A stretch of 64,000 bases of DNA from an uncultured Pseudomonadota bacterium (GTDB lineage Bacteria > Myxococcota_A > UBA796 > SXON01). The stretch lies in the NCBI GenBank assembly GCA_903844155.1, contig CAIMSU010000117.1:1-64000 (forward strand), read 5' to 3'. The position numbers and the translations under genes were made by a program. A model generated the notes under the pieces. It searched no databases and was not told the origin of the DNA. It saw only the letters and a list, made by a program, of their open reading frames with translations. This document shows positions 1-64,000 of this stretch, piece by piece. Numbering within the stretch: the stretch's first letter is position 1; each line of letters opens with the position of its first letter.

Positions 1-257
1 CCTTCGACCGGCAGCCTGCTACCCGGCGCTTCGGCGCCTACCGGGATGGGACTTGCACCCACAAGGTAGATGCAGCCCGCCGCCGCGCTCGTCCCCGCCT
101 GCGCGGATTCGGGCTCGGAGGCTTCAGGACGCACCATGGGGGGTTCTAGCCGGTGGCGCGGTGGGGCGCCGCTTCAGTCCCGATCCGCCCGATGCGGATC
201 CGGCTCTCGACGCGTCAAGAGCCCACACCGACTCCCTCGGATCGGAGACCGGAGGGG

Positions 258-533
258 TCATGGTGCCTGCTTTGGCGCGAACGCAAACTCATGGTGCCCC
301 GTTTGGCGCGGGATCCGTCCGGGCGCGCCGAATCCGGCGGCCGACGTCGACGGCGAGCCCGACGCCGACTCCGGCCGGTCGCCCGCTCACGGGGAAAGCT
401 CCATTTTTTCCGGGACCGGCGCAGCCTCGCACCCCGGCTGCCCTCGCGGGTTCCATGGTCCGTCGCCCCGCGGCTCACCCAACGCCAAAAACGCACCCAT
501 GGGTCGAGCATCGCGCCAAAAACGAGCCCATGA
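258..533. repeat. Four copies of a ~20-22 bp motif (consensus about TCATGGKKCYnnnTTTGGCGCG), two direct (258-279, 289-310) then two inverted (483-502, 512-533)
   Basis: Direct reading: tcatggtgcctgctttggcgcg, tcatggtgccccgtttggcgcg, then cgccaaaaacgcacccatgg and cgcgccaaaaacgagcccatga. Confidence 0.6.
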
Positions 534-723
534 ACCGGGCGCGCCACGCATCCGCGACTCCCGCCGCCGGTCGGGCGCGCGTGGACGCAGCGCACGCGAC
601 GCGCTCAGCGAGCACCCTGGTGCATTTGCGCCCCGACGCGGGTTCCCCGGAGGAAGCCCTCCGCTCCTCCACCGCGCCCCCCGTCCTTGCGCCCGCGCCC
701 GGCGCGTGGCACGATCCGCCGCT

Positions 724-1152
724 ATGCCCGCTCGTCCCCTTTTCGTCGTCGCTCTCGCGCTTCTCGCCGCCTGCACCGGGAAGGGCGGTGACTCCGACGA
801 CGGGCTCCCGCACATCCACATCGTCTCGCCGGCCGACGGCTCGACCGTCCCCACGTGCCTGAAGGTGACGGTCACCGTGGATAATTTCGAAATCGTCGCG
901 CCGTCCACGGACACGGCGCCAACGTCCGCGCAGGGCGTCTGGGACCTGGTGCTGAACAACAACGACAACCTGATGGTGCCCTGCGAAGCTCTGGAATGCT
1001 CGCTCACCCTCGACGGCTACGACGACGGCCCGCTCACGGTCGGCGCGGTGCTCGCGGACACCACCTACAACCGGCTGACCGACGCCAGCGGCGGCTATGT
1101 TGAAGACGCGGCGAGCTACACGCTCGCCGGCGACGACGTCAAGTGCCCATGA
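724..1152 (+). CDS. Small putative lipoprotein (signal peptide MPARPLFVVALALLAAC)
   Basis: In-frame ATG inside ORF 70..1152; lipobox LLAAC; acidic Ser/Asp-rich start of mature protein. Confidence 0.65.
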   Translation: MPARPLFVVALALLAACTGKGGDSDDGLPHIHIVSPADGSTVPTCLKVTVTVDNFEIVAPSTDTAPTSAQGVWDLVLNNNDNLMVPCEALECSLTLDGYDDGPLTVGAVLADTTYNRLTDASGGYVEDAASYTLAGDDVKCP

Positions 1153-1163
1153 CCGGAGCTTCC

Positions 1164-2324
1164 ATGGTCCGATTTTCCCTCATCAGCGTCCTCGCGCTCG
1201 CGGCCTGCAGCGGCAAGCCCTCGGGCGACACCGCACCGGCCGACAGCACCGCCAACGGGCAGGACACCGGGACAGGCGGCGACAGCTCCGACACCGCCGG
1301 CGTCGATGCAGACGGCGATGGATTCACCGTCGCCCAGGGCGATTGCAACGACACCAACGTCTACCAGTCACCCGCCCGCACCGAGGACCCGAGCGACGGC
1401 GTCGACAACGACTGCGACGGTCGGATCGACGAGGTCTGGAGCGGCGTCGACGTTGCCTACGGAAACGCTGCAGGTTCAAGCTCGATCTTCAACCTCGACC
1501 TCATCGGCCGGGTACAGAACGAGGTCCAGGTCGACAGCTCCTGCGCGCCGTACTGGCTCGACCACAAGGACGGCCCGCTCTCGGACGGCACGGACGACTG
1601 GATCATCAACAACGCGTACGCCGCCGTCTCCGACGTCAGCCGCGACGGAACCTGCACGGACATCGCCGACTTCTCGGACACCACGGCCTACCCCTACGGG
1701 GTCTACGGCGTCGCCACTGGTGTCGACGGCACCATCTACGCCACCACGCTCGACAACCTCGACGTCGTGAGCGAGGACGGCACGATCACCTCCGTGGCAA
1801 CGTGGAAGTGCGACCTGATGAACTCCGACAACCACGAATTGGCGGCGTACAGCCTCGCTGTCGACCCGTTGACGGGCGTGATTGCGCTGTACGGCTACTT
1901 CGGCGGGTTCGCGACGTACGATCCCGCGACCGGCGCGTTCACGATGCTCGCGAAGGAGAACTGGTCCACGTCCACGCTGAATACGTTCTCGGGCGCGCAC
2001 AAGGACGGCTTTGACGACGGCACCGGCACCGGCGGAGGCTGGTACACGGCGGGCGTGGACGCGACCACCGGCAGCTACGCGATGTACAAGTTCAACGAGG
2101 CGCAGAACCAGTGGGTCAGCAAGGCCGCCTGGACGGACGAGGACTGGGCGCCCTTCATGCTCGCGATCGACGGGGACAACGGGGATTATTACGTGACCGC
2201 CAACGCGGGTTGGTACTACACCGTCTGGCGGATCGTCAGCGACACCGACTACGCAGCGCAGCTCTACTCCACCGACGGCACCGTCGAAAACCGGGCGTTC
2301 TATGGCATCGTCTCCAACTACTGA
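1164..2324 (+). CDS. Putative lipoprotein with a single MopE-type repeat (DADGDGFTVAQGDCND...GVDNDCDGRIDE) and a propeller-like C-terminal region
   Basis: MVRFSLISVLALAAC lipobox; MopE-like Asp/Cys motif. Confidence 0.75.
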   Translation: MVRFSLISVLALAACSGKPSGDTAPADSTANGQDTGTGGDSSDTAGVDADGDGFTVAQGDCNDTNVYQSPARTEDPSDGVDNDCDGRIDEVWSGVDVAYGNAAGSSSIFNLDLIGRVQNEVQVDSSCAPYWLDHKDGPLSDGTDDWIINNAYAAVSDVSRDGTCTDIADFSDTTAYPYGVYGVATGVDGTIYATTLDNLDVVSEDGTITSVATWKCDLMNSDNHELAAYSLAVDPLTGVIALYGYFGGFATYDPATGAFTMLAKENWSTSTLNTFSGAHKDGFDDGTGTGGGWYTAGVDATTGSYAMYKFNEAQNQWVSKAAWTDEDWAPFMLAIDGDNGDYYVTANAGWYYTVWRIVSDTDYAAQLYSTDGTVENRAFYGIVSNY

Positions 2325-2487
2325 GCCCGTGGACAGGCCCGCGGGCTCATCGGTCGAGGTGCTGATCGGCATCTCGGCCGTGCTGATCCTCGTCGTGGCG
2401 ATGGCGGGAACCTTCGCGCCCGACCTGCTCCCATGGGCGAACGGCGTCGTCAACCAGATCGCGGACAAGCTCGGCATCGACTTTTGA
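2302..2487 (+). CDS. Small single-TM protein, possible Flp/pilin-like subunit
   Basis: 61 aa, PAGSSVEVLIGISAVLILVVAMAG...; overlaps upstream gene end and the downstream prepilin-peptidase-like gene. Confidence 0.5.
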   Translation: MASSPTTEPVDRPAGSSVEVLIGISAVLILVVAMAGTFAPDLLPWANGVVNQIADKLGIDF

Positions 2488-2963
2488 GCGTTGATCCTCG
2501 GGTCGTACAGCAAGCGCTCATCGCGGTCCTCATCGTCGTCGCCTGCTACACCGACGTGACGACGATGAAGATCAAGAACTGGCTCACGCTGCCGATCATG
2601 GCGCTCGGGTCCGCGCTCGCGTTCTGGACACTCGGGGCATGGTGGCTCGGTGTCGCCGGCCTGTTGACGGCGTTGGTCGTCGCGTTTCTGCCGTGGCACA
2701 CGCGCGTGCTCAGCGCGGGCGACGTGAAGATGCTGATGGCTGCAGGCGCCCTCCTCGGCCCGCACCTCGCCATCTCGGCGACGCTGTGGTCGCTGTGCAT
2801 CGCCGTCCCCGCCGGCCTGGCCGCGCTGCTCTACAAGCGCCGGCTCGGAAACCTCAAGCGCGTCCTTGTCGACGGGAAAACCGAGGAAGCGACGATGCTC
2901 TGGCACGCGCCGGTGCTCGGGGCCGGCATCGTGGTCGCGATGGTCTGGCCGAACGCGATTTGA
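2484..2963 (+). CDS. A24-type prepilin peptidase-like protein (CpaA/TadV-like)
   Basis: CYTDVTTMKIKNWLTLP and SAGDVKMLMAAGALLGP motifs typical of A24 peptidases; TTG start overlapping the upstream stop. Confidence 0.7.
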   Translation: MSVDPRVVQQALIAVLIVVACYTDVTTMKIKNWLTLPIMALGSALAFWTLGAWWLGVAGLLTALVVAFLPWHTRVLSAGDVKMLMAAGALLGPHLAISATLWSLCIAVPAGLAALLYKRRLGNLKRVLVDGKTEEATMLWHAPVLGAGIVVAMVWPNAI

Positions 2964-3016
2964 TTCCGCGTAGAGCGGTCGGCGGTGTGGAAAACTGCCG
3001 GTGAAACCGGTAGGCT

Positions 3017-5808
3017 GTGCGGATGCGCCTCGCGTCCCTCGCCCTCGGCCTCCCGCTCGCCCTGCCCCTCGCTTTGGCAACCGCTTGTGTCCCAAAGCTC
3101 CCTCCCGTCGGCGACTCCTCGGACGACACCGCCGTCGACTCGCACGGCGACTCCACGGTGGACTCGGCGACGGACTCCTCGACGGACTCCGTGACCGACT
3201 CCGCGCGCGACTCAGACACCTCGCCCGACGCCGATGGCGACGGCTACACGGTGAACGCCGGGGACTGCGACGACGCCAACCCGGCGGTGAACCCCGGCGC
3301 GTTCGAGCTCTGCGACGGCATCGACAACAACTGCGACGGCGTGATCGACGAAGACACCGCCGCAGACGCCCCGTTCTGGTATCTCGACAGCGACGGCGAC
3401 GGCTACGGCGACCCTGACGCGTCGATGACGGCATGCGCGCAGCCCGAAGGCTACGTCGCGAACAAGGACGATTGCAACGACGCTTCCCGCGCCTACCACC
3501 CCGGCGCGGCCGAGACCTCCTGCACCGACCCCAACGACTACAATTTGACGGTTCGGTGGGCACCGCCGACGCGGACGGCGACGGCTACGAAGCCTGCCAG
3601 GACTGCAACGACGACCCGGCTTCCGGAGGCGCCGCCATCAACCGCGGCGCGACCGAGCTCTGCGACGGCATCGACAACAACTGCAACGGCACCGTCGACG
3701 AAGACTCGGCGATCGACGCCCCCTCCTGGTACACCGACGGCGACGGCGACGGGTACGGCGACCCTGCGTCCGCCCAGCCCGCCTGCAGCCAGCCCGACGG
3801 CTACATCGCAGACGGCACGGACTGTGACGATACAGACACGACGGTGCTCGGTCCGACGACGTACTGGGAGGACGGCGATCACGACGGCTACGGCGACAGC
3901 GGACGTTCGGAGGGGTTCTGCAGCGACCCGGGCTGGGACTGGAGCCTGACCAACGACGACTGTAGCGGCGGGCTGGGCTGGATCAACCCCGGCGCGCAGG
4001 AGGTCTGCGACGGTTTGGACGACAATTGCGACGGGCTCATCGACGACGACGATCCCGCGATCGTCGGTCAGCCCACCTGGTACACGGACGGGGATGGCGA
4101 CGGGTATGGCGCCGGCACCGGGACGACCCAGTGCTACGCCCCTGACGGCGAGATCAGCATCGGCGGCGACTGCAATGACACCGACCCCGCAATCAACCCC
4201 GGCGCCACCGAGGTCTGCGACGCCGCGCTCACGGACGAGGACTGTGATGGCTACGCGGATGACGCCGATCCCGAAGGCGCCGACGGCCAGACCGACTGGT
4301 ACCAGGACGCTGATGGCGACGGCTACGGCGTCACTGCGACGGACCTCCACGCCTGCCTCCAGCCCGCCGGCTACGTCGCGTACGGGAGCGACTGCGACGA
4401 CGCAAACGCCGCGGTGAACCCGAGCGAAACGGAGATCTGCAGCAACCTGCTGGACGACGACTGCAACGGGAGCGCGGGGGACTGCGAGATCAGCGGGAAG
4501 AACCTGGGGGATGAGGTGGAGTATACTGGTGAGAACTCCGACGACTACGCCGGTTGGGCGGTGTCCGTCGCGGGCGACGTGAACGGGGATGGGTACGACG
4601 ACGTGCTGGTCGGGGCCTACCAGCGGACAGACACAATCTACGATCAGGGCGCTGCCTACCTCGTGCTCGGGAGCCCGAGCCCGGCGAGCGCCAGCCTGTC
4701 CAGCGCGATCGTGTACACCGGCGAAGCCAACAGCGATGACGCCGGGTGCAGCGTCTCGGGCGCGGGCGACGTGAATGGCGATGGCTACGACGACATGCTG
4801 GTTGGCGCCTACGTCTGGTCCACCGACCTCGCCGGTGCCGCCTATCTGGTGCTGGGGAGCGCCTCTCCCGCTTCTGCCAGTCTCTCCACGGCAGTAGACT
4901 ACACCGGGGAGAACGCGGGGGACTACGCCGGATATACGGTGGCGGCAGCGGGGGACGTGAACGGGGATGGCCTGTCCGACGTCCTCATCGGCTCCAACCA
5001 CAACAGCGACGGCGGGTACCGGGGCGGCGCGGCCTACCTCGTGCTGGGGAACCTGGACCCCGCGTCCAGCTCACTCTCGACAGCGGTCGAGTATGACGGC
5101 GATCAAGACGCGGAGTACGCGAGTACCGGGCTCGCCGGCGCAGGCGATGTGGACGGTGACGGCCTCGACGACGTGCTCGTAGGCGCCCCCGAGAACACGG
5201 ACGGCGGGTTTGTGGCGGGCGCCGCCTACCTCATCGCGGGGAGCGGGACACCGTCATCCGCCGCCCTCTCCACCGGGATCGAATGGATCGGCGCGCCGTC
5301 GGACTACGCAGGCAACGCGGTCTCTGGCGCGGGCGACGTCAACGGCGACGGCTACGTCGACCTCGTCGTCGGGGCCCCGTACAACAACGATGGCGGGTCG
5401 TACGCCGGGGCTGCCTACCTCGTACTCGGCACGGCCACCCCGGCTAGCGCGAGCCTGTCCACCGCGATCGAGTACATAGGCGACGCCAGTGGCGAACGGG
5501 CGGGCGACAGCGTCGCCGGGGTTGGCGACGTGGACGCGGACGGGTTCGACGACGTCGCCATCGGAGCGTATCGGACCTCGGGCGGCGTGGACAGCGTCCA
5601 CCTCCTCCTCGGCAGCGCGTCACCGACAGACGCGAGCCTCTCGACGAAGATGACGTTCGGCGCCGCGGACCCGACGACGGCGGTTGGGCTGAACGTCGGC
5701 CCCGGCGGCGACGTGAACGGCGACGGGCTGTCCGACTTCGTGGTCGGCTCCCCCGTCGACGCCAGCGACGCAGGCGCCGCCTACCTCGTCACGGGGAGCG
5801 GGCTCTAG
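3017..5808 (+). CDS. Frameshifted MopE-repeat plus seven FG-GAP repeat surface lipoprotein (N-part in ORF 3017..3949, C-part in ORF 3433..5808, frameshift near 3545)
   Basis: MopE repeats DADGDGY/CDGIDNNCDG run from one frame into the other at ...CTDPNDYN|DGSVGTADADGDGY; seven GDVNGDGxxDxLVGA repeats follow. Confidence 0.8.
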
Positions 5809-6452
5809 GGCGTGGGCGACGCCGTCAGGTAGCCGTGCAAATACCCCATGTCATGCGCCAGCCCCGCGGTCTGGAACCAGTGCACCAGCCAGTGCGGGAC
5901 GAGGCCACCGGGGTCGATGTCGAGCTGCTCCGTCACGAAAAGGCCGCCGCCGGGCGCGGCTGACACCGTCCAGTAGCCCTCATCGCGGGGCATGACGACG
6001 GCAAGATCGTCGTGCGGCTGGAACGCCCCCTGCGCGGTGGTCCAGGCGAAGGTGCGCGTGCTGGGCGCGCGCGAGAGCCAGACCTGCGACTCGCGCGGCG
6101 ACAGGCCGTGACCGGGGTCGTCGTGCTGCCAGATCAATGATTTTCCATCAACGGCCTGGAGGACCTTCTCCTCCTTGATCTCGGGGATGAACGCGCCCCA
6201 CTGGTCGTAGCGCTCCAGCGCCGCGGTCATGCGGTCGGGCGAGGCGTCGGGCCAGGTGCACTCCGCGCGGACCGGCGCGACACCCGAGTCGTCGGCCTTG
6301 CCCAGCCACAACTCGCAGCCGTCGTAGGGGTCCACGTGCTGGTCGACGGCGAAGGTCGGCGCGGCCCACGCTCGCGGCGCCAGGAGCGCAGTCCCCACGA
6401 GCACCCAGCGACCGCCGATTCCCCGCGCACCTATCAAAAGTGACGACGTCAC
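5805..6452 (-). CDS. START/SRPBCC-like lipid-binding domain protein with signal peptide
   Basis: Signal peptide then CTWPDASPDRMTAALERYDQWGAFIPEIKEEKVLQ...; START-like layout. Confidence 0.55.
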   Translation of the reverse strand: MTSSLLIGARGIGGRWVLVGTALLAPRAWAAPTFAVDQHVDPYDGCELWLGKADDSGVAPVRAECTWPDASPDRMTAALERYDQWGAFIPEIKEEKVLQAVDGKSLIWQHDDPGHGLSPRESQVWLSRAPSTRTFAWTTAQGAFQPHDDLAVVMPRDEGYWTVSAAPGGGLFVTEQLDIDPGGLVPHWLVHWFQTAGLAHDMGYLHGYLTASPTP

Positions 6453-7057
6453 TTTTCAACACTCCCGGGCTTCGGGCGCAGGACCCGACCGCCCGGCCAC
6501 GCGCCGATCGCCGCGAGGATCAGCATGGGGAGCACGTGACCGAGCAAGACGTGCTCGGGGTGCCCGACCGGGCACCACAGGTCGACGAGCACCCAGGCCA
6601 ACGCCCCCGCGGCGATCCCCATCGCCGCTCCGGCCGCGAGCGGGTGGTCAGAGATGGACCCCCGCCGCGTCACAAGGAGCGCCGCGAGGATGGAACAGCC
6701 GTCGACCGTCGACAACAATAGGCATTTGAGGCCTGGCTTCGACGGCCACCAGCGGTCGCCGCCGTCAAACATCGCGCCGATCCCGACCTTCCACGAGAAC
6801 AGCAGCACCGGCGCGCCGACGAGCAGCGCGACCAGCCACCACCCCGTCAATTCGTGCGCGCGGATGTAGCCGACGTACCACACGACGCTGACGATCCCGA
6901 GCGTGCCCGCGAGCGTCGCGACGACCAGCTCCGGCGACCGGTCGTAGCCGCGAAACCCGCCTTCGTAGAGGAAAACCCCTATCGCGAGGCCGAAGCCGAG
7001 CAGCAAGGTGAGCGTGGTCTCCAGGCGGGACCGCACGGGAGCAACAGGATCGCCCAT
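6449..7057 (-). CDS. NrsF/DUF1109-like integral membrane (anti-sigma-like) protein
   Basis: Multi-TM; KPGLKCLLLSTVDGCSILAALLVTRRG...LVDLWCPVGHPEHVLLGHVLPML resembles DUF1109. Confidence 0.5.
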   Translation of the reverse strand: MGDPVAPVRSRLETTLTLLLGFGLAIGVFLYEGGFRGYDRSPELVVATLAGTLGIVSVVWYVGYIRAHELTGWWLVALLVGAPVLLFSWKVGIGAMFDGGDRWWPSKPGLKCLLLSTVDGCSILAALLVTRRGSISDHPLAAGAAMGIAAGALAWVLVDLWCPVGHPEHVLLGHVLPMLILAAIGAWPGGRVLRPKPGSVEK

Positions 7058-7593
7058 CAGGCCCCGTGCCCTTTCACCCAGCCAACCACCCGCGCCCGCT
7101 GCGCGTCCGTCTGCGGGGAAGGCTGCGTGGAAAGATGCTTGTCGTGCGCCCTCGCCTCCGTGATGGCCTCAAACGCCTCCTCCGCGGTCATCCCCTGCTC
7201 GCGAAGCCAGCAACCCGCGACGACGCCCGTCCGGCCGTGCCCTCCCCAGCAGTGCACATAGGTCACCGCGTCGTTCGCGTGCAGGATGTCGAGGGCCTGA
7301 CGAACCGCCGTGACGGACGGCGGCGTGAGGTCGCGCGTGGGCAGGCGCGCCCAGGTGACGGCGACCCCGCGATCCGCGCCGAGCGCGACCAGACGCGCAT
7401 CGTAGGGGGTGAAGGGCTTGCCACCGCCGCCCAGCTCCGCCGCCTCCTGTAAGTAGATGACGCTCGTGACGCCAACGTCCAGCAATCCGCGAAGGCGTCC
7501 GTCCACGTCCGCCGGGTCCGGCGCACCGGGAAAGCAGCCCCCGAGCACGCGGCCAGGGGTGATCCACCACGTCTTCGGGAAGGGGTACGTCAT
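7057..7593 (-). CDS. Dual-specificity/tyrosine phosphatase family protein
   Basis: Catalytic P-loop VHCWGGHGRTGVVAGCWL (HCxxxxGRTG). Confidence 0.8.
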   Translation of the reverse strand: MTYPFPKTWWITPGRVLGGCFPGAPDPADVDGRLRGLLDVGVTSVIYLQEAAELGGGGKPFTPYDARLVALGADRGVAVTWARLPTRDLTPPSVTAVRQALDILHANDAVTYVHCWGGHGRTGVVAGCWLREQGMTAEEAFEAITEARAHDKHLSTQPSPQTDAQRARVVGWVKGHGA

Positions 7594-7623
7594 CTTGAGG
7601 GTGTAACGAGCTAAGGTCGCCCC

Positions 7624-9111
7624 ATGCCTCGCATTCTCGTCCTTCTCCCGCTCGTCCTCCCCTTCCTCGCCGCCTGCGCTCCAAAGTCGGACTCCGGGGC
7701 CGACTCCAACCCGCCGGAACCGCAAGGCCCCACTGGCCTCGTCGTCGCTCTGAGCCCGGCGGTTCCGACCGTCGGCGCGCCGCTCGACTGCATCGTCACG
7801 ACGGAGGCCGTGTCGTCGGACGGGTCAGCCGTCACCTACACGTACGCGTGGACGCAGAACGGGACGGCGTCGACCGTCACGGATCCCGAGATCCCAGCCG
7901 CAAACCTCGTCCACGGCGACGTCTGGGATGTCACCGTCACGCCGACGGACGACCTTGGGGCCGGGGACGTCGCGACGGCTGAGGCCACGGTCGCCGACAC
8001 CGCGCCGGTGCTCGACGCGATCAGCATCACGCCGACGTCCGGGTACGCGACCACGACGTTCTCGGCGATCCTCGGCAGCTCTTTTGACGCGGACGGTGAC
8101 GCCATCTCCTTCGCCTACAACTGGTCTGCGGACGGCATCGTCATCGGGACGAACCCGGACCTCACCGGCGGCTTCACGCGCGACCAGGTCATCGCGCTCG
8201 CCGTCGTGCCGAACGACGGCTCCCTGAACGGGGCGATCGTCGACTCGCAGAACACGGTCACCGTCACCGATTCTCCGCCGACAATCACGGGTGTGACCGT
8301 CTCGCCCGACCCGCTCTACACCGACAGCGTCGCCACCTGCGTCCCCGAGGGCTGGACCGACGCGGACGACGACCCCGAGGGGTATCGGTACGCCTGGACC
8401 GTGAACGGCGACGACGCCGGCACCGACGCGACCCTCGACGGCTCGCTGTTCGCGCGGGGCGACGACGTCGGCTGCACCGCCACGCCTTTTGACGGCGAGC
8501 AGGTGGGCTTGCCGATCACGGCCACCGAGGTCACCGTCGCCAATTCCGCCCCCGTCCTCTCCGGCGCCACCCTCACCATCGCCACGCCAACGCGCGCCGA
8601 CAGCGAGGGCATCACGCTCTCCGCCGCGACCGACGCCGATGGCGACTACATCCTCTACAACTACGAGTGGTACGTGAACGACGTGGACGAGGGGCGCAGC
8701 TCCACGCTCTCCTCCAGCAAATTCGTCCGCGGCGACGTCATCTACGCGGACGTGACGCCCTGGGACGGCCGGGACTACGGGGATCCGGTGCGGACGGACA
8801 GCGCGACCGTCGCAAACTCACCCCCGAGCGCGCCGGGAATCAGCATCACGCCCGCCTCCCCGGCGCCCGGCGACATCCTCGTCTGCAGCGTCGAGACGCC
8901 CTCCACCGACCTCGACGGCGACGCCATCACCTACACCTTCGGCTGGACCGTGAACGGCGAGGCCTACTCGCGGGCGAAGGCGCGCGACACCGACAGCACC
9001 GTCTCCTCCGCGGACGTCGGCCCGCTCCAGGTGTGGGTCTGCTCCTGCACGGCGGACGACGGCACGGACAGCGTGTCCGTCAGCGAGAGCGTCACCGTCT
9101 CGGGCGGATGA
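7624..9111 (+). CDS. Lipoprotein with tandem PKD/Ig-like repeats
   Basis: Lipobox FLAAC; repeated YxYxWTVNG / NSPPSxPxISITP modules. Confidence 0.75.
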   Translation: MPRILVLLPLVLPFLAACAPKSDSGADSNPPEPQGPTGLVVALSPAVPTVGAPLDCIVTTEAVSSDGSAVTYTYAWTQNGTASTVTDPEIPAANLVHGDVWDVTVTPTDDLGAGDVATAEATVADTAPVLDAISITPTSGYATTTFSAILGSSFDADGDAISFAYNWSADGIVIGTNPDLTGGFTRDQVIALAVVPNDGSLNGAIVDSQNTVTVTDSPPTITGVTVSPDPLYTDSVATCVPEGWTDADDDPEGYRYAWTVNGDDAGTDATLDGSLFARGDDVGCTATPFDGEQVGLPITATEVTVANSAPVLSGATLTIATPTRADSEGITLSAATDADGDYILYNYEWYVNDVDEGRSSTLSSSKFVRGDVIYADVTPWDGRDYGDPVRTDSATVANSPPSAPGISITPASPAPGDILVCSVETPSTDLDGDAITYTFGWTVNGEAYSRAKARDTDSTVSSADVGPLQVWVCSCTADDGTDSVSVSESVTVSGG

Positions 9112-9117
9112 CCCTGG

Positions 9118-10071
9118 TCAGTACGACCAGATCCACACTTTTTCGGCGAGGCTCGCGAGCCAGCGACCCTTCGGTGCGAACGCGAGGCCGGTGATGGGCG
9201 CCTCGTGGCCACCGACCTTTCCGGCTGACGCGCGGGGGACGCCAGGGCGCGCGACCGTGACCGAGACCGTCCCCGACCGCGTCGCCAGCGCGAGCGTCTC
9301 CCCATCGACCGTCAGCGCGGCGTTGGCGACGTCGTAGAGCTTGACGGTGACGGCCTCGCCGCCCTTTGCGCTCGCATCCGTGGCGACGCTCCGCCACAGC
9401 GTGACGCCGCCAGAGGCGACGCCGTAGACGAACCCGCCGCTTGTCATCAGGTGGTGTTCGGTGGCAGGCTCGCTGCCAAGCTGCTCGCCGAATGGGCGTA
9501 CCTGCAGGCCCGCGGCGAGGCTCCGGACGAGGAACAGGTCCTTCCCGCGGGGCAGCGCGATGGTTCGGGCCGGGAGACGCGCGCGGCCAACAACCGTGCC
9601 GTCCGGGGAAAACAGCCAGATCCGGCGGGTCTCCGGCGCATCTCCGACAACGACGACGCCGGGCGGCGTGAACAGGATCTGCACGCCGGCCAGCAGGCCC
9701 GTCGATTGCTCCCAGACAAGGCGGCCATCCAGCTCGTAGACCCGGAGCCGGCCGAGGTGGTCGACGACGGCGACCCGACGGCCGGCGGCGCCGAGCGGCG
9801 AGATGGCGATGCGGACGGGGTCCCGGGCGGCCATGAAGAGGCGACGGGCGCCGAAGCTCGGCTCCACGAGGTGGATCTGGCCCTCCCGGTCGGCCACGAG
9901 CAGCTCCTCGCCGCTCCAGGCCATCGCCCGCGGGTCCGGCACCGGCGGGCTTAGCAGCGCCTCCAGCGGCTTCGCGGGGTGCTGGAAGTGCGCGTCGGCG
10001 TGTTCGACCATGGCCGAGCCGAGTATCAAGAAACTTGCCGCGCGGACGGGCGTGCGTAACGGTAGAAGCAT
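9118..10071 (-). CDS. WD40/beta-propeller-like protein
   Basis: Repeated propeller strands ending GHEAPITGLAFAPKGRWLASLAEKVWIWSY. Confidence 0.6.
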   Translation of the reverse strand: MLLPLRTPVRAASFLILGSAMVEHADAHFQHPAKPLEALLSPPVPDPRAMAWSGEELLVADREGQIHLVEPSFGARRLFMAARDPVRIAISPLGAAGRRVAVVDHLGRLRVYELDGRLVWEQSTGLLAGVQILFTPPGVVVVGDAPETRRIWLFSPDGTVVGRARLPARTIALPRGKDLFLVRSLAAGLQVRPFGEQLGSEPATEHHLMTSGGFVYGVASGGVTLWRSVATDASAKGGEAVTVKLYDVANAALTVDGETLALATRSGTVSVTVARPGVPRASAGKVGGHEAPITGLAFAPKGRWLASLAEKVWIWSY

Positions 10072-10090
10072 GGTTGCTCCCCTTCGCGCG

Positions 10091-10690
10091 ATGGATGCTG
10101 TCTCGGTTCTGGTGGTGGCAGAGGACGCCGCCTCGCGGGGCGGGCTCGTAGCGCTGATTGCGGGTCAGGCGGGCGCCAACGTCGCGGGTGGGCTGTCGCC
10201 GTCGGATCTGGTGGCATCGGTGCCGGCCGACGTGTACGCGTGGGAGTTTTCGCGGGAGAGCGAGCATGCGGTGCGGCTTTTCCGCGCGCACGCCGGGCAC
10301 GAGACCCCAGCGGTGGCGATCGTGCACTCCGCGGACCAGGGCAAGCAGGCGCTGGGGGCGGGCGCGCGCGGGGTCATCCTGCGCGGTGGTCTTCAGGACG
10401 ATCGTGGCGCAACGCGCCTCGTCGCGGCGCTACGGGCGTGTGCGCTCGGTTTTCTCGTCGTCGACAACCCGGAAGCCCCACCCGCATCGGGCCCGGCGCT
10501 CACCAGCCGCGAAGGCCAGGTCGTCGCGTTGCTGGCCGAGGGCCACCCGAACAAGATCATCGCGGACAAGCTGCACATCAGCGAGCACACCGCCAAGTTC
10601 CACGTGAACGCGCTCATGCAGAAGCTCCACGCGCAGAGCCGCACGGACGTCGTCGCACGAGCGATGCGCGCGGGGTTGCTGGCGGTCTGA
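10091..10690 (+). CDS. NarL/LuxR-type response regulator with degenerate (pseudo-)receiver domain
   Basis: C-terminal HTH LTSREGQVVALLAEGHPNKIIADKLHISEHTAKFHVNALMQKL; receiver-like N-terminus VLVVAEDAASRGGLVALIAG. Confidence 0.8.
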   Translation: MDAVSVLVVAEDAASRGGLVALIAGQAGANVAGGLSPSDLVASVPADVYAWEFSRESEHAVRLFRAHAGHETPAVAIVHSADQGKQALGAGARGVILRGGLQDDRGATRLVAALRACALGFLVVDNPEAPPASGPALTSREGQVVALLAEGHPNKIIADKLHISEHTAKFHVNALMQKLHAQSRTDVVARAMRAGLLAV

Positions 10691-10784
10691 CCCGGGACCG
10701 TCACGAGCGGTCCGGTTTGCGAAGGGTCGGCAACGATCCCGTGACAACCCCCACGAATCGGCTGTCGGTAGCTACGTTCGACGC

Positions 10785-10988
10785 ATGTCATGGCTCCGGT
10801 TGCAACTTCAGCGACTCCGCGGGTGGTTCCCCGGCGCCCGCCTGCGCCCGCAGCGCGTGACTGTCGAACGCTGGGTGCGGCCAAGCCCGCACGACGCCTG
10901 GTCCCGCGACGACGACACCCTGTTGCGCCTCGCGCCCCTCGGTGGGCTCTCGCTCGATGACGGCGACAGCGACCGGGTCGGCGCATGA
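10785..10988 (+). CDS. Hypothetical small protein
   Basis: 67-aa ORF filling the gap between two genes; no recognisable motif. Confidence 0.3.
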   Translation: MSWLRLQLQRLRGWFPGARLRPQRVTVERWVRPSPHDAWSRDDDTLLRLAPLGGLSLDDGDSDRVGA

Positions 10989-11003
10989 GCCGCCGACCGC
11001 GAG

Positions 11004-12473
11004 CTACGGCGCGTAGGCGTTGAAATCGTCCCAGTAAGCGCCGGAGACGTTGTCGTGCCGCAGGTGGAACGAGCCGACCACACCCTCGGTCGTGTCGATG
11101 GGCGCGCACGCGGTGTCCACGCAGACCGTCCAGTGCGCGATCCCACCGCCGAGGTAGGTCGCAGACGCCGTGATCGCATGCCAGCCGACCGAGCGGGCGC
11201 CAAGGTTGACTTGCGCTGCCACCTCGCCGGAGTCGCAGCCCGAGCCCCCGTTGCCGCTTACGAAGATCGCATAGTTCGTGGCCACGTTGTCGAACTCGCA
11301 CGGCGCCGCATACCCGACGAGCAGCACGTCCTGGACGGGGTCAGCGGGCGCGGCCGCGGTGTCGAAGGCGACGGACAGCCAGTCGCTGTTCGAATCCGAG
11401 CCGCCGTCGTCGTAGAACCAGCCATCGAAGGAGAAGTCCGATTCGAAGCCGGATGCGTAGCAGAACAGCGAACTGTCGGGGTCCACCGTGCCGCCCAGGG
11501 ACTTCACCCCGCCGTGCGCCATCGCGCTGCTGACGCTGTCGACGTCGGGCCCGTAGCCAAGGGCGGTGGAGTCGGCCCAACACCCCGAACCGGCCGGCGA
11601 GCCCTCCCCATACCCCTCGAACGTCTCGTAGACGAACGAGTCCACACCGTCACAATTCTGGTCGACGCCGTCACCCCCGACCTCGATCCCGACCGGCGAA
11701 GCGCTGGCGTCGGTGTCGTCGCAGTCGGTGTTGTCGGCGACGGTGCCGCGCGGCTGCTCACACGCGAGGATCGGCGAGGCGCTGGCATCCCCGTACCCGT
11801 CCCCGTCGGCGTCCGGGTAATAGGCAGCCGTGGCGACGAGGCTGTCGTCCGCGTCGTCGACGAGACCGTCACAGTCATTATCGACGTCGTCGCAGACCTC
11901 AGTGGCCGCCGGGCTGATGGCGCTGTCGGCATCGTCGCAGTCACCCGAGACGTACACGCTCCCGGCTGGCTGGAAGCATGCGACCGTCGTCACCGTCTGA
12001 TCGCCATACCCGTCGCCGTCCGCGTCGGCGTACCAGGTGGCCAACCCAACGACGTTGTCGTCGGCGTCGTCGACGAGGCCGTCGCAGTCATTGTCGACGC
12101 CGTCGCAGACCTCGGTGGCGGCGGTGTTGACCGCGGGGTCTGCGTCGTCGCAGTCGGTGCTGGAGTCCACGTACCCAGCAGGCGCCGTCGCGTTCGGGCA
12201 AACGAGGACTTCGAGGCTGGAATTTCCGTACCCGTCGCCGTCCGCGTCTGCGTGCCAGGCCGCGCCGAGGTTCACGGTGGCGTCGCTGTCGTCACAGTCG
12301 GAGTTGTCGGTGACGAGGCCGGCAGCGGGGCATGCCTTTTGCTGGGTGGCGGGGTCCCCGAAGCCGTCGCCATCCGCGTCGGCGTAGAGGGTGGTGTCGC
12401 AGACCGGGGTGCAGGCGGGGAGAAGGGCGAGGGAGATGGCGAGGAGGGCGAAGCAAGAGCGCATCGGGGTCAC
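11004..12473 (-). CDS. MopE-type repeat lipoprotein with C-terminal ~200-aa extracellular (jelly-roll-like) domain
   Basis: DADGDGYG...CDGVDNDCDGLVDD repeats, terminal variant GGDGVDQNCDGVD, then ETFEGYGEGSPAGSGCW...FNAYAP. Confidence 0.85.
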   Translation of the reverse strand: MTPMRSCFALLAISLALLPACTPVCDTTLYADADGDGFGDPATQQKACPAAGLVTDNSDCDDSDATVNLGAAWHADADGDGYGNSSLEVLVCPNATAPAGYVDSSTDCDDADPAVNTAATEVCDGVDNDCDGLVDDADDNVVGLATWYADADGDGYGDQTVTTVACFQPAGSVYVSGDCDDADSAISPAATEVCDDVDNDCDGLVDDADDSLVATAAYYPDADGDGYGDASASPILACEQPRGTVADNTDCDDTDASASPVGIEVGGDGVDQNCDGVDSFVYETFEGYGEGSPAGSGCWADSTALGYGPDVDSVSSAMAHGGVKSLGGTVDPDSSLFCYASGFESDFSFDGWFYDDGGSDSNSDWLSVAFDTAAAPADPVQDVLLVGYAAPCEFDNVATNYAIFVSGNGGSGCDSGEVAAQVNLGARSVGWHAITASATYLGGGIAHWTVCVDTACAPIDTTEGVVGSFHLRHDNVSGAYWDDFNAYAP

Positions 12474-12532
12474 GCGGGGAGGGCGCGGGAATATCCCAAT
12501 CGCAACTCGGGCGTTCGGGGCGGACGCGCAGC

Positions 12533-14092
12533 TCAGGCCCTCACCACCACCACGTCAAACCCCGCCGGGCTCGTCAACGACTGGGCTGTCGTCCGATCCT
12601 CGATGGGCCCCTGACCCGGGCGCTGGTCGAAGATGACGAGCCAACCCGGCACCTTCGGCCCGGTGCCCGTCAGGCGTGCGAGGTATCCGTCCAACTGTAC
12701 AAGTCCCTTCTTCAGCGGGTCCGCCTCGCCCTCGCGCCAGACCTTGAGCTCAATCCCGAGTGTGACCGGACCCTTGCGCAGGCACAAGTCGATGCGGCCG
12801 GACATCACCCGAAACTCTGGCGCGACCGAGCCGCCGCCGTTCGCGACCCTGTGAAGGTACGTGAGAAGCACAAGTTGCGCGGCGATCTCCTTGTACGGCG
12901 CCGCCTTGAGCATCCGGTAGCCGTACTCGCGCCAGAACATCAGGAAGCCGGTCAGGAGCCGCACCGGGTCGAGGCGGCCGGTGTCGTCCAGCCAGGCGGG
13001 GCCGGGCGCGGGCATGCCCATCTGGATCGTGCCGGCGAGGGCGCGGGGCATCGCGTCCTCGTAGATCGGGTTGGCGAGGCGTAGCTGCCCGGCATCGTCG
13101 TAGCGGACGAGGCCCATCTCCTTCACGTAGTCGAGATCTGCCTCGGGCACGTCGGGCATGTCGTCCCCGATCATCACCGCCTCAATGACCGCACGCACGC
13201 GGGGATCGCGGATCCGGCTGCCCAGGCTCTGCAGATGGTGCGGCCGTGTGCGGACGAGCGTCTCTTTGGCCTCTTCGATGTCCGTGGCGCGCACGGGCAG
13301 GGTGCGGTCGCGGACGAGCACGCCGACGGCCTCGCGCGCCAGGGCGTTCACCAGCCAGGGTTGGCCCAGGGTCAACTCCCACGCGCGGTCAACGGCCGCT
13401 GGCTCAAACACCTGCCCGGTCTCCGCGGTGTGCTGCGCGTACAGCTCGCCGATCTCGTCGTGGGTGAAGTCCCGCATCGTCATCGAGCCGGCGAGGATGT
13501 TGAACGGCGACCCAGCGCCGCTGCGCCCGGTCCCGCCGGCCGCGACGACGTAGTCCTTGACGTCGCGCATGCCGACGAGCCCGATGGACCAGGGAAAGCT
13601 GCGGGGGCGGTTGTTGTAGCCGTCGCGGAGCTGGCGGAGGAGCGGACCGAGGACGTCGGGGGCGAGGCTGTCCACCTCATCGAGGAATAGGACGAGCGGG
13701 CGGGGGCAGGCGCGGGACCACGCCCGAAGCGCGGCGCCGATCGCGGTCGACGGGTCCGTGGAGGGCCACGCCGGCGGCCACAACGCCTCGGGAAGCCGGT
13801 CCTCCGCTCGGGCCCGCCACGACCCGAGGATCGCCGGTACCGCCTCCGCCATCGTCTCGTACGGCACGCCCGTCTCGACCGAGACCATCACCGACGCGTA
13901 CTTCCCCTCGGCTGTCAGCGCATCGCCGAGCGTCAGGGCCGCTGTGCTCTTGCCGACCTGGCGCGGCGCGTGCAGGACGAAGTAGTTGCCAGCGTCAATC
14001 AGCTCCCGGACCTCCGGCAGGCGCCGCTCGGGCGGGAGCATGTAGTGCAGATCGGGGCGGCACGGGCCGCCGATGTTGAAGGCGTGGGGCAT
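12533..14092 (-). CDS. AAA-like ATPase with C-terminal PD-(D/E)XK nuclease-like domain
   Basis: MPHAFNIGGPCRPDLHYMLPPERR...FVLHAPRQVGKSTAA (Walker A), LVLFLDEVD (Walker B), C-terminal GRIDLCLRKGPVTLGIELKVWRE. Confidence 0.75.
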   Translation of the reverse strand: MPHAFNIGGPCRPDLHYMLPPERRLPEVRELIDAGNYFVLHAPRQVGKSTAALTLGDALTAEGKYASVMVSVETGVPYETMAEAVPAILGSWRARAEDRLPEALWPPAWPSTDPSTAIGAALRAWSRACPRPLVLFLDEVDSLAPDVLGPLLRQLRDGYNNRPRSFPWSIGLVGMRDVKDYVVAAGGTGRSGAGSPFNILAGSMTMRDFTHDEIGELYAQHTAETGQVFEPAAVDRAWELTLGQPWLVNALAREAVGVLVRDRTLPVRATDIEEAKETLVRTRPHHLQSLGSRIRDPRVRAVIEAVMIGDDMPDVPEADLDYVKEMGLVRYDDAGQLRLANPIYEDAMPRALAGTIQMGMPAPGPAWLDDTGRLDPVRLLTGFLMFWREYGYRMLKAAPYKEIAAQLVLLTYLHRVANGGGSVAPEFRVMSGRIDLCLRKGPVTLGIELKVWREGEADPLKKGLVQLDGYLARLTGTGPKVPGWLVIFDQRPGQGPIEDRTTAQSLTSPAGFDVVVVRA

Positions 14093-14162
14093 CGTTGTCG
14101 CTCTATCGCGGGCGTGCCGGCGGGCGCGCGCGCTCGATGTGCGCTGCGCCCGCGGTTCGGCG

Positions 14163-17100
14163 TCAGGGGATGGTTCGGGCGAGGCGAAAGCCGACGAACC
14201 CGTGACGGGCGCCTGGCGGAAGCTGGTTCCGATATGCCACGCGCGCGTTGGCGGAGCCATCTCCATAGTTTCCACCTCGAAATTCGATATACGAGCCGGA
14301 TGCTGCGCCGGCCGGGTCCACGACCGCGTCGGCGGTGCCGGCGGCGTCCCAGCCCTGAGTCCACTCCTGAACGTTCCCACTCAAGTCATAAAGCCCGCAT
14401 TCGTTCGCAGTCTTCCCGCCCACGGCATGACTTTCCCCGCCGCTGTTGTTGGAGATCCACGCGACGCCATCCACGACCGTCGAACCCGCGTACTCCTCGT
14501 CCTGCCCGCAACGGGCGGCCCCCTCCCACTCGGCCTCCGTCAGCAACCGGTAACCCTCACAGGTGTACGGATCCCCCGACGTGGTGCACGTGACGGTCGT
14601 CCCGCTCCCAGCGCACGCGTAGCATTCCGTAAGGCCTTCAGAGTCGGACACCGCATTGGCATAGGCGGCGGCCTCATACCATGTGACGTTCTCCACTGGG
14701 CAGTCGGTGGCGGTGCAGGAAGACGAGGACGACGGATCGTACCCCAACATCGCGGCGAAGTCCCCCCGCGTCGCCTCGGTCTGGCTCGCGTAGTAGTCGT
14801 GGGTGAGGGTGACGCTGTGTTCAGGGGCAGCGCTGCATTCGCCGGTATCGAGCCCCGACCCAGCCGTGCACCCCATCTCAAACGTGCTCGCACAGACCTT
14901 GGCGAAATTACCGCCCGCAAGGGTTTGAGCCTCGCCGTTCACACACGCCGAAGCCACAATCGGGTCGGCGCTAACGGAGGCGGAAGGCGAACTGTCGTCC
15001 ACCCCGTCCGTCGCCGTGGCCGTACAAGCCCAGACCTGGCCCGGGAGCGTCGACGCGGCAGGAACCGTGCCCCCGGTCACTCCGGCGCTGGTGCCGTCGA
15101 CGGTCCAGGCGTAGGTGTAGTTGACCACGTCGCCGTCGGCGTCGACCGAGGCTCCTCCCGCGCACACCAGTGGGTCGGAGTCCGTGGGAGAGCTTGGCGT
15201 GAGGGTGGCGGTCGGTTCAGAAGGCGCCGTGTTCGTAGCCGCGCCGTTCGATGCGTAGAAGTCGTCAAAGTACCCAGACACGCCGTTGTGGATGAAGTGG
15301 AACGACTCAACCGTGGCCGTCGTCGTCTCCTCCGCCGTGCAGACGTGGTCGACACAGACTTTCCAGATCACGTCGGAGGTCCCCGCGTACGTCGCTGCCC
15401 CGGTAATCTCGTGCCAACCGACAGAGCGACCACCCAGAAGCGTCGTGGCCGCCACGCCGCCGTCTCCGCAGTTCGGATCCGACGCGGCGGCCCCCGTGGC
15501 CTCGCGCAGAACCATGTAGTTCGCCGCCGACTTCTCGGCATCGCACCGGTCAACCCACCCGACCATCAGAACGTTCGTGACTGAGGACGCGCTCGCCCCC
15601 GCAAACGCGACGCCCGACCAATAATCGCCGCCCGAAGAGGCGTCATCGTACAGCCAACCGTCGAACGTGAAGTCCGAGTTGAACCCGGTGTCGTCGCAGA
15701 ACAGGCCGCTGGCGTACGCCGAACTTGAGTCCAGGGAATTCGCGCCCGCGTGCGCCGCCAAAGCGGTGACCTTCTCGTACGCGCGCCCGTCGTACGCGCC
15801 ATCGCCGGTGATCCTCCAGCAGCCGCCAGAGGGCGCATTCCCCACTGTGTAGCTCTCGAAGTCCTCGGCGAGGAAGTAAACGTTGTCCACCCCATCACAA
15901 TTCTGGTCAATCCCGTCCCCAGCGATCTCCGTGGCCGCCGGATGCACACTGGAATCCGAATCCAGGCAGTCCGTCGCCCCCGAAACATACCCCCCCGGCT
16001 GATCACAAGCCGTCGTCGACGTCGTCGCATCCCCATACCCATCCCCGTCCGCGTCCGCGTACCACGTCGAATAATAGCTTGGGTCGTCGTCCACGACGCT
16101 GTTGCAGTCGTTGTCCACGTCATCGCAGACCTCGGGCGCGCTCGGATAAACGATGTTGCTGGTGTCGTCGCAGTCGGTGTTGTCGACGCTGAACGCGGGG
16201 CGCGCGACGCACATCGTGACGCTGCTGGTTGGGTCGCCGTAGCCGTCGCCGTCCGTATCGGGGTAGTAGACGGTGCCGGTGCTCGGGTCAAAGGAGTCGT
16301 CGTCGTCGATGTGACCGTCGCAGTCGTCGTCGATGGTGTTGCAGACTTCGGGCGCGGCGGGGTTGACGGCAATGTTGGTGTCGTCGCAGTCCGTGGAGTC
16401 CGCGACGTAGCCGCTGGGGATGAAGCAGGCTTTTGTCGAGGAGGACGCGTTCCCGTAGCCATCGGTGTCGACGTCCGCGTACCAGGTCACGGCGTCCGTG
16501 GAGTCATTCTCATAGGTGAGCGTGTCGCAGTCGTGGTCCACGCCGTCACACTTTTCGGGCGCGTTGGGGTATACGGAGGAGTCGGTGTCGTCGCAGTCGG
16601 TGCTGTCGAGCACGTAGCCGGCGCCGGCGTCGCAGGAGACCTCAGGCGTGCCAACGTCCCCGTAGCCGTCGTGGTCCGCGTCCGCGTACCAGACTCCGGC
16701 GTCCGTGGCGGTAGCCTCATCCACGGCGCCGTCGCAATTGTTGTCGACGCCGTCGCAGACCTCGATGGCAGCGGGGTTGATCGCGCTGTTGGAATCATCA
16801 CATTCCTTGCATGCCGCATAGCCATCGCCGTCGGCATCCGCATACCCGGTGCTCCCGTCGCAGTTGTAGTCATGCGGGTCGGTACAATCGGCCTCCACGG
16901 CCCCGGGGTTGTAGGCGGGATCGGTGTCGTCGCAGTCGCCCGAGAGAGGGGCGGTGCCGGCGGGTTGGGTGCAGGCGATGACGGCCGTGCCGAGGCCGTA
17001 ACCGTCGGCGTCGCCGTCGAGGTACCAGGAGGTTGCGGTGGTGATGTCGAGAGACGGGTCGGCGTCGTCGATGAGGGCGTCGCAGTCGTTGTCGACGCCG

Positions 17101-18143
17101 TCGCAGATCTCGGTAGCCGCGGGGGAGACGGCGGCGTTGGTGTCGTCGCAGTCGGTGGCGAGCGCGGGGGAGGTGTAGCCGGCGGGTTGGGCGCAGGCGG
17201 CCTCAGAGATCGAAGCGTCCCCGAAGCCGTCGCCGTCGCTGTCGTAGTACCAGATCGAGGCGTCGCTGGCGGTGGATTCGTCGACGAAGCCGTCGCAGTT
17301 GTTGTCGACGCCGTCGCAGACTTCGATGGCGGCGGGGTTGACGGCCGGCTTGGTGTCGTCGCAGTCGGTCCCATCCGCCAGCGTGCCGTCTGGAGCGGTG
17401 CACGCGGGCTGGGAGTTGTACGCATCGCCGTACCCGTCGCCATCGGCATCCGGGTACCAGATCGTGGCGTCTGTCGCCGTGGATTCGTCCACGGTGCCGT
17501 CGCAATTGTTGTCGACGCCGTCGCACACCTCCGAAGCTGAGGTGTTGATCGCGGCGTTCGTGTCGTCGCAGTCCGTGTCGTCGCTGACGTAGCCATCGCG
17601 CGCCCCGCACGCGCCCGTACCGGGATCGCCGTATCCGTCCCCGTCGGTGTCCGCGTAGACCACGGCCGCGAAGCCTTCATCGACGTTCCCATCGCAATTG
17701 TCGTCCAGGCCGTTGCAGGTCTCCACGCCGCCGGTGTTCACCTCGGCATTCGTGTCGTCACAATCCGTCGCATCGGCGACGTACCCATCCGGGGCGCCGC
17801 AAGCCGTCACCGCGCCGGCGGGGTCACCAAACCCGTCGCCATCCGCGTCGGCGTACCAAAGAGAGGCGTCCGTCGCCATGGACTCGTCGATCACGCCGTC
17901 GCAATTGTTGTCGACGCCGTCGCAAACCTCGTCAACCCCCGGATTGATCGCGAACCCGACGCCTGGGGCGTCGTTGCAGTCCGACGAATCGAGCGCGAAG
18001 CCGCTTGGCTGTCCGGAGCAGGTGCGGTCCGCAGGCTGTGAGCCATCCCCGAACCCGTCGCCGTCCCGGTCCGGGTAGTAGTCCGGACGTGGGATCCACG
18101 GATCGAAAACCGCACAACCAGCCAGAAGGAGCGCGAACAACAT
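14163..18143 (-). CDS. Large MopE-repeat lipoprotein with jelly-roll-like domain, Ig/PKD module and C-terminal SUMF1/formylglycine-generating-enzyme-like domain
   Basis: Lipobox LLLAGC; more than ten MopE repeats; LAEDFESY...; C-terminal GGNFAKVCASTFEMGC...RLLTEAEWEGAARCG...LYDLSGNVQEWTQG...FRGGNYGD...FVGFRLAR. Confidence 0.9.
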   Translation of the reverse strand: MLFALLLAGCAVFDPWIPRPDYYPDRDGDGFGDGSQPADRTCSGQPSGFALDSSDCNDAPGVGFAINPGVDEVCDGVDNNCDGVIDESMATDASLWYADADGDGFGDPAGAVTACGAPDGYVADATDCDDTNAEVNTGGVETCNGLDDNCDGNVDEGFAAVVYADTDGDGYGDPGTGACGARDGYVSDDTDCDDTNAAINTSASEVCDGVDNNCDGTVDESTATDATIWYPDADGDGYGDAYNSQPACTAPDGTLADGTDCDDTKPAVNPAAIEVCDGVDNNCDGFVDESTASDASIWYYDSDGDGFGDASISEAACAQPAGYTSPALATDCDDTNAAVSPAATEICDGVDNDCDALIDDADPSLDITTATSWYLDGDADGYGLGTAVIACTQPAGTAPLSGDCDDTDPAYNPGAVEADCTDPHDYNCDGSTGYADADGDGYAACKECDDSNSAINPAAIEVCDGVDNNCDGAVDEATATDAGVWYADADHDGYGDVGTPEVSCDAGAGYVLDSTDCDDTDSSVYPNAPEKCDGVDHDCDTLTYENDSTDAVTWYADVDTDGYGNASSSTKACFIPSGYVADSTDCDDTNIAVNPAAPEVCNTIDDDCDGHIDDDDSFDPSTGTVYYPDTDGDGYGDPTSSVTMCVARPAFSVDNTDCDDTSNIVYPSAPEVCDDVDNDCNSVVDDDPSYYSTWYADADGDGYGDATTSTTACDQPGGYVSGATDCLDSDSSVHPAATEIAGDGIDQNCDGVDNVYFLAEDFESYTVGNAPSGGCWRITGDGAYDGRAYEKVTALAAHAGANSLDSSSAYASGLFCDDTGFNSDFTFDGWLYDDASSGGDYWSGVAFAGASASSVTNVLMVGWVDRCDAEKSAANYMVLREATGAAASDPNCGDGGVAATTLLGGRSVGWHEITGAATYAGTSDVIWKVCVDHVCTAEETTTATVESFHFIHNGVSGYFDDFYASNGAATNTAPSEPTATLTPSSPTDSDPLVCAGGASVDADGDVVNYTYAWTVDGTSAGVTGGTVPAASTLPGQVWACTATATDGVDDSSPSASVSADPIVASACVNGEAQTLAGGNFAKVCASTFEMGCTAGSGLDTGECSAAPEHSVTLTHDYYASQTEATRGDFAAMLGYDPSSSSSCTATDCPVENVTWYEAAAYANAVSDSEGLTECYACAGSGTTVTCTTSGDPYTCEGYRLLTEAEWEGAARCGQDEEYAGSTVVDGVAWISNNSGGESHAVGGKTANECGLYDLSGNVQEWTQGWDAAGTADAVVDPAGAASGSYIEFRGGNYGDGSANARVAYRNQLPPGARHGFVGFRLARTIP

Positions 18144-18258
18144 GCCGCGAAATCTACCACGACGCCCCCGTCACGCGGTGCCGCCCGCCGAAAATAACGC
18201 CGCGCAAAACCCCACCTCCGACGCCGCCCTCCCCTCGCCGACGTGCTAGCCTCCAACG

Positions 18259-19101
18259 ATGTTCGCGCTCGTTCTCGCCCTGTCCGCAACCACGGCCCTG
18301 GCCGACGACTGCGTGGTCACCTACCGCATCGCCGACATCGAGACGGCGCTCTCCGACGCCGAGGCGGCCTACGTCGCGCGGAACAAGGACTCCGTGCACA
18401 CCAACGTGGCGCTGGCCGTCGACCGCCTGCGTTGCGTGACGGACGAGGTCAACACGGTGACCGCCGCCCGCATCCACCGGGCCGTGGGGCTCGATGGCTT
18501 CTTGAGCCGCGACGACGTGCGGGAGAAGACGGCGTTCGAGGCAGCACTTCTCCTCGATCCCGGCTACACGTTCCCGATCACGATGGCGCCGGAAGGGAGC
18601 GCGATCCGCGCGGACTACGACGCGGCGAAGGCGTTCCAGGCGCCGCCCGGGACCGCGCTCAACATTCCGGCAAACCTGAAGGTCCACATCGACGGCGCAC
18701 CGGCTGTCGACCGGCCAGCCGGAAGACCGGCGGTGATCCAGGCGTTTGACCCCGCGGGCGTTGCGCTGACGGGCTGGTACAAGCCCGACGACCCGCTCAC
18801 GCTCCCTGCGGCGCGCGCAGCCCCGATCGCCTTGGGCAACGTCGCGCCCGTCGAGACAGCGAGAGTGTCGCGTCCACACGGGCTGAATCGCCCGCTGGCC
18901 TACACGGCAGCCGGCGCGCTGGTGGCGGGCGGGGCACTCTACGGCGCCGCGTGGGTGACCAACGGCGCCTACACCTCCGCCGCAGACGGGGACAAGGGCA
19001 CGATCGTGACCGAGAACCACGTCTTCACCATCAGCGGCTTCAGCCTTGCGGGCGCAGGTGCCATCACCGGCGCGCTCGCGGTCGCGACGGGGAGCTGGTA
19101 G
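18259..19101 (+). CDS. Secreted/membrane-anchored protein of a kinase-linked family (helical N-part, PEGA-like middle, two C-terminal TM segments)
   Basis: Signal peptide; end overlaps kinase start; same layout as 62628..63461. Confidence 0.6.
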   Translation: MFALVLALSATTALADDCVVTYRIADIETALSDAEAAYVARNKDSVHTNVALAVDRLRCVTDEVNTVTAARIHRAVGLDGFLSRDDVREKTAFEAALLLDPGYTFPITMAPEGSAIRADYDAAKAFQAPPGTALNIPANLKVHIDGAPAVDRPAGRPAVIQAFDPAGVALTGWYKPDDPLTLPAARAAPIALGNVAPVETARVSRPHGLNRPLAYTAAGALVAGGALYGAAWVTNGAYTSAADGDKGTIVTENHVFTISGFSLAGAGAITGALAVATGSW

Positions 19102-20693
19102 TGACGGAGCTCACGCCCGGCACCGAGGTCGACCGCTACCGGGTGGACTCGATCCTCGGCGAGGGCGGTACGGCCACGGTTTTCCTCGTCAGCCACCGCA
19201 CGCTGAAGACGCAGCGGGCGTTGAAGGTGCTCCACGTCACCAACAAGAAGCTCCAGGAGCGGCTGCCCCAGGAAGCGCTCATCTTGTCGACGATCGAACA
19301 CCACAACATCGTGCGGATCATCGACGCCCTGGAGGTTGGGGGGTCGCCCGCCGTGGTGATGGAGTATGTCAACGGGCCGCCGCTCGACCAGTACCTGCAG
19401 GACTCGCCGCCAAGTCTGGCGACGGCAGAGGCCATCTTTCTCGGCATCCTCGATGGCGTCGAGCGCGCGCACAAGGCCGGGATCGTGCATCGCGACTTGA
19501 AGCCTGCCAACGTACTGCTGGCGATCGAGAACGGGAAGCCGGTGCCGAAGGTCGCGGACTTCGGGATCGCCCGTGTGTTCGGCGAGAGCGAGGGCGCGCG
19601 GCTGACGAAGACGGGGTCGGCGATGGGCACGGCGTCCTACATGCCGCCCGAGCAGATCATGGACGCCTCGAGCGTGGACCAGCGCGCGGACATCTTCGCG
19701 CTCGGCTGCATCCTCTACGAGATGGCGACGGGACAGCTCGCGTTTGACGGGGCCAATTTCATGGCCACCTTCGATGCCATCCGGGCGGGGAAGTACACGC
19801 CGCCGGAGGAGCTGATTCCGGACCTGCCCGACCGTTTTCAGCGGACAATCCGGGCCTGCATGCAGAGCGACCGGGAGCGCCGGCCGGCGGACTGCGCTCA
19901 AGTGCGCGCGCTGCTCAGCGGCAACGGGGCGACTGCGGTTCCCGCGGACCCCCCGGCGGACACCACGACGGAGACGCGCAAGCGTCCGCCCAAGGCGCCG
20001 CCGAAGACCTCGTCGGAGACGTTCGCGCTTGGCGTCGAAGCGCCGCTGACGGTGGAGCTGGAGCCAGCGCCGAAGGCCACGGGCTCGCGATCCTGGATGT
20101 TTGCCGTCGGAGCCGCGGCCCTCACCCTCGTCGGCGTAGCGGTCTGGCACGGAGCAACTGGGAGCACGTCGGCGGCGGATGCGAGCCCAGCGGCGACCTC
20201 ATCGCCAGCGACACCGTCACCACCCTCCCCCGACCCAACGACGCAGTCCCCGGCATTGCCGTCGCCTGTGCCGGCTTCGGCCGCCGCACCCGTCCCCTCG
20301 TACGCTCCGGCGGCCATCGGTCCTGCACCGGTCGCCGCCATCGCCCAAACGCCCGCGGCGACCGTCGCGTCGCAAAAGCCAGCCGCGGCAGTCAGGCCCG
20401 TCGACAAGCCAGCGGCCGCCACACCGCCTCTGGCCGCCGCTCCGGCAGCCGTCGCCCCGCCTGCAGCGGTCGCTGCCCCCGCGCCAACGGGTCGCGTCAA
20501 CGTGACGGGGGCGACGAGCTTCACGATCCGGGATGCCAGCGGCGCCAGCGTCCACGAAGGACTCCCGCCGGGCCACTACACGGTCGAGGCAGTCGTCGGC
20601 GGGCGGACCGTCAAGGTCGGCGTGAACATCGACGGTGGCGACACGGTCACGGTCGCGTGCGACGACACGTTCAGCGAGTGTGCCGTCAAGTAG
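19101..20693 (+). CDS. Eukaryote-like Ser/Thr protein kinase with TM helix, Pro/Ala linker and C-terminal PEGA-like domain
   Basis: GTG start; GEGGTATVF, HRDLKPANVLL, DFGIAR, GTASYMPPEQ; TM SRSWMFAVGAAALTLVGVAVW. Confidence 0.9.
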   Translation: MTELTPGTEVDRYRVDSILGEGGTATVFLVSHRTLKTQRALKVLHVTNKKLQERLPQEALILSTIEHHNIVRIIDALEVGGSPAVVMEYVNGPPLDQYLQDSPPSLATAEAIFLGILDGVERAHKAGIVHRDLKPANVLLAIENGKPVPKVADFGIARVFGESEGARLTKTGSAMGTASYMPPEQIMDASSVDQRADIFALGCILYEMATGQLAFDGANFMATFDAIRAGKYTPPEELIPDLPDRFQRTIRACMQSDRERRPADCAQVRALLSGNGATAVPADPPADTTTETRKRPPKAPPKTSSETFALGVEAPLTVELEPAPKATGSRSWMFAVGAAALTLVGVAVWHGATGSTSAADASPAATSSPATPSPPSPDPTTQSPALPSPVPASAAAPVPSYAPAAIGPAPVAAIAQTPAATVASQKPAAAVRPVDKPAAATPPLAAAPAAVAPPAAVAAPAPTGRVNVTGATSFTIRDASGASVHEGLPPGHYTVEAVVGGRTVKVGVNIDGGDTVTVACDDTFSECAVK

Positions 20694-20699
20694 CCCCAG

Positions 20700-22109
20700 T
20701 CAAGCAGCCTCAGCGACCCCGCGAATATGCTCGAGCACCCGCCGATGGATCTCATGGATCGCGGCGTCGCTCCAGATGCCCCAGTAGGACTCCGGATCCA
20801 TGTCGAAGGTGTACCAGGTGCGTCCGATCAGGAGCGTCGTGCCATCCGCCTGCGGCTCGATCTGGAACTCGCCGTGCCGGCTCTTCAGCACGCCGTCCAG
20901 ATGCGGCGCGTGGACGTGGTTGTAGAAGCTCCACTCCTTCATCGTCGGCGGGCTTTTGGAGACGTCGAAGGCGAGGTGCCCGGGACCACCGTGGACGGGC
21001 GGGTCCCAGATTCGGATGGGCTCGACGAAAGGGCCCGTCGAAAACTCACAGTAGCGGGTGGCGCCGGTACCTCCCAACTCAACAGGCGTGCCTTCGATGT
21101 GCGCGCGGACCGGATACGCGATGCCAAGCTGGAAGAACCACTGGGACGGTGGCGGCAATTCGACGCCGCCAAAGCTGATGACAGCGTCCCACAGCGCCTC
21201 CGGCGAGGCGTGGATCGCGATGCGACTCTCGACCTCCCGCTCCTGCCCCCCAGCCGCCCCGGAGAGCAGCAGCGCGACCGGCCAGCCAACGCTCATCAGC
21301 CGCACCATCCGGCCACCCTCCACCTGCGCCAGCGCCCGCCCGAGCGCCACGCCGAGGCATGTCATCGCGAGCCCGATGGGCGCTGCCATCGCGATGCAAA
21401 TAGCCCCCTCCATCGCCGTCAACATCATCAGGCCGCCGAGCGAGAAGCACGTCAGCGTCGCCACCATCAGGTTCGCGAGCACCCCGCGGGGTTGGCGCAC
21501 GTTGAGGAGGAACCCCGCCACCGTCCCCATCAGCACCGGTGCGCCGAGGAACAAGGCGCCGCCGTAGTCGCCGAGCCCATAGACGGAGAGCACGACCGTC
21601 CCCATCCCGACCGCCGTCCCGGCCGCCACGCCCGTGAGCGACGCGTAAACGATCCGGTCGTCGCCCGCGAGCGCGCCCTCTGCCCGCGACCGATCCAGGA
21701 TCATCGGGCGCTTGCTCGTGGGGAGCGCACAGAGCCCGAACATCACGAGGAAATTCACGAGGGGGATGAAAAACGCCAGTCCGAACCCGGATGGTAGGCC
21801 GGCGTCACGAGCCCGGCGGACGGTCATCGTCACGCCAACCCAGGCGAACGGGAGCGTCCAGAGCAAGTAGGGCAGCGTCAGCACGTCGGCTGCGCTCCCC
21901 AGGGCGTCGGCCCGCACGCTCATCAGCGGCGAGAGGAAGGCGACCGGCGAGTACCACCCGCCCACCATCGCGCAGACCACGGCCGCCTCGACGAGGTATT
22001 TGAACGCCATCAGCGAGACACCCGCGAGGGCGTAGGTGCCCCGGCTGACGGGCGCGGTGACGCCCGCGACAGTCGCGAGGATGCCAGGTTTGCGAACGAT
22101 CGCGTCCAT
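20700..22109 (-). CDS. Multi-TM DUF805-like membrane protein fused to SRPBCC-like C-terminal domain
   Basis: TMs with FVGVTMTVRRARDAG-like motif; C-terminal VESRIAIHASPEALWDAVISFGG... Confidence 0.55.
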   Translation of the reverse strand: MDAIVRKPGILATVAGVTAPVSRGTYALAGVSLMAFKYLVEAAVVCAMVGGWYSPVAFLSPLMSVRADALGSAADVLTLPYLLWTLPFAWVGVTMTVRRARDAGLPSGFGLAFFIPLVNFLVMFGLCALPTSKRPMILDRSRAEGALAGDDRIVYASLTGVAAGTAVGMGTVVLSVYGLGDYGGALFLGAPVLMGTVAGFLLNVRQPRGVLANLMVATLTCFSLGGLMMLTAMEGAICIAMAAPIGLAMTCLGVALGRALAQVEGGRMVRLMSVGWPVALLLSGAAGGQEREVESRIAIHASPEALWDAVISFGGVELPPPSQWFFQLGIAYPVRAHIEGTPVELGGTGATRYCEFSTGPFVEPIRIWDPPVHGGPGHLAFDVSKSPPTMKEWSFYNHVHAPHLDGVLKSRHGEFQIEPQADGTTLLIGRTWYTFDMDPESYWGIWSDAAIHEIHRRVLEHIRGVAEAA

Positions 22110-23164
22110 CAGCGCTTGATCCCGGTCGCCCGAAAGCTCTCCGTGTTCCGCACCCGGCGCGTGACCTGGATGTCGAGGTAGCCGGCGTCGCCGTACCAGC
22201 GCTCCAATTCCTCGCCCGTGAAGTAGTGCGTGACGGGCACGCGGAGCCGATCGTAGACGTCTGCGACCACGACGTCGAACGGCCACTGCGCGTGATCGTG
22301 CGTGGGCAGGTGGTTGACGATCTGGTCGAGGCCGGGGACGGGCGAGAGGAAGCGATGCGGCGTGTGCGCGAAGACGCGAAGGAACGCTGAAAGGCCGAGG
22401 GAGAACCGGTACAGTGACTGGCTGCTCATGCTCGCGGTGGCCCCGTGCAGGGCCCCTGTGGCGACGCGCGTCAGGCCCTGCCGCGGACCGTAGACCCACA
22501 ACGAGAGCCGGCCGCCCGGCTTGAGGACCGAATTCAGCCCCGCAAACGCCGCAGCCGGGTCGGTGACGTGGTGAAGGACACCAAAGCTGTAGACGTGGTC
22601 AAAGGTCTCGCGCCGAAAGGGGGGTCGTCGCACGTCACCCTGCACGATGTCCGCAGAGCCAGACGGTCCGCCAGGAGCGAGGTTCTTCGCCGCACTCTCG
22701 ACAGCCTCGGTGGATGAGTCCATCGCGACGACCTCCGCACCCCAGCGCGCCGCGACCGCCGCGTGCCGACCGAAGCCGCAGCCGGCGTCCAGCACGCGCC
22801 GCCCCAAAAATGCACCACCGGACTCCACGATCTGCACGACTGGCGCGACGTTTCCGAGGAGGTCGCGAAAGTTCTCCTCGTGCTCGGCGACCGCACCCTC
22901 AAACGTCGTCAACCGGTGGCCGGTGGAGGGGCCGTCCTCGACGCCGGGAGGCAGCAGGCGCGGGATGCCAGCGGTGATCAGGAAAGAGGCACTGCAACGG
23001 GTGCAGTTCAGCACCCCCTTCTCCACATCGGTGACCGTTGCGTCGCCGCCAGCTCCCACCTCCGCGGCCCACCGTGTTCGGTCGCGGGCCGTGTGGATCA
23101 CAAGGTCAAAGGCACCATCCCCGCAGGCGGGACACGCAAGGCTGTCGACGAGGCTCTTTCGCAT
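22109..23164 (-). CDS. SAM-dependent class I methyltransferase with Trm112-like Zn region
   Basis: LACPACGDG...LNCTRC; VLDAGCGFGRHAAVAARWGAEVVAMDSS; GVLHHVTDPAAAFAGLNSVLKPGGRLSLWVYG. Confidence 0.8.
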   Translation of the reverse strand: MRKSLVDSLACPACGDGAFDLVIHTARDRTRWAAEVGAGGDATVTDVEKGVLNCTRCSASFLITAGIPRLLPPGVEDGPSTGHRLTTFEGAVAEHEENFRDLLGNVAPVVQIVESGGAFLGRRVLDAGCGFGRHAAVAARWGAEVVAMDSSTEAVESAAKNLAPGGPSGSADIVQGDVRRPPFRRETFDHVYSFGVLHHVTDPAAAFAGLNSVLKPGGRLSLWVYGPRQGLTRVATGALHGATASMSSQSLYRFSLGLSAFLRVFAHTPHRFLSPVPGLDQIVNHLPTHDHAQWPFDVVVADVYDRLRVPVTHYFTGEELERWYGDAGYLDIQVTRRVRNTESFRATGIKR

Positions 23165-23276
23165 CGTGGGCGGGTAACCGGCGGGGCGGGCGGGGGCGAC
23201 GAACCCCTCCGCTGGCTCCTTTGGGCGACTGCTCCGCATCGCGGCAGCCGCGTGGGCGGTGGGCAGGTTCACGGGT

Positions 23277-23828
23277 TTACTGGCTGCGATCCCGCGCCAA
23301 CCGCGCCTCGTACCGCCCCGCGTTTCGACATTCAGCGTCTGGGCAGGACTCCGGATCGGGCGATTCGCCGCGGCGAAAGCGCTCGTGGAACCACCCGCGG
23401 AAGAAGTGTGCGCGAGCGGCGTGCATCACGAGGTCCGGTTCGATCGCCGAGAACTCCGCAACCGCGTCGGTGACCGTGTCGCCCTGCATCGCGACGTCCC
23501 CGATGAGGTGCTCGTCGCAGTCCACGGCGTAGGCTGCGGCGTTTTTGCACTCGCGGACCCCGTCGGCCGCGCGTCCGTCCACACGCGCGAGGTGCTCAGC
23601 GTAGAGGAAGTGACACTCACCGGGGTCGCGCAGGCTGTCACAGCCGTCGTACCGCGCGAAGCGGTCGACGATCGCGTCCTGACAGTCATCCTCCATCGCG
23701 CCGGTACCCGCGCAGAGCCCCATCGCATGCACGTAGTCAACGGCAACCAACGCCGCCTCGTAGTGTTGGGCGGGTGACGGGGCGGGACCAGCCGCCGGCG
23801 AGGCGCACGCCAGCAAGAGTGTCAGCAT
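23277..23828 (-). CDS. Cys-rich putative lipoprotein
   Basis: MLTLLLACASPAAG lipobox. Confidence 0.6.
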   Translation of the reverse strand: MLTLLLACASPAAGPAPSPAQHYEAALVAVDYVHAMGLCAGTGAMEDDCQDAIVDRFARYDGCDSLRDPGECHFLYAEHLARVDGRAADGVRECKNAAAYAVDCDEHLIGDVAMQGDTVTDAVAEFSAIEPDLVMHAARAHFFRGWFHERFRRGESPDPESCPDAECRNAGRYEARLARDRSQ

Positions 23829-23853
23829 CGCCAGGGCCGACGGCGCCTGCGGT

Positions 23854-25344
23854 TTAGAAGCGCGCCCGGAGCATCAGATTGAAGCCGAGCCGGTTTCGGA
23901 CCAGCGCGTCGGCCGAGGCATATGTATTGGAGCCGTCGGTGCCGGTGACGGCGACAGACTCGTTGTTGTCGAGTGTGTACAGCAACTGTCCAACGCCAAC
24001 CACGCTCTTGGAGATGTCCCATTGGATGCCCGCCACGCCAGACATGATGTCGGCCGGGGTGTGACCGTCAGGCACGTGGCGGACCGTGGACGCGTCATAC
24101 TGCACGTACCAGGCGCTGCCGGTGTTGTAGCTGGCGGGCTTCATGTAGCCGACACCAAGCGACGGCGTGAGGTGCGCCTTCTCGAAGTAGTGTGTCACCT
24201 GTCCGCGCGCGTACATCTGCGGCGAGGTCTGCATCGTCGTCGGGATGCCGACCTGGCTCGTGATGCCGGGCACGTCGAACACGATGAACGCGAGGTCCTT
24301 GTAGACGAGGTCGACGCCGAGCTCGGTGTCGCCGTGCACGACGAGCGCCTGCATGTCGCCCGCGAACGCCTTCTCGACCAGGGTGTTCCCCGTGTTGGCC
24401 GGGTCGAGGAGGTTGTGCTCGAGCGCGTTGGCCTCGGCCTGGACGAGCAGCCCGGTCCCATCGAGGTGTCGGTGCGAGATGTAGCTGTCCTTCACGAAAT
24501 CGGGCGAGTTCCGGTAGAGCTTCAGCTCGTTGGACACGACGTAGTCGATCTTGTCGGTGGTGCGGACGCTGATCTGCGCGCACGCGCCTGCTGCGGTGAT
24601 CATCGTGTGGTAGAGCGGGCTGGATGCGTCCGTCACGCTGTCGAGCTGGCCCTGCTGGATGCTGCCGACGCCGCCCTCCAAACGCAGGTGACTGCCGATC
24701 TCGCCGCCGATGCCGTAGAGTTGGCCATAGTAGGCCTGGCTCGGGGTGTACTGACTGTCAGCCGTCTGGAACTGCCCGATGGCCGTCTTTACGCCGCCGA
24801 ACAGGTAGAACGAGCCGTTCTGGTACTGCAATCGGGCGCCGGGCGCGGCGAGCGGGTCGAACACGAAGGTGTCACGACCACCCCAGGTCAAATCGTAGCT
24901 GTACCCGAGGCGGAACCGGTCGGCGTCGACGGCGTAGCCAGTGAGCGAGAGGTTATGGTCTTCCTTCCCACCGAACTTGTAGCCAACGCGCACGTAGCTG
25001 CCGTCATCCGCGATGTTCACGCCCGGCTTGGACGAGTCCCCGTCGATGTACGGCGCAAAGCGCAGGACCATCGCTGCCTCCGTGAAGATATGGGGGTTGA
25101 ACCCCTGATCCTTGCGGTAGAGCACGAGGTGCGACTGGGAGATGTCATTGGTGTACTTGGACTCGTAGTTCTCGAAGAACGTGGAGTTTCCACGAAGCAC
25201 GAAGTTGGGCGCCTCGTCGTCGTTCGTCGGCCCGGCCGCAACGTTCGTGTCCTCGAACGCGGACGTGACCCACACATCCATGAAGTCACCGGCGTGCGCC
25301 GCGGTCGAGTAGAGCGGCGCGGCGAGCGCGAGCAGCGAGATCAT
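23854..25344 (-). CDS. Outer-membrane beta-barrel/porin-like protein
   Basis: Signal peptide ...AAHAGDF; amphipathic strands; C-terminal NRLGFNLMLRARF. Confidence 0.6.
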   Translation of the reverse strand: MISLLALAAPLYSTAAHAGDFMDVWVTSAFEDTNVAAGPTNDDEAPNFVLRGNSTFFENYESKYTNDISQSHLVLYRKDQGFNPHIFTEAAMVLRFAPYIDGDSSKPGVNIADDGSYVRVGYKFGGKEDHNLSLTGYAVDADRFRLGYSYDLTWGGRDTFVFDPLAAPGARLQYQNGSFYLFGGVKTAIGQFQTADSQYTPSQAYYGQLYGIGGEIGSHLRLEGGVGSIQQGQLDSVTDASSPLYHTMITAAGACAQISVRTTDKIDYVVSNELKLYRNSPDFVKDSYISHRHLDGTGLLVQAEANALEHNLLDPANTGNTLVEKAFAGDMQALVVHGDTELGVDLVYKDLAFIVFDVPGITSQVGIPTTMQTSPQMYARGQVTHYFEKAHLTPSLGVGYMKPASYNTGSAWYVQYDASTVRHVPDGHTPADIMSGVAGIQWDISKSVVGVGQLLYTLDNNESVAVTGTDGSNTYASADALVRNRLGFNLMLRARF

Positions 25345-26477
25345 GGAAACTCCGGATAGTATTGGCGGGTGGCGGCTTTCTGGGCGCCCGTGCGGGCAGG
25401 CGGCTGGGGGGCGGGCGCCGGGGCGGCGTCCCCGATGTCGGAGGGGTCCTCGACGACGATGACCCACTTCGAATAGATCTGCTTGACCATCCCCGACACG
25501 TACCCGACCGTCTCCCCGACGTGGTCGGTCGGGTGATAATCGGGGACCGTGCTGGAGGATTCGACGTAGAGCGTGCAGGCGCCGAACGCGATGGGCCACT
25601 GCCCGTAGGTCAGGTAGTCGCTGTAGTCCTGGCTGCCGTCGATGAACGTGGCGGGGATGGTGCCGTTGTTGACAGCAACGCGGGCGCCCTCGACGAGCTC
25701 CATGTTGGTGTCATCGCACGCGGTGAGGTTCACTGCGGCGGGCACCGCGAGCGTCGCGCCGGTGACACCGGTGGTCGGGTAGGAGAACTGGGTCGAGGCC
25801 AGGTATTCCTCGTCGATGCCGTTGAGCATCGAGAGCTGCGCGCCGACGGCGAGCGTGTCGTCCGGCCGGCTGAACGTGTAGACGTACACCGAGGCGCCGG
25901 AAGCGGGCGGGTCCATGATGTCCTGCGCCCAGAAGCCGGCCGCGTCCCTGGCGATCACGACGACCTGCCGGTCAGCGATGCGCAGCTCGGCGAACTCGCC
26001 CATCAGGTTGTTCGTCTCCGTGTTCGTCGTCGCCTGCATCTCGGCGATCGTCGGAAAATCGAAGTTGATCGCCTCACTCACGCCGGCTGCGTAGCTCGCC
26101 GGGCGAGTGGACTTCTGGTCCCGGTCGCCCTCATCCGTCGCCCAGATGCGCGTCGGACCGAAGCCGTCCTGGAACAGCACGCTGCCCGACCACGTGCCGT
26201 TCGCCAACGTGATCAGGCTGTCCTGCGCGAGCGTGCCGGGGCGGACCTGCAGCGTGAGGTCGCCGTTCATCGGGTAGGCGTCGCCGTTGTAGTCGGTGGT
26301 GGTGACGGTGATCCCGTAGCTCACGGGCGCCGACGTGAAGGGGACCGGCGCGTCCGGCGTGCCGACCTCGCCCGAGGTGATGGCGACGTTGACGAAGCTC
26401 GGCTCCACGCGCGTGCGGGTCGGCGTTGAGCACCCGAGCAGGGCGAGGAGGACGGCCGACGAGGAGAGCATCATCAA
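25341..26477 (-). CDS. Putative lipoprotein
   Basis: MMMLSSSAVLLALLGCSTP lipobox; 4-nt overlaps with both neighbours. Confidence 0.65.
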   Translation of the reverse strand: MMMLSSSAVLLALLGCSTPTRTRVEPSFVNVAITSGEVGTPDAPVPFTSAPVSYGITVTTTDYNGDAYPMNGDLTLQVRPGTLAQDSLITLANGTWSGSVLFQDGFGPTRIWATDEGDRDQKSTRPASYAAGVSEAINFDFPTIAEMQATTNTETNNLMGEFAELRIADRQVVVIARDAAGFWAQDIMDPPASGASVYVYTFSRPDDTLAVGAQLSMLNGIDEEYLASTQFSYPTTGVTGATLAVPAAVNLTACDDTNMELVEGARVAVNNGTIPATFIDGSQDYSDYLTYGQWPIAFGACTLYVESSSTVPDYHPTDHVGETVGYVSGMVKQIYSKWVIVVEDPSDIGDAAPAPAPQPPARTGAQKAATRQYYPEFP

Positions 26478-28219
26478 TACACCGCGTTGATGCGACCATC
26501 TTCTTCACAGACGCCCGCCTGGGGCAGCGTGCTGCGCTGGATGATCTCGTTCTTGACCACGTCCCGAATCGAAATGCCCGTGTCGACCTGCGTCGTGTTT
26601 CGCTTGAGCACGTCGAACCCCGATCCGCCGTGCGCGATGTAGTCGTTCGTCGCCATCTCGTAGACGCCGTTCTCCTGCAGCGGAACACCGTTGATGACGA
26701 TGTCCTCCGCGGTCTGGGTGAGGCAGTTCATCGTGAACGTGATGCCCGCGACCTGGATCTGGGAGACGCACCCACGCTCGGACGAGCGCGCCGTCGCGTA
26801 GTCCAGCACCTCCTGCATCTCGCGACCGCTCAGGAACATCGTCGTGATCGAATTGTCGAACGGCATCGTGTTGAAGAGCGTGTCCTCGGTGATGTTGCCG
26901 ATCGGGATGTCGGACCGGATGCCGAGCGTGTTGGTCATCGCAACTTCAGTTTCGACGCCCGGAAACGCGCGCATCGCCTGCGCAGTGAAGTTGCCGAGCA
27001 TCGAGTCGCCACCAGAGGACCCGTAGCGGGTGAGCGACGCGGACGCGTACCCGAGCACCTGCGAGGTGTTCAGGTCGTCGTCCAGCATGTCCTGGTATTC
27101 CTGGAGCAACGCGCCGATCTCCGGATCGTCCGGCACGGAGCTGTCGACGGGGAAGAGCTGGTAGCTGGTCGAGAGGATCTGCTTGTCCTGGACGACGAGG
27201 TCGAGCCGGCCGACGAACTTGGAGAACGCGCCCGAGTCGACGAGCGGGATGCGCTTGCCGGTCACGAGGTTGGTGATGACGAGCGGCGGATTGAGCGCGA
27301 CGTGGTTGTGCCCGCCGAGGATGAGGTCGATCTGCGGGAACGTCTGGGCGAGGATCTCGTCCTCATCCACGCCCTCGTGCGAGAGGAGGATGACGAGGTC
27401 GGCCCCCTGCGCATGCAACAGATCGGCGTAGTGCGGGATGACATCCGCCTCGCTCAAAACCTTGATGCCGAGCGAGTTGTTCTCCTCGTCGATCGAGTTC
27501 AGCGACGAGAGGTTCGCCATGCCGATCACGCCGACGCGCAGCCCGTCCAGGTCGTACATCGCGGTCGGCTCGGAGATGTCGCCAAGCTCCGTCGCCCACG
27601 GCTGCGTGGCGTCCTCCCACGAGTAGTTCGCCGCCAACAACGGGAACGTCGCCCACTGCACCGCCTGGTTCGCGAGGTTCGTCGCCCCATCATCGAACTC
27701 GTGGTTGGCGATGACCGCGCCGTCCAACCCCATCGCCGAGAGCGCCCGGAACTCGGCCTCGCCGTCGAAGTAATTGAATGTCACCGAGCCCTGGAAGCTG
27801 TCCCCTGAGTCGAGGTGCAGCACCCGCCCGGACTTCGCGCGTTGCTCCTTGATGATCGTGGCGATGCGCGCCAGCCCGCCGTAGCAGGTGCCCGACGCCA
27901 CACACGGGTTGGCCGGGTCGGCGTCCGCGAGCCCGAGCCCGTTGTCCGTGAACGAGGGGTCGAAGTTGTAGGGGAACGTGCGGGCGTGGATGTCCGACGT
28001 GTGGAGGATCGTGAGCCGGACGGCTTTTCCGGTGAGATCCGGATCGCCGCCATCAACGGGCATCGGCACACAGGCTGGCAGCGCGCCGAGCAAGGCGAGA
28101 AGGCCGACAACCACGCCAGCAGGCCGACGGAAGGGGGCGGGAAAGGGCGCGGGCGATGATCCGAGCACTTCGGCTCCCGGGAACGGGCGGCGTCTATAGG
28201 GGCGGACGGCAAGGGGCAA
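26474..28219 (-). CDS. 5'-nucleotidase/2',3'-cyclic phosphodiesterase family lipoprotein
   Basis: LTILHTSDIHA, LDSGDSFQGS, ANHEFDDG, LILGGHNHV, C-terminal 5'-nucleotidase domain. Confidence 0.85.
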   Translation of the reverse strand: MPLAVRPYRRRPFPGAEVLGSSPAPFPAPFRRPAGVVVGLLALLGALPACVPMPVDGGDPDLTGKAVRLTILHTSDIHARTFPYNFDPSFTDNGLGLADADPANPCVASGTCYGGLARIATIIKEQRAKSGRVLHLDSGDSFQGSVTFNYFDGEAEFRALSAMGLDGAVIANHEFDDGATNLANQAVQWATFPLLAANYSWEDATQPWATELGDISEPTAMYDLDGLRVGVIGMANLSSLNSIDEENNSLGIKVLSEADVIPHYADLLHAQGADLVILLSHEGVDEDEILAQTFPQIDLILGGHNHVALNPPLVITNLVTGKRIPLVDSGAFSKFVGRLDLVVQDKQILSTSYQLFPVDSSVPDDPEIGALLQEYQDMLDDDLNTSQVLGYASASLTRYGSSGGDSMLGNFTAQAMRAFPGVETEVAMTNTLGIRSDIPIGNITEDTLFNTMPFDNSITTMFLSGREMQEVLDYATARSSERGCVSQIQVAGITFTMNCLTQTAEDIVINGVPLQENGVYEMATNDYIAHGGSGFDVLKRNTTQVDTGISIRDVVKNEIIQRSTLPQAGVCEEDGRINAVY

Positions 28220-28225
28220 CCCCGC

Positions 28226-30793
28226 TCAGCCCCCCTCGCTCCCCTCGTCTCCGCTGACCTCATCGCCGACGTCCTCATCGTCCGCCACGACCTCGTCGGC
28301 AGCGGCAACGTCCTCGGGATCTTCGACGACGTGGGTGACCTCCTCGCCCTCCTCCGCATCCGCGCGCGTGATCGCGACCACGCGCTCGCCGTCCTCCAAG
28401 CGCATCAGGCGGACGCCCTTTGAGCTACGCCCACAGATCCGCACTTCCGCCACGTTGATCCGGATCAACCGCCCCGTATCCGTGATGAGCAGGAGCTGGT
28501 CCACGTCCTCCACCGCGACGGCGCCGACCACCGGACCGTTGCGCCCGGCGGTTGGAATGTCCCGAACCCCGAGCCCGCCGCGCCCCTTCGTCGCGTACTC
28601 ACCAAGCTCCGTCCGCTTGCCGTATCCGGCCTCGGTCACGGTCAGCAGGTGGGGCTGCGCATCGACGACGACAACGTCCACGACGTGATCGCCGACCATC
28701 TTCGGGTGGTTGAAGTTCATTCCACGAACGCCTCGAGCGCCGCGACCCATCGGCCGGACCTCATCGGCCGGAAACCGCGCCGCCCGGCCATTCCGGGTCA
28801 GCAGCAGGATGTCGTGGGTGCGGTCGGTGCGGGTGACGGTCAAAAGCTCGTCCTCGTCCCGAATGTCCACCGCGTTGATCCCGCTCGCCCGCACGTTCGC
28901 GTAGTCCACCAACTCCGTGCGTTTGACCATCCCTTTCTTGCTGACGAACAGCAGATCACCGCCGTCGTCGAACCCCTGGATGGGCACCACACGGGCGGGC
29001 TTCTCCCCCTCCGGCATGCTCACCAGGTTCGCGAGATTTCTCCCCTTCCCCGTCGCCGTCCCTTCGGGCACCTCCACGACGCCAAGCTGGTAGAGCCGCC
29101 CGAGGTTCGTGAAGATCAGCAGCTTGCCGTGGGTGTTTGCGATGAACAGGTCGCGGACGAAGTCCTCGTCCCGCGTCGCCATCCCGCGCTTGCCCGTCCC
29201 GCCACGCCGCTGCATGCGGTACTCGGTCATCGAGGTCCGCTTGATGTAGTTGGAGTTGGACAGCGTCACCGCCTGGTCCTCCTCGGCGACGAGATCGAGC
29301 AGGGACACGTCCCCCGCGCGCTCGGCGATCACCGTCCGGCGCACATCCCCGAGCCGGTCCCGAACCGCGACGAGCTCATCGCGGATCACTCCCATCAACA
29401 CCGACTCGCTCTGCAGGATGCTGTTGAGCCACTCGATGTCGCGCTGGACCTCGTTCCACTCCGCGTCGATCTTGTCCCGCTCCATGCCCGTCAAGCGCTG
29501 GAGGCGCATGTCGAGGATGGCCTGCGCCTGGATCGCGCTGAAGCCGAACCGGGCGATGAGGGATTCGCGGGCCGAGTCGACCGTCGGGGACGCGCGGATG
29601 AGGCGGATGACCTCGTCGATGTGGTCGAGCGCGAGGCGGAAACCTTCGAGGATGTGGGCGCGGTCGCGGGCCTTGCGGAGGCGGTACCGCGTCCGACGGA
29701 GGGTGACCTCGCGCCTATGCGCAAGGTAAAGCTCGATCATCTCCTTCAACGTGAGCACCCGCGGGCGCTGCTGGACGATGGCGAGGAGGATGACGCCGAA
29801 CGTGTTCTGGAGCTGGGTGTGTTTCCAGAGGTGGTTCAGGACGACCTCACGCACAGCGTCGTGCTTGAGCTCGACGACAAGGCGCATGCCGCGGCGATCG
29901 GACTCGTCCCGCAGGGTGTGGATGCCGTCAATGCGCTTGTCCCGCACCAACGCCGCGATGTCCTCTTGCAACCGGGCCTTGTTGACCTGGTAGGGCAGCT
30001 CCACGACGATGATCGCCTCGCGCCCGTGCACCTCCTCGAACTCCACCTTCGCGCGCGTGATGATCCGCCCGCGACCTGTGGAGTACGCCTCCACGATCCC
30101 CTCGCGGCCCTGGATGATGCCGCCCGTCGGGAAGTCCGGCCCGGGGATGTACTGCATCAATTCGGCGAGGGTGATCGCCCGGTTGTCGATGAGCGCGAGG
30201 ACCGCGTTCACGACCTCCGTCAGGTTGTGCGGCGGGATCTTCGTCGCCATGCCGACGGCGATGCCTTCTGCGCCATTGACCAGCAGGTTCGGGTAGGCGG
30301 CCGGGAGCACCTCCGGCTCCTCCGTCTGCCCGTCGAAGTTCGGCTGGAAGTTCACCGTCTCTTCGTCGATGTCGCCGGTCCCGAGCAGCTCCTCCGCCGC
30401 CTTCGTCATCCGGCATTCGGTGTACCGGTACGCCGCAGCATTGTCCCCGTCGACGCTCCCGAAATTCCCCTGCCCGTCCACCAACAGGTAGCGCATGTTC
30501 CACGGCTGAGCCATGCGGACCAACGCGTCGTACACCGACGCGTCGCCGTGCGGGTGGTACTTCTTCAGCACCTCGCCTACCACGCCCGCGCATTTGGAAT
30601 AGCGCCGGTTGGAGGACAAGCCTTCCCGCAGCATCGCGTAGAGCACCCGGCGATGGACAGGCTTCAACCCGTCGCGGACATCCGGCAGCGCGCGCCCGAC
30701 GATGACCGACATGGAATAATCAAGGTAGGAAGAGCGAAGCTCCTGATCGATGCCGATCGGGGTGACGCTCTTTGCAAAGTCAAAATCAGCCAA
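28226..30793 (-). CDS. gyrA: DNA gyrase subunit A
   Basis: MADFDFAKSVTPIGIDQELRSSYLDYSMSVIVGRALPDVRDGLKPVHRR...HPHGDASVYDALVRMAQPWNMRY...; acidic C-terminal tail. Confidence 0.98.
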   Translation of the reverse strand: MADFDFAKSVTPIGIDQELRSSYLDYSMSVIVGRALPDVRDGLKPVHRRVLYAMLREGLSSNRRYSKCAGVVGEVLKKYHPHGDASVYDALVRMAQPWNMRYLLVDGQGNFGSVDGDNAAAYRYTECRMTKAAEELLGTGDIDEETVNFQPNFDGQTEEPEVLPAAYPNLLVNGAEGIAVGMATKIPPHNLTEVVNAVLALIDNRAITLAELMQYIPGPDFPTGGIIQGREGIVEAYSTGRGRIITRAKVEFEEVHGREAIIVVELPYQVNKARLQEDIAALVRDKRIDGIHTLRDESDRRGMRLVVELKHDAVREVVLNHLWKHTQLQNTFGVILLAIVQQRPRVLTLKEMIELYLAHRREVTLRRTRYRLRKARDRAHILEGFRLALDHIDEVIRLIRASPTVDSARESLIARFGFSAIQAQAILDMRLQRLTGMERDKIDAEWNEVQRDIEWLNSILQSESVLMGVIRDELVAVRDRLGDVRRTVIAERAGDVSLLDLVAEEDQAVTLSNSNYIKRTSMTEYRMQRRGGTGKRGMATRDEDFVRDLFIANTHGKLLIFTNLGRLYQLGVVEVPEGTATGKGRNLANLVSMPEGEKPARVVPIQGFDDGGDLLFVSKKGMVKRTELVDYANVRASGINAVDIRDEDELLTVTRTDRTHDILLLTRNGRAARFPADEVRPMGRGARGVRGMNFNHPKMVGDHVVDVVVVDAQPHLLTVTEAGYGKRTELGEYATKGRGGLGVRDIPTAGRNGPVVGAVAVEDVDQLLLITDTGRLIRINVAEVRICGRSSKGVRLMRLEDGERVVAITRADAEEGEEVTHVVEDPEDVAAADEVVADDEDVGDEVSGDEGSEGG

Positions 30794-30956
30794 GGCCAGA
30801 CACCGAAGGAAGGGGGAGAACTATCCCGTCCCGCCGTTCAGATCGAGCCTTTTCTTGCCGTTTCCAGCGCAGAAAAGGTCGAGCATTCGCCGCCAGATTC
30901 CGGTGGTCGGGGCGCCGAACAGGCTATAGACCCCTGCGGTTTCGAGGTCGGTGCAC

Positions 30957-31343
30957 ATGGACGAGTACGAGCGGCTCACAATCATCAACAACGACGGGCT
31001 CCTCGGGGCCTCGCGCGGCCTCCTGTGGCTCGCGGGCTTCGTGATGTTGATCTCCGGGTGCGGCTCCGGCTACCAGTTCGGGTCCGGCGCCTACTTCGCG
31101 AGCTGGCCCGAGGCCGTGCAGGTGCTCCTCGGGGCCACCGTTTTCCTGACCGCCGCGTTCTTCGCGATCGTGAACTTCGTCGTTGCCAATTCGCTGGCCA
31201 ACGGGTCCAAGTGGTCGTGGTACGCCGGGCTCGTCATCAGCATCCTCTACCTGCCAAGCTGTTGCTTCCCGTTTGGAGCGCTCATGGTGGTCGGGCTCGT
31301 GCGGCCGAGCGTACGGAAGGCGTACGGCATCACGGCGTCGTGA
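30957..31343 (+). CDS. Small multi-TM protein
   Basis: Three to four TM segments; ends overlapping the rsmG start. Confidence 0.6.
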   Translation: MDEYERLTIINNDGLLGASRGLLWLAGFVMLISGCGSGYQFGSGAYFASWPEAVQVLLGATVFLTAAFFAIVNFVVANSLANGSKWSWYAGLVISILYLPSCCFPFGALMVVGLVRPSVRKAYGITAS

Positions 31344-31888
31344 CGTCGGAGTTTACGGCGCGGGATCGGGCGCTGGCGGCGCACCGTCGCGTGCTGGAGG
31401 CCTGGCGGGGAACCATGGATCTCGTGGGCCCAGGGCCACTGGACCCCCATTTTGACGACGCCAACGAGGCGGTCCGAACGTTGCAGGTGGAGGGACGCTG
31501 GGTGGATCTCGGCTCAGGCGCGGGGTTCCCTGGCATCGCCCTCGCCGCCTGGCATCCGGCCGCGACGGTCACCCTCGTTGAACGCCGACAGAAGCGCGCC
31601 GCCTTCCTGGAGGTGGTCCTCGGCCAGGCCGGGCTCACCAACGCCACCGTCTCGACCGGCGACGCCGACCGCCTCCCGACGGGCTGGGACGGCCTCATCA
31701 GCCGCGCGTTCCGTCCCCCCGCAGACGTCCTGACGCTCGGCCGACGCCTCCTGCGACCCGGCGGCACCCTCGTGCTCCTCCTGGCCGGCCAGGACCTCCC
31801 CGCCCCCGAGGGCTACACCGACGATCACGTCCACACCTACCCGATCGACGGCAAACCCCGCCGCGCGGTGGTCCTCCGGAGGGTCTAA
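31340..31888 (+). CDS. rsmG: 16S rRNA (guanine-N7)-methyltransferase RsmG-like (GidB)
   Basis: WVDLGSGAGFPGIALAAWHP motif, GTG start overlapping upstream stop. Confidence 0.85.
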   Translation: MTSEFTARDRALAAHRRVLEAWRGTMDLVGPGPLDPHFDDANEAVRTLQVEGRWVDLGSGAGFPGIALAAWHPAATVTLVERRQKRAAFLEVVLGQAGLTNATVSTGDADRLPTGWDGLISRAFRPPADVLTLGRRLLRPGGTLVLLLAGQDLPAPEGYTDDHVHTYPIDGKPRRAVVLRRV

Positions 31889-32763
31889 GGCACGTCCATC
31901 CTGGACAATCTTGCCATCGCCGCCGCCGTCGCCGCCACAGTCACGACCGCGAGCGCCACAAAGCGCATCGGCTCGAACGCGGTCTGCCAGCCTTCCCAGC
32001 ATCCCAGCGCGTTCCCGAGGGTCCACGGAACGAGATCGTTCGCGAATGCCAGCGAGGGCGCCTTGAATATCGTCGCCGCCTGGTTCAACGCCTCCAGCCC
32101 CCAGTAGACCACCTTGTCCGCCATCAACACGAGCACCAGGGTCACCACGACGCCGCCGACCGATCGCACGATCAACGAGAGCATGACGGTGATCGCGATG
32201 AGCCCGACGTCCGAAGCGAAGGATGCGAGGTAGCCCAGCGCAAGGTGACCGACCGTCGGGTAGTCGACCGGAACGCTACCGTCGACGGGGAGGCCGAACA
32301 GCAACAAGCCGGGGAGGAACGAGAGCGCAGCGGTCACGACGAGGGTCGTGGCCGCCAGCGCACCCGTCCCAGCGATCCGCGCCGCCAGCGCCGACCAGCG
32401 GGGGATCGGGCGGACGAGATCCTCGCGCAGCGTGCGCTCGGCCAGCTCTCCCGCCACGGTGCTGCTGGCGGAAAGCAGGAGGAACAGCGGCAGGACGAAG
32501 AAGTTTCGCGCTTTCAGCGCCCACCCCGCGCATTGGACGGCGTTGAGCAGCCCGTGGCCCGGCCCGTACAGGCTGTCCGCGAGCGACCCGGTGCCAACCT
32601 GCAGCATCGTGGTGTGCGCGGCCCACTGCATGAACCCCAGCGTAGCCAGCGGCGTCAGCGCCGCGATCACCAGCGCGCCGATGCCGCTCCCGCGCGTGTA
32701 GACCTTGCGCAGCTCAGCCCAGACCATCCACGGAAAATGCTTCGGGATCATACCAAAAATCAT
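31885..32763 (-). CDS. ABC-2 type transporter permease
   Basis: Six-TM permease layout; 4-nt overlap with ATPase gene. Confidence 0.8.
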   Translation of the reverse strand: MIFGMIPKHFPWMVWAELRKVYTRGSGIGALVIAALTPLATLGFMQWAAHTTMLQVGTGSLADSLYGPGHGLLNAVQCAGWALKARNFFVLPLFLLLSASSTVAGELAERTLREDLVRPIPRWSALAARIAGTGALAATTLVVTAALSFLPGLLLFGLPVDGSVPVDYPTVGHLALGYLASFASDVGLIAITVMLSLIVRSVGGVVVTLVLVLMADKVVYWGLEALNQAATIFKAPSLAFANDLVPWTLGNALGCWEGWQTAFEPMRFVALAVVTVAATAAAMARLSRMDVP

Positions 32764-33713
32764 CGCTGTCTCCGCAGATCGTCTTCCATCGAGGTGACTT
32801 CCAGGAACAGGTCCTCGAGGGACCGGTTGCGCGGCATCAGCGCGGTCACACCGACGCCCGCGTCCACGAGCCGCTTGTTGAAGCTCGCCACGTCCATGCC
32901 CGTGAGCCCGACCAGCACACGCCCATCCTCGCCTTCGCCCATGACTTTTGCGCGCCCGTCCGTCTTCTCGATGACGGCCAGCGCGGCCGGCCGATCCGAT
33001 ACGCCCACCTCGACCTCCGTCACGTCGCCCCTGCCCGCGAGCAGGTCCACAACGCGCCCCTCGGACTTCAGCACGCCGCGGTCGATGATGCCAACGCGAT
33101 TGCACATCTGCTCGACCTCCGCGAGCTGGTGCGAGCTCACGAAGACGGTGAGCCGATCCCGGCGGACCAGCTCCTTGATCAGGTCTCGGATCTCCCGTAT
33201 TCCTCGAGGGTCAAGCCCGTTCGTCGGCTCGTCGAGGATCAACACCTTGGGGCTGCCGACGAGCGCGCGGGCGATCCCCAGGCGCTGCTTCATGCCAAGC
33301 GAGTACCCGCGCACCTTGTCGTCGGCGCGCTCAGCGAGCCCCACGCGCGTGAGCGCCTCGTCCACGCCCGAGGCATTCCCGGCGTAGGCACAGGCGAGTT
33401 GGAGGTTCGTGCGGCCCGAGAGCCACTCATGGAATTTCGGCGTCTCCACCATCGACCCCACGCCGACCCGCTGCTTGACGGCGTCGCGCTCGCCGAGGAT
33501 CTCGACTTCCCCCGCGTCCTTCTGGATCAAGCCCAGCATGCACCGGATCGCCGTCGTCTTTCCGGCGCCGTTGGGCCCCAGAAACCCGTACAGATCGCCG
33601 ACCTTGACGTCCAGGTCCAAGCCTCGCACCACGGCTTTTCCCGCGTAGCGTCGCTCCAGCCCGCGCACCCGCAGCGCACTTGGCCCGTCCGCAGCATCCA
33701 TCCTCTCCATCAC
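32760..33713 (-). CDS. ABC transporter ATP-binding protein
   Basis: GFLGPNGAGKTTAIRCMLGL, YSLGMKQRLGIARAL, VLILDEPTNGLDP. Confidence 0.95.
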   Translation of the reverse strand: MMERMDAADGPSALRVRGLERRYAGKAVVRGLDLDVKVGDLYGFLGPNGAGKTTAIRCMLGLIQKDAGEVEILGERDAVKQRVGVGSMVETPKFHEWLSGRTNLQLACAYAGNASGVDEALTRVGLAERADDKVRGYSLGMKQRLGIARALVGSPKVLILDEPTNGLDPRGIREIRDLIKELVRRDRLTVFVSSHQLAEVEQMCNRVGIIDRGVLKSEGRVVDLLAGRGDVTEVEVGVSDRPAALAVIEKTDGRAKVMGEGEDGRVLVGLTGMDVASFNKRLVDAGVGVTALMPRNRSLEDLFLEVTSMEDDLRRQR

Positions 33714-33858
33714 GCCTCCAGCGGTCGGCGATTAGCCCGAAACGGTGCGCGCGTCAGATCACCAATTGTGACGCCTCGGATCCGCTTGCGCCGTATGACC
33801 GTTCCTTTGTGGACAACGGCGCCGCCCCCGTGTATACGCCGCGCGCTTCGAGAGCCCC

Positions 33859-35136
33859 ATGACCCGATTCTCCGTCCTCCTCCTCGCCCCCTTGAGCCTC
33901 ACCCTCGCCTGCAACCTCGGCGGCAAGCCCATCGGGGACTCCGGCTCGAACAGCGGGGACTCCAGCTCCACAGACGACACCGGCTCGAGCAATAATGGCA
34001 CGACCATCGCGGACATCCGCACCGGCGTCGTCCCCCTGGACGTTCCCTACACCCTCGAACACCTCATCGTCACCTCGCCGCACTCGTCCAACGACAAGTT
34101 CCTCTTTGTGCAGGACGCCGGCGGCGGCCCGAACTCCGGCATGGCGCTCTACGACAAGAGCCTCATGGCCGACATCTTCGCGGTCCCGGGCGACGAAGTC
34201 ACGGTCGTCGGCACGCCGAGCGACTACTACGGCTGGACCGAGTTCACCGAGGACTCCGTCACGATCACCGGCAGCGGCACGGTGCCCCCGGCCATCGACC
34301 TCGGCGACGGCACGACAGTCACCGACTGGGACCCCTACGAGAGCGTCCTCATCACGCTCTCCAACCAGGCCGTCACGGCCGTGGACAGCTACAACACCGG
34401 CATGCTCTCGCCGGCGTCGTCGACGTCCACCAGCGGCGTGGCGCTCAACAACGGCTTCTACGACGCCACGGTCGAGTGCGGAGGCACCTACCCGAGCATC
34501 ACCGGCATCCTGTTCTTCGAATATTCGGCGTACACCATCAACCCGCGCGATGCGACGGACATGACTGATCCCGTCCTCGGGGCCGTCCAGCCCGCGACCT
34601 GCAGCGACGTCCAGCTCGGCATCTGCGGCGCCGTCGCGCTCACCGATGTCGTCGTCACCAGCGACTCGTGGACGAAGAACGGCGACGAGTTCTTCTTCGT
34701 GCAGGACAACGGCGGCGGCGAGAACTCCGGCCTGCTCATCGACATCGTCGGCGGGACCTACGCGGTCACCGTCGGGGACACGGTCAGCATGACCGGCGCG
34801 ACGACCGAGGCCTACGGGCTGACCGAGGTGCTCATCAGTGACACGTCGACGATGGCGACGACGGGCACCGCGACGCCCGTCGCCACCGAGATCACCTCGG
34901 TGCCGACGGACTTTGAGCCCTACGAGGACTGCCTCGTGACGCTCGACAGCGTGGACGTGACCAGCGACCCGAGCGCGTACGGCGACGTGACCACCTCCTG
35001 GGGCGTGAACGTGGACGACCTGTTCTACAGCTTCACCGCGGCGAACGGCGATCACTACAACACGGTCACCGGCCCGCTCTACTACGCGTACTCGACCTGG
35101 TACGTCGAGCCCCGCAGCGCGTCCGACCTGAACTAA
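33859..35136 (+). CDS. Lipoprotein with two tandem OB-fold-like domains
   Basis: Lipobox LTLAC; internal duplication FLFVQDAGGGPNSGMAL / FFFVQDNGGGENSGLLI. Confidence 0.75.
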   Translation: MTRFSVLLLAPLSLTLACNLGGKPIGDSGSNSGDSSSTDDTGSSNNGTTIADIRTGVVPLDVPYTLEHLIVTSPHSSNDKFLFVQDAGGGPNSGMALYDKSLMADIFAVPGDEVTVVGTPSDYYGWTEFTEDSVTITGSGTVPPAIDLGDGTTVTDWDPYESVLITLSNQAVTAVDSYNTGMLSPASSTSTSGVALNNGFYDATVECGGTYPSITGILFFEYSAYTINPRDATDMTDPVLGAVQPATCSDVQLGICGAVALTDVVVTSDSWTKNGDEFFFVQDNGGGENSGLLIDIVGGTYAVTVGDTVSMTGATTEAYGLTEVLISDTSTMATTGTATPVATEITSVPTDFEPYEDCLVTLDSVDVTSDPSAYGDVTTSWGVNVDDLFYSFTAANGDHYNTVTGPLYYAYSTWYVEPRSASDLN

Positions 35137-35160
35137 GGCCACTTCCAAGGGATCCAGCCC

Positions 35161-36228
35161 ATGCGCGTAGACGGTACCCCCACCCGCACGTTGTGGTGGG
35201 AGAACGGCACGATCCGCATGATCGACCAGCCAAAGCTCCCGCATCGCTTCGTGCTCGTCGATCTGCCGACCTACCGCGAGACCGCGACGGCGATCCGTGA
35301 CATGACGGTGCGGGGTGCCGGAGCGATCGGGGCCACCGGGGCGCTCGGCGTCGCACAAGCGGCGGTTGAAGCCACGGATTCCGGCTTCCACGCGTTTGTC
35401 GCGGAAGCCGCGAACGTCCTCCGCGCCACCCGGCCCACCGCACAAAACCTCTTCGCCGGCATCGACTACGTCCTCCGAGCGATCGAGGTCGAAGGCGACA
35501 ACCCCGCCCGCGCCCGCGCCGCCGCCATCGCCGCCGCCAACGCCTTCTGCGACGACGACGCCGAGAGCTGCCGCCGCATCGGTGAGCTTGGCGCCCCCAT
35601 CGTCACCGCCCGCCCTCGCGTCTCCACCCACTGCAACGCCGGCTGGCTCGCGTTCGTGGACTGGGGCAGCGCGCTCTCCCCGATCTACGCCGCACATCGC
35701 GCAGGCGCCGACCCGTTCGTGTACGTCGACGAGACCCGTCCGCGCCAGCAGGGCTCGCAACTGACCGCCTGGGAGCTCGGCCAGGAAGGCGTCCGCCACG
35801 CGATCATCGCGGACAACGCCACCGGCCACTACCTCAAGGCCGGCGACATCGACATGGTCATCGTCGGCTCCGACCGCATCGCCGCCAACGGCGACGTCGC
35901 CAACAAGATCGGCACCTACACCTCCGCCCTCGCCGCCCGCGCCGCCGGCGTACCCTTCTACGTTGCCGCTCCAACCACCACAATCGCCGCCCACACCCCC
36001 ACCGGCGCCGACATCCCCATCGAAGAGCGCCACGCCGACGAGGTGCTGTACGTCTGGGGTTGGTCCGACGACGGCCGCTTCATCCGCGTCCGTACAGCCC
36101 CCTCCGGATCCACGGCGAAGAACCCTGCGTTTGACGTCACGCCCGCCCATCTCGTGACCGCCATCATCACCGAGCGCGGCATCGTCCCGGCGACGGTCGA
36201 GGGGATCCGGAGCGTCGCTCGCGGGTAG
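35161..36228 (+). CDS. mtnA: S-methyl-5-thioribose-1-phosphate isomerase
   Basis: MTVRGAGAIGATGALG, THCNAG, ETRPRQQGSQLTAWEL, VIVGSDRIAANGDVANKIGTY. Confidence 0.95.
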   Translation: MRVDGTPTRTLWWENGTIRMIDQPKLPHRFVLVDLPTYRETATAIRDMTVRGAGAIGATGALGVAQAAVEATDSGFHAFVAEAANVLRATRPTAQNLFAGIDYVLRAIEVEGDNPARARAAAIAAANAFCDDDAESCRRIGELGAPIVTARPRVSTHCNAGWLAFVDWGSALSPIYAAHRAGADPFVYVDETRPRQQGSQLTAWELGQEGVRHAIIADNATGHYLKAGDIDMVIVGSDRIAANGDVANKIGTYTSALAARAAGVPFYVAAPTTTIAAHTPTGADIPIEERHADEVLYVWGWSDDGRFIRVRTAPSGSTAKNPAFDVTPAHLVTAIITERGIVPATVEGIRSVARG

Positions 36229-36353
36229 GTACGGCGCGGGGTTTTCGGCGTTCTTTGGGCGGCTTGCTCCCATCCTCGCCTGCTTCAGGGCGCATGCGGG
36301 ACGCCGCTTTGCATCGGCGCGGGGTCGGTGGGGGCTTGGCGGGGGCGCGGGGT

Positions 36354-36854
36354 TCACCAGCAATCCCTCTGGATCCCGCCCTGGCCTGGCTTTGCGCCGG
36401 TGATCGCGTCGATCCAGACCACATCGCCGTCCGCGAAGCCGACGCTGCTGTCTCCGCAGCTCCCCCGCGTCGTGTTGTCGACCTGCCACTCGTACTCTGC
36501 CCCGCAGCAGCCCTGCAGATCCGCGGAGCACGCGCCGATCCCGGGCGACAACCCGTACACCTGCGCGATGCACACCGCCGTCGCGTCGCTCAAATACTGG
36601 CGCGCGTCGCACGCAGCTCCTTCGCACCCTGCGGCGAGCGCTGCGGTCGCCGGCTTGTCCAGCCCCCGCCCGTGCGCGGCGATGCAGCACGCGACCCCCG
36701 CGCTCTCGTCGCATGAGGACGCGCACTCGTCGACCGGGCATTCCGCGTTGGCGACGCCTCCGGTGTCGACGCGAGGGTTCGGGCAGGCGGCGGGCGTGTC
36801 GTTGCGGCAGGCGAACGCTGCGCACAGGAAAAGCGCGCATACCTGGCGGGTCAC
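36354..36854 (-). CDS. Cys-rich putative lipoprotein
   Basis: GTG start, signal peptide; many Cys. Confidence 0.5.
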   Translation of the reverse strand: MTRQVCALFLCAAFACRNDTPAACPNPRVDTGGVANAECPVDECASSCDESAGVACCIAAHGRGLDKPATAALAAGCEGAACDARQYLSDATAVCIAQVYGLSPGIGACSADLQGCCGAEYEWQVDNTTRGSCGDSSVGFADGDVVWIDAITGAKPGQGGIQRDCW

Positions 36855-37696
36855 AGGCGCTCGTAGGTAAAGGTCTCTGTGAGCTCGCCGTTGTCGACGC
36901 CGGCAGACGCGACGTCGACGTGATCGAGGGCAAGCCCATCGTAGACGTACTGGCCGGTGACCGAGTCACCCGACGTCGAGTCCGACGTCGTTAGCGTGCG
37001 CGTTCGGCCGGAACCATCGCGAGTCCACGTGGAGTGGACCGTCCAACCTGGATTCTCGCTGATCTCGTCCTCGTCCACCACGCCCCCGTCGGCGTCGTAG
37101 GACCACGTTGTCGACCGATCGACAAAGCCGTCCGCGCCCGACTGCCCCAGCGCGTCCGTCACGTCGTCCTCGCACTGATCGGGGCCATCGGCGTCCGAAT
37201 AGGTGCAGCTCCGGATCGTCGGCCGCTGGCCGTCACATGCTGTGATCGTGGTCACGGGCCGATCCTCGTCGTCGAGGCTGGGCGCGATGTCGCAGTGGAC
37301 GTGGACAGGGGGCGTCGTGCGGTCCGGCCGCTCGATGAAGTCATCCGACGTCAGGGGGTTCCCGTGGGCGTCGAACGTCCAGTCCAGGTCTTCGACCGCG
37401 TCGATCGTGCCGTCCGGCCCCGTCGACACCTCGCGCTCGTGCGTGAGCCCGACATCGCTCCAATCGAAGCTCCAGATCCAGGACTCGCCGACCATCGCCT
37501 GTCGCTCGAAGACCGTCCGCCCGTCGTCATCGGTGGTCCGCTCATCCAGCCAGTCGCCGTCGGCCTCGTAGATGACGCAATCCCGTGAGATGGGGTCGCC
37601 GGGCGGATCATCGGGGGCGACACAGCTCGGCACCTCGGGTGAGGCGCACGCGAGGAGCATGGTCAGGAACACTGGAGCATCGTAGCATCCGCGCAT
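36851..37696 (-). CDS. Putative lipoprotein with YD/RHS-like short repeats
   Basis: VFLTMLLACASPE; DWTFDAHGNPLTSDD, TWSYDADGGVVDEDE, TRDGSGRTRTLTTSD. Confidence 0.6.
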   Translation of the reverse strand: MRGCYDAPVFLTMLLACASPEVPSCVAPDDPPGDPISRDCVIYEADGDWLDERTTDDDGRTVFERQAMVGESWIWSFDWSDVGLTHEREVSTGPDGTIDAVEDLDWTFDAHGNPLTSDDFIERPDRTTPPVHVHCDIAPSLDDEDRPVTTITACDGQRPTIRSCTYSDADGPDQCEDDVTDALGQSGADGFVDRSTTWSYDADGGVVDEDEISENPGWTVHSTWTRDGSGRTRTLTTSDSTSGDSVTGQYVYDGLALDHVDVASAGVDNGELTETFTYERL

Positions 37697-37835
37697 CGCG
37701 GGGGCCGTTGCTCCGCCCATCAAGGCAAATTCAGGTACTTCCGCGCTGCGTGTTTGTGGAGGGTGGGCAATGGCCCGCCGATCCGGGCGCGCGCGCGGAC
37801 AGGAGCCCGCCGCCGGGCGACCGCCGCCGATCCGC

Positions 37836-37880
37836 GTGCTCGTGGTCGTGCTCGTGGTCGTGCTCGTGGTCGTGCTCGTG
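37836..37880. repeat. 12-bp tandem repeat (gtgctcgtggtc), about 3.7 copies
   Basis: Direct reading. Confidence 0.8.
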
Positions 37881-38060
37881 GGAGCGTCAATCGCGGTCTC
37901 TCGCGGGCCGCCGATACCGGCGCGCGCCGAACCTCGCGCAAGAACGCCCAACCCGCAAAAAGTAGCGGCGCCGAAAGCGGCGCGAAACCCCTCACGGGCC
38001 GAAGCCGGCGAGGGACCGCGTGGCGACCGCCCCGGACCTGAAAGCGCCCTGTGGAACCCC

Positions 38061-41000
38061 CTACTTCGCCTGCGCCGCGATGCGCGTGGCGATCACCGGG
38101 TACGTCCCGCCCGGCAGCGCGTGAGCTTCAACGCCGCAGAGCTCCGCCACCACCCGTCCCGTCCCGTCCATCAGCGCGACGTCCGTGAGCGTGTTGTGCG
38201 CGCCCGTGCGACGCGCGGAGAGCACCGCCGAAAGCGCACCCCCGCGAGGCGGCGCAAAGGTGCGGAAGCTGCCGATGCCGGTCGGAAGCGCCGCGCGCTT
38301 CGTCATCAATTGCGTGAACAGCACGACGAGCTGCAAGCCACCGTCCAGCGCCGCCACGTCCGTCGACCAGCCCTCACCGGGCCAGTTCACCGCGTCGACC
38401 ACGCCGGTCAGCGTCGCCTCCATGCCGCCCGCCGACATGCCGCTGATCTGGCGGATCACGTGAAAGTCGGGGCCGTGAAAGAGCATCCGCTCATAGACGT
38501 CCTTGACGCTGTGCGGGAAGCGCTCATGCGCGAGGCGATCCGGCGCGCCCGGCTGGGTCGCAACGGCCTGCACGGAGACCATCGCCCGGTAATGGAGCCC
38601 CTTCGGCGACCGCAATTCCATGTCCCAGCGGTCCGGACCCGCCTCGGTGGCGACGACTTCAAAGTGATCGCCGCCGTTGTCGAAGTGCTCCAGGACGATG
38701 CCCTTGAGCACTTTTACGTCCTCGACCGTCACCGCCATGCCCGGCCGAAGCTCGCCCGCGCGCTGCACGAACCACTCCAGCGCCATCACGACCGGCAGCA
38801 CAGGCCGATCATCGACGGTGTGGTCCCGCAGGTAGCCGTGCGAGCCGGATGCGACCGCGCGCTTGACCGTTGACCGGCGAGGCGGAGGCGCCGACAGCGG
38901 CCCCGGGGCTCCACCGACCACGATCTCCACGGCGTCGCTGAAGCCGGTCAGCTCACCGACGAAGATCTCGGCCCCGCGCGCGAGCGGGATGCACGGGATG
39001 CCGAGGCTCTCAAACTGCTTTTTCAGCGCGGGGGTCACCATTCCGCCTTCCCACGGACCCCAGCCGATCGCCTTGACGACCGGGCGGATCGCGGCGCCGC
39101 TCCGGGCGCGATTCTCCGCGGCAGCCAGCTTGTTGAGCGCCTCGTTCGCCAGCGCGTAGTCACACTGTCCGGCGTTCCCGGCGCGACCGGCGACCGAGCT
39201 GAAGAAGCACAGGACCTTCAGGGGATCGCCCGCCGTCGCGCTGAGCAACGACCGTGCACCCTCGACCTTCGTGTCGTAGACACTGTCGAATTGCGCCGCC
39301 GACTTCTCCAGAAGCCGCTTGTCCGCGATCACGCCTGCCCCGTGAACGACACCCGTGATCGGCCCCCAGGCCGCCCGCACCGTCGCCAGCGCTGCCGTCA
39401 GCGCCTTCGCATCCTGCACGTCGACCGCGAGGTACCGCACCGAACCGCCCGCAGCCTCCATGCGCGCGATGTTCGCGCGCGCTTCACGCGCCGCAAGGAT
39501 CGCCGCAGCCTGCTTTCCGGCAGCCGCCGGCGCCAGGGTCTTGTCGAGCCCGAACAGCGCCCGCTTCACCCCGGCCTCGTCCGTCGCCGCTGCCACGGCC
39601 GCAGGCTCCTGCCCGTCGATCCGCGAGCGACCGAGCAGCACAACCCGGCAACGCGTCTTCACCACCAGCGCGATGATGCACGCCGCGGTCACCCCGCGCG
39701 CGCCGCCAGAGACCACCACGACGTCGCTCGCACCAAGCGCGACCGACGCGGATGCCGCGGCCTCCGGCGCCTGCCAGGACCCGGGCGTCACCCGCCCGCG
39801 GGCCGACACGCCGATCTCCACGGGCCCGCTGTGCAGCAGCTCCTGTACGATCCAGCCCGCCTGGATCTCCACCGACCCCGGTGCAAGGTCCACGTGACGG
39901 ACAAACGCTGACGGGTGCTCGATCGCCACCGTCTTCGTGAGCCCTGCGAGCCCACCAAGCAGCGCCGATCCCAGCGTCGTCCCATCCACGCCGAGGTCCC
40001 CGCCGAGGGAGGTCACCGTCACAAAGCCGCCACCGCTGTCGAGCCGCGCAGCCTTCGCAGCCGCGAACGCCGCCCGGCTCACCCGAGCGGCGAGGTCGAA
40101 GTCGGCGGGGCCGTCCACGCGCACCGCGCCCCCAAGGAACACGACGAGGGCCTTGCCATCGGGCTCACCGACCTGGGCGTCGACCCCCGCTTCAACCAAC
40201 TTCCGCGCCACCGCTTCACCAAGCGTCCCGGCTCCGACGACCACGGTCCGCCCAGGCTTCAGCGCTGCGCCCTCGGGAGCAGGAAGCAATTGCAGCTCAT
40301 ACCTGCCAATCGCATCGGCGACGGGAGCCGCCGCGACAGGCGTCGTCGCCGGCCCAACCGAACCACCAACCCCGTCGAGCGCCGCAACGACCTGGGCGAG
40401 CGTCTTCAGCGCGCCCATGGTCTCAGCGTCCACCTCGGGGAGCGACGGCTCACGCTCGCGCATCGCCGAGAGGATCTCCACGCGCTTGATGCTGTCGACC
40501 CCCAGGTCCGCCTCCAGATCCATCTCCAGGTTGAGCATCTCCGCGGGATACCCGGTCTTTTCGGCGACCACGCTTAGCAGCAGCGCGCGCAGATCAACAC
40601 CGGCTGCACCCGCCGACCCAGCGGCGGCAACGGGGCCGCTCGACCTGGCCGTCACGCTCCCGGCGACCGGGGTCGGCGCGACCGCGGGGGCGTGCGCCCC
40701 AAGCGAAGCCACCACCTGCCCGAGTGTCTTGAGCGCGCCCATCGTCTCGGCGTCCACTTCCGGCAAGGACGGCTCGCGCTCGCGCATCGCCGAGAGGATC
40801 TCCACGCGCTTGATGCTGTCGACCCCCAGATCCGCCTCCAGGTCCATCCCGAGGTTCAGCATCTCGGCGGGATACCCCGTCTTTTCCGCGACCACGGCGA
40901 GCAGCAGCGCGGTCAGATCGACGCCTGCCGCGGGAGGCGCGACCGTCGAAGCGCCAGTCGGCGCCGCCGACGGGGCCGCGGCCGAGGGCACGGCCCCAAG

Positions 41001-44000
41001 GGCACCGACGACCTGGCCGAGGGTCTTCAGCGCGCCCATCGTCTCGGCATCGACCTCCGGCAAGGACGGCTCGCACTCGCGCATGGCGGAGAGGATCTCG
41101 ACCCGCTTGATGCTGTCCACGCCCAGATCGGCCTCAAGGTCCATCGAGAGGTTCAGCATCTCCACGGGGTAGCCGGTCTTTTCGGAGACGACCCGCAGGA
41201 GCAGGGCGTTCAGATCGGTCCCAGGACGCGCCGCGACAACGGGTGGCGCTGTTACCGGTGCCGACGGCGTCGACTCGACCGAGCCGAGCGCGGCGACCAC
41301 CTGGCCAAGCGTCTTCAGGGCGCCCATCGTCTCGGCGTCGACCTCCGGCAGCGTCGGCTCGCGCTCGCGCATGGCCGAGAGGATCTCGACGCGCTTGATG
41401 CTGTCGACCCCGAGATCGGCCTCCAGGTCCATGCTGAGATTGAGCATCTCCACGGGGTACCCGGTCTTTTCGGAGACAACCGCGAGCAGGAGCGCGTTCA
41501 GGTCACGGGCGATCGACGGCACGGCGGGCTGCGGCGCAGGGACGGCGCGCGCGGCGGGCGTGGGCTCCGGCCGGGCGACGAGGGCCGGTGCTGTGTGGGA
41601 GGGCGCGGGCACCACTGCGCGAGGGCTCGCAACGGGCGCCGCGTCCGGCCAGGGAGCCGGAGCTGCGACGATTGGCCGCTGTACGAGGGCAGGCCTGTCC
41701 ACCACGCCGGAAGGCGCGCCAGGTGCCTGGGAACCGGCGGGCATCTGGGTAGGACTGGCGAACGGCGCGGCGAAGGACGGTGACCGACCCTCCGCCGGCA
41801 ACCGCGCACCGGACGCCAGCGCCACGACCGCGCGGGACGTCTCCTCATGCGCACGGAGGAACGCCATGTGGGCGTCCGTCAGCGCGCGCTGGAACCCCTC
41901 ATGCACCGTGGCTGCCTGCTTCTGGCTGTCGAGAAACGCGGTAACCCAGGAGAGATCAGCAGTTCGGGACATCGGACTCACGGGAGGGATGGGCGGGGAC
42001 ATGCTCGGCGAGGGATCCGGGCGACCCGGAGCGGCGGGGCTATTCGATTGAGCGCCCGTGGTAAACCGCGGCGGCGCGACGACGACGACGGGCGCGACCG
42101 TTACGGCCGCGACGGCGGTCGACCCCACGACCGGAACGGGGGCCAGCAGCGCTCGGCCCGACGGACCCGGGGTCAACGCACCTCCGCTGTCTCCGGCCGA
42201 ACCAGGCCCGCCGGAGCTGCTCGTCGGCTGCTTCGGAGGGTTGGGCGGCACCGGCAACATCGTGTCACTCGGGTAGGGCTTGCCATAATTGGACCCGTTG
42301 ATTGTCACGGCCATCTTCGGGGCAGCCCGGAGCGTGCGCAGCTCGCGCTCGGCCCAGAGGGGGGCGAACTGCACCGGGAGGCCAAGCGAAGCAGCGTGCC
42401 CGAGCGTCGCCAGCAGCGACAGGCGCGCATCGGTGCCGCGAGCGTCCGTCGCAAACGCGACATGGCCTCGGCCGCGCAGGCAACGGCCGACGAGGCCGGT
42501 GAGCACGGTTGACGGTCCGACCTCGATGAACGTCCGAACTCCGGCGTTGTACATGGCCTCGACCTGCTCGACGAAGCGCACGGGGCTGCGGAGGTGTTCG
42601 CCAAGCGCGGCGGCAAGCGGCGCCTCCCCGTACACAGCACCGGTGGCGTTGCTGTAGACCGGGAAGTTCGCAGGGCTGAACGCGATTTCCTTGAGCCACT
42701 CGGCGTAGGCCTCAGCCGCAGGCGCCACCACGGGCGAATGAAACGCCGTCGCCACGGAGAGTCGAACCGCCTTGAATCCGGCGGAGTCCAGGTGCTTCAC
42801 GGCGGCGTCCAGGGCACCGGTCGGCCCCGCGATCACGGTTTGTTCTGGGCTGTTGTAGTTGGCGATGACCACGCCCTCAATGCCCCCCTTCGCGAGACTT
42901 CGGAGCTCCTCCGCCACATCTGCCGGCTTGGCGACGACCGCGGCCATGGCCCCGGGGACCTTCGCGGCGAGCGCCATGAGCTCACCCCGCTTGCGACTGG
43001 CCCGCACAAAGTCGGTGTAGGACAACGCACCCGCGGCGTAGAGCGCCGTCAGTTCCCCGAAGCTGTGCCCAGCGGAGACGTCCGGCCGCAAGCCGTGTTC
43101 GCCGAGCACCCGGAGCATCGCCACGCTCGCGACCCCGATCGCAGGCTGCGCCCACTGCGTCCGGACGAGCTTCGCCTCGGTCTCGGTGCGTGCGGCGTCC
43201 GAGTACGTCGGTCGAGGGAACACGGTGAACGACAGCCGATCTGCCTCATCAAAGCAGGCGTCGGCCTCATCCCAGGCTCCTCGCGCCGCCGCCACGTCCA
43301 TGGCGATGCCCTTCCCCATCTCCAGGTACTGGCTCCCCTGCCCGGGAAACAGGAACGCGACGCGCCCCGCCTCGACCCCGGGCTGGAACCAGACGCCGCC
43401 GCGCGCGATCGGCTTTCCGGCGCGAAGCCCCTCCACGGCCTTCGCCAGCTTCGCTTCGAGGTCCCAGCCGGCCTCCGTCGCGACCACCATGACGCTGACC
43501 CGCACAGTACGATCCTGCTGCGATGCTGCATCGAAGCCCTGCTGCGCGCTGCGCGCCAGCTCGGCCACCGTGCGGTCAGCGAGGGAGAGATCCGACGACA
43601 GCCCCTTCGCGATGGCGAGCACCCGAGCGAGCTCGGCCTCCAAAGCGGCGGTGGTCGCGCCGAAAAATGGCAGGATCTCCGCCGCCCAGCGGTCCATGCG
43701 GGCAGGATGGTGCGCGGGCCCGAGGTACTCCTCCAGCGTGATGTGGAAGTTCGTCCCGCCGAACCCGAAGCTCGACACCGATGCCCGGCGCGCGTGCCCG
43801 CGACCGGTGATCCACGGCCGCGCCTCAGTCGCCAAGTAGAAGGGGCTCTTTTCCCAGTCCACCAGGCCGTTCGGGTTCTTGACCTTGATGGTCGGCGGGA
43901 TGATCTTGTGATGAAGCGCCAGCGCCACCTTCATCAGCCCGGCCGCGCCCGCAGCGGCCTTCGTGTGGCCCAACTGGCTCTTGATCGAGCCGAGCGCGCA

Positions 44001-45107
44001 CCAGCCGGCATCCCCGCGCGTCCCCTGAAAAATAAGGTTCAACCCCTTGAGCTCGGCGGCGTCGCCGGCCTTGGTGCCGGTGCCGTGGCCCTCGACGAGA
44101 TCGACACTGGCGGGCGAGTACTCCGCCTGCTCGTAGCAGCGTCCCAGCGCCTTGGCCTGCCCCTCGCTCACCGGCGCGTACACGCTCTTCGAGCGCCCGT
44201 CCGAGCTGGAGCCGAGGCCCCGGATCACGGCGTAGATCGGGTCGCCGTCGCGCTCGGCGTCCTCCAACCGCCGGAGAGCCAGCATTCCCAGCCCTTCGCC
44301 CAGCAGCGTGCCGTCGGCGTCGTCCGAGAACGGCCGACAATCCCCGGTCGGGGAGAGCGCCGGCGTCTTGGAGAAGCACATGTGCATGAAGATGTCGTTG
44401 AGCGTGTCGCAGCCGCCGGTGATCGCCATGTCCGAGTGTCCAAGCTGCAGCTCGTAGACGGCCGTCTGCACGGCGGTAAGCGCGCTCGCACAGGCGGCGT
44501 CCGTGATGCAATTGGTGCCGCCGGTGTCGAGCCGGTTGGCGATGCGCCCGGCGACCACGTTCCCGAGCAACCCCGGGAAGCTCGCTTCCTGCCAGCCCAC
44601 GTAATGGCTGGCGATGCGATCACAGGCCTCCTGCACCGTCTTCTCGTCGAGCCCCGACAGGCGCAGCGATCGCTCCCACACGGGACGTTGGAGGCGGGAG
44701 ACCAGCGAGGACAACAGCTCCTGCGCGCCAGTGACACCCAGGATCACCGAGGTCCGCGACAGGTCCAGCTTGCGCATCCCCATCCTCGACACGTCGTCCA
44801 GGACCATCTGCGCGACGATGAGCGCGATGAGCTGGCTTGTGTCCGTGGCCGGCAGCGTGCTCGGCGGGATGCCGAAACCCATCGCGTCGAACGGGACGTC
44901 AGGCAAGAAGGCGCCCCGACGCGCGTAGGTCTTGTCCGGTGCCTTGGGGTTCGGGTCGTAGTAGTCCTCGATCAACCAGTGGGTTTTCGGGACGTCGGTG
45001 ATCAGATCGCGCTTCTGCAGGATGTTCCGCCAGAACGAGGGGACGTCCAGGGCTCCGGGCATGATGCATCCAAGACCGACGACGGCGATGGGCGAAAAGG
45101 ACGGCAT
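38061..45107 (-). CDS. PfaA-like iterative type I polyketide/PUFA synthase: KS-AT-ACPx4-KR-DH (2348 aa)
   Basis: MPSFSPIAVVGLGCIMPGALDVPSFW; KS DAACASAL, EGHGTGT; AT GHSFGELTALYAAG; four LGVDSIKRVEIL ACP sites; KR VVVSGGARGVTAACI; hotdog HGYLRDHTVDDRPVLPVVMALEW. Start placed at ATG 45107, not 50189. Confidence 0.92.
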   Translation of the reverse strand: MPSFSPIAVVGLGCIMPGALDVPSFWRNILQKRDLITDVPKTHWLIEDYYDPNPKAPDKTYARRGAFLPDVPFDAMGFGIPPSTLPATDTSQLIALIVAQMVLDDVSRMGMRKLDLSRTSVILGVTGAQELLSSLVSRLQRPVWERSLRLSGLDEKTVQEACDRIASHYVGWQEASFPGLLGNVVAGRIANRLDTGGTNCITDAACASALTAVQTAVYELQLGHSDMAITGGCDTLNDIFMHMCFSKTPALSPTGDCRPFSDDADGTLLGEGLGMLALRRLEDAERDGDPIYAVIRGLGSSSDGRSKSVYAPVSEGQAKALGRCYEQAEYSPASVDLVEGHGTGTKAGDAAELKGLNLIFQGTRGDAGWCALGSIKSQLGHTKAAAGAAGLMKVALALHHKIIPPTIKVKNPNGLVDWEKSPFYLATEARPWITGRGHARRASVSSFGFGGTNFHITLEEYLGPAHHPARMDRWAAEILPFFGATTAALEAELARVLAIAKGLSSDLSLADRTVAELARSAQQGFDAASQQDRTVRVSVMVVATEAGWDLEAKLAKAVEGLRAGKPIARGGVWFQPGVEAGRVAFLFPGQGSQYLEMGKGIAMDVAAARGAWDEADACFDEADRLSFTVFPRPTYSDAARTETEAKLVRTQWAQPAIGVASVAMLRVLGEHGLRPDVSAGHSFGELTALYAAGALSYTDFVRASRKRGELMALAAKVPGAMAAVVAKPADVAEELRSLAKGGIEGVVIANYNSPEQTVIAGPTGALDAAVKHLDSAGFKAVRLSVATAFHSPVVAPAAEAYAEWLKEIAFSPANFPVYSNATGAVYGEAPLAAALGEHLRSPVRFVEQVEAMYNAGVRTFIEVGPSTVLTGLVGRCLRGRGHVAFATDARGTDARLSLLATLGHAASLGLPVQFAPLWAERELRTLRAAPKMAVTINGSNYGKPYPSDTMLPVPPNPPKQPTSSSGGPGSAGDSGGALTPGPSGRALLAPVPVVGSTAVAAVTVAPVVVVAPPRFTTGAQSNSPAAPGRPDPSPSMSPPIPPVSPMSRTADLSWVTAFLDSQKQAATVHEGFQRALTDAHMAFLRAHEETSRAVVALASGARLPAEGRSPSFAAPFASPTQMPAGSQAPGAPSGVVDRPALVQRPIVAAPAPWPDAAPVASPRAVVPAPSHTAPALVARPEPTPAARAVPAPQPAVPSIARDLNALLLAVVSEKTGYPVEMLNLSMDLEADLGVDSIKRVEILSAMREREPTLPEVDAETMGALKTLGQVVAALGSVESTPSAPVTAPPVVAARPGTDLNALLLRVVSEKTGYPVEMLNLSMDLEADLGVDSIKRVEILSAMRECEPSLPEVDAETMGALKTLGQVVGALGAVPSAAAPSAAPTGASTVAPPAAGVDLTALLLAVVAEKTGYPAEMLNLGMDLEADLGVDSIKRVEILSAMREREPSLPEVDAETMGALKTLGQVVASLGAHAPAVAPTPVAGSVTARSSGPVAAAGSAGAAGVDLRALLLSVVAEKTGYPAEMLNLEMDLEADLGVDSIKRVEILSAMREREPSLPEVDAETMGALKTLAQVVAALDGVGGSVGPATTPVAAAPVADAIGRYELQLLPAPEGAALKPGRTVVVGAGTLGEAVARKLVEAGVDAQVGEPDGKALVVFLGGAVRVDGPADFDLAARVSRAAFAAAKAARLDSGGGFVTVTSLGGDLGVDGTTLGSALLGGLAGLTKTVAIEHPSAFVRHVDLAPGSVEIQAGWIVQELLHSGPVEIGVSARGRVTPGSWQAPEAAASASVALGASDVVVVSGGARGVTAACIIALVVKTRCRVVLLGRSRIDGQEPAAVAAATDEAGVKRALFGLDKTLAPAAAGKQAAAILAAREARANIARMEAAGGSVRYLAVDVQDAKALTAALATVRAAWGPITGVVHGAGVIADKRLLEKSAAQFDSVYDTKVEGARSLLSATAGDPLKVLCFFSSVAGRAGNAGQCDYALANEALNKLAAAENRARSGAAIRPVVKAIGWGPWEGGMVTPALKKQFESLGIPCIPLARGAEIFVGELTGFSDAVEIVVGGAPGPLSAPPPRRSTVKRAVASGSHGYLRDHTVDDRPVLPVVMALEWFVQRAGELRPGMAVTVEDVKVLKGIVLEHFDNGGDHFEVVATEAGPDRWDMELRSPKGLHYRAMVSVQAVATQPGAPDRLAHERFPHSVKDVYERMLFHGPDFHVIRQISGMSAGGMEATLTGVVDAVNWPGEGWSTDVAALDGGLQLVVLFTQLMTKRAALPTGIGSFRTFAPPRGGALSAVLSARRTGAHNTLTDVALMDGTGRVVAELCGVEAHALPGGTYPVIATRIAAQAK
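40375..41515 (-). repeat. Four tandem near-identical ACP-encoding repeats
   Basis: Repeated LLxVVxEKTGYPxEMLNLxMDLEADLGVDSIKRVEILSAMREREPSLPEVDAETMGALKTLGQVV; period about 300-325 nt. Confidence 0.9.
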
Positions 45108-45269
45108 GATGGCGCTCCGGCGGGTCGCTTCGAGGTTGCGGGGCCTCGTTCTACTCTCGGCGTCGCCCTCGGGTGTCACGGTGCCGTCACGGTCGACGCT
45201 ACTCCCTTGGCTCGCGACCCTTGACATCGGGCAGGTTGCGCCGCACGTTGCTGAGATGCGAGTGCAGGC

Positions 45270-47402
45270 TTGATCGACGAGGTGATTCACAAGGTGCAGG
45301 TCTACGCTCCGGGCGCGGACGTTGGCCTCATCCTCGACGCGTACACGTACGCCGCGTTCTGCCACCGCGACCAGAAGCGCAAGAGCGGTGACGACTACTT
45401 CATCCATCCCCTCGCCGTCGCCGAGATCCTCGCGGACCTGCGGATGGACGTCGAGACCATCGCCGTCGGCCTCCTCCACGACACCATCGAGGACACCCTC
45501 GCGAGCCGCGAGCAGATCGAGCAGCGCTACGGGAAAACGGTCGCGGAGATGGTCGACGGCGTGACGAAGCTCTCCAAGCTCACCTACCGGGGCAAGGCCG
45601 AGGAGCAGGCCGAGAATTTTCGAAAACTGGTCCTGGCGTTTGGGAAGGACCTGCGCGTGATCATCGTCAAGATCGCCGACCGGCTGCACAACATGCGGAC
45701 GCTCGATCATCAGCCGCCCGACAAGCAGCGTTCGATCTCCAAGGAGACCCTGGACATCTACGCGCCGCTGGTGAGCCGCCTCGGCTTTGATGCCATCAAG
45801 AGTGAGCTTGAGGATCTTTGCTTTCGCTACCTCTATCCTGAAGAGTTTGCCGAGCTCGTCACCCAGCTGGAAACGACGGCCATCGAGCGCGGCGAGTATG
45901 TCGCGGAGACGGCGGCGATCCTGCATGAAGCGCTGGCGTCCAGGGGCATTCACGCGGACATCACCGGGAGGGTGAAGCACCTCTGGAGCATCCGGAACAA
46001 GGTGAAGAAGTCGGGCAAGAGCGTGTCCGATCTCTACGACCTGCTCGCGTTCCGCGTGCTCGTGCCCGACCGTGAGACCTGCTACGTCACCCTCGGCTTC
46101 ATCCACCTGCTGTACATGCCGGTAGAAGGCAGGTTCAAGGACTACATCGCCGTCCCGAAGTCCAACGGGTACCAGTCGCTCCACACCACGGTCGTGGGAC
46201 CGGACGGCCGACCGATGGAGGTCCAGATCCGCACGCCGGAGATGCACCGCATCGCCGACGACGGCATCGCCGCTCACTGGCGCTACAAGAACGGGCGACT
46301 CGCGGTCAGCAACGCCGAGCTCGAACGCGTCGCCCGGCTGCGGGGCTTCATCCAGCTCGCCCGCGACGTTGAGGACCCGGCCGACTTCATGGAGGCCGCC
46401 CGCAGCGATCTCGCAGCGAACATCCATGTGTTCACGCCCAACAAGGACGTGCTCTTGCTGCCGGAAGGAGCGACCGCGCTCGACTTCGCTTACCACGTCC
46501 ACACCGAGGTGGGGCACCACGCCTGCGGTGCCAAGGTCAACGGCCGGATGGTGGCGCTTCGCCACCCGATCAAGACCGGCGACACCGTCGAGATCCTGAC
46601 CAAGCCCGACGCGAACCCGACGCGAGACTGGCTCTCGTGGGCGACCAGCCACCGGGCGCTCGGGAAGATGCGCAAGCGCCTGCGGGAGCTCCTTGAGGAC
46701 CAGGGCCTCGCCCGCGGGCGGGACTTCCTCGACGGCGCGCTCCGCAAGATCGGCAGCTCGCTCAAGCGCGCAGAGGAGGACAAAACCGCGCCGGAGAAGC
46801 TGCTCGCGCGAGGGTACAAGGATCTCGACGCCCTCGCCGCCGAGCTCGTCGACGGGAAGGTGTCGCCCGGCGAGGCGGCACGGATCCTCGTCCCTGAGAC
46901 TGCGCCGACGAGCTCGCTCACGCCGGGGGTCATGGCGTCGATCCTGCAGCGCGTGCGACGGCAGGTCGACAGCCCGATCCTCGTCAATGGCGAGACCGAC
47001 ATCCTCGTCGACTACGCCCGGTGCTGCCGACCGATGAAGGGCGAGCCCATCATCGGGTACATCACCCGCGGTCGCGGAATGTCGATCCACAAGCAGGACT
47101 GTCCCGAAGTGCGCGGGCTGGACCCCGACAGGCAGGTTGCTGTAGCGTGGGACGACCGGGTCTCGACGCTGCAGCAGGGGCTGATCGTCGTTGAGAGCGA
47201 GGACCGGCCAGGCTTGCTCGCGGAGATCACCGGGCTCTGCGCGACCTACAAGATCAACCTCTGGAAAGCCGACGTTCGCGCGACGCACGATCGCAAGGCC
47301 CGGTGCGAGCTCGGCGTCGTTGTACAGGACGTGACGCAGCTCACGCGCCTCATGGGAAAGCTCCGAAACGTGAAGGGTGTGCTCAGCGTGATGCGCGCCT
47401 GA
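45270..47402 (+). CDS. Bifunctional (p)ppGpp synthetase/hydrolase, Rel/SpoT family
   Basis: HD motif AVGLLHDTIEDT, synthetase SNGYQSLHTTVVGPDG, TGS and ACT domains; TTG start. Confidence 0.96.
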   Translation: MIDEVIHKVQVYAPGADVGLILDAYTYAAFCHRDQKRKSGDDYFIHPLAVAEILADLRMDVETIAVGLLHDTIEDTLASREQIEQRYGKTVAEMVDGVTKLSKLTYRGKAEEQAENFRKLVLAFGKDLRVIIVKIADRLHNMRTLDHQPPDKQRSISKETLDIYAPLVSRLGFDAIKSELEDLCFRYLYPEEFAELVTQLETTAIERGEYVAETAAILHEALASRGIHADITGRVKHLWSIRNKVKKSGKSVSDLYDLLAFRVLVPDRETCYVTLGFIHLLYMPVEGRFKDYIAVPKSNGYQSLHTTVVGPDGRPMEVQIRTPEMHRIADDGIAAHWRYKNGRLAVSNAELERVARLRGFIQLARDVEDPADFMEAARSDLAANIHVFTPNKDVLLLPEGATALDFAYHVHTEVGHHACGAKVNGRMVALRHPIKTGDTVEILTKPDANPTRDWLSWATSHRALGKMRKRLRELLEDQGLARGRDFLDGALRKIGSSLKRAEEDKTAPEKLLARGYKDLDALAAELVDGKVSPGEAARILVPETAPTSSLTPGVMASILQRVRRQVDSPILVNGETDILVDYARCCRPMKGEPIIGYITRGRGMSIHKQDCPEVRGLDPDRQVAVAWDDRVSTLQQGLIVVESEDRPGLLAEITGLCATYKINLWKADVRATHDRKARCELGVVVQDVTQLTRLMGKLRNVKGVLSVMRA

Positions 47403-47445
47403 CCCAGGCGGGGCTCGCTTCAGCGCGTATGCGCGGGCCGGGACC

Positions 47446-48144
47446 GTGACGTCTACCCGAGAGCGCGCTACTTCCGACGGCGTGCCACCCTCCACACTTA
47501 GCCGCGCCGTCCGAGGCGCTCTCCAGCTCGTCAGCCAACGTGTGTCGAAGGACGGGCTTTTTGAGCAGCCCGGCGAGCGGGTCAGGTCGCCCCCGCTCCC
47601 TGCCTCCGCACCCCCTGCGGCCAGCCCCCCAGGGACGGCTCGACCGGAAGTCGCTCCAGGATCGCGGCCGGGGAGGCCGACGGACGGCTGCGTCCCGGTC
47701 GGCCTCGGGGAGCTGACTGCCGTCCTCACCCCAGGAAGCCGGGCGCTGGTCGTGAACCACTGGGCGACGTGGTGCGATCCGTGTGTGGATGAGCTGCCCC
47801 GCCTGGTCCGGGCCGCCGCGGGCCTCGGTTCAACCGCGGAATTCATCGGGGTGAGCTGGGATCTCTTCGACCACCCCGGCGTCGCGTCAAAGGTGGCGGC
47901 GAAGGTTGCCGCCTTCGCAAGCTCCAGCGGCGTCGGCTTCGGCTCGGTGCTGTTCACGGGGACGCCCGCCGAACTGTTCGCCGCCTGCAAGCTCGACGTC
48001 GAGCAGGTCCCGCAAACACTCGTGCTCGCCCCCGACGGCACCGTGATCTGGCACAAGAAGGGCATGCTCACCGACGACGACGTGTTCCCGTTGATCGCAG
48101 CCGCCAAGGCTGCGAACGCCCGATCCGGAACGGGCTCCGCGTGA
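47446..48144 (+). CDS. TlpA-like thioredoxin-fold protein
   Basis: VVNHWATWCDPCVDELPRLVRAA; VPQTLVLAPDGTVIWHKKG. Confidence 0.75.
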   Translation: MTSTRERATSDGVPPSTLSRAVRGALQLVSQRVSKDGLFEQPGERVRSPPLPASAPPAASPPGTARPEVAPGSRPGRPTDGCVPVGLGELTAVLTPGSRALVVNHWATWCDPCVDELPRLVRAAAGLGSTAEFIGVSWDLFDHPGVASKVAAKVAAFASSSGVGFGSVLFTGTPAELFAACKLDVEQVPQTLVLAPDGTVIWHKKGMLTDDDVFPLIAAAKAANARSGTGSA

Positions 48145-49661
48145 TCGCGCTGCTCTGGCTCCTCGGCTGCGCTCCGAAAGCGCCGCCGCCGGCTCCAGAC
48201 GTCCCTCACGCCCTCACCATCCTCCACACCAACGACATCCACGCCCATTTCGAGCCCGCGCCCGCCGAATGGCTCGACGGCCACCCCGCGATCGGCGGCT
48301 TCGTTCGGTTGGAGCAGGAAGTTCGGGCGTTGCGTGCTGCCAGGGGGGCGCCCCAGACGCTCACCCTGGACGGCGGCGACCAGCTCACGGGCACGCCCAT
48401 CACCGAGATCAACGCCGACGGCAGCTTCGGTGGGGCGATGCACGGCTTTCTCGATGCCATCCACTACGACGCGTGGGTGGTCGGAAACCACGAGTTCGAC
48501 AAGGGGCTCGACAACCTCACACACTACGTCGAGAACCACCCCGTCCTGCCCCTGTCCTGCAACCTGCTCCGCCTGGGCAGCACGCTGCCGCTGCTCCCCC
48601 GCCAGGAACCTTCCCACGTGTTCGCCATTGCCGGCATGCGTGTGGGGGTGATCGGGGTCACCACCCAGGAGCTCGGCGGGCTGATGAAGGGGAGTGAATT
48701 TGGTCGGCTCACCCTGCTCCCCGAGATACCCGCAGTCCAGGCGGAGGTCGACCGACTCGACCCGGTCACCGATCTGATCGTGGTTCTCTCGCATATCGGC
48801 GTGGACAACGACAAGGCGCTGGCCTCCGCGGTGAAGGGCATCGACCTCATCGTCGGGGCACACTCGCACACCCGCCTGACAGCCGCGATCCAGGTCGGCG
48901 ACACGTACATCGTCCAAGCTGGCAGCTACAACCGCTCGCTTGGCGTGGTCGACCTCGTCGAGCAGGACGACCACATCACCTCGTTCCACTACGAGCTGCA
49001 CGATCTCCTGCCGGACACGGCGACGGTTCCCCCGGACCCGAAGCTCGAGGGGATGGTCGCCACGTACAAGGCAGAGATCGACCACGTCTACGGCGAGCAC
49101 GTGTCCGACGCTCCGGCGCTCCTCGGCCGCTCCTACAATCACGAGAGCCCGCTCGGCCGGTGGATCACGGATGGGATCCGCGACCGCACCGGGGTGGACA
49201 TCGCCCTGTACAACGCGGGCGGCCTCCGCGCCGACATCGACGCAGGCCCAGTCAGCCGCCTCACGCTGTTCCAGTGCTTTCCCTTCCAGAATCCTGTGAT
49301 GCGGTTCCAGCTCACCGGCGCCCAGATCGCGGGCATGGTGGCGCTGAACGTCACCGCGGAGACCGACGAAAAGAGTGGATTCCTCTCCACTTCGGGGCTC
49401 TCCTGGACCTGGCGCAAGTCGGGAGGGGTGCCGACGGTCGTCAGCGTGCTTGTGGACGGCCAACCGCTCGACCCCGCCAGGACCTACGCGATCGCGGCGA
49501 ACAGCTACGTGACCGAGCAATGGCAGAAGCACCTCGGCCCAGACGCGAAGCCACAGAACGTGGAGCCGCTGGGCTACACGGACTTGGACGTAGCGGTCGA
49601 CTACGCGCGCAAAAAGCCAGTCGTTGACCCAGGAAACGTGCGCGCCGTGCTCCTTCCGTAG
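48141..49661 (+). CDS. 5'-nucleotidase (UshA-like) lipoprotein
   Basis: GTG start; LTILHTNDIHAHFEP, GGDQLTGTP, GNHEFDKGLDNL, GAHSHTRL, YNAGGLRADI. Confidence 0.9.
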   Translation: MIALLWLLGCAPKAPPPAPDVPHALTILHTNDIHAHFEPAPAEWLDGHPAIGGFVRLEQEVRALRAARGAPQTLTLDGGDQLTGTPITEINADGSFGGAMHGFLDAIHYDAWVVGNHEFDKGLDNLTHYVENHPVLPLSCNLLRLGSTLPLLPRQEPSHVFAIAGMRVGVIGVTTQELGGLMKGSEFGRLTLLPEIPAVQAEVDRLDPVTDLIVVLSHIGVDNDKALASAVKGIDLIVGAHSHTRLTAAIQVGDTYIVQAGSYNRSLGVVDLVEQDDHITSFHYELHDLLPDTATVPPDPKLEGMVATYKAEIDHVYGEHVSDAPALLGRSYNHESPLGRWITDGIRDRTGVDIALYNAGGLRADIDAGPVSRLTLFQCFPFQNPVMRFQLTGAQIAGMVALNVTAETDEKSGFLSTSGLSWTWRKSGGVPTVVSVLVDGQPLDPARTYAIAANSYVTEQWQKHLGPDAKPQNVEPLGYTDLDVAVDYARKKPVVDPGNVRAVLLP

Positions 49662-49669
49662 GTACCGGC

Positions 49670-52600
49670 TCATCGAAAATCCCGGCTTGAGGCAGCGACC
49701 GGCGTCCCCAACGTCAGCGGCTTGAAGTTCCAGGCGATCACGTTGAGTACATCTCCCACCTCGTCCTGACCGCCCGAGCCCTCCGTGCGCTCCAGCCTGC
49801 CGTAGACCTCCACCAATTGTGCGCCGCGGATCAGGCTGCGCTGCCGCTCGTAGACCTTCGGCCAGACCACGATGTTTCCGCTTCCGGTCTCGTCCTCCAG
49901 GGTCATGAACACGACCCCTGAAGCCGTCGCCGGTCGTTGGCGATGCGAGACCAGCCCGGCGACGCGAACCACGGTCGCGTGCGGCACTTCGATCAGGCGC
50001 CCGAGACGGGTGAACCCCTGCTTGTCCAGCCGGTCGCGCAGCAGGCCAACTGGATGTTCCCGTAGGGAGAGGCCCGTACTCGCAAAATCCGCCAGCACCT
50101 CGTCGGTAGGCGCCGCACGCGGAAGCTCGCACGTCTCCGTCCGAGCGAGAGGCGCGAACAACCCCGGCCACAGACCCGCGACGGCCCACGAGGCCGCGCG
50201 CCGATCGGCGCCTGCGAGGAGCGTGCGAAGCGCGTCAGCCCTGGCCAGCAGCCCGAGGTCACCCGCCCCTAGCCCGGCGCGAAGCCGGAGATCCGCGAGC
50301 GACTCAAAGGGTCCGTCCCGGCGTGCCCGAACGATCCGCTCCGCAGTTTCCTCCTGGAATCCCCGGATCAACCGAAACCCCAGCCGGACCTCCGGCGCCT
50401 GACCAAACTCCCCCTCCATCGTGCAGTCCCACTGCGAGATCGCCACGTCCACCTCGCGCGCCGTGACACCGTGACGCTCAGCGTCCGCGATCAGGGACCG
50501 CGGCGCGTAGAACCCCATGGGCTGGCTGTTGATCAGCGCTGCCGTGAACGCCGCGGGGTAGTGGCAACGGAGCCAGCAGGAGACGTAGACCAGGTGCGCA
50601 AAGCTGGCGGCGTGGGACTCCGGAAACCCGTACTCGGCGAAGCCCTGGATCTGCTTGTAGATCTGCTCGGCGTACTCGGGGGTGATCCCGTTCTGGCGCA
50701 TGCCAGCCATGAGCCGTTCGCCGATCTCGTGCAGGCCACCGCGCTTGCGCCACGCTCCCATCGCGCGCCTGAGCTGATCGGCCTCCCCCGGTGTGAATCC
50801 GCCAACTGCGACCGCCATCGCCATCACCTGCTCCTGGAAGATCGGGACGCCCATCGTCCGCTCCAGGATCGGCCGGAGCCGCTCGTCCGCGTACGTGATC
50901 GGCTCCTCGCCGTTCCGGCGGCGCAGGTAGGGATGCACCATGCCACCCTGAATCGGGCCGGGCCTCACGATCGCGGTCTCCACGACGAGATCGTAGAAGT
51001 TCCGCGGACGCAGTCGCGGGAGCATCGACTGCTGGGCCCGACTCTCGATCTGGAACACCCCGATCGAGTCGGCGTGGCCGAGCATCGTGTAGACCGCGGG
51101 ATCCTCGGCGGGGATGTTGGTCAGATCGAGGACCCGGCCGTGCCAGGACTGGATCATGCGGAACGCCTTTCGGATCGCCGTCAGCATCCCGAGCGCCAGC
51201 ATGTCGACCTTCACAAAACCCAGGTCGTCCACGTCGTTCTTGTCCCACTGCAGCACGGTGCGGGCGTCCATGCGCGCGGGCTCGATGGGTGCTGTGTCGA
51301 TCAGCGGGTCGTCCGAGATCACGAACCCACCGACATGGATGGACGTGTGGCGCGGAAACCCCTGGATCTGCGTTGCCAACTGGATGAGGTGCTCCACGCT
51401 CGCGTCGCCCTGCTCGACCCCCGCCTCGCGCAGGCGGGACGCCCAGCCGCGCGGCTTCGGGTCCGGAGCGTCGGCATGATCGCGGGGACCCGGCTTGGAG
51501 CCGGCCACTCCAGGCTTCGGATCCCGGCGGCGGGGCTTGCCCTTCCCGCCCTCGGCGGACGGCGGGATTGTCGGCGTCTCCAGAGCGGTGTTCTGGACCG
51601 GGGCCGTCCCGACCTCGGCGGGTTCGCCAGCCGAAAGCACGTCGAAGTGCCCCATGGTCTTGGCGAGCTGGTCCACAGCGTCGGCGCCGAACCCCAGGGC
51701 CTTGCCCACGTCGCGCACCGCCATCTTGCCGCGCCACGCGATCACCTCGTTCACCATCGCCGCCCGATCGCGCCCGTACTTCGCGTAGACGTACTGGAGC
51801 ACTTCCTCACGCCGCTCGTGCTCAAAGTCGATGTCGATGTCCGGGGGTTCGCCGCGCTCCTCGGAGATGAAGCGTTCAAAAAGCAGCTTCTGACGGGATG
51901 GATCCACCGGCGTGACGCCCAGCACGTAGCAGACCGCCGAGTTGGCCGCGCTTCCCCGGCCCTGGCACAGGATGTCGCGCGTGCGCGCGAACCGCACGAC
52001 ATCATGGACGGTCAGGAAATACGACGCGAAGTTCAGCCGACCGATGATGTCGAGCTCGTAAGCGACTTGTTTGGAGACCTCCTCGGGGGCACGGCCCCGG
52101 TAGCGGAGGTGCATCCCGCGGCGCGTGAGCTCGGAGAGCCACTCCTGGGCCGAGTAGCCAGGGGGGACCACCTCGCGCGGGTACTGGTACTTCAGCTCAT
52201 CGAGCGAGAAGGTGCACCGCGACTGGATCTCGACCGTGCGCGCGATCATGTCGGGCCAACGCGCAAAGCGGGCGAGCATCCGGTCCGGTGCGAGGAGGGT
52301 CCGTTCGCTGTTCGGTTGCGCGCGACGGCCCAGATTCGGCAAGGTGAGTCCGAGGCGGATGCACGTCAGCACGTCCTGCAACCGCGAGCGCTCGCGGATG
52401 TGCATCAGCACATCGTTGGTCGCCACGCACGGGATCCCGGAGGCCTGCAGCGCCTCGATCGCCGTCTCCTCATCCGGGGCGAGGCGCCGGCTCACCGCCT
52501 GGTAGAGGCGATCCCCGCAGGCGTCCTGCAACCGACCCGTCGACCCGCTCGGCCAACGCCCACGGAGCAGGACAATCAAGCCCTCGCTGCCGGCGAGGAG

Positions 52601-54679
52601 CCGATCGAGAGGCAGCTCCGCCCAGGCTTTGTCCGGACGGTACCCGAACGGTTCGGGGTCGGCCTCACCCGCGAGTGGCACGTCGACGGTCCGGGGGGCC
52701 GAGAAGACCGCGGTGTCATGCCCCTCGAACCGGCTCGCGGTGAGCAGGCGACAGAGGCTAGCCCACCCCTTCCGGTTCTGGACAAGCACCGCCACGGAAC
52801 GCCGGCTGTCCCCATCCCGCACGGTCAGGAGCGCCCCATGCGTGAGCGGTAGCCCGGCCTTTTTCGCGGTGCGATGGGCCTGGACGGCACCGTAGAGGCC
52901 ATCCCGGTCAGTCAGCGCCATGCCCGAAAGGCCCAGCTCCCGGGCCCGGTCGACCAGCTCCGCCGGGAACGATGCCCCTTCGCAGAACGAGAAGTTGGAC
53001 CGGCAGATCAGCTCCGCATAGGCGACGGGGCGAGCGGCGACGGGTCGGGCGGATCGGGCACCGGTGCCGCTGGTCTCCCTGCCCGCGTCAAACCACCCGT
53101 GCAGCAGCCACCGGTCCGAGGGGTCGTCCCTGTATACCCACGCGATGCGCCCGTCTTCCAGCGTGCAAGCCCAGTAGTCCCGCGAAATCCCCACCGGCAT
53201 CCACCACTCGCCGGTCAGCCGCTCGGGCCCCTCTGTGCTCCTCACCGTCGCCCATTCGCGGGTTCCGCTCGGGGGACCGGCTGCCGCCTCCAGACCCCCA
53301 AGCGCCCGCGGACGTCCCGACGGTGCAGCGATCACGCGTACAGCGAGCGGCTCCGGCAGCAACAGCGTGGGTCTCGGCCGCCGTGTCGGTAGCGCCTCAC
53401 CCCCAGGCTCGTGCGCCAGCGCCGGGTCACGCTTTGGCACCGTCGCCGGCTTCGGTGGTGCGTCGCCCTCCGGAATCGCCGTCCACGCCGCCTCGGGACG
53501 GTGTCGATCCGCGAGGACCGGATGGACCACCGCCTCTTTCCCCAGCGCGTCCTGCAGCCTCGCCACCAGGTCCGCCAACGGCTCTTCCCGATCCGCGCGA
53601 TCGAACAGCCCTCCCTGCCCCGGCCGCCACACGCACGTCTCCGCCACCTCGACCCCGATCGCGACCACCGGTGACTCCAGGTGCACGCGCTCCAGCCGCA
53701 GCCGCAGCAGCTTGTAGACGCGGTCGGCGCTCCGCCCCGGCGTCCCGAGCCGCACGGGAACCACGAGCGCCCCCTGCTCCAGCCGCAGCCGCACCCGCAG
53801 GCGCGTGACCGCCTCTCCCCGCTCCTCGAGGTTCGCCGCCACGTCCCGCAAGAGGCCGTGCAGGACGAACACCAGCGCGTCGAGGCTCTCCACGGGATCG
53901 GGGAACTCGCACTCGTGCTGCCGCTCCGGCGCTGGCGCTGGCAACACAGCGACCGTGTCCACGCTCGCGCGCTCACCCCGCGCCAGCGCATACGCCGGCA
54001 GGATCTGACGACCAAAGCGCCCCGTCAGCGACGACGCCGGGAGCGCCCCCAACGCAGCGAGCGTCCGAATCCCCGCCGCGGACAGCGTGGCGATTGTGTC
54101 CTCCTCAAGGATCGGCAGGTGCTCTTCGATGCCGTGCAGCCGGGGATCCCGCCGCACAAGTGCCGTCAGCGGCACCTCCGCCACGGCCGCTCGCTGCGCT
54201 TTCTGGCCAAGCGTCAGGTCGACGTGGGGACTGGAATCGCCGCCCGCCGGTCCATGCCGCGCCAGAAGCAACGCGACCTCCCGCAACGGCGCCCAGACCA
54301 GCCGCACCGCATGTCCCAGTCCAACCAGCACCTGCCGCACGGGCCCAAGCAGCTCGGCTTTTCCGTGCAGAAGCACGGCATCCGGCGGAGCGACCCGCAC
54401 GTCCGGAGAAAACCGCCCGAGGCACGCCACCAGCCCCGCCCGATCCCGCACCTCGCCCTCCACATCCAACCGCTCGACCAGCACGTGCGGGCAATGGCTG
54501 CGCGCCTCCGCGAGGGTCATCCCCACCCGCACGTTCTCCGCGTATGCCAGCGGCGTGACCGTCAGCACCCGCTCGCCGCCTTGTGCCACAGCGACCAGCA
54601 CCGCAGCCTGCTTCTCGCTGTCGATCCCGCACCGATCGAGCCGGAAACGCGGGAGGAACGCTGCCAGAAAGCCGGTCAT
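49670..54679 (-). CDS. imuB-dnaE2: Fused ImuB-DnaE2 (ImuC): non-catalytic Y-family polymerase-like protein joined to error-prone C-family DNA polymerase, one ORF
   Basis: N-terminal ImuB from MTGFLAAFLPRFRLDR to ...SRDYWACTLEDGRIAWVYRDDPSDRWLLHGWF; DnaE2 from YAELICRSNFSFCEGASFPAEL with PDIDIDFEHERREEV, QGRGSAANSAVCYVLG, ends ASSRDFR. No stop and no start codon in the linker. Confidence 0.92.
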   Translation of the reverse strand: MTGFLAAFLPRFRLDRCGIDSEKQAAVLVAVAQGGERVLTVTPLAYAENVRVGMTLAEARSHCPHVLVERLDVEGEVRDRAGLVACLGRFSPDVRVAPPDAVLLHGKAELLGPVRQVLVGLGHAVRLVWAPLREVALLLARHGPAGGDSSPHVDLTLGQKAQRAAVAEVPLTALVRRDPRLHGIEEHLPILEEDTIATLSAAGIRTLAALGALPASSLTGRFGRQILPAYALARGERASVDTVAVLPAPAPERQHECEFPDPVESLDALVFVLHGLLRDVAANLEERGEAVTRLRVRLRLEQGALVVPVRLGTPGRSADRVYKLLRLRLERVHLESPVVAIGVEVAETCVWRPGQGGLFDRADREEPLADLVARLQDALGKEAVVHPVLADRHRPEAAWTAIPEGDAPPKPATVPKRDPALAHEPGGEALPTRRPRPTLLLPEPLAVRVIAAPSGRPRALGGLEAAAGPPSGTREWATVRSTEGPERLTGEWWMPVGISRDYWACTLEDGRIAWVYRDDPSDRWLLHGWFDAGRETSGTGARSARPVAARPVAYAELICRSNFSFCEGASFPAELVDRARELGLSGMALTDRDGLYGAVQAHRTAKKAGLPLTHGALLTVRDGDSRRSVAVLVQNRKGWASLCRLLTASRFEGHDTAVFSAPRTVDVPLAGEADPEPFGYRPDKAWAELPLDRLLAGSEGLIVLLRGRWPSGSTGRLQDACGDRLYQAVSRRLAPDEETAIEALQASGIPCVATNDVLMHIRERSRLQDVLTCIRLGLTLPNLGRRAQPNSERTLLAPDRMLARFARWPDMIARTVEIQSRCTFSLDELKYQYPREVVPPGYSAQEWLSELTRRGMHLRYRGRAPEEVSKQVAYELDIIGRLNFASYFLTVHDVVRFARTRDILCQGRGSAANSAVCYVLGVTPVDPSRQKLLFERFISEERGEPPDIDIDFEHERREEVLQYVYAKYGRDRAAMVNEVIAWRGKMAVRDVGKALGFGADAVDQLAKTMGHFDVLSAGEPAEVGTAPVQNTALETPTIPPSAEGGKGKPRRRDPKPGVAGSKPGPRDHADAPDPKPRGWASRLREAGVEQGDASVEHLIQLATQIQGFPRHTSIHVGGFVISDDPLIDTAPIEPARMDARTVLQWDKNDVDDLGFVKVDMLALGMLTAIRKAFRMIQSWHGRVLDLTNIPAEDPAVYTMLGHADSIGVFQIESRAQQSMLPRLRPRNFYDLVVETAIVRPGPIQGGMVHPYLRRRNGEEPITYADERLRPILERTMGVPIFQEQVMAMAVAVGGFTPGEADQLRRAMGAWRKRGGLHEIGERLMAGMRQNGITPEYAEQIYKQIQGFAEYGFPESHAASFAHLVYVSCWLRCHYPAAFTAALINSQPMGFYAPRSLIADAERHGVTAREVDVAISQWDCTMEGEFGQAPEVRLGFRLIRGFQEETAERIVRARRDGPFESLADLRLRAGLGAGDLGLLARADALRTLLAGADRRAASWAVAGLWPGLFAPLARTETCELPRAAPTDEVLADFASTGLSLREHPVGLLRDRLDKQGFTRLGRLIEVPHATVVRVAGLVSHRQRPATASGVVFMTLEDETGSGNIVVWPKVYERQRSLIRGAQLVEVYGRLERTEGSGGQDEVGDVLNVIAWNFKPLTLGTPVAASSRDFR

Positions 54680-55350
54680 CGGGCAGGCTGCCCGACCGTT
54701 GGTCCCACCACCTGGCGCTCCCCGAGCGCACGCCCATCCCGCGCACGCGTGCATCGGACCCGCAAGGCGCCTCCCTCCCATCCGCTCGTCACCAGCCGCA
54801 ACACTGCAGGAAGATCCTCATCCATCCCCTCCCCGACCACCACGACCGTGGTCCTGCCGGCCTCGGCCGCCTTCGCGAGACGAACCCCCGCCCGCCCGAG
54901 TGGCCCGAGGTCGAGCAGGACGACGAGCGGCACCGCACCTGCGCGCGCCACCTGCTCCGCAGCCCATGCCGCCTGCGCCGGTGCCGGCCGAAGCAGCAAC
55001 ACCGCCTCGCACGTCCGCTCATCAAGCGCGGGCGGATGGAAACCCTGCCCCGGGTCGACGATGACGACACGCTGCCCCTGCCGCGCGAGACGGCCGAGCA
55101 AGGGGAGGATCAACGCCAGCCTACCCGTACCCGGCAGGCCAGCCACCTCGCTCACCGCGCCGATCGGCCAGCCTCCCAGCCAGGTGTCCATCGCCGGCAC
55201 CTGCATGGGGAGATAGCCAGGAGATACCAGTGGAAGCCGACCAAGCTGCGCACGAAGGGCCTGGAGGGTGAGCGGCTGCTTTGGAACAGCAACGGGGACG
55301 GCGACCTGCTCCGGATCCGGGTCATAAAGGTCGTAGGCCAGGGAGGACAT
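54676..55350 (-). CDS. imuA: ImuA (RecA/SulA-like mutagenesis accessory protein)
   Basis: MDTWLGGWPIGAVSEVAGLPGTGRLALILPLLGRL...VVIVDPGQGFHPPAL; stop overlaps imuB start (ATGA). Confidence 0.8.
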   Translation of the reverse strand: MSSLAYDLYDPDPEQVAVPVAVPKQPLTLQALRAQLGRLPLVSPGYLPMQVPAMDTWLGGWPIGAVSEVAGLPGTGRLALILPLLGRLARQGQRVVIVDPGQGFHPPALDERTCEAVLLLRPAPAQAAWAAEQVARAGAVPLVVLLDLGPLGRAGVRLAKAAEAGRTTVVVVGEGMDEDLPAVLRLVTSGWEGGALRVRCTRARDGRALGERQVVGPTVGQPAR

Positions 55351-55413
55351 GCAGGCAGACTACGCTACAGGTGCCCAACGTGCAAGGCCAAAAAATGTCC
55401 GATCACAAGTACA

Positions 55414-55427
55414 GTTGACAGGTCAAC
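55414..55427. promoter_or_regulatory. Perfect palindrome GTTGAC-AG-GTCAAC upstream of imuA; candidate damage-response operator overlapping a TTGACC -35-like element on the minus strand
   Basis: Direct reading; lies between the pncA stop and the imuA start. Confidence 0.45.
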
Positions 55428-56021
55428 CTACAGGATCCGCACCCCAGCGGCGACCATCTCGGAGAGTGCGCGATCACAATCTCCGGCAGCCAGCTCGACA
55501 CCGCGGCAGGCCCCGAGCGCGAGCCCGACGCGAAACCCGGCATCAACGGCGTCGATAGCCGTGAATTTCACGCAGTAGTCCATGGCGAGGCCGCACACCG
55601 TGACGTCGGTCACGCCGCGCTCACGCAGGAAGCCCGCGAGGCCCGTGGCCCGACGCCGCCCGTTGTCCCAGAAGGCCGAGTAGCTGTCGATCTCCGGGTC
55701 GCAGCCCTTGCGGAAGATGGCTTCGATCCGGGCGAGTTCAAGGCCGGAAGCGAAGGCTGCGCCGACCGAGCACTGAACGCAGTGGTCGGGCCACAGCACC
55801 TGGGGGAGACCAGCGAGCGTGCCGAGCGTACCCGCCACCCCGCCTTGAACCGACGCAAAGCTGCCATGCCGCGCAGGATGCCAGTCCTGCGTGGCGACGA
55901 CGAGCGAGTGGCCGGCGTAGAGCGCGTTGGCGGCCGCAACGACCTCGTCGCCGTGCGCGACAGCGAGCGCCCCACCCGGGAGGAAGTCGTTCTGGATGTC
56001 GACGAGGAGCAAGGCGTTCAC
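55428..56021 (-). CDS. pncA: Nicotinamidase
   Basis: ALLLVDIQNDFLPGGALAV, ATQDWHPARHGSFAS, GLAMDYCVKFTAIDA. Confidence 0.92.
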   Translation of the reverse strand: MNALLLVDIQNDFLPGGALAVAHGDEVVAAANALYAGHSLVVATQDWHPARHGSFASVQGGVAGTLGTLAGLPQVLWPDHCVQCSVGAAFASGLELARIEAIFRKGCDPEIDSYSAFWDNGRRRATGLAGFLRERGVTDVTVCGLAMDYCVKFTAIDAVDAGFRVGLALGACRGVELAAGDCDRALSEMVAAGVRIL

Positions 56022-56110
56022 GATCTCTCCGGTGCCGGATGACGGCGGCTTATCGAGGAGGGGCGATGCTACATGGTCGCCCGCCCAAAAAACGCCAGCC
56101 CGGAGCCTCC

Positions 56111-57598
56111 ATGCCCACCCTGCTCGACACCGATGGCTACAAGTTCTCCATGCAGGAAGCCGGCTTTCCGCTGCGGCGGGAGACGTTCTACTACTCCCAT
56201 CGCCGCGGGGGCTGGCAGTACAACCCCGTCGACATCCCCGCCTTCATCCGGGCCCTGCTGCCGACAGTCCGACCGGAGGACTACGCCTTTCTGGACGGGC
56301 ACAATTACTTCCTCGGCGGCGCGTTCCGGGACGCCATCAGGCGGGTCGACGAGGTGCGCGTCAACGCCATCCCAAAGGGCGCCTGGTTCTATGATCGCGA
56401 GCCGGTTTTCACGGTCACAGGCCCATCCGCGCTCGTCTCCTGGCTGGAACCGCTGGCGCTGCAGCTGAACCGGCGCATCCAGATCGCCACGCGGGCGCTG
56501 CTCGATCCCGCCTCCCTTCCAGAGCTCTGCGGAAACGCGACCTGCGAGGAAGAAGCGACAATAACGCGCGAGACGCTCGGGACCGTCGGCGTGACGTGCG
56601 CCTTCCCCATCACCATCGAGGCGAACCGTTACCAGCAGGACGTCGACGCGCGGGTCAAAAGGCTCGTTGCGATTGTCGAAAATCCCGACCGCATCTTCGA
56701 GGTCGGCATGCGCGCCGTGTCCTGCCCGGCCCAGCACGAGCTCGCCCTGGCCGTGATTCGGGACGCCGGCGTCCTCCGCACGTCGAACGTCGGCGCCGCC
56801 GCCCGCCTCGGCATGGTCCCCGTCGGGACGATGGGGCACGAGCACATCATGCGCCACGGCACCGACTACGCCGCGTTCGTCGCCATGCGCGACCGCGTCC
56901 CCGGCTTCATCAGCTACCTGCCGGACACCTTCGACACCGTCGCTTCCGGTCTGCCGTCGGCCCTGCGCGTGCTCGCCGAGGACAAGACCAGGAACTCGGG
57001 AATCCGCTTTGACTCGGAACACGGCATTCGCGGCCATTACCTCTACGCGGTCTGCCGCGCTCGGGAACAAGGGTTCGTGCCGTACCTGATGCTGGAGTCG
57101 GGGTGGGACGACGCGCTGACCACGGAATTCGAACGCCTCCGCGAGCTGGTCGAGTGGCCGGCTGAGCGGCAGGGCTACGGCATCGGCGGCTTTCTCGTGA
57201 AGCCAGGATGGGCGCACCTCGGCCGCGACACGGTGTCGGCGGTCTGGAAGGTCACCCAGTCGGGCGACAGCGCGCGCATGAAGATCGGCGACGAACCTGG
57301 GCAGGGGAAGGCGTCGATTCCAGGGCGCCCGGTGGTGTGGCGGCCGCACCTCGGGATGAGCGGGTACGGTGGGCCGGTCGGATATGTCGCTCAGGAAGGC
57401 GAGAATTGGACACCGCCGGTACCCGCCACCCTCTTGAGCGGGCTCGACGACCCGCCCCCGAGCGTGGCGTTCCGGGTGGGCGAGATCCTCGGCTTCGCGC
57501 AGCGCCCGCGCGGGATCGCCTACTCCCCTGGGACGCAAAGCCTCGTGGACGCCGCGTACAGGCTCAGGAAGGAGAGCATTGCCGCGGCGATGGGATAG
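56111..57598 (+). CDS. pncB: Nicotinate phosphoribosyltransferase-like
   Basis: LLDTDGYKFSMQEAGFPLRRETFYYSHRR; GTMGHEHIMRHGTDYAAF; GIRFDSEHG. Confidence 0.85.
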   Translation: MPTLLDTDGYKFSMQEAGFPLRRETFYYSHRRGGWQYNPVDIPAFIRALLPTVRPEDYAFLDGHNYFLGGAFRDAIRRVDEVRVNAIPKGAWFYDREPVFTVTGPSALVSWLEPLALQLNRRIQIATRALLDPASLPELCGNATCEEEATITRETLGTVGVTCAFPITIEANRYQQDVDARVKRLVAIVENPDRIFEVGMRAVSCPAQHELALAVIRDAGVLRTSNVGAAARLGMVPVGTMGHEHIMRHGTDYAAFVAMRDRVPGFISYLPDTFDTVASGLPSALRVLAEDKTRNSGIRFDSEHGIRGHYLYAVCRAREQGFVPYLMLESGWDDALTTEFERLRELVEWPAERQGYGIGGFLVKPGWAHLGRDTVSAVWKVTQSGDSARMKIGDEPGQGKASIPGRPVVWRPHLGMSGYGGPVGYVAQEGENWTPPVPATLLSGLDDPPPSVAFRVGEILGFAQRPRGIAYSPGTQSLVDAAYRLRKESIAAAMG

Positions 57599-57601
57599 CG
57601 A

Positions 57602-58198
57602 GTGACAATGCCCGATTGCTACTCCACCCGGTTCGACGACGCCGCTGCCTTTGCCATCGCAGCGTTCCGGGGCGTGAGGCGAAAGTCCACGCCGGTGCCC
57701 TACATCACGCACCTGTTCTCGGTCTGCGCGCTCGTGGGGGAGTATGGGGGCGACGAGGAGCAGATGATGGCCGCGCTCCTGCATGACTGGCTGGAGGACG
57801 TCCACGGGGCCACCGAGGAGGTCCTTGCCGAGCGGTTCGGGCAACGGGTCGCGAGCATGGTGGCCGCGCTGAGCGACAGTGACGCGCCGGCTCCGGGCAA
57901 AAAGAAGCCGGAATGGCGCGGCCGCAAGGAGAAGTACCTCGCGCACCTGCGGGAGGCCCCGCACGAGGTCAAGCTCGTATCCTGCGCGGACAAGCTCCAT
58001 AATTGTCAAACAATTCGCGCCGACCAGCTCCGGGTCGGCAATTCCGTGTTCGAGCGCTTCGCGGGCAGGAAGGACGGCACGCTCTGGTACTACGACGCCG
58101 TCTGCGAGGCGCTCGGCCAGGGGTGGGACAGCGCGCTCCTGCATCGGCTGCAGCGCGAGGTCGCCGCGATGCAGGCGACGGCCCGCGATGGCAGTTGA
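57602..58198 (+). CDS. HD-domain protein resembling small (p)ppGpp hydrolases (MESH1/SAH-like)
   Basis: TPVPYITHLFSVCALV...MMAALLHDWLEDV...VKLVSCADKLHNCQTI; no synthetase domain. Confidence 0.75.
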   Translation: MTMPDCYSTRFDDAAAFAIAAFRGVRRKSTPVPYITHLFSVCALVGEYGGDEEQMMAALLHDWLEDVHGATEEVLAERFGQRVASMVAALSDSDAPAPGKKKPEWRGRKEKYLAHLREAPHEVKLVSCADKLHNCQTIRADQLRVGNSVFERFAGRKDGTLWYYDAVCEALGQGWDSALLHRLQREVAAMQATARDGS

Positions 58199-58406
58199 GG
58201 TCGCCGCCTGCCGGACCGGCTCGGCACGCTACCCGGACGCCGCCGCACGCGTGCACGAGGCCGGGGGTCAGTGGACGACGATCGACTGCTTCGACCGGTG
58301 CGACGCCTGTGAACGCGCGTTGCTGGCCAAGCTTGATGGCACGTTGATGCGCTTTCGGACGGTGGATGAGTTGGTCGAGGCGGTCGTCGCGCTGGGGGAA
58401 GAATGA
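58188..58406 (+). CDS. Small DUF1450/UPF0349-like protein with CxxC
   Basis: TTIDCFDRCDACERALLAKLDGTLMRFRTVDELVEAVVAL; ATG overlaps upstream gene end. Confidence 0.5.
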   Translation: MAVEVAACRTGSARYPDAAARVHEAGGQWTTIDCFDRCDACERALLAKLDGTLMRFRTVDELVEAVVALGEE

Positions 58407-58801
58407 GCGACGAAGGCGCAGAACCTGACCGAGGACGGATCCGCATCGCGGCGACCGTGGGCGGGCTCGCGGTCGCGCTGGGGGCATTCGGCGCACACGG
58501 GCTCAAGGACCACGTCACCGCCGAGCGCCTCGCGACGTGGGAGACCGCGAGCCGCTACCACCTCATCCATGCCGTGGTCCTGCTGGTCCTGGCCCTCTCA
58601 CCGCGGGCGACGTCGCCCCTGCCCTTCCGCCTGTTCCTCGCCGGCACTATCGTGTTCGCCACATCGCTCTACGCGCTGGTTCTCCTCGATCAACCCCTGC
58701 TTGGTGCCATCACCCCCATCGGCGGCGCTCTGCTGATCGCCGGCTGGGTCTCTCTGGGCGTGTGCCGCTCCCGCCCGCCCGCCGCCGAAACCCGTCCCTG
58801 A
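58403..58801 (+). CDS. DUF423 family small membrane protein
   Basis: GGLAVALGAFGAHGLKDHVTAERLATWETASRYHLIHAVVLL. Confidence 0.9.
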   Translation: MSDEGAEPDRGRIRIAATVGGLAVALGAFGAHGLKDHVTAERLATWETASRYHLIHAVVLLVLALSPRATSPLPFRLFLAGTIVFATSLYALVLLDQPLLGAITPIGGALLIAGWVSLGVCRSRPPAAETRP

Positions 58802-58813
58802 CCGGAGCTCCAC

Positions 58814-60529
58814 ATCGAGACCCTCTACGGCAACACCGAAGGCCTGAAACCCAGCCAGAACAAGGCGTTGCAGGCGCTCTACCAACGCCGCACCACCCCG
58901 GACCGCTTCGTGAGCCCCGAGCTGGCGCGCCGGCTGACGGAGCTGACGCGCGAGACCGGCCGACAGATCGGCCTGCTGATCGATCGCCTCGGCGTCGTCG
59001 ACCGGGTCATCGTGGGCGACGCGCACCGGCTGTTCATCCCGGACCTCGGTCGATCGCGCGCTGGTAGCGGGCGTTTCCGGGGCTTGCGGCTCGTCCACAC
59101 GCACCTGCGCGGCGAGGGCCTGTCCCGCGACGATCTGACCGATCTCGCGCTCCTGCGGCTGGACACCGTCGTGGTCGTCCAGACAGGCCCGGGCGGGCTC
59201 CCGGGCGAGGTCGAGTACGCGGCGCTGGTGCCGCCGGGGACCCGGGGCGGCGAAGAGGGAACGCGGGTGGAGCGCGTGCGCACCGTCCACGAGTGGGACA
59301 CCGACTTCACGGCGTTCATCCAGGAGTTGGAGGTTCAGTTCGGCGAGGCGGTCAAGGCGCGGGACGTGAGCGGGCGAGAGGGCGCGGTGCTCGTAAGCGT
59401 GACCACGCGTGATCCCAAAGGGGCGCGTCGCTCGCTCGCGGAATTGTGCCGATTGGCCGAGACGGCTGGCCTCTTCGTCGCCGATCAGGTCCTCCAGGTT
59501 CGCAAGGCGGTCGACGGGCGCACGCTCGTGGGTGAAGGGAAGCTGCGGGACCTCGTCACCCGCTGCATGCACCTCGGCGCGGACGTGCTCATCTTTGACC
59601 AGGAATTATCCCCGAGTCAGCTCCGGAACATCGCGACCGAGACGGACCTGAAGGTGCTCGACCGCACCCAGCTCATCCTCGACATCTTCTCGCAGCGGGC
59701 GACGACGAAGGAGGGAAAGCTCCAGGTTGAGCTTGCACAGTTGAGGTACCGGAAGCCTCGGCTGAACCTGATGCCGACGGCGATGAGCCGGCTGACGGGC
59801 GGTATCGGCGGGCGAGGGCCGGGCGAGACGAAGCTGGAGATCAACCGGCGACGGTCGGACGAGCGCGAAACGCGGGTCGAACGCCAGCTCGAGGACATCG
59901 CCAGGGAGCGGACCATGCGACGGGACCGGCGAAAGCGCGTCGGGCTGCCGCTGGTCGCCATCGTCGGGTACACGAACGCCGGGAAGTCGACGCTGCTGAA
60001 CCGGATGACCAACAGCGCCGTCGACGCCGAGGACAAGCTGTTCGCGACCCTCGATCCAACCAGCCGACGCCTGCGTTTTCCCGAGATGCGGGAGATCATC
60101 CTCACCGACACCGTCGGCTTCATCCGCAACCTGCCGAAGGACCTCGTCCACGCGTTCCGGAGCACGTTGGACGAGGTGCTCGAGGCCGATCTGCTGCTCC
60201 ACGTCGTGAACATCGGCGAGGAGGACGTGGGCGAGCAGAAGGCGGCTGTCGACAAGGTGCTCGGCGAGCTTGGCGCAGGCGACACGCCAACCCTGTTGGT
60301 GCTCAACCAGATCGATCGGGTGGAGGACGCGATTGTTCAGGATCGGGTTGCGGAGTGGGGCGGATTGCCAGTCTCCGCGCAGACCGGGGCCGGTCTGGAC
60401 GCCCTGCTCGACCAGATCGAGCGCCGGCTCTTCCGCGAGCGCGCCGCGCAAGCCTGGGAGGCGACCAGCGCCGACCGCGATCCGCCGCATTCCTTGACGG
60501 ATCGTGACGACGACGCGCATTTGCCTTGA
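58814..60529 (+). CDS. hflX: GTPase HflX; likely non-canonical ATC start at 58814 (ORF caller gives TTG at 58868)
   Basis: GGRGPGETKLEINRRR, GYTNAGKSTLLNRM, DTVGFIRNLPKDLVHAFRSTLDE; conserved N-terminal ETLYGNTEGLKPSQ lies upstream of the called start. Confidence 0.9.
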   Translation: METLYGNTEGLKPSQNKALQALYQRRTTPDRFVSPELARRLTELTRETGRQIGLLIDRLGVVDRVIVGDAHRLFIPDLGRSRAGSGRFRGLRLVHTHLRGEGLSRDDLTDLALLRLDTVVVVQTGPGGLPGEVEYAALVPPGTRGGEEGTRVERVRTVHEWDTDFTAFIQELEVQFGEAVKARDVSGREGAVLVSVTTRDPKGARRSLAELCRLAETAGLFVADQVLQVRKAVDGRTLVGEGKLRDLVTRCMHLGADVLIFDQELSPSQLRNIATETDLKVLDRTQLILDIFSQRATTKEGKLQVELAQLRYRKPRLNLMPTAMSRLTGGIGGRGPGETKLEINRRRSDERETRVERQLEDIARERTMRRDRRKRVGLPLVAIVGYTNAGKSTLLNRMTNSAVDAEDKLFATLDPTSRRLRFPEMREIILTDTVGFIRNLPKDLVHAFRSTLDEVLEADLLLHVVNIGEEDVGEQKAAVDKVLGELGAGDTPTLLVLNQIDRVEDAIVQDRVAEWGGLPVSAQTGAGLDALLDQIERRLFRERAAQAWEATSADRDPPHSLTDRDDDAHLP

Positions 60530-60554
60530 AGCGCGCGTGAAGATGGAGTAAACT
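60526..60554 (+). promoter_or_regulatory. Sigma70-like promoter: TTGAAG - 17 bp - TAAACT
   Basis: Upstream of lipoprotein gene 60587 with GGAGG SD at 60577-60581, 5 nt before ATG. Confidence 0.5.
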
Positions 60555-60586
60555 GCTCGCGCTCCATAACGGAGCTGGAGGAATCT

Positions 60587-61093
60587 ATGCGCACCCTTTT
60601 GGTCTCTTTGGCTCTCATCCCCCTCATCGCCTGCTCCGGCGGCAAGAACGACAGCGGCTCCGACAGCGGCTCCGGCGACAGCACCACCAACGGCGGCTTC
60701 GCCATCGCCACCAAGAGCGACGGCACGTACGACGTCTCGGGTAGCTGCGCGAGCAACGCCTGCGTCTACACGATCACCACGACCGGCTCGGCCTCCCTCG
60801 AGGAGCTCGACATGACCGAGACCGGCGACTCGTACATGTACCACGAGTACCACGACGAGTTCGTGCTCAACGGCACCAACGCGGATGGCACCGAGACCTA
60901 CGAGCTCGACCTCGCCGCCGTGACCGACCCCGCAGACGTGACCACGGGCACCACCCTGTTCTACGCGGACAGCGTGCTCGCCGGCACCACCTGGTGGTTC
61001 GGCGCCACCTCGGCGGACGGCAACAGCTACGACTGCGTCGTGACCGGCGACTCGTCCACGTACTACTCCGACCAGTGCCCGAACTTCGAGTAG
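60587..61093 (+). CDS. Small lipoprotein
   Basis: MRTLLVSLALIPLIACSGGKNDSGSDSGSGDS lipobox plus strong SD. Confidence 0.8.
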   Translation: MRTLLVSLALIPLIACSGGKNDSGSDSGSGDSTTNGGFAIATKSDGTYDVSGSCASNACVYTITTTGSASLEELDMTETGDSYMYHEYHDEFVLNGTNADGTETYELDLAAVTDPADVTTGTTLFYADSVLAGTTWWFGATSADGNSYDCVVTGDSSTYYSDQCPNFE

Positions 61094-61650
61094 TGGATCG
61101 ATCGGGGCAACCCGCACAGAGCGCGTCCGGCATCGTCGGGCGCGCTCTCGTGTTTTTCGCGATGGCCGGCTGCTATCAGTGGCCGACCGTCACCCCGGAC
61201 CCTCTCGCAACCACCGACCCGCAGATCACCGCCGCGACCGTGACCTGCGATGAGACCACGGCCGAATGGAGCTTTCAGGTCGTCACGGACGCCTGGACCG
61301 GGAACGGCAGCCTCTACCTCTCCACGGACGGCAGCTACGTCGAGCAGGACTCGCTCGTCTCGACGTCCGCGGCCTCGGACGGAACGTCGGACACGCTCAC
61401 GCGCACGCTGGGCGTCGTTGCGACGTGGCGCGATGCCGTCAGCGACACCAGCACCGCGTTCGGATGCAACACGCCGGAACTGGCCGGGGTGATGACCGTC
61501 TACACCCGCGACGGCAGCGCGGTCAGCAACTGCCTTGGCCTCGGGACGGACCCCGCGCGCTGGCAGGCATGGAATGCCGACCTCGCGTGCTCAAACGCCA
61601 TGACCGGTGACACCTGGCCCACTCCCGCGGACACAGGCGATTCCGGCTGA
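61093..61650 (+). CDS. Putative lipoprotein
   Basis: GTG start overlapping upstream stop; LVFFAMAGCYQW. Confidence 0.6.
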   Translation: MDRSGQPAQSASGIVGRALVFFAMAGCYQWPTVTPDPLATTDPQITAATVTCDETTAEWSFQVVTDAWTGNGSLYLSTDGSYVEQDSLVSTSAASDGTSDTLTRTLGVVATWRDAVSDTSTAFGCNTPELAGVMTVYTRDGSAVSNCLGLGTDPARWQAWNADLACSNAMTGDTWPTPADTGDSG

Positions 61651-61662
61651 TACCGCAGAGGG

Positions 61663-62568
61663 CTACTTGTCTTTCGCCGGCTTCGTCGGGGCTGCCCCGG
61701 GCGCCGCCCCCGGAGCGGCGGTGGGAGGAGCCCCCATCTGGCCGCCACTCGCGCCGGCCGCACCCGTGGGGGGAGCGCCCATCTGGCCGCCGCCCATCTG
61801 ACCACCCATCTGGCCGCCGGCCGCACCGCCAGCGCCCATCTGACCACCCATCTGGCCGCCGGCCGCACCGCCAGCGCCCATCTGACCACCCATCTGGCCG
61901 CCGGCCGCACCGCCAGCGCCCATCTGACCGCCCATCTGCCCGCCAGCCGCGCCACCAGCGCCCATCTGGCCGCCGGCCGCTCCACCCGCGCCGGTTGGGG
62001 GCGGGTTTGACGGGGTGTTGGTCAGCATCGCCTTGCTGTCCGTCGCAAAATCGTTCGGTGCGCCGTCCACAAGATCGAGCTTCAGGCCGGTGATCGCCGT
62101 CTCTTCGACGTCAACGTCCTTGAGCAGCGCGGACGGCTCCGCGAGCTGGGGGCCGTTGCCCTCCGCGTCGATAAAGCCGAGCAGGTCGATCTTGCCCTGC
62201 GCCTTGGGCAACTCGAGCTCAAAGGGGCCCGGCTTGTCCAGCGTCATGGCATCCACGATCATCGGCCGGCCATCAGTGCCGACGGTGAAGAAGTCAATGC
62301 GATACTTGCCTTTCGCGCTGCCGCTGTAGGCGAACTCGCCAGAGACCTTCACGCCGGTGCCGGCCTCGACGGCGACCGTTGGCATCGTCGACGGGCCACC
62401 GCCAGGGGCAGCACCCGACGCACCGCCGGCGCCGCCCTGACCGGGGGGTCCCCCCGCAGCGCCACCACCCGGGGTCGCGCCGGCTCCGGGGCTCGTGCTG
62501 CCAGTGGGGGCGTCAGTCGTCGAAGGGGCCTCGGGGCAGCCCGTCAAAAGGAGCGGAAGCAGGAACAC
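61663..62568 (-). CDS. Lipoprotein with C-terminal Gly/Gln/Met-rich tandem repeats
   Basis: MFLLPLLLTGCPEAP; repeated GGQMGGQMGAGGAA. Confidence 0.75.
   Translation of the reverse strand: MFLLPLLLTGCPEAPSTTDAPTGSTSPGAGATPGGGAAGGPPGQGGAGGASGAAPGGGPSTMPTVAVEAGTGVKVSGEFAYSGSAKGKYRIDFFTVGTDGRPMIVDAMTLDKPGPFELELPKAQGKIDLLGFIDAEGNGPQLAEPSALLKDVDVEETAITGLKLDLVDGAPNDFATDSKAMLTNTPSNPPPTGAGGAAGGQMGAGGAAGGQMGGQMGAGGAAGGQMGGQMGAGGAAGGQMGGQMGAGGAAGGQMGGQMGGGQMGAPPTGAAGASGGQMGAPPTAAPGAAPGAAPTKPAKDK
61793..61985. repeat. 42-bp tandem repeat encoding GGQMGGQMGAGGAA: three perfect copies, one diverged, one partial
   Basis: Direct reading of cccatctgaccacccatctggccgccggccgcaccgccagcg at 61793, 61835, 61877. 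Confidence 0.9.
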
Positions 62569-62627
62569 GGGAACTCCAGAACGGCGGTAGCGTAGGGCAT
62601 CGGCCTTTCCGCGTCAAGAGCCAGACG

Positions 62628-63461
62628 TCAAGGGAACACGAACGAGATGCCTCCGAGGACGCCCGCTACGCCCCACGCGGCGTACGCGCCATAGGCGTAC
62701 ACCCGCTCCTTCGCCCAGCCCGCATCGACCGCATCGACGGTCCCGAGCGTCGGCACATGCTGCCCTTCGATCACCGCGCCCGCCGCCAACCCGCCGCCAG
62801 CAGCGGCCACAACGCCCGCAGCGACGAGCCAGACCGGCGAGACCAACCGCTTGCGCCGCGTCGGAGCAGTGCCGGCGGTGCCGATCATCGGCGAGGCACC
62901 CGTCTCCGGCAGACCCGTGGCGACGAGCGACGTGCCGCCGGTCGGCAAGTTGACCACCCGACCGAAGAGGACGGTGCGCCCGTCCGTCGTCACGACCTGA
63001 ACGACGTGCCAGCCAGCGAACGCGAGGTCCGGCCAAATCGGCACCCGCTCCCCGTCGACCCACCCGCCATCCGCGTTGGTGTCCAGCTTCAACGAGCCAG
63101 TTCCGACCGCGGCAGCGTTCGCCCACACGGCGTTGAGGTCCGGCCCGAAAGCCGACTCCCACACGGTTGCGTCGAGCGCGCGCGCCGAGGCGAACAGCAA
63201 CTGGCCGCTCCCGGGGGTGGCCAATTCCGCCGCGCCACCACGCACCACAAAGTACCTTGCGACCTGCCTGGGGGTGACCACCGCGCAGCCAAACGCGTCG
63301 TCCATGCTGGCAAAGTCATGGTCGACGGCTGCGCTGTCCGCGGCGAGGAGATGCTGGACTGCGCGGTTCAGCGTGCCATCGACGTCCGGGCAGGCAAGCG
63401 CGGGGTGGACGAGCAGCAAGACCAGCCGGGAGAGGAGGGAAATCACAGGCGCGCCGTCCAT
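62628..63461 (-). CDS. Paralogue-like counterpart of 18259..19101 (signal peptide, helical N-part, PEGA-like middle, two TMs)
   Basis: Same architecture; adjacent to PEGA-like protein end. Confidence 0.55.
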   Translation of the reverse strand: MDGAPVISLLSRLVLLLVHPALACPDVDGTLNRAVQHLLAADSAAVDHDFASMDDAFGCAVVTPRQVARYFVVRGGAAELATPGSGQLLFASARALDATVWESAFGPDLNAVWANAAAVGTGSLKLDTNADGGWVDGERVPIWPDLAFAGWHVVQVVTTDGRTVLFGRVVNLPTGGTSLVATGLPETGASPMIGTAGTAPTRRKRLVSPVWLVAAGVVAAAGGGLAAGAVIEGQHVPTLGTVDAVDAGWAKERVYAYGAYAAWGVAGVLGGISFVFP

Positions 63462-64000
63462 CGTTCGGAGGTGAGGTCGCAGACGTAGCCCACCGGTTGG
63501 TCGGGGCCAACCGTGATGGTCGTGCGACAGGCATGGTCACCGCTGGCCGCGACGATGTCGTGCGTGCCGTCGGCGAGCGGGACAGCGGCCCGAGGGGTGC
63601 GACCAGCGGGGGCGCCATCGACGGAAAGCGCTGCGCCGACGATGCTGCAGCCGAAGGCGATGGAGCGCGACGGTGGCGCGACGGGCTGGGGCGGTTGGGC
63701 GACGGCTGGCGACGCGGTCGAGGTCGGGGTCGGGGTCGGGCCTGCAGCCACCGACGTTTCGGCTCCCAGGGTGCCGGCGGGGTCGTGCGCGCTGCCCGCC
63801 ACGGCTGCGGGACTGGGTCGGCTGACAGGGGAGGCGGTGGTTCGGGCAGGCCCGGCGTGGACGGGTCCGCCTCCTGGGGTCGACGCCGGGGCATCGCGGT
63901 TTGAGCCGGCCGCTGCCGCGGGAGGAGTCGCCACCGGGACCGCGGCGACTTCGACGGGGAGGTCCGACCCCGGAGACGCCGTCGGCGCGGGACTCGCAGG
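63443..64000 (-). CDS. C-terminal part of a gene running off the window; PEGA-like C-terminus, plausibly a Ser/Thr kinase
   Basis: Frame open to window end; Pro/Ala linker then SIVGAALSVDGAPAGRTPRAAVPLADGTHDIVAASGDHACRTTITV. Confidence 0.5.
   Translation of the reverse strand, partial: PASPAPTASPGSDLPVEVAAVPVATPPAAAAGSNRDAPASTPGGGPVHAGPARTTASPVSRPSPAAVAGSAHDPAGTLGAETSVAAGPTPTPTSTASPAVAQPPQPVAPPSRSIAFGCSIVGAALSVDGAPAGRTPRAAVPLADGTHDIVAASGDHACRTTITVGPDQPVGYVCDLTSERWTARL

Follow-up and report, generated by a model that had tools for sequence, protein, structure and literature searches.

Does this locus encode ImuB and DnaE2 as one polypeptide, and if so, how did the fusion arise and what would it do? 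The known ImuA-ImuB-DnaE2 mutasome (M. tuberculosis, Caulobacter, Pseudomonas, M. xanthus) consists of three separate polypeptides, whereas in the window (the whole stretch of 64,000 nucleotides that was analysed) ImuB and DnaE2 form one. The same three components are present with imuA upstream, and in both cases a DnaE2 polymerase is combined with an ImuB predicted to be a catalytically dead Y-family protein that has a clamp motif and an ImuB-C domain. Because ImuB and DnaE2 occupy one open frame, the window system is a variant of the mutasome.

The fused imuB-dnaE2 gene was read from an ATG at 54679 to a stop at 49670-49672 as 1669 uninterrupted codons (Table 1). The ImuB half ends with ...RWLLHGWF at residue 530 and the DnaE2 half opens with YAELICRSNFSF at residue 554. 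An earlier note on this DNA had described a single frame without a stop, an Ala/Arg/Pro-rich linker of about 25 residues, and GTC valine codons with no ATG or GTG restart near the junction. The single frame was borne out by the reading-frame analysis and by the domain matches, and the linker measured 23 residues. Both of its valine codons are GTC. In-frame GTG/ATG codons lie at 53194 and 53200, in the ImuB-C region, and after 53194 no in-frame ATG, GTG or TTG was found until 52921, which is inside PHP. Every sequence claim of that note held on re-reading of the window, and it is confirmed that ImuB and DnaE2 are encoded there as one chain.

Table 1. Features of the fused gene and its surroundings (positions in the window).
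Feature	Position	Strand	Description	Basis
Fused imuB-dnaE2 gene	49670..54679	(-)	1669 aa, 182.8 kDa predicted	Single open frame, domain matches at both ends
ImuB moiety, residues 1-530	53090..54679	(-)	Y-family-like fold, predicted catalytically dead	Pfam IMS, IMS_C; DinB alignment
QGGLF, candidate beta-clamp-binding motif, residues 355-359	53603..53617	(-)		Family alignment; place by analogy with M. tuberculosis QLPLWG
ImuB-C domain (predicted), residues 446-530	53090..53344	(-)	Beta-rich in AlphaFold model, high pLDDT	Model; conserved alignment block
Linker DAGRETSGTGARSARPVAARPVA	53021..53089	(-)	23 aa, Ala/Arg/Pro/Gly-rich	No start codon; low pLDDT in model
DnaE2 moiety, residues 554-1669	49673..53020	(-)	PHP, palm/thumb, fingers, HhH, OB	NCBIfam and Pfam
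PDIDIDFEHER, palm motif	51812..51844	(-)	Two catalytic Asp	Asp residues invariant in family
KVDMLALG, palm motif	51188..51211	(-)	Third catalytic Asp	Asp invariant where sequenced
imuA	54676..55350	(-)	224 aa, degenerate Walker A (GLPGTGRL)	NCBIfam NF033429
GGACATTTTTTGGC element upstream of imuA	55387..55400	(-)		Common to several family genera; cf. L103-L105, L107, L110

The two halves were assigned by profile searches and by alignment within the family to which the window belongs (23 genomes). Pfam IMS matched the first half; IMS_C scored below its cut-off in the protein scan and above it in the genome search. On alignment with E. coli DinB, the catalytic residues D8 and E104 of the latter were not conserved in the ImuB of the family, and the ImuB half is predicted to be a Y-family-like fold that has lost its catalytic residues. 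QGGLF is a candidate for its beta-clamp-binding motif, by analogy with QLPLWG, the clamp motif of M. tuberculosis ImuB (PMC10421592), and QxGLF or QxxL[LF] was present in most family members in the alignment. In mycobacteria such a motif is essential both for binding of ImuB to the clamp and for mutagenesis (PMC10421592). A conserved alignment block and the AlphaFold model suggest that the half closes with the ImuB-C beta-barrel; no solved ImuB structure was found by sequence searches. In one fused frame (L111, genome G010) the ImuB part had no recognisable N-terminus, possibly owing to a frameshift or decay.

The second half scored 1315 bits as an error-prone DNA polymerase (NCBIfam NF004225, cut-off 939 bits) and gave Pfam matches to PHP, DNA_pol3_alpha, finger, HHH_6 and OB. 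The profile score, the PHP-palm-finger-HhH-OB order and the three palm Asp residues identify it as a complete DnaE2. The polymerase region also contains a Pro/Lys-rich low-complexity insert (~51434-51622, residues ~1020-1082) that is variable across the family.

Upstream, imuA ends in a stop codon that overlaps the start codon of the fused gene within the sequence ATGA (54676-54679). The imuA product matched NF033429 with E=4.9e-19 and 69 bits, under the 150-bit cut-off. ImuA was present in all 22 family genomes that contain the fusion, whole or in part, not always adjacent; G015, which lacks a DnaE2 match, also lacks ImuA. ImuA is encoded with ImuB and DnaE2, as in the mutasome. Its Walker A motif is degenerate in the window family (GxxGxGR[LF]), whereas the ImuA3 type of M. 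xanthus keeps both Walker motifs. SOS-box-like palindromes such as CTGAACGTACGTTCAG were found upstream of imuA or the fused gene at seven loci (L107, L110, L111, L113, L115, L118, L119), and no clear CTGAACGTACGTTCAG-like SOS box was seen in the window or in its genus. The GGACATTTTTTGGC-like element, which lies upstream of the SOS-like box, is possibly a second damage-response site. A palindrome with 6-nt arms, GTTGACCTGTCAAC, was noted at 55414-55427, in the gap that separates imuA from the upstream pncA-like gene. On the same minus strand, the region of ORF 38061-50189 was seen by eye to encode a polyunsaturated-fatty-acid-synthase-like protein with several acyl-carrier repeats.

The junction was sequenced in 21 of the 23 family genomes, representing seven genera; the count leaves out G015, in which DnaE2 has no match, and G021, whose contig ends ahead of the junction. 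In all 21 the two genes are fused in one frame. The linkers span 20-87 codons and contain no stop in 1010 codons in total, while shuffling the linkers gave an expected stop in 7.5 of the 21 on average and left all of them open in 0 of 2000 trials; the open linkers therefore exceed chance. Conserved blocks flank the linker, namely ...RWxLHGW at the end of ImuB-C and YAELxCRSNFSFxEGAS at the start of DnaE2. Pairwise nucleotide lengths of linker gaps, which were not always multiples of three, were set aside as the low-complexity alignment is unreliable. Values of dN/dS were 0.08-0.26 over ImuB and 0.07-0.13 over DnaE2, showing that purifying selection acts on both halves. Three family loci (L022, L023, L024) also occur in GTDB records that carry names and differ in their project prefix; the record of L022 is titled Bifidobacterium breve, and this locus, 76% identical to that of the window and matching G004, is probably from a mislabelled bin. 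A missed stop or a frameshift introduced by assembly or base calling could also merge two genes, and the sequences come from draft assemblies (metagenome bins where named), but the recurrence of the same frame in 21 separate genomes, some from different projects, together with clean stops in relatives of other families, makes such an artefact extremely improbable. These results support a fusion that is conserved and old in the window family, which plausibly belongs to Myxococcota, an assignment in line with genomes of up to 13.4 Mb among the members of its phylum.

Relatives with separate genes indicate how the fusion arose. In families f2, f4, f5 and f6 and in a relative from f8, imuB and dnaE2 are two neighbouring genes; in most cases their stop and start overlap as TGATG or a near form of it, and dnaE2 is in another frame. 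This overlap (HGWFD-TGATG) directly follows the residues that lead into the linker of the fused proteins. Separate genes were likewise found in every other family examined in the order and the phylum; in family f3 of the same order (L128-L131) DnaE2 has no imuB within a few kb and the cassette is split. The earlier note had held that two-gene relatives at this exact junction would speak against the fusion; they do exist outside the family, where they give the ancestral state, and none was found within it. In the DnaE2 tree the fused members form one clade (SH-aLRT 100) nested in separate-gene relatives, which shows a single origin of the fusion in the window family. Since dnaE2 is out of frame in the relatives, the simplest route to the fusion goes beyond the loss of a stop and involves a frame change and a linker. 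We propose that an operon with a TGATG overlap would have been converted into the fusion once, in the family ancestor, by a frame change and an inserted linker.

The wider distribution was surveyed with a profile spanning ImuB-C, the linker and PHP, for which one stop-free match was scored as fused, a match with a stop as in frame but separate, and two matches as out of frame. Among the matches listed for 386 genomes of the window's phylum, in which spanning matches rank first, only the 21 family members gave stop-free spanning matches. None was found among the matches listed for Pseudomonadota, the phylum of Janthinobacterium (399 genomes, 140 with a DnaE2 match). Of 300 genomes from the phylum of a Phycisphaerales MAG, eight are fused (L161-L168), as ORF checks confirmed. 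This second clade has linkers of a near-constant 27-32 aa, and imuA was detected upstream in seven of the eight. It probably belongs to Planctomycetota; 16S loci from five of its genomes have one mismatch to the PLA46 target, in line with that phylum. Its separate-gene sister (L051) has a TGATG overlap. Constraining both fused groups to one clade cost 320 log-likelihood units (p-AU 1e-52), and one shared origin was rejected; the ImuB-DnaE2 fusion arose at least twice, independently.

Several other candidates were dismissed. Outside the family, long DnaE2 frames that resembled fusions (G068, G238, G114, G197, G107, G318, G236 and others) were overlapping shadow frames, with imuB in another frame. 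In Microvirga H11, where one tblastn match covered the query from end to end, a stop codon parts the two genes. At L026, L030, L047, L064 and L092 and in about 20 Pseudomonadota genomes, imuB and dnaE2 are separate but share a frame, and in many of these pairs one stop codon lies between them; read-through of such a stop would yield the fusion.

With ancestral genes that overlap out of frame and many unrelated pairs that are in frame with one stop between, fusion is mutationally easy, and the joining of two tightly coupled genes might be real but functionally neutral, merely tolerated in a complex that works as usual. The lack of linker conservation in the window family fits this possibility, which we consider rather unlikely overall: only two clades are fused among the matches listed for ~1,000 genomes of three phyla, and the fusion, once formed, was retained by every member that retained the gene.

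An AlphaFold model of residues 446-836 (mean pLDDT 86.7, pTM 0.69) shows ImuB-C as rich in beta structure and the PHP domain as folded, with a linker of low confidence between them; a 1195-residue model (pLDDT 58.7) was too poor to be used for docking of ImuB and DnaE2 within one chain. In a published study (PMC12926913), AlphaFold models of the separate proteins have their most extensive ImuB-DnaE2 interface between ImuB-C and PHP, so that the fusion would join what would bind anyway. The reading we prefer, with a probability of roughly 0.8, is that this gene combines the two larger subunits of the mutasome in a single chain, with ImuA completing the complex. The dead ImuB half would use QxGLF to bind the sliding clamp and its own C-terminal region to bind ImuA, and the DnaE2 half would carry out error-prone synthesis. 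The flexible linker would connect the ImuB-C barrel to PHP, the surfaces predicted to bind when separate, and ImuA from the same operon would complete the assembly. Being covalently joined by the linker, clamp adaptor and polymerase would always arrive together 1:1; the 1:1 stoichiometry and cis recruitment put forward in the earlier note would result from this architecture provided that the chain remains uncut. From the sequence we infer expression as an intact chain, complex formation and mutagenic function.

The linker could be open to protease cutting, being Ala/Pro/Arg-rich, of low pLDDT and variable in length like cleavable linkers, and the in-frame codons in the ImuB-C region might provide an extra start for DnaE2; in either case the working proteins would be the usual two. 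No protease motif is evident in the linker, however, the family has no internal start codon near the junction in common, and in some members this region contains none at all. Ordinary re-initiation has been lost, since the dnaE2 ATG that overlaps the stop in the relatives is gone in the fused genes. Cleavage or internal initiation is thus improbable. For the single-chain mutasome, it is a tentative suggestion, and one we hold to be doubtful, that tethering changes function, for example by faster exchange with the replicative polymerase, by higher processivity or by protection from an uneven supply of subunits, and that this accounts for two independent fusions.

M. xanthus has dnaE2 (MXAN_3982) and imuB (MXAN_3990) as distinct genes under different regulation (PMC12288472); such separate regulation is ruled out in the window because the two are fused. 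Bacterial polymerase surveys describe split ImuB and other variants (PMC3919608, PMC6511836, PMC12926913). Mutasome modules have been split and rejoined in iPolY, standalone ImuB-C and DnaE2X (PMC12926913, PMC6511836), and iPolY-type systems, with ImuB split in two, represent the opposite direction to the window fusion (PMC12926913, PMC6511836). DnaE1-DnaQ fusions and PolC are C-family polymerases fused to or carrying a partner function, as here, but that partner is a proofreading exonuclease (PMC12926913) and the one in the window a clamp adaptor. An ImuB-DnaE2 fusion is not mentioned in the passages on fusions of the 2013, 2019 and 2026 surveys (PMC3919608, PMC6511836, PMC12926913), and literature text searches, with many subscription papers outside their coverage, returned no report of one.

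The occurrence of a natural fusion in two clades argues for a 1:1 ImuB:DnaE2 unit and supports the modelled contact between ImuB-C and PHP. The fusion would also make the complex available with both subunits in a single chain, a form suitable for biochemistry and cryo-EM.
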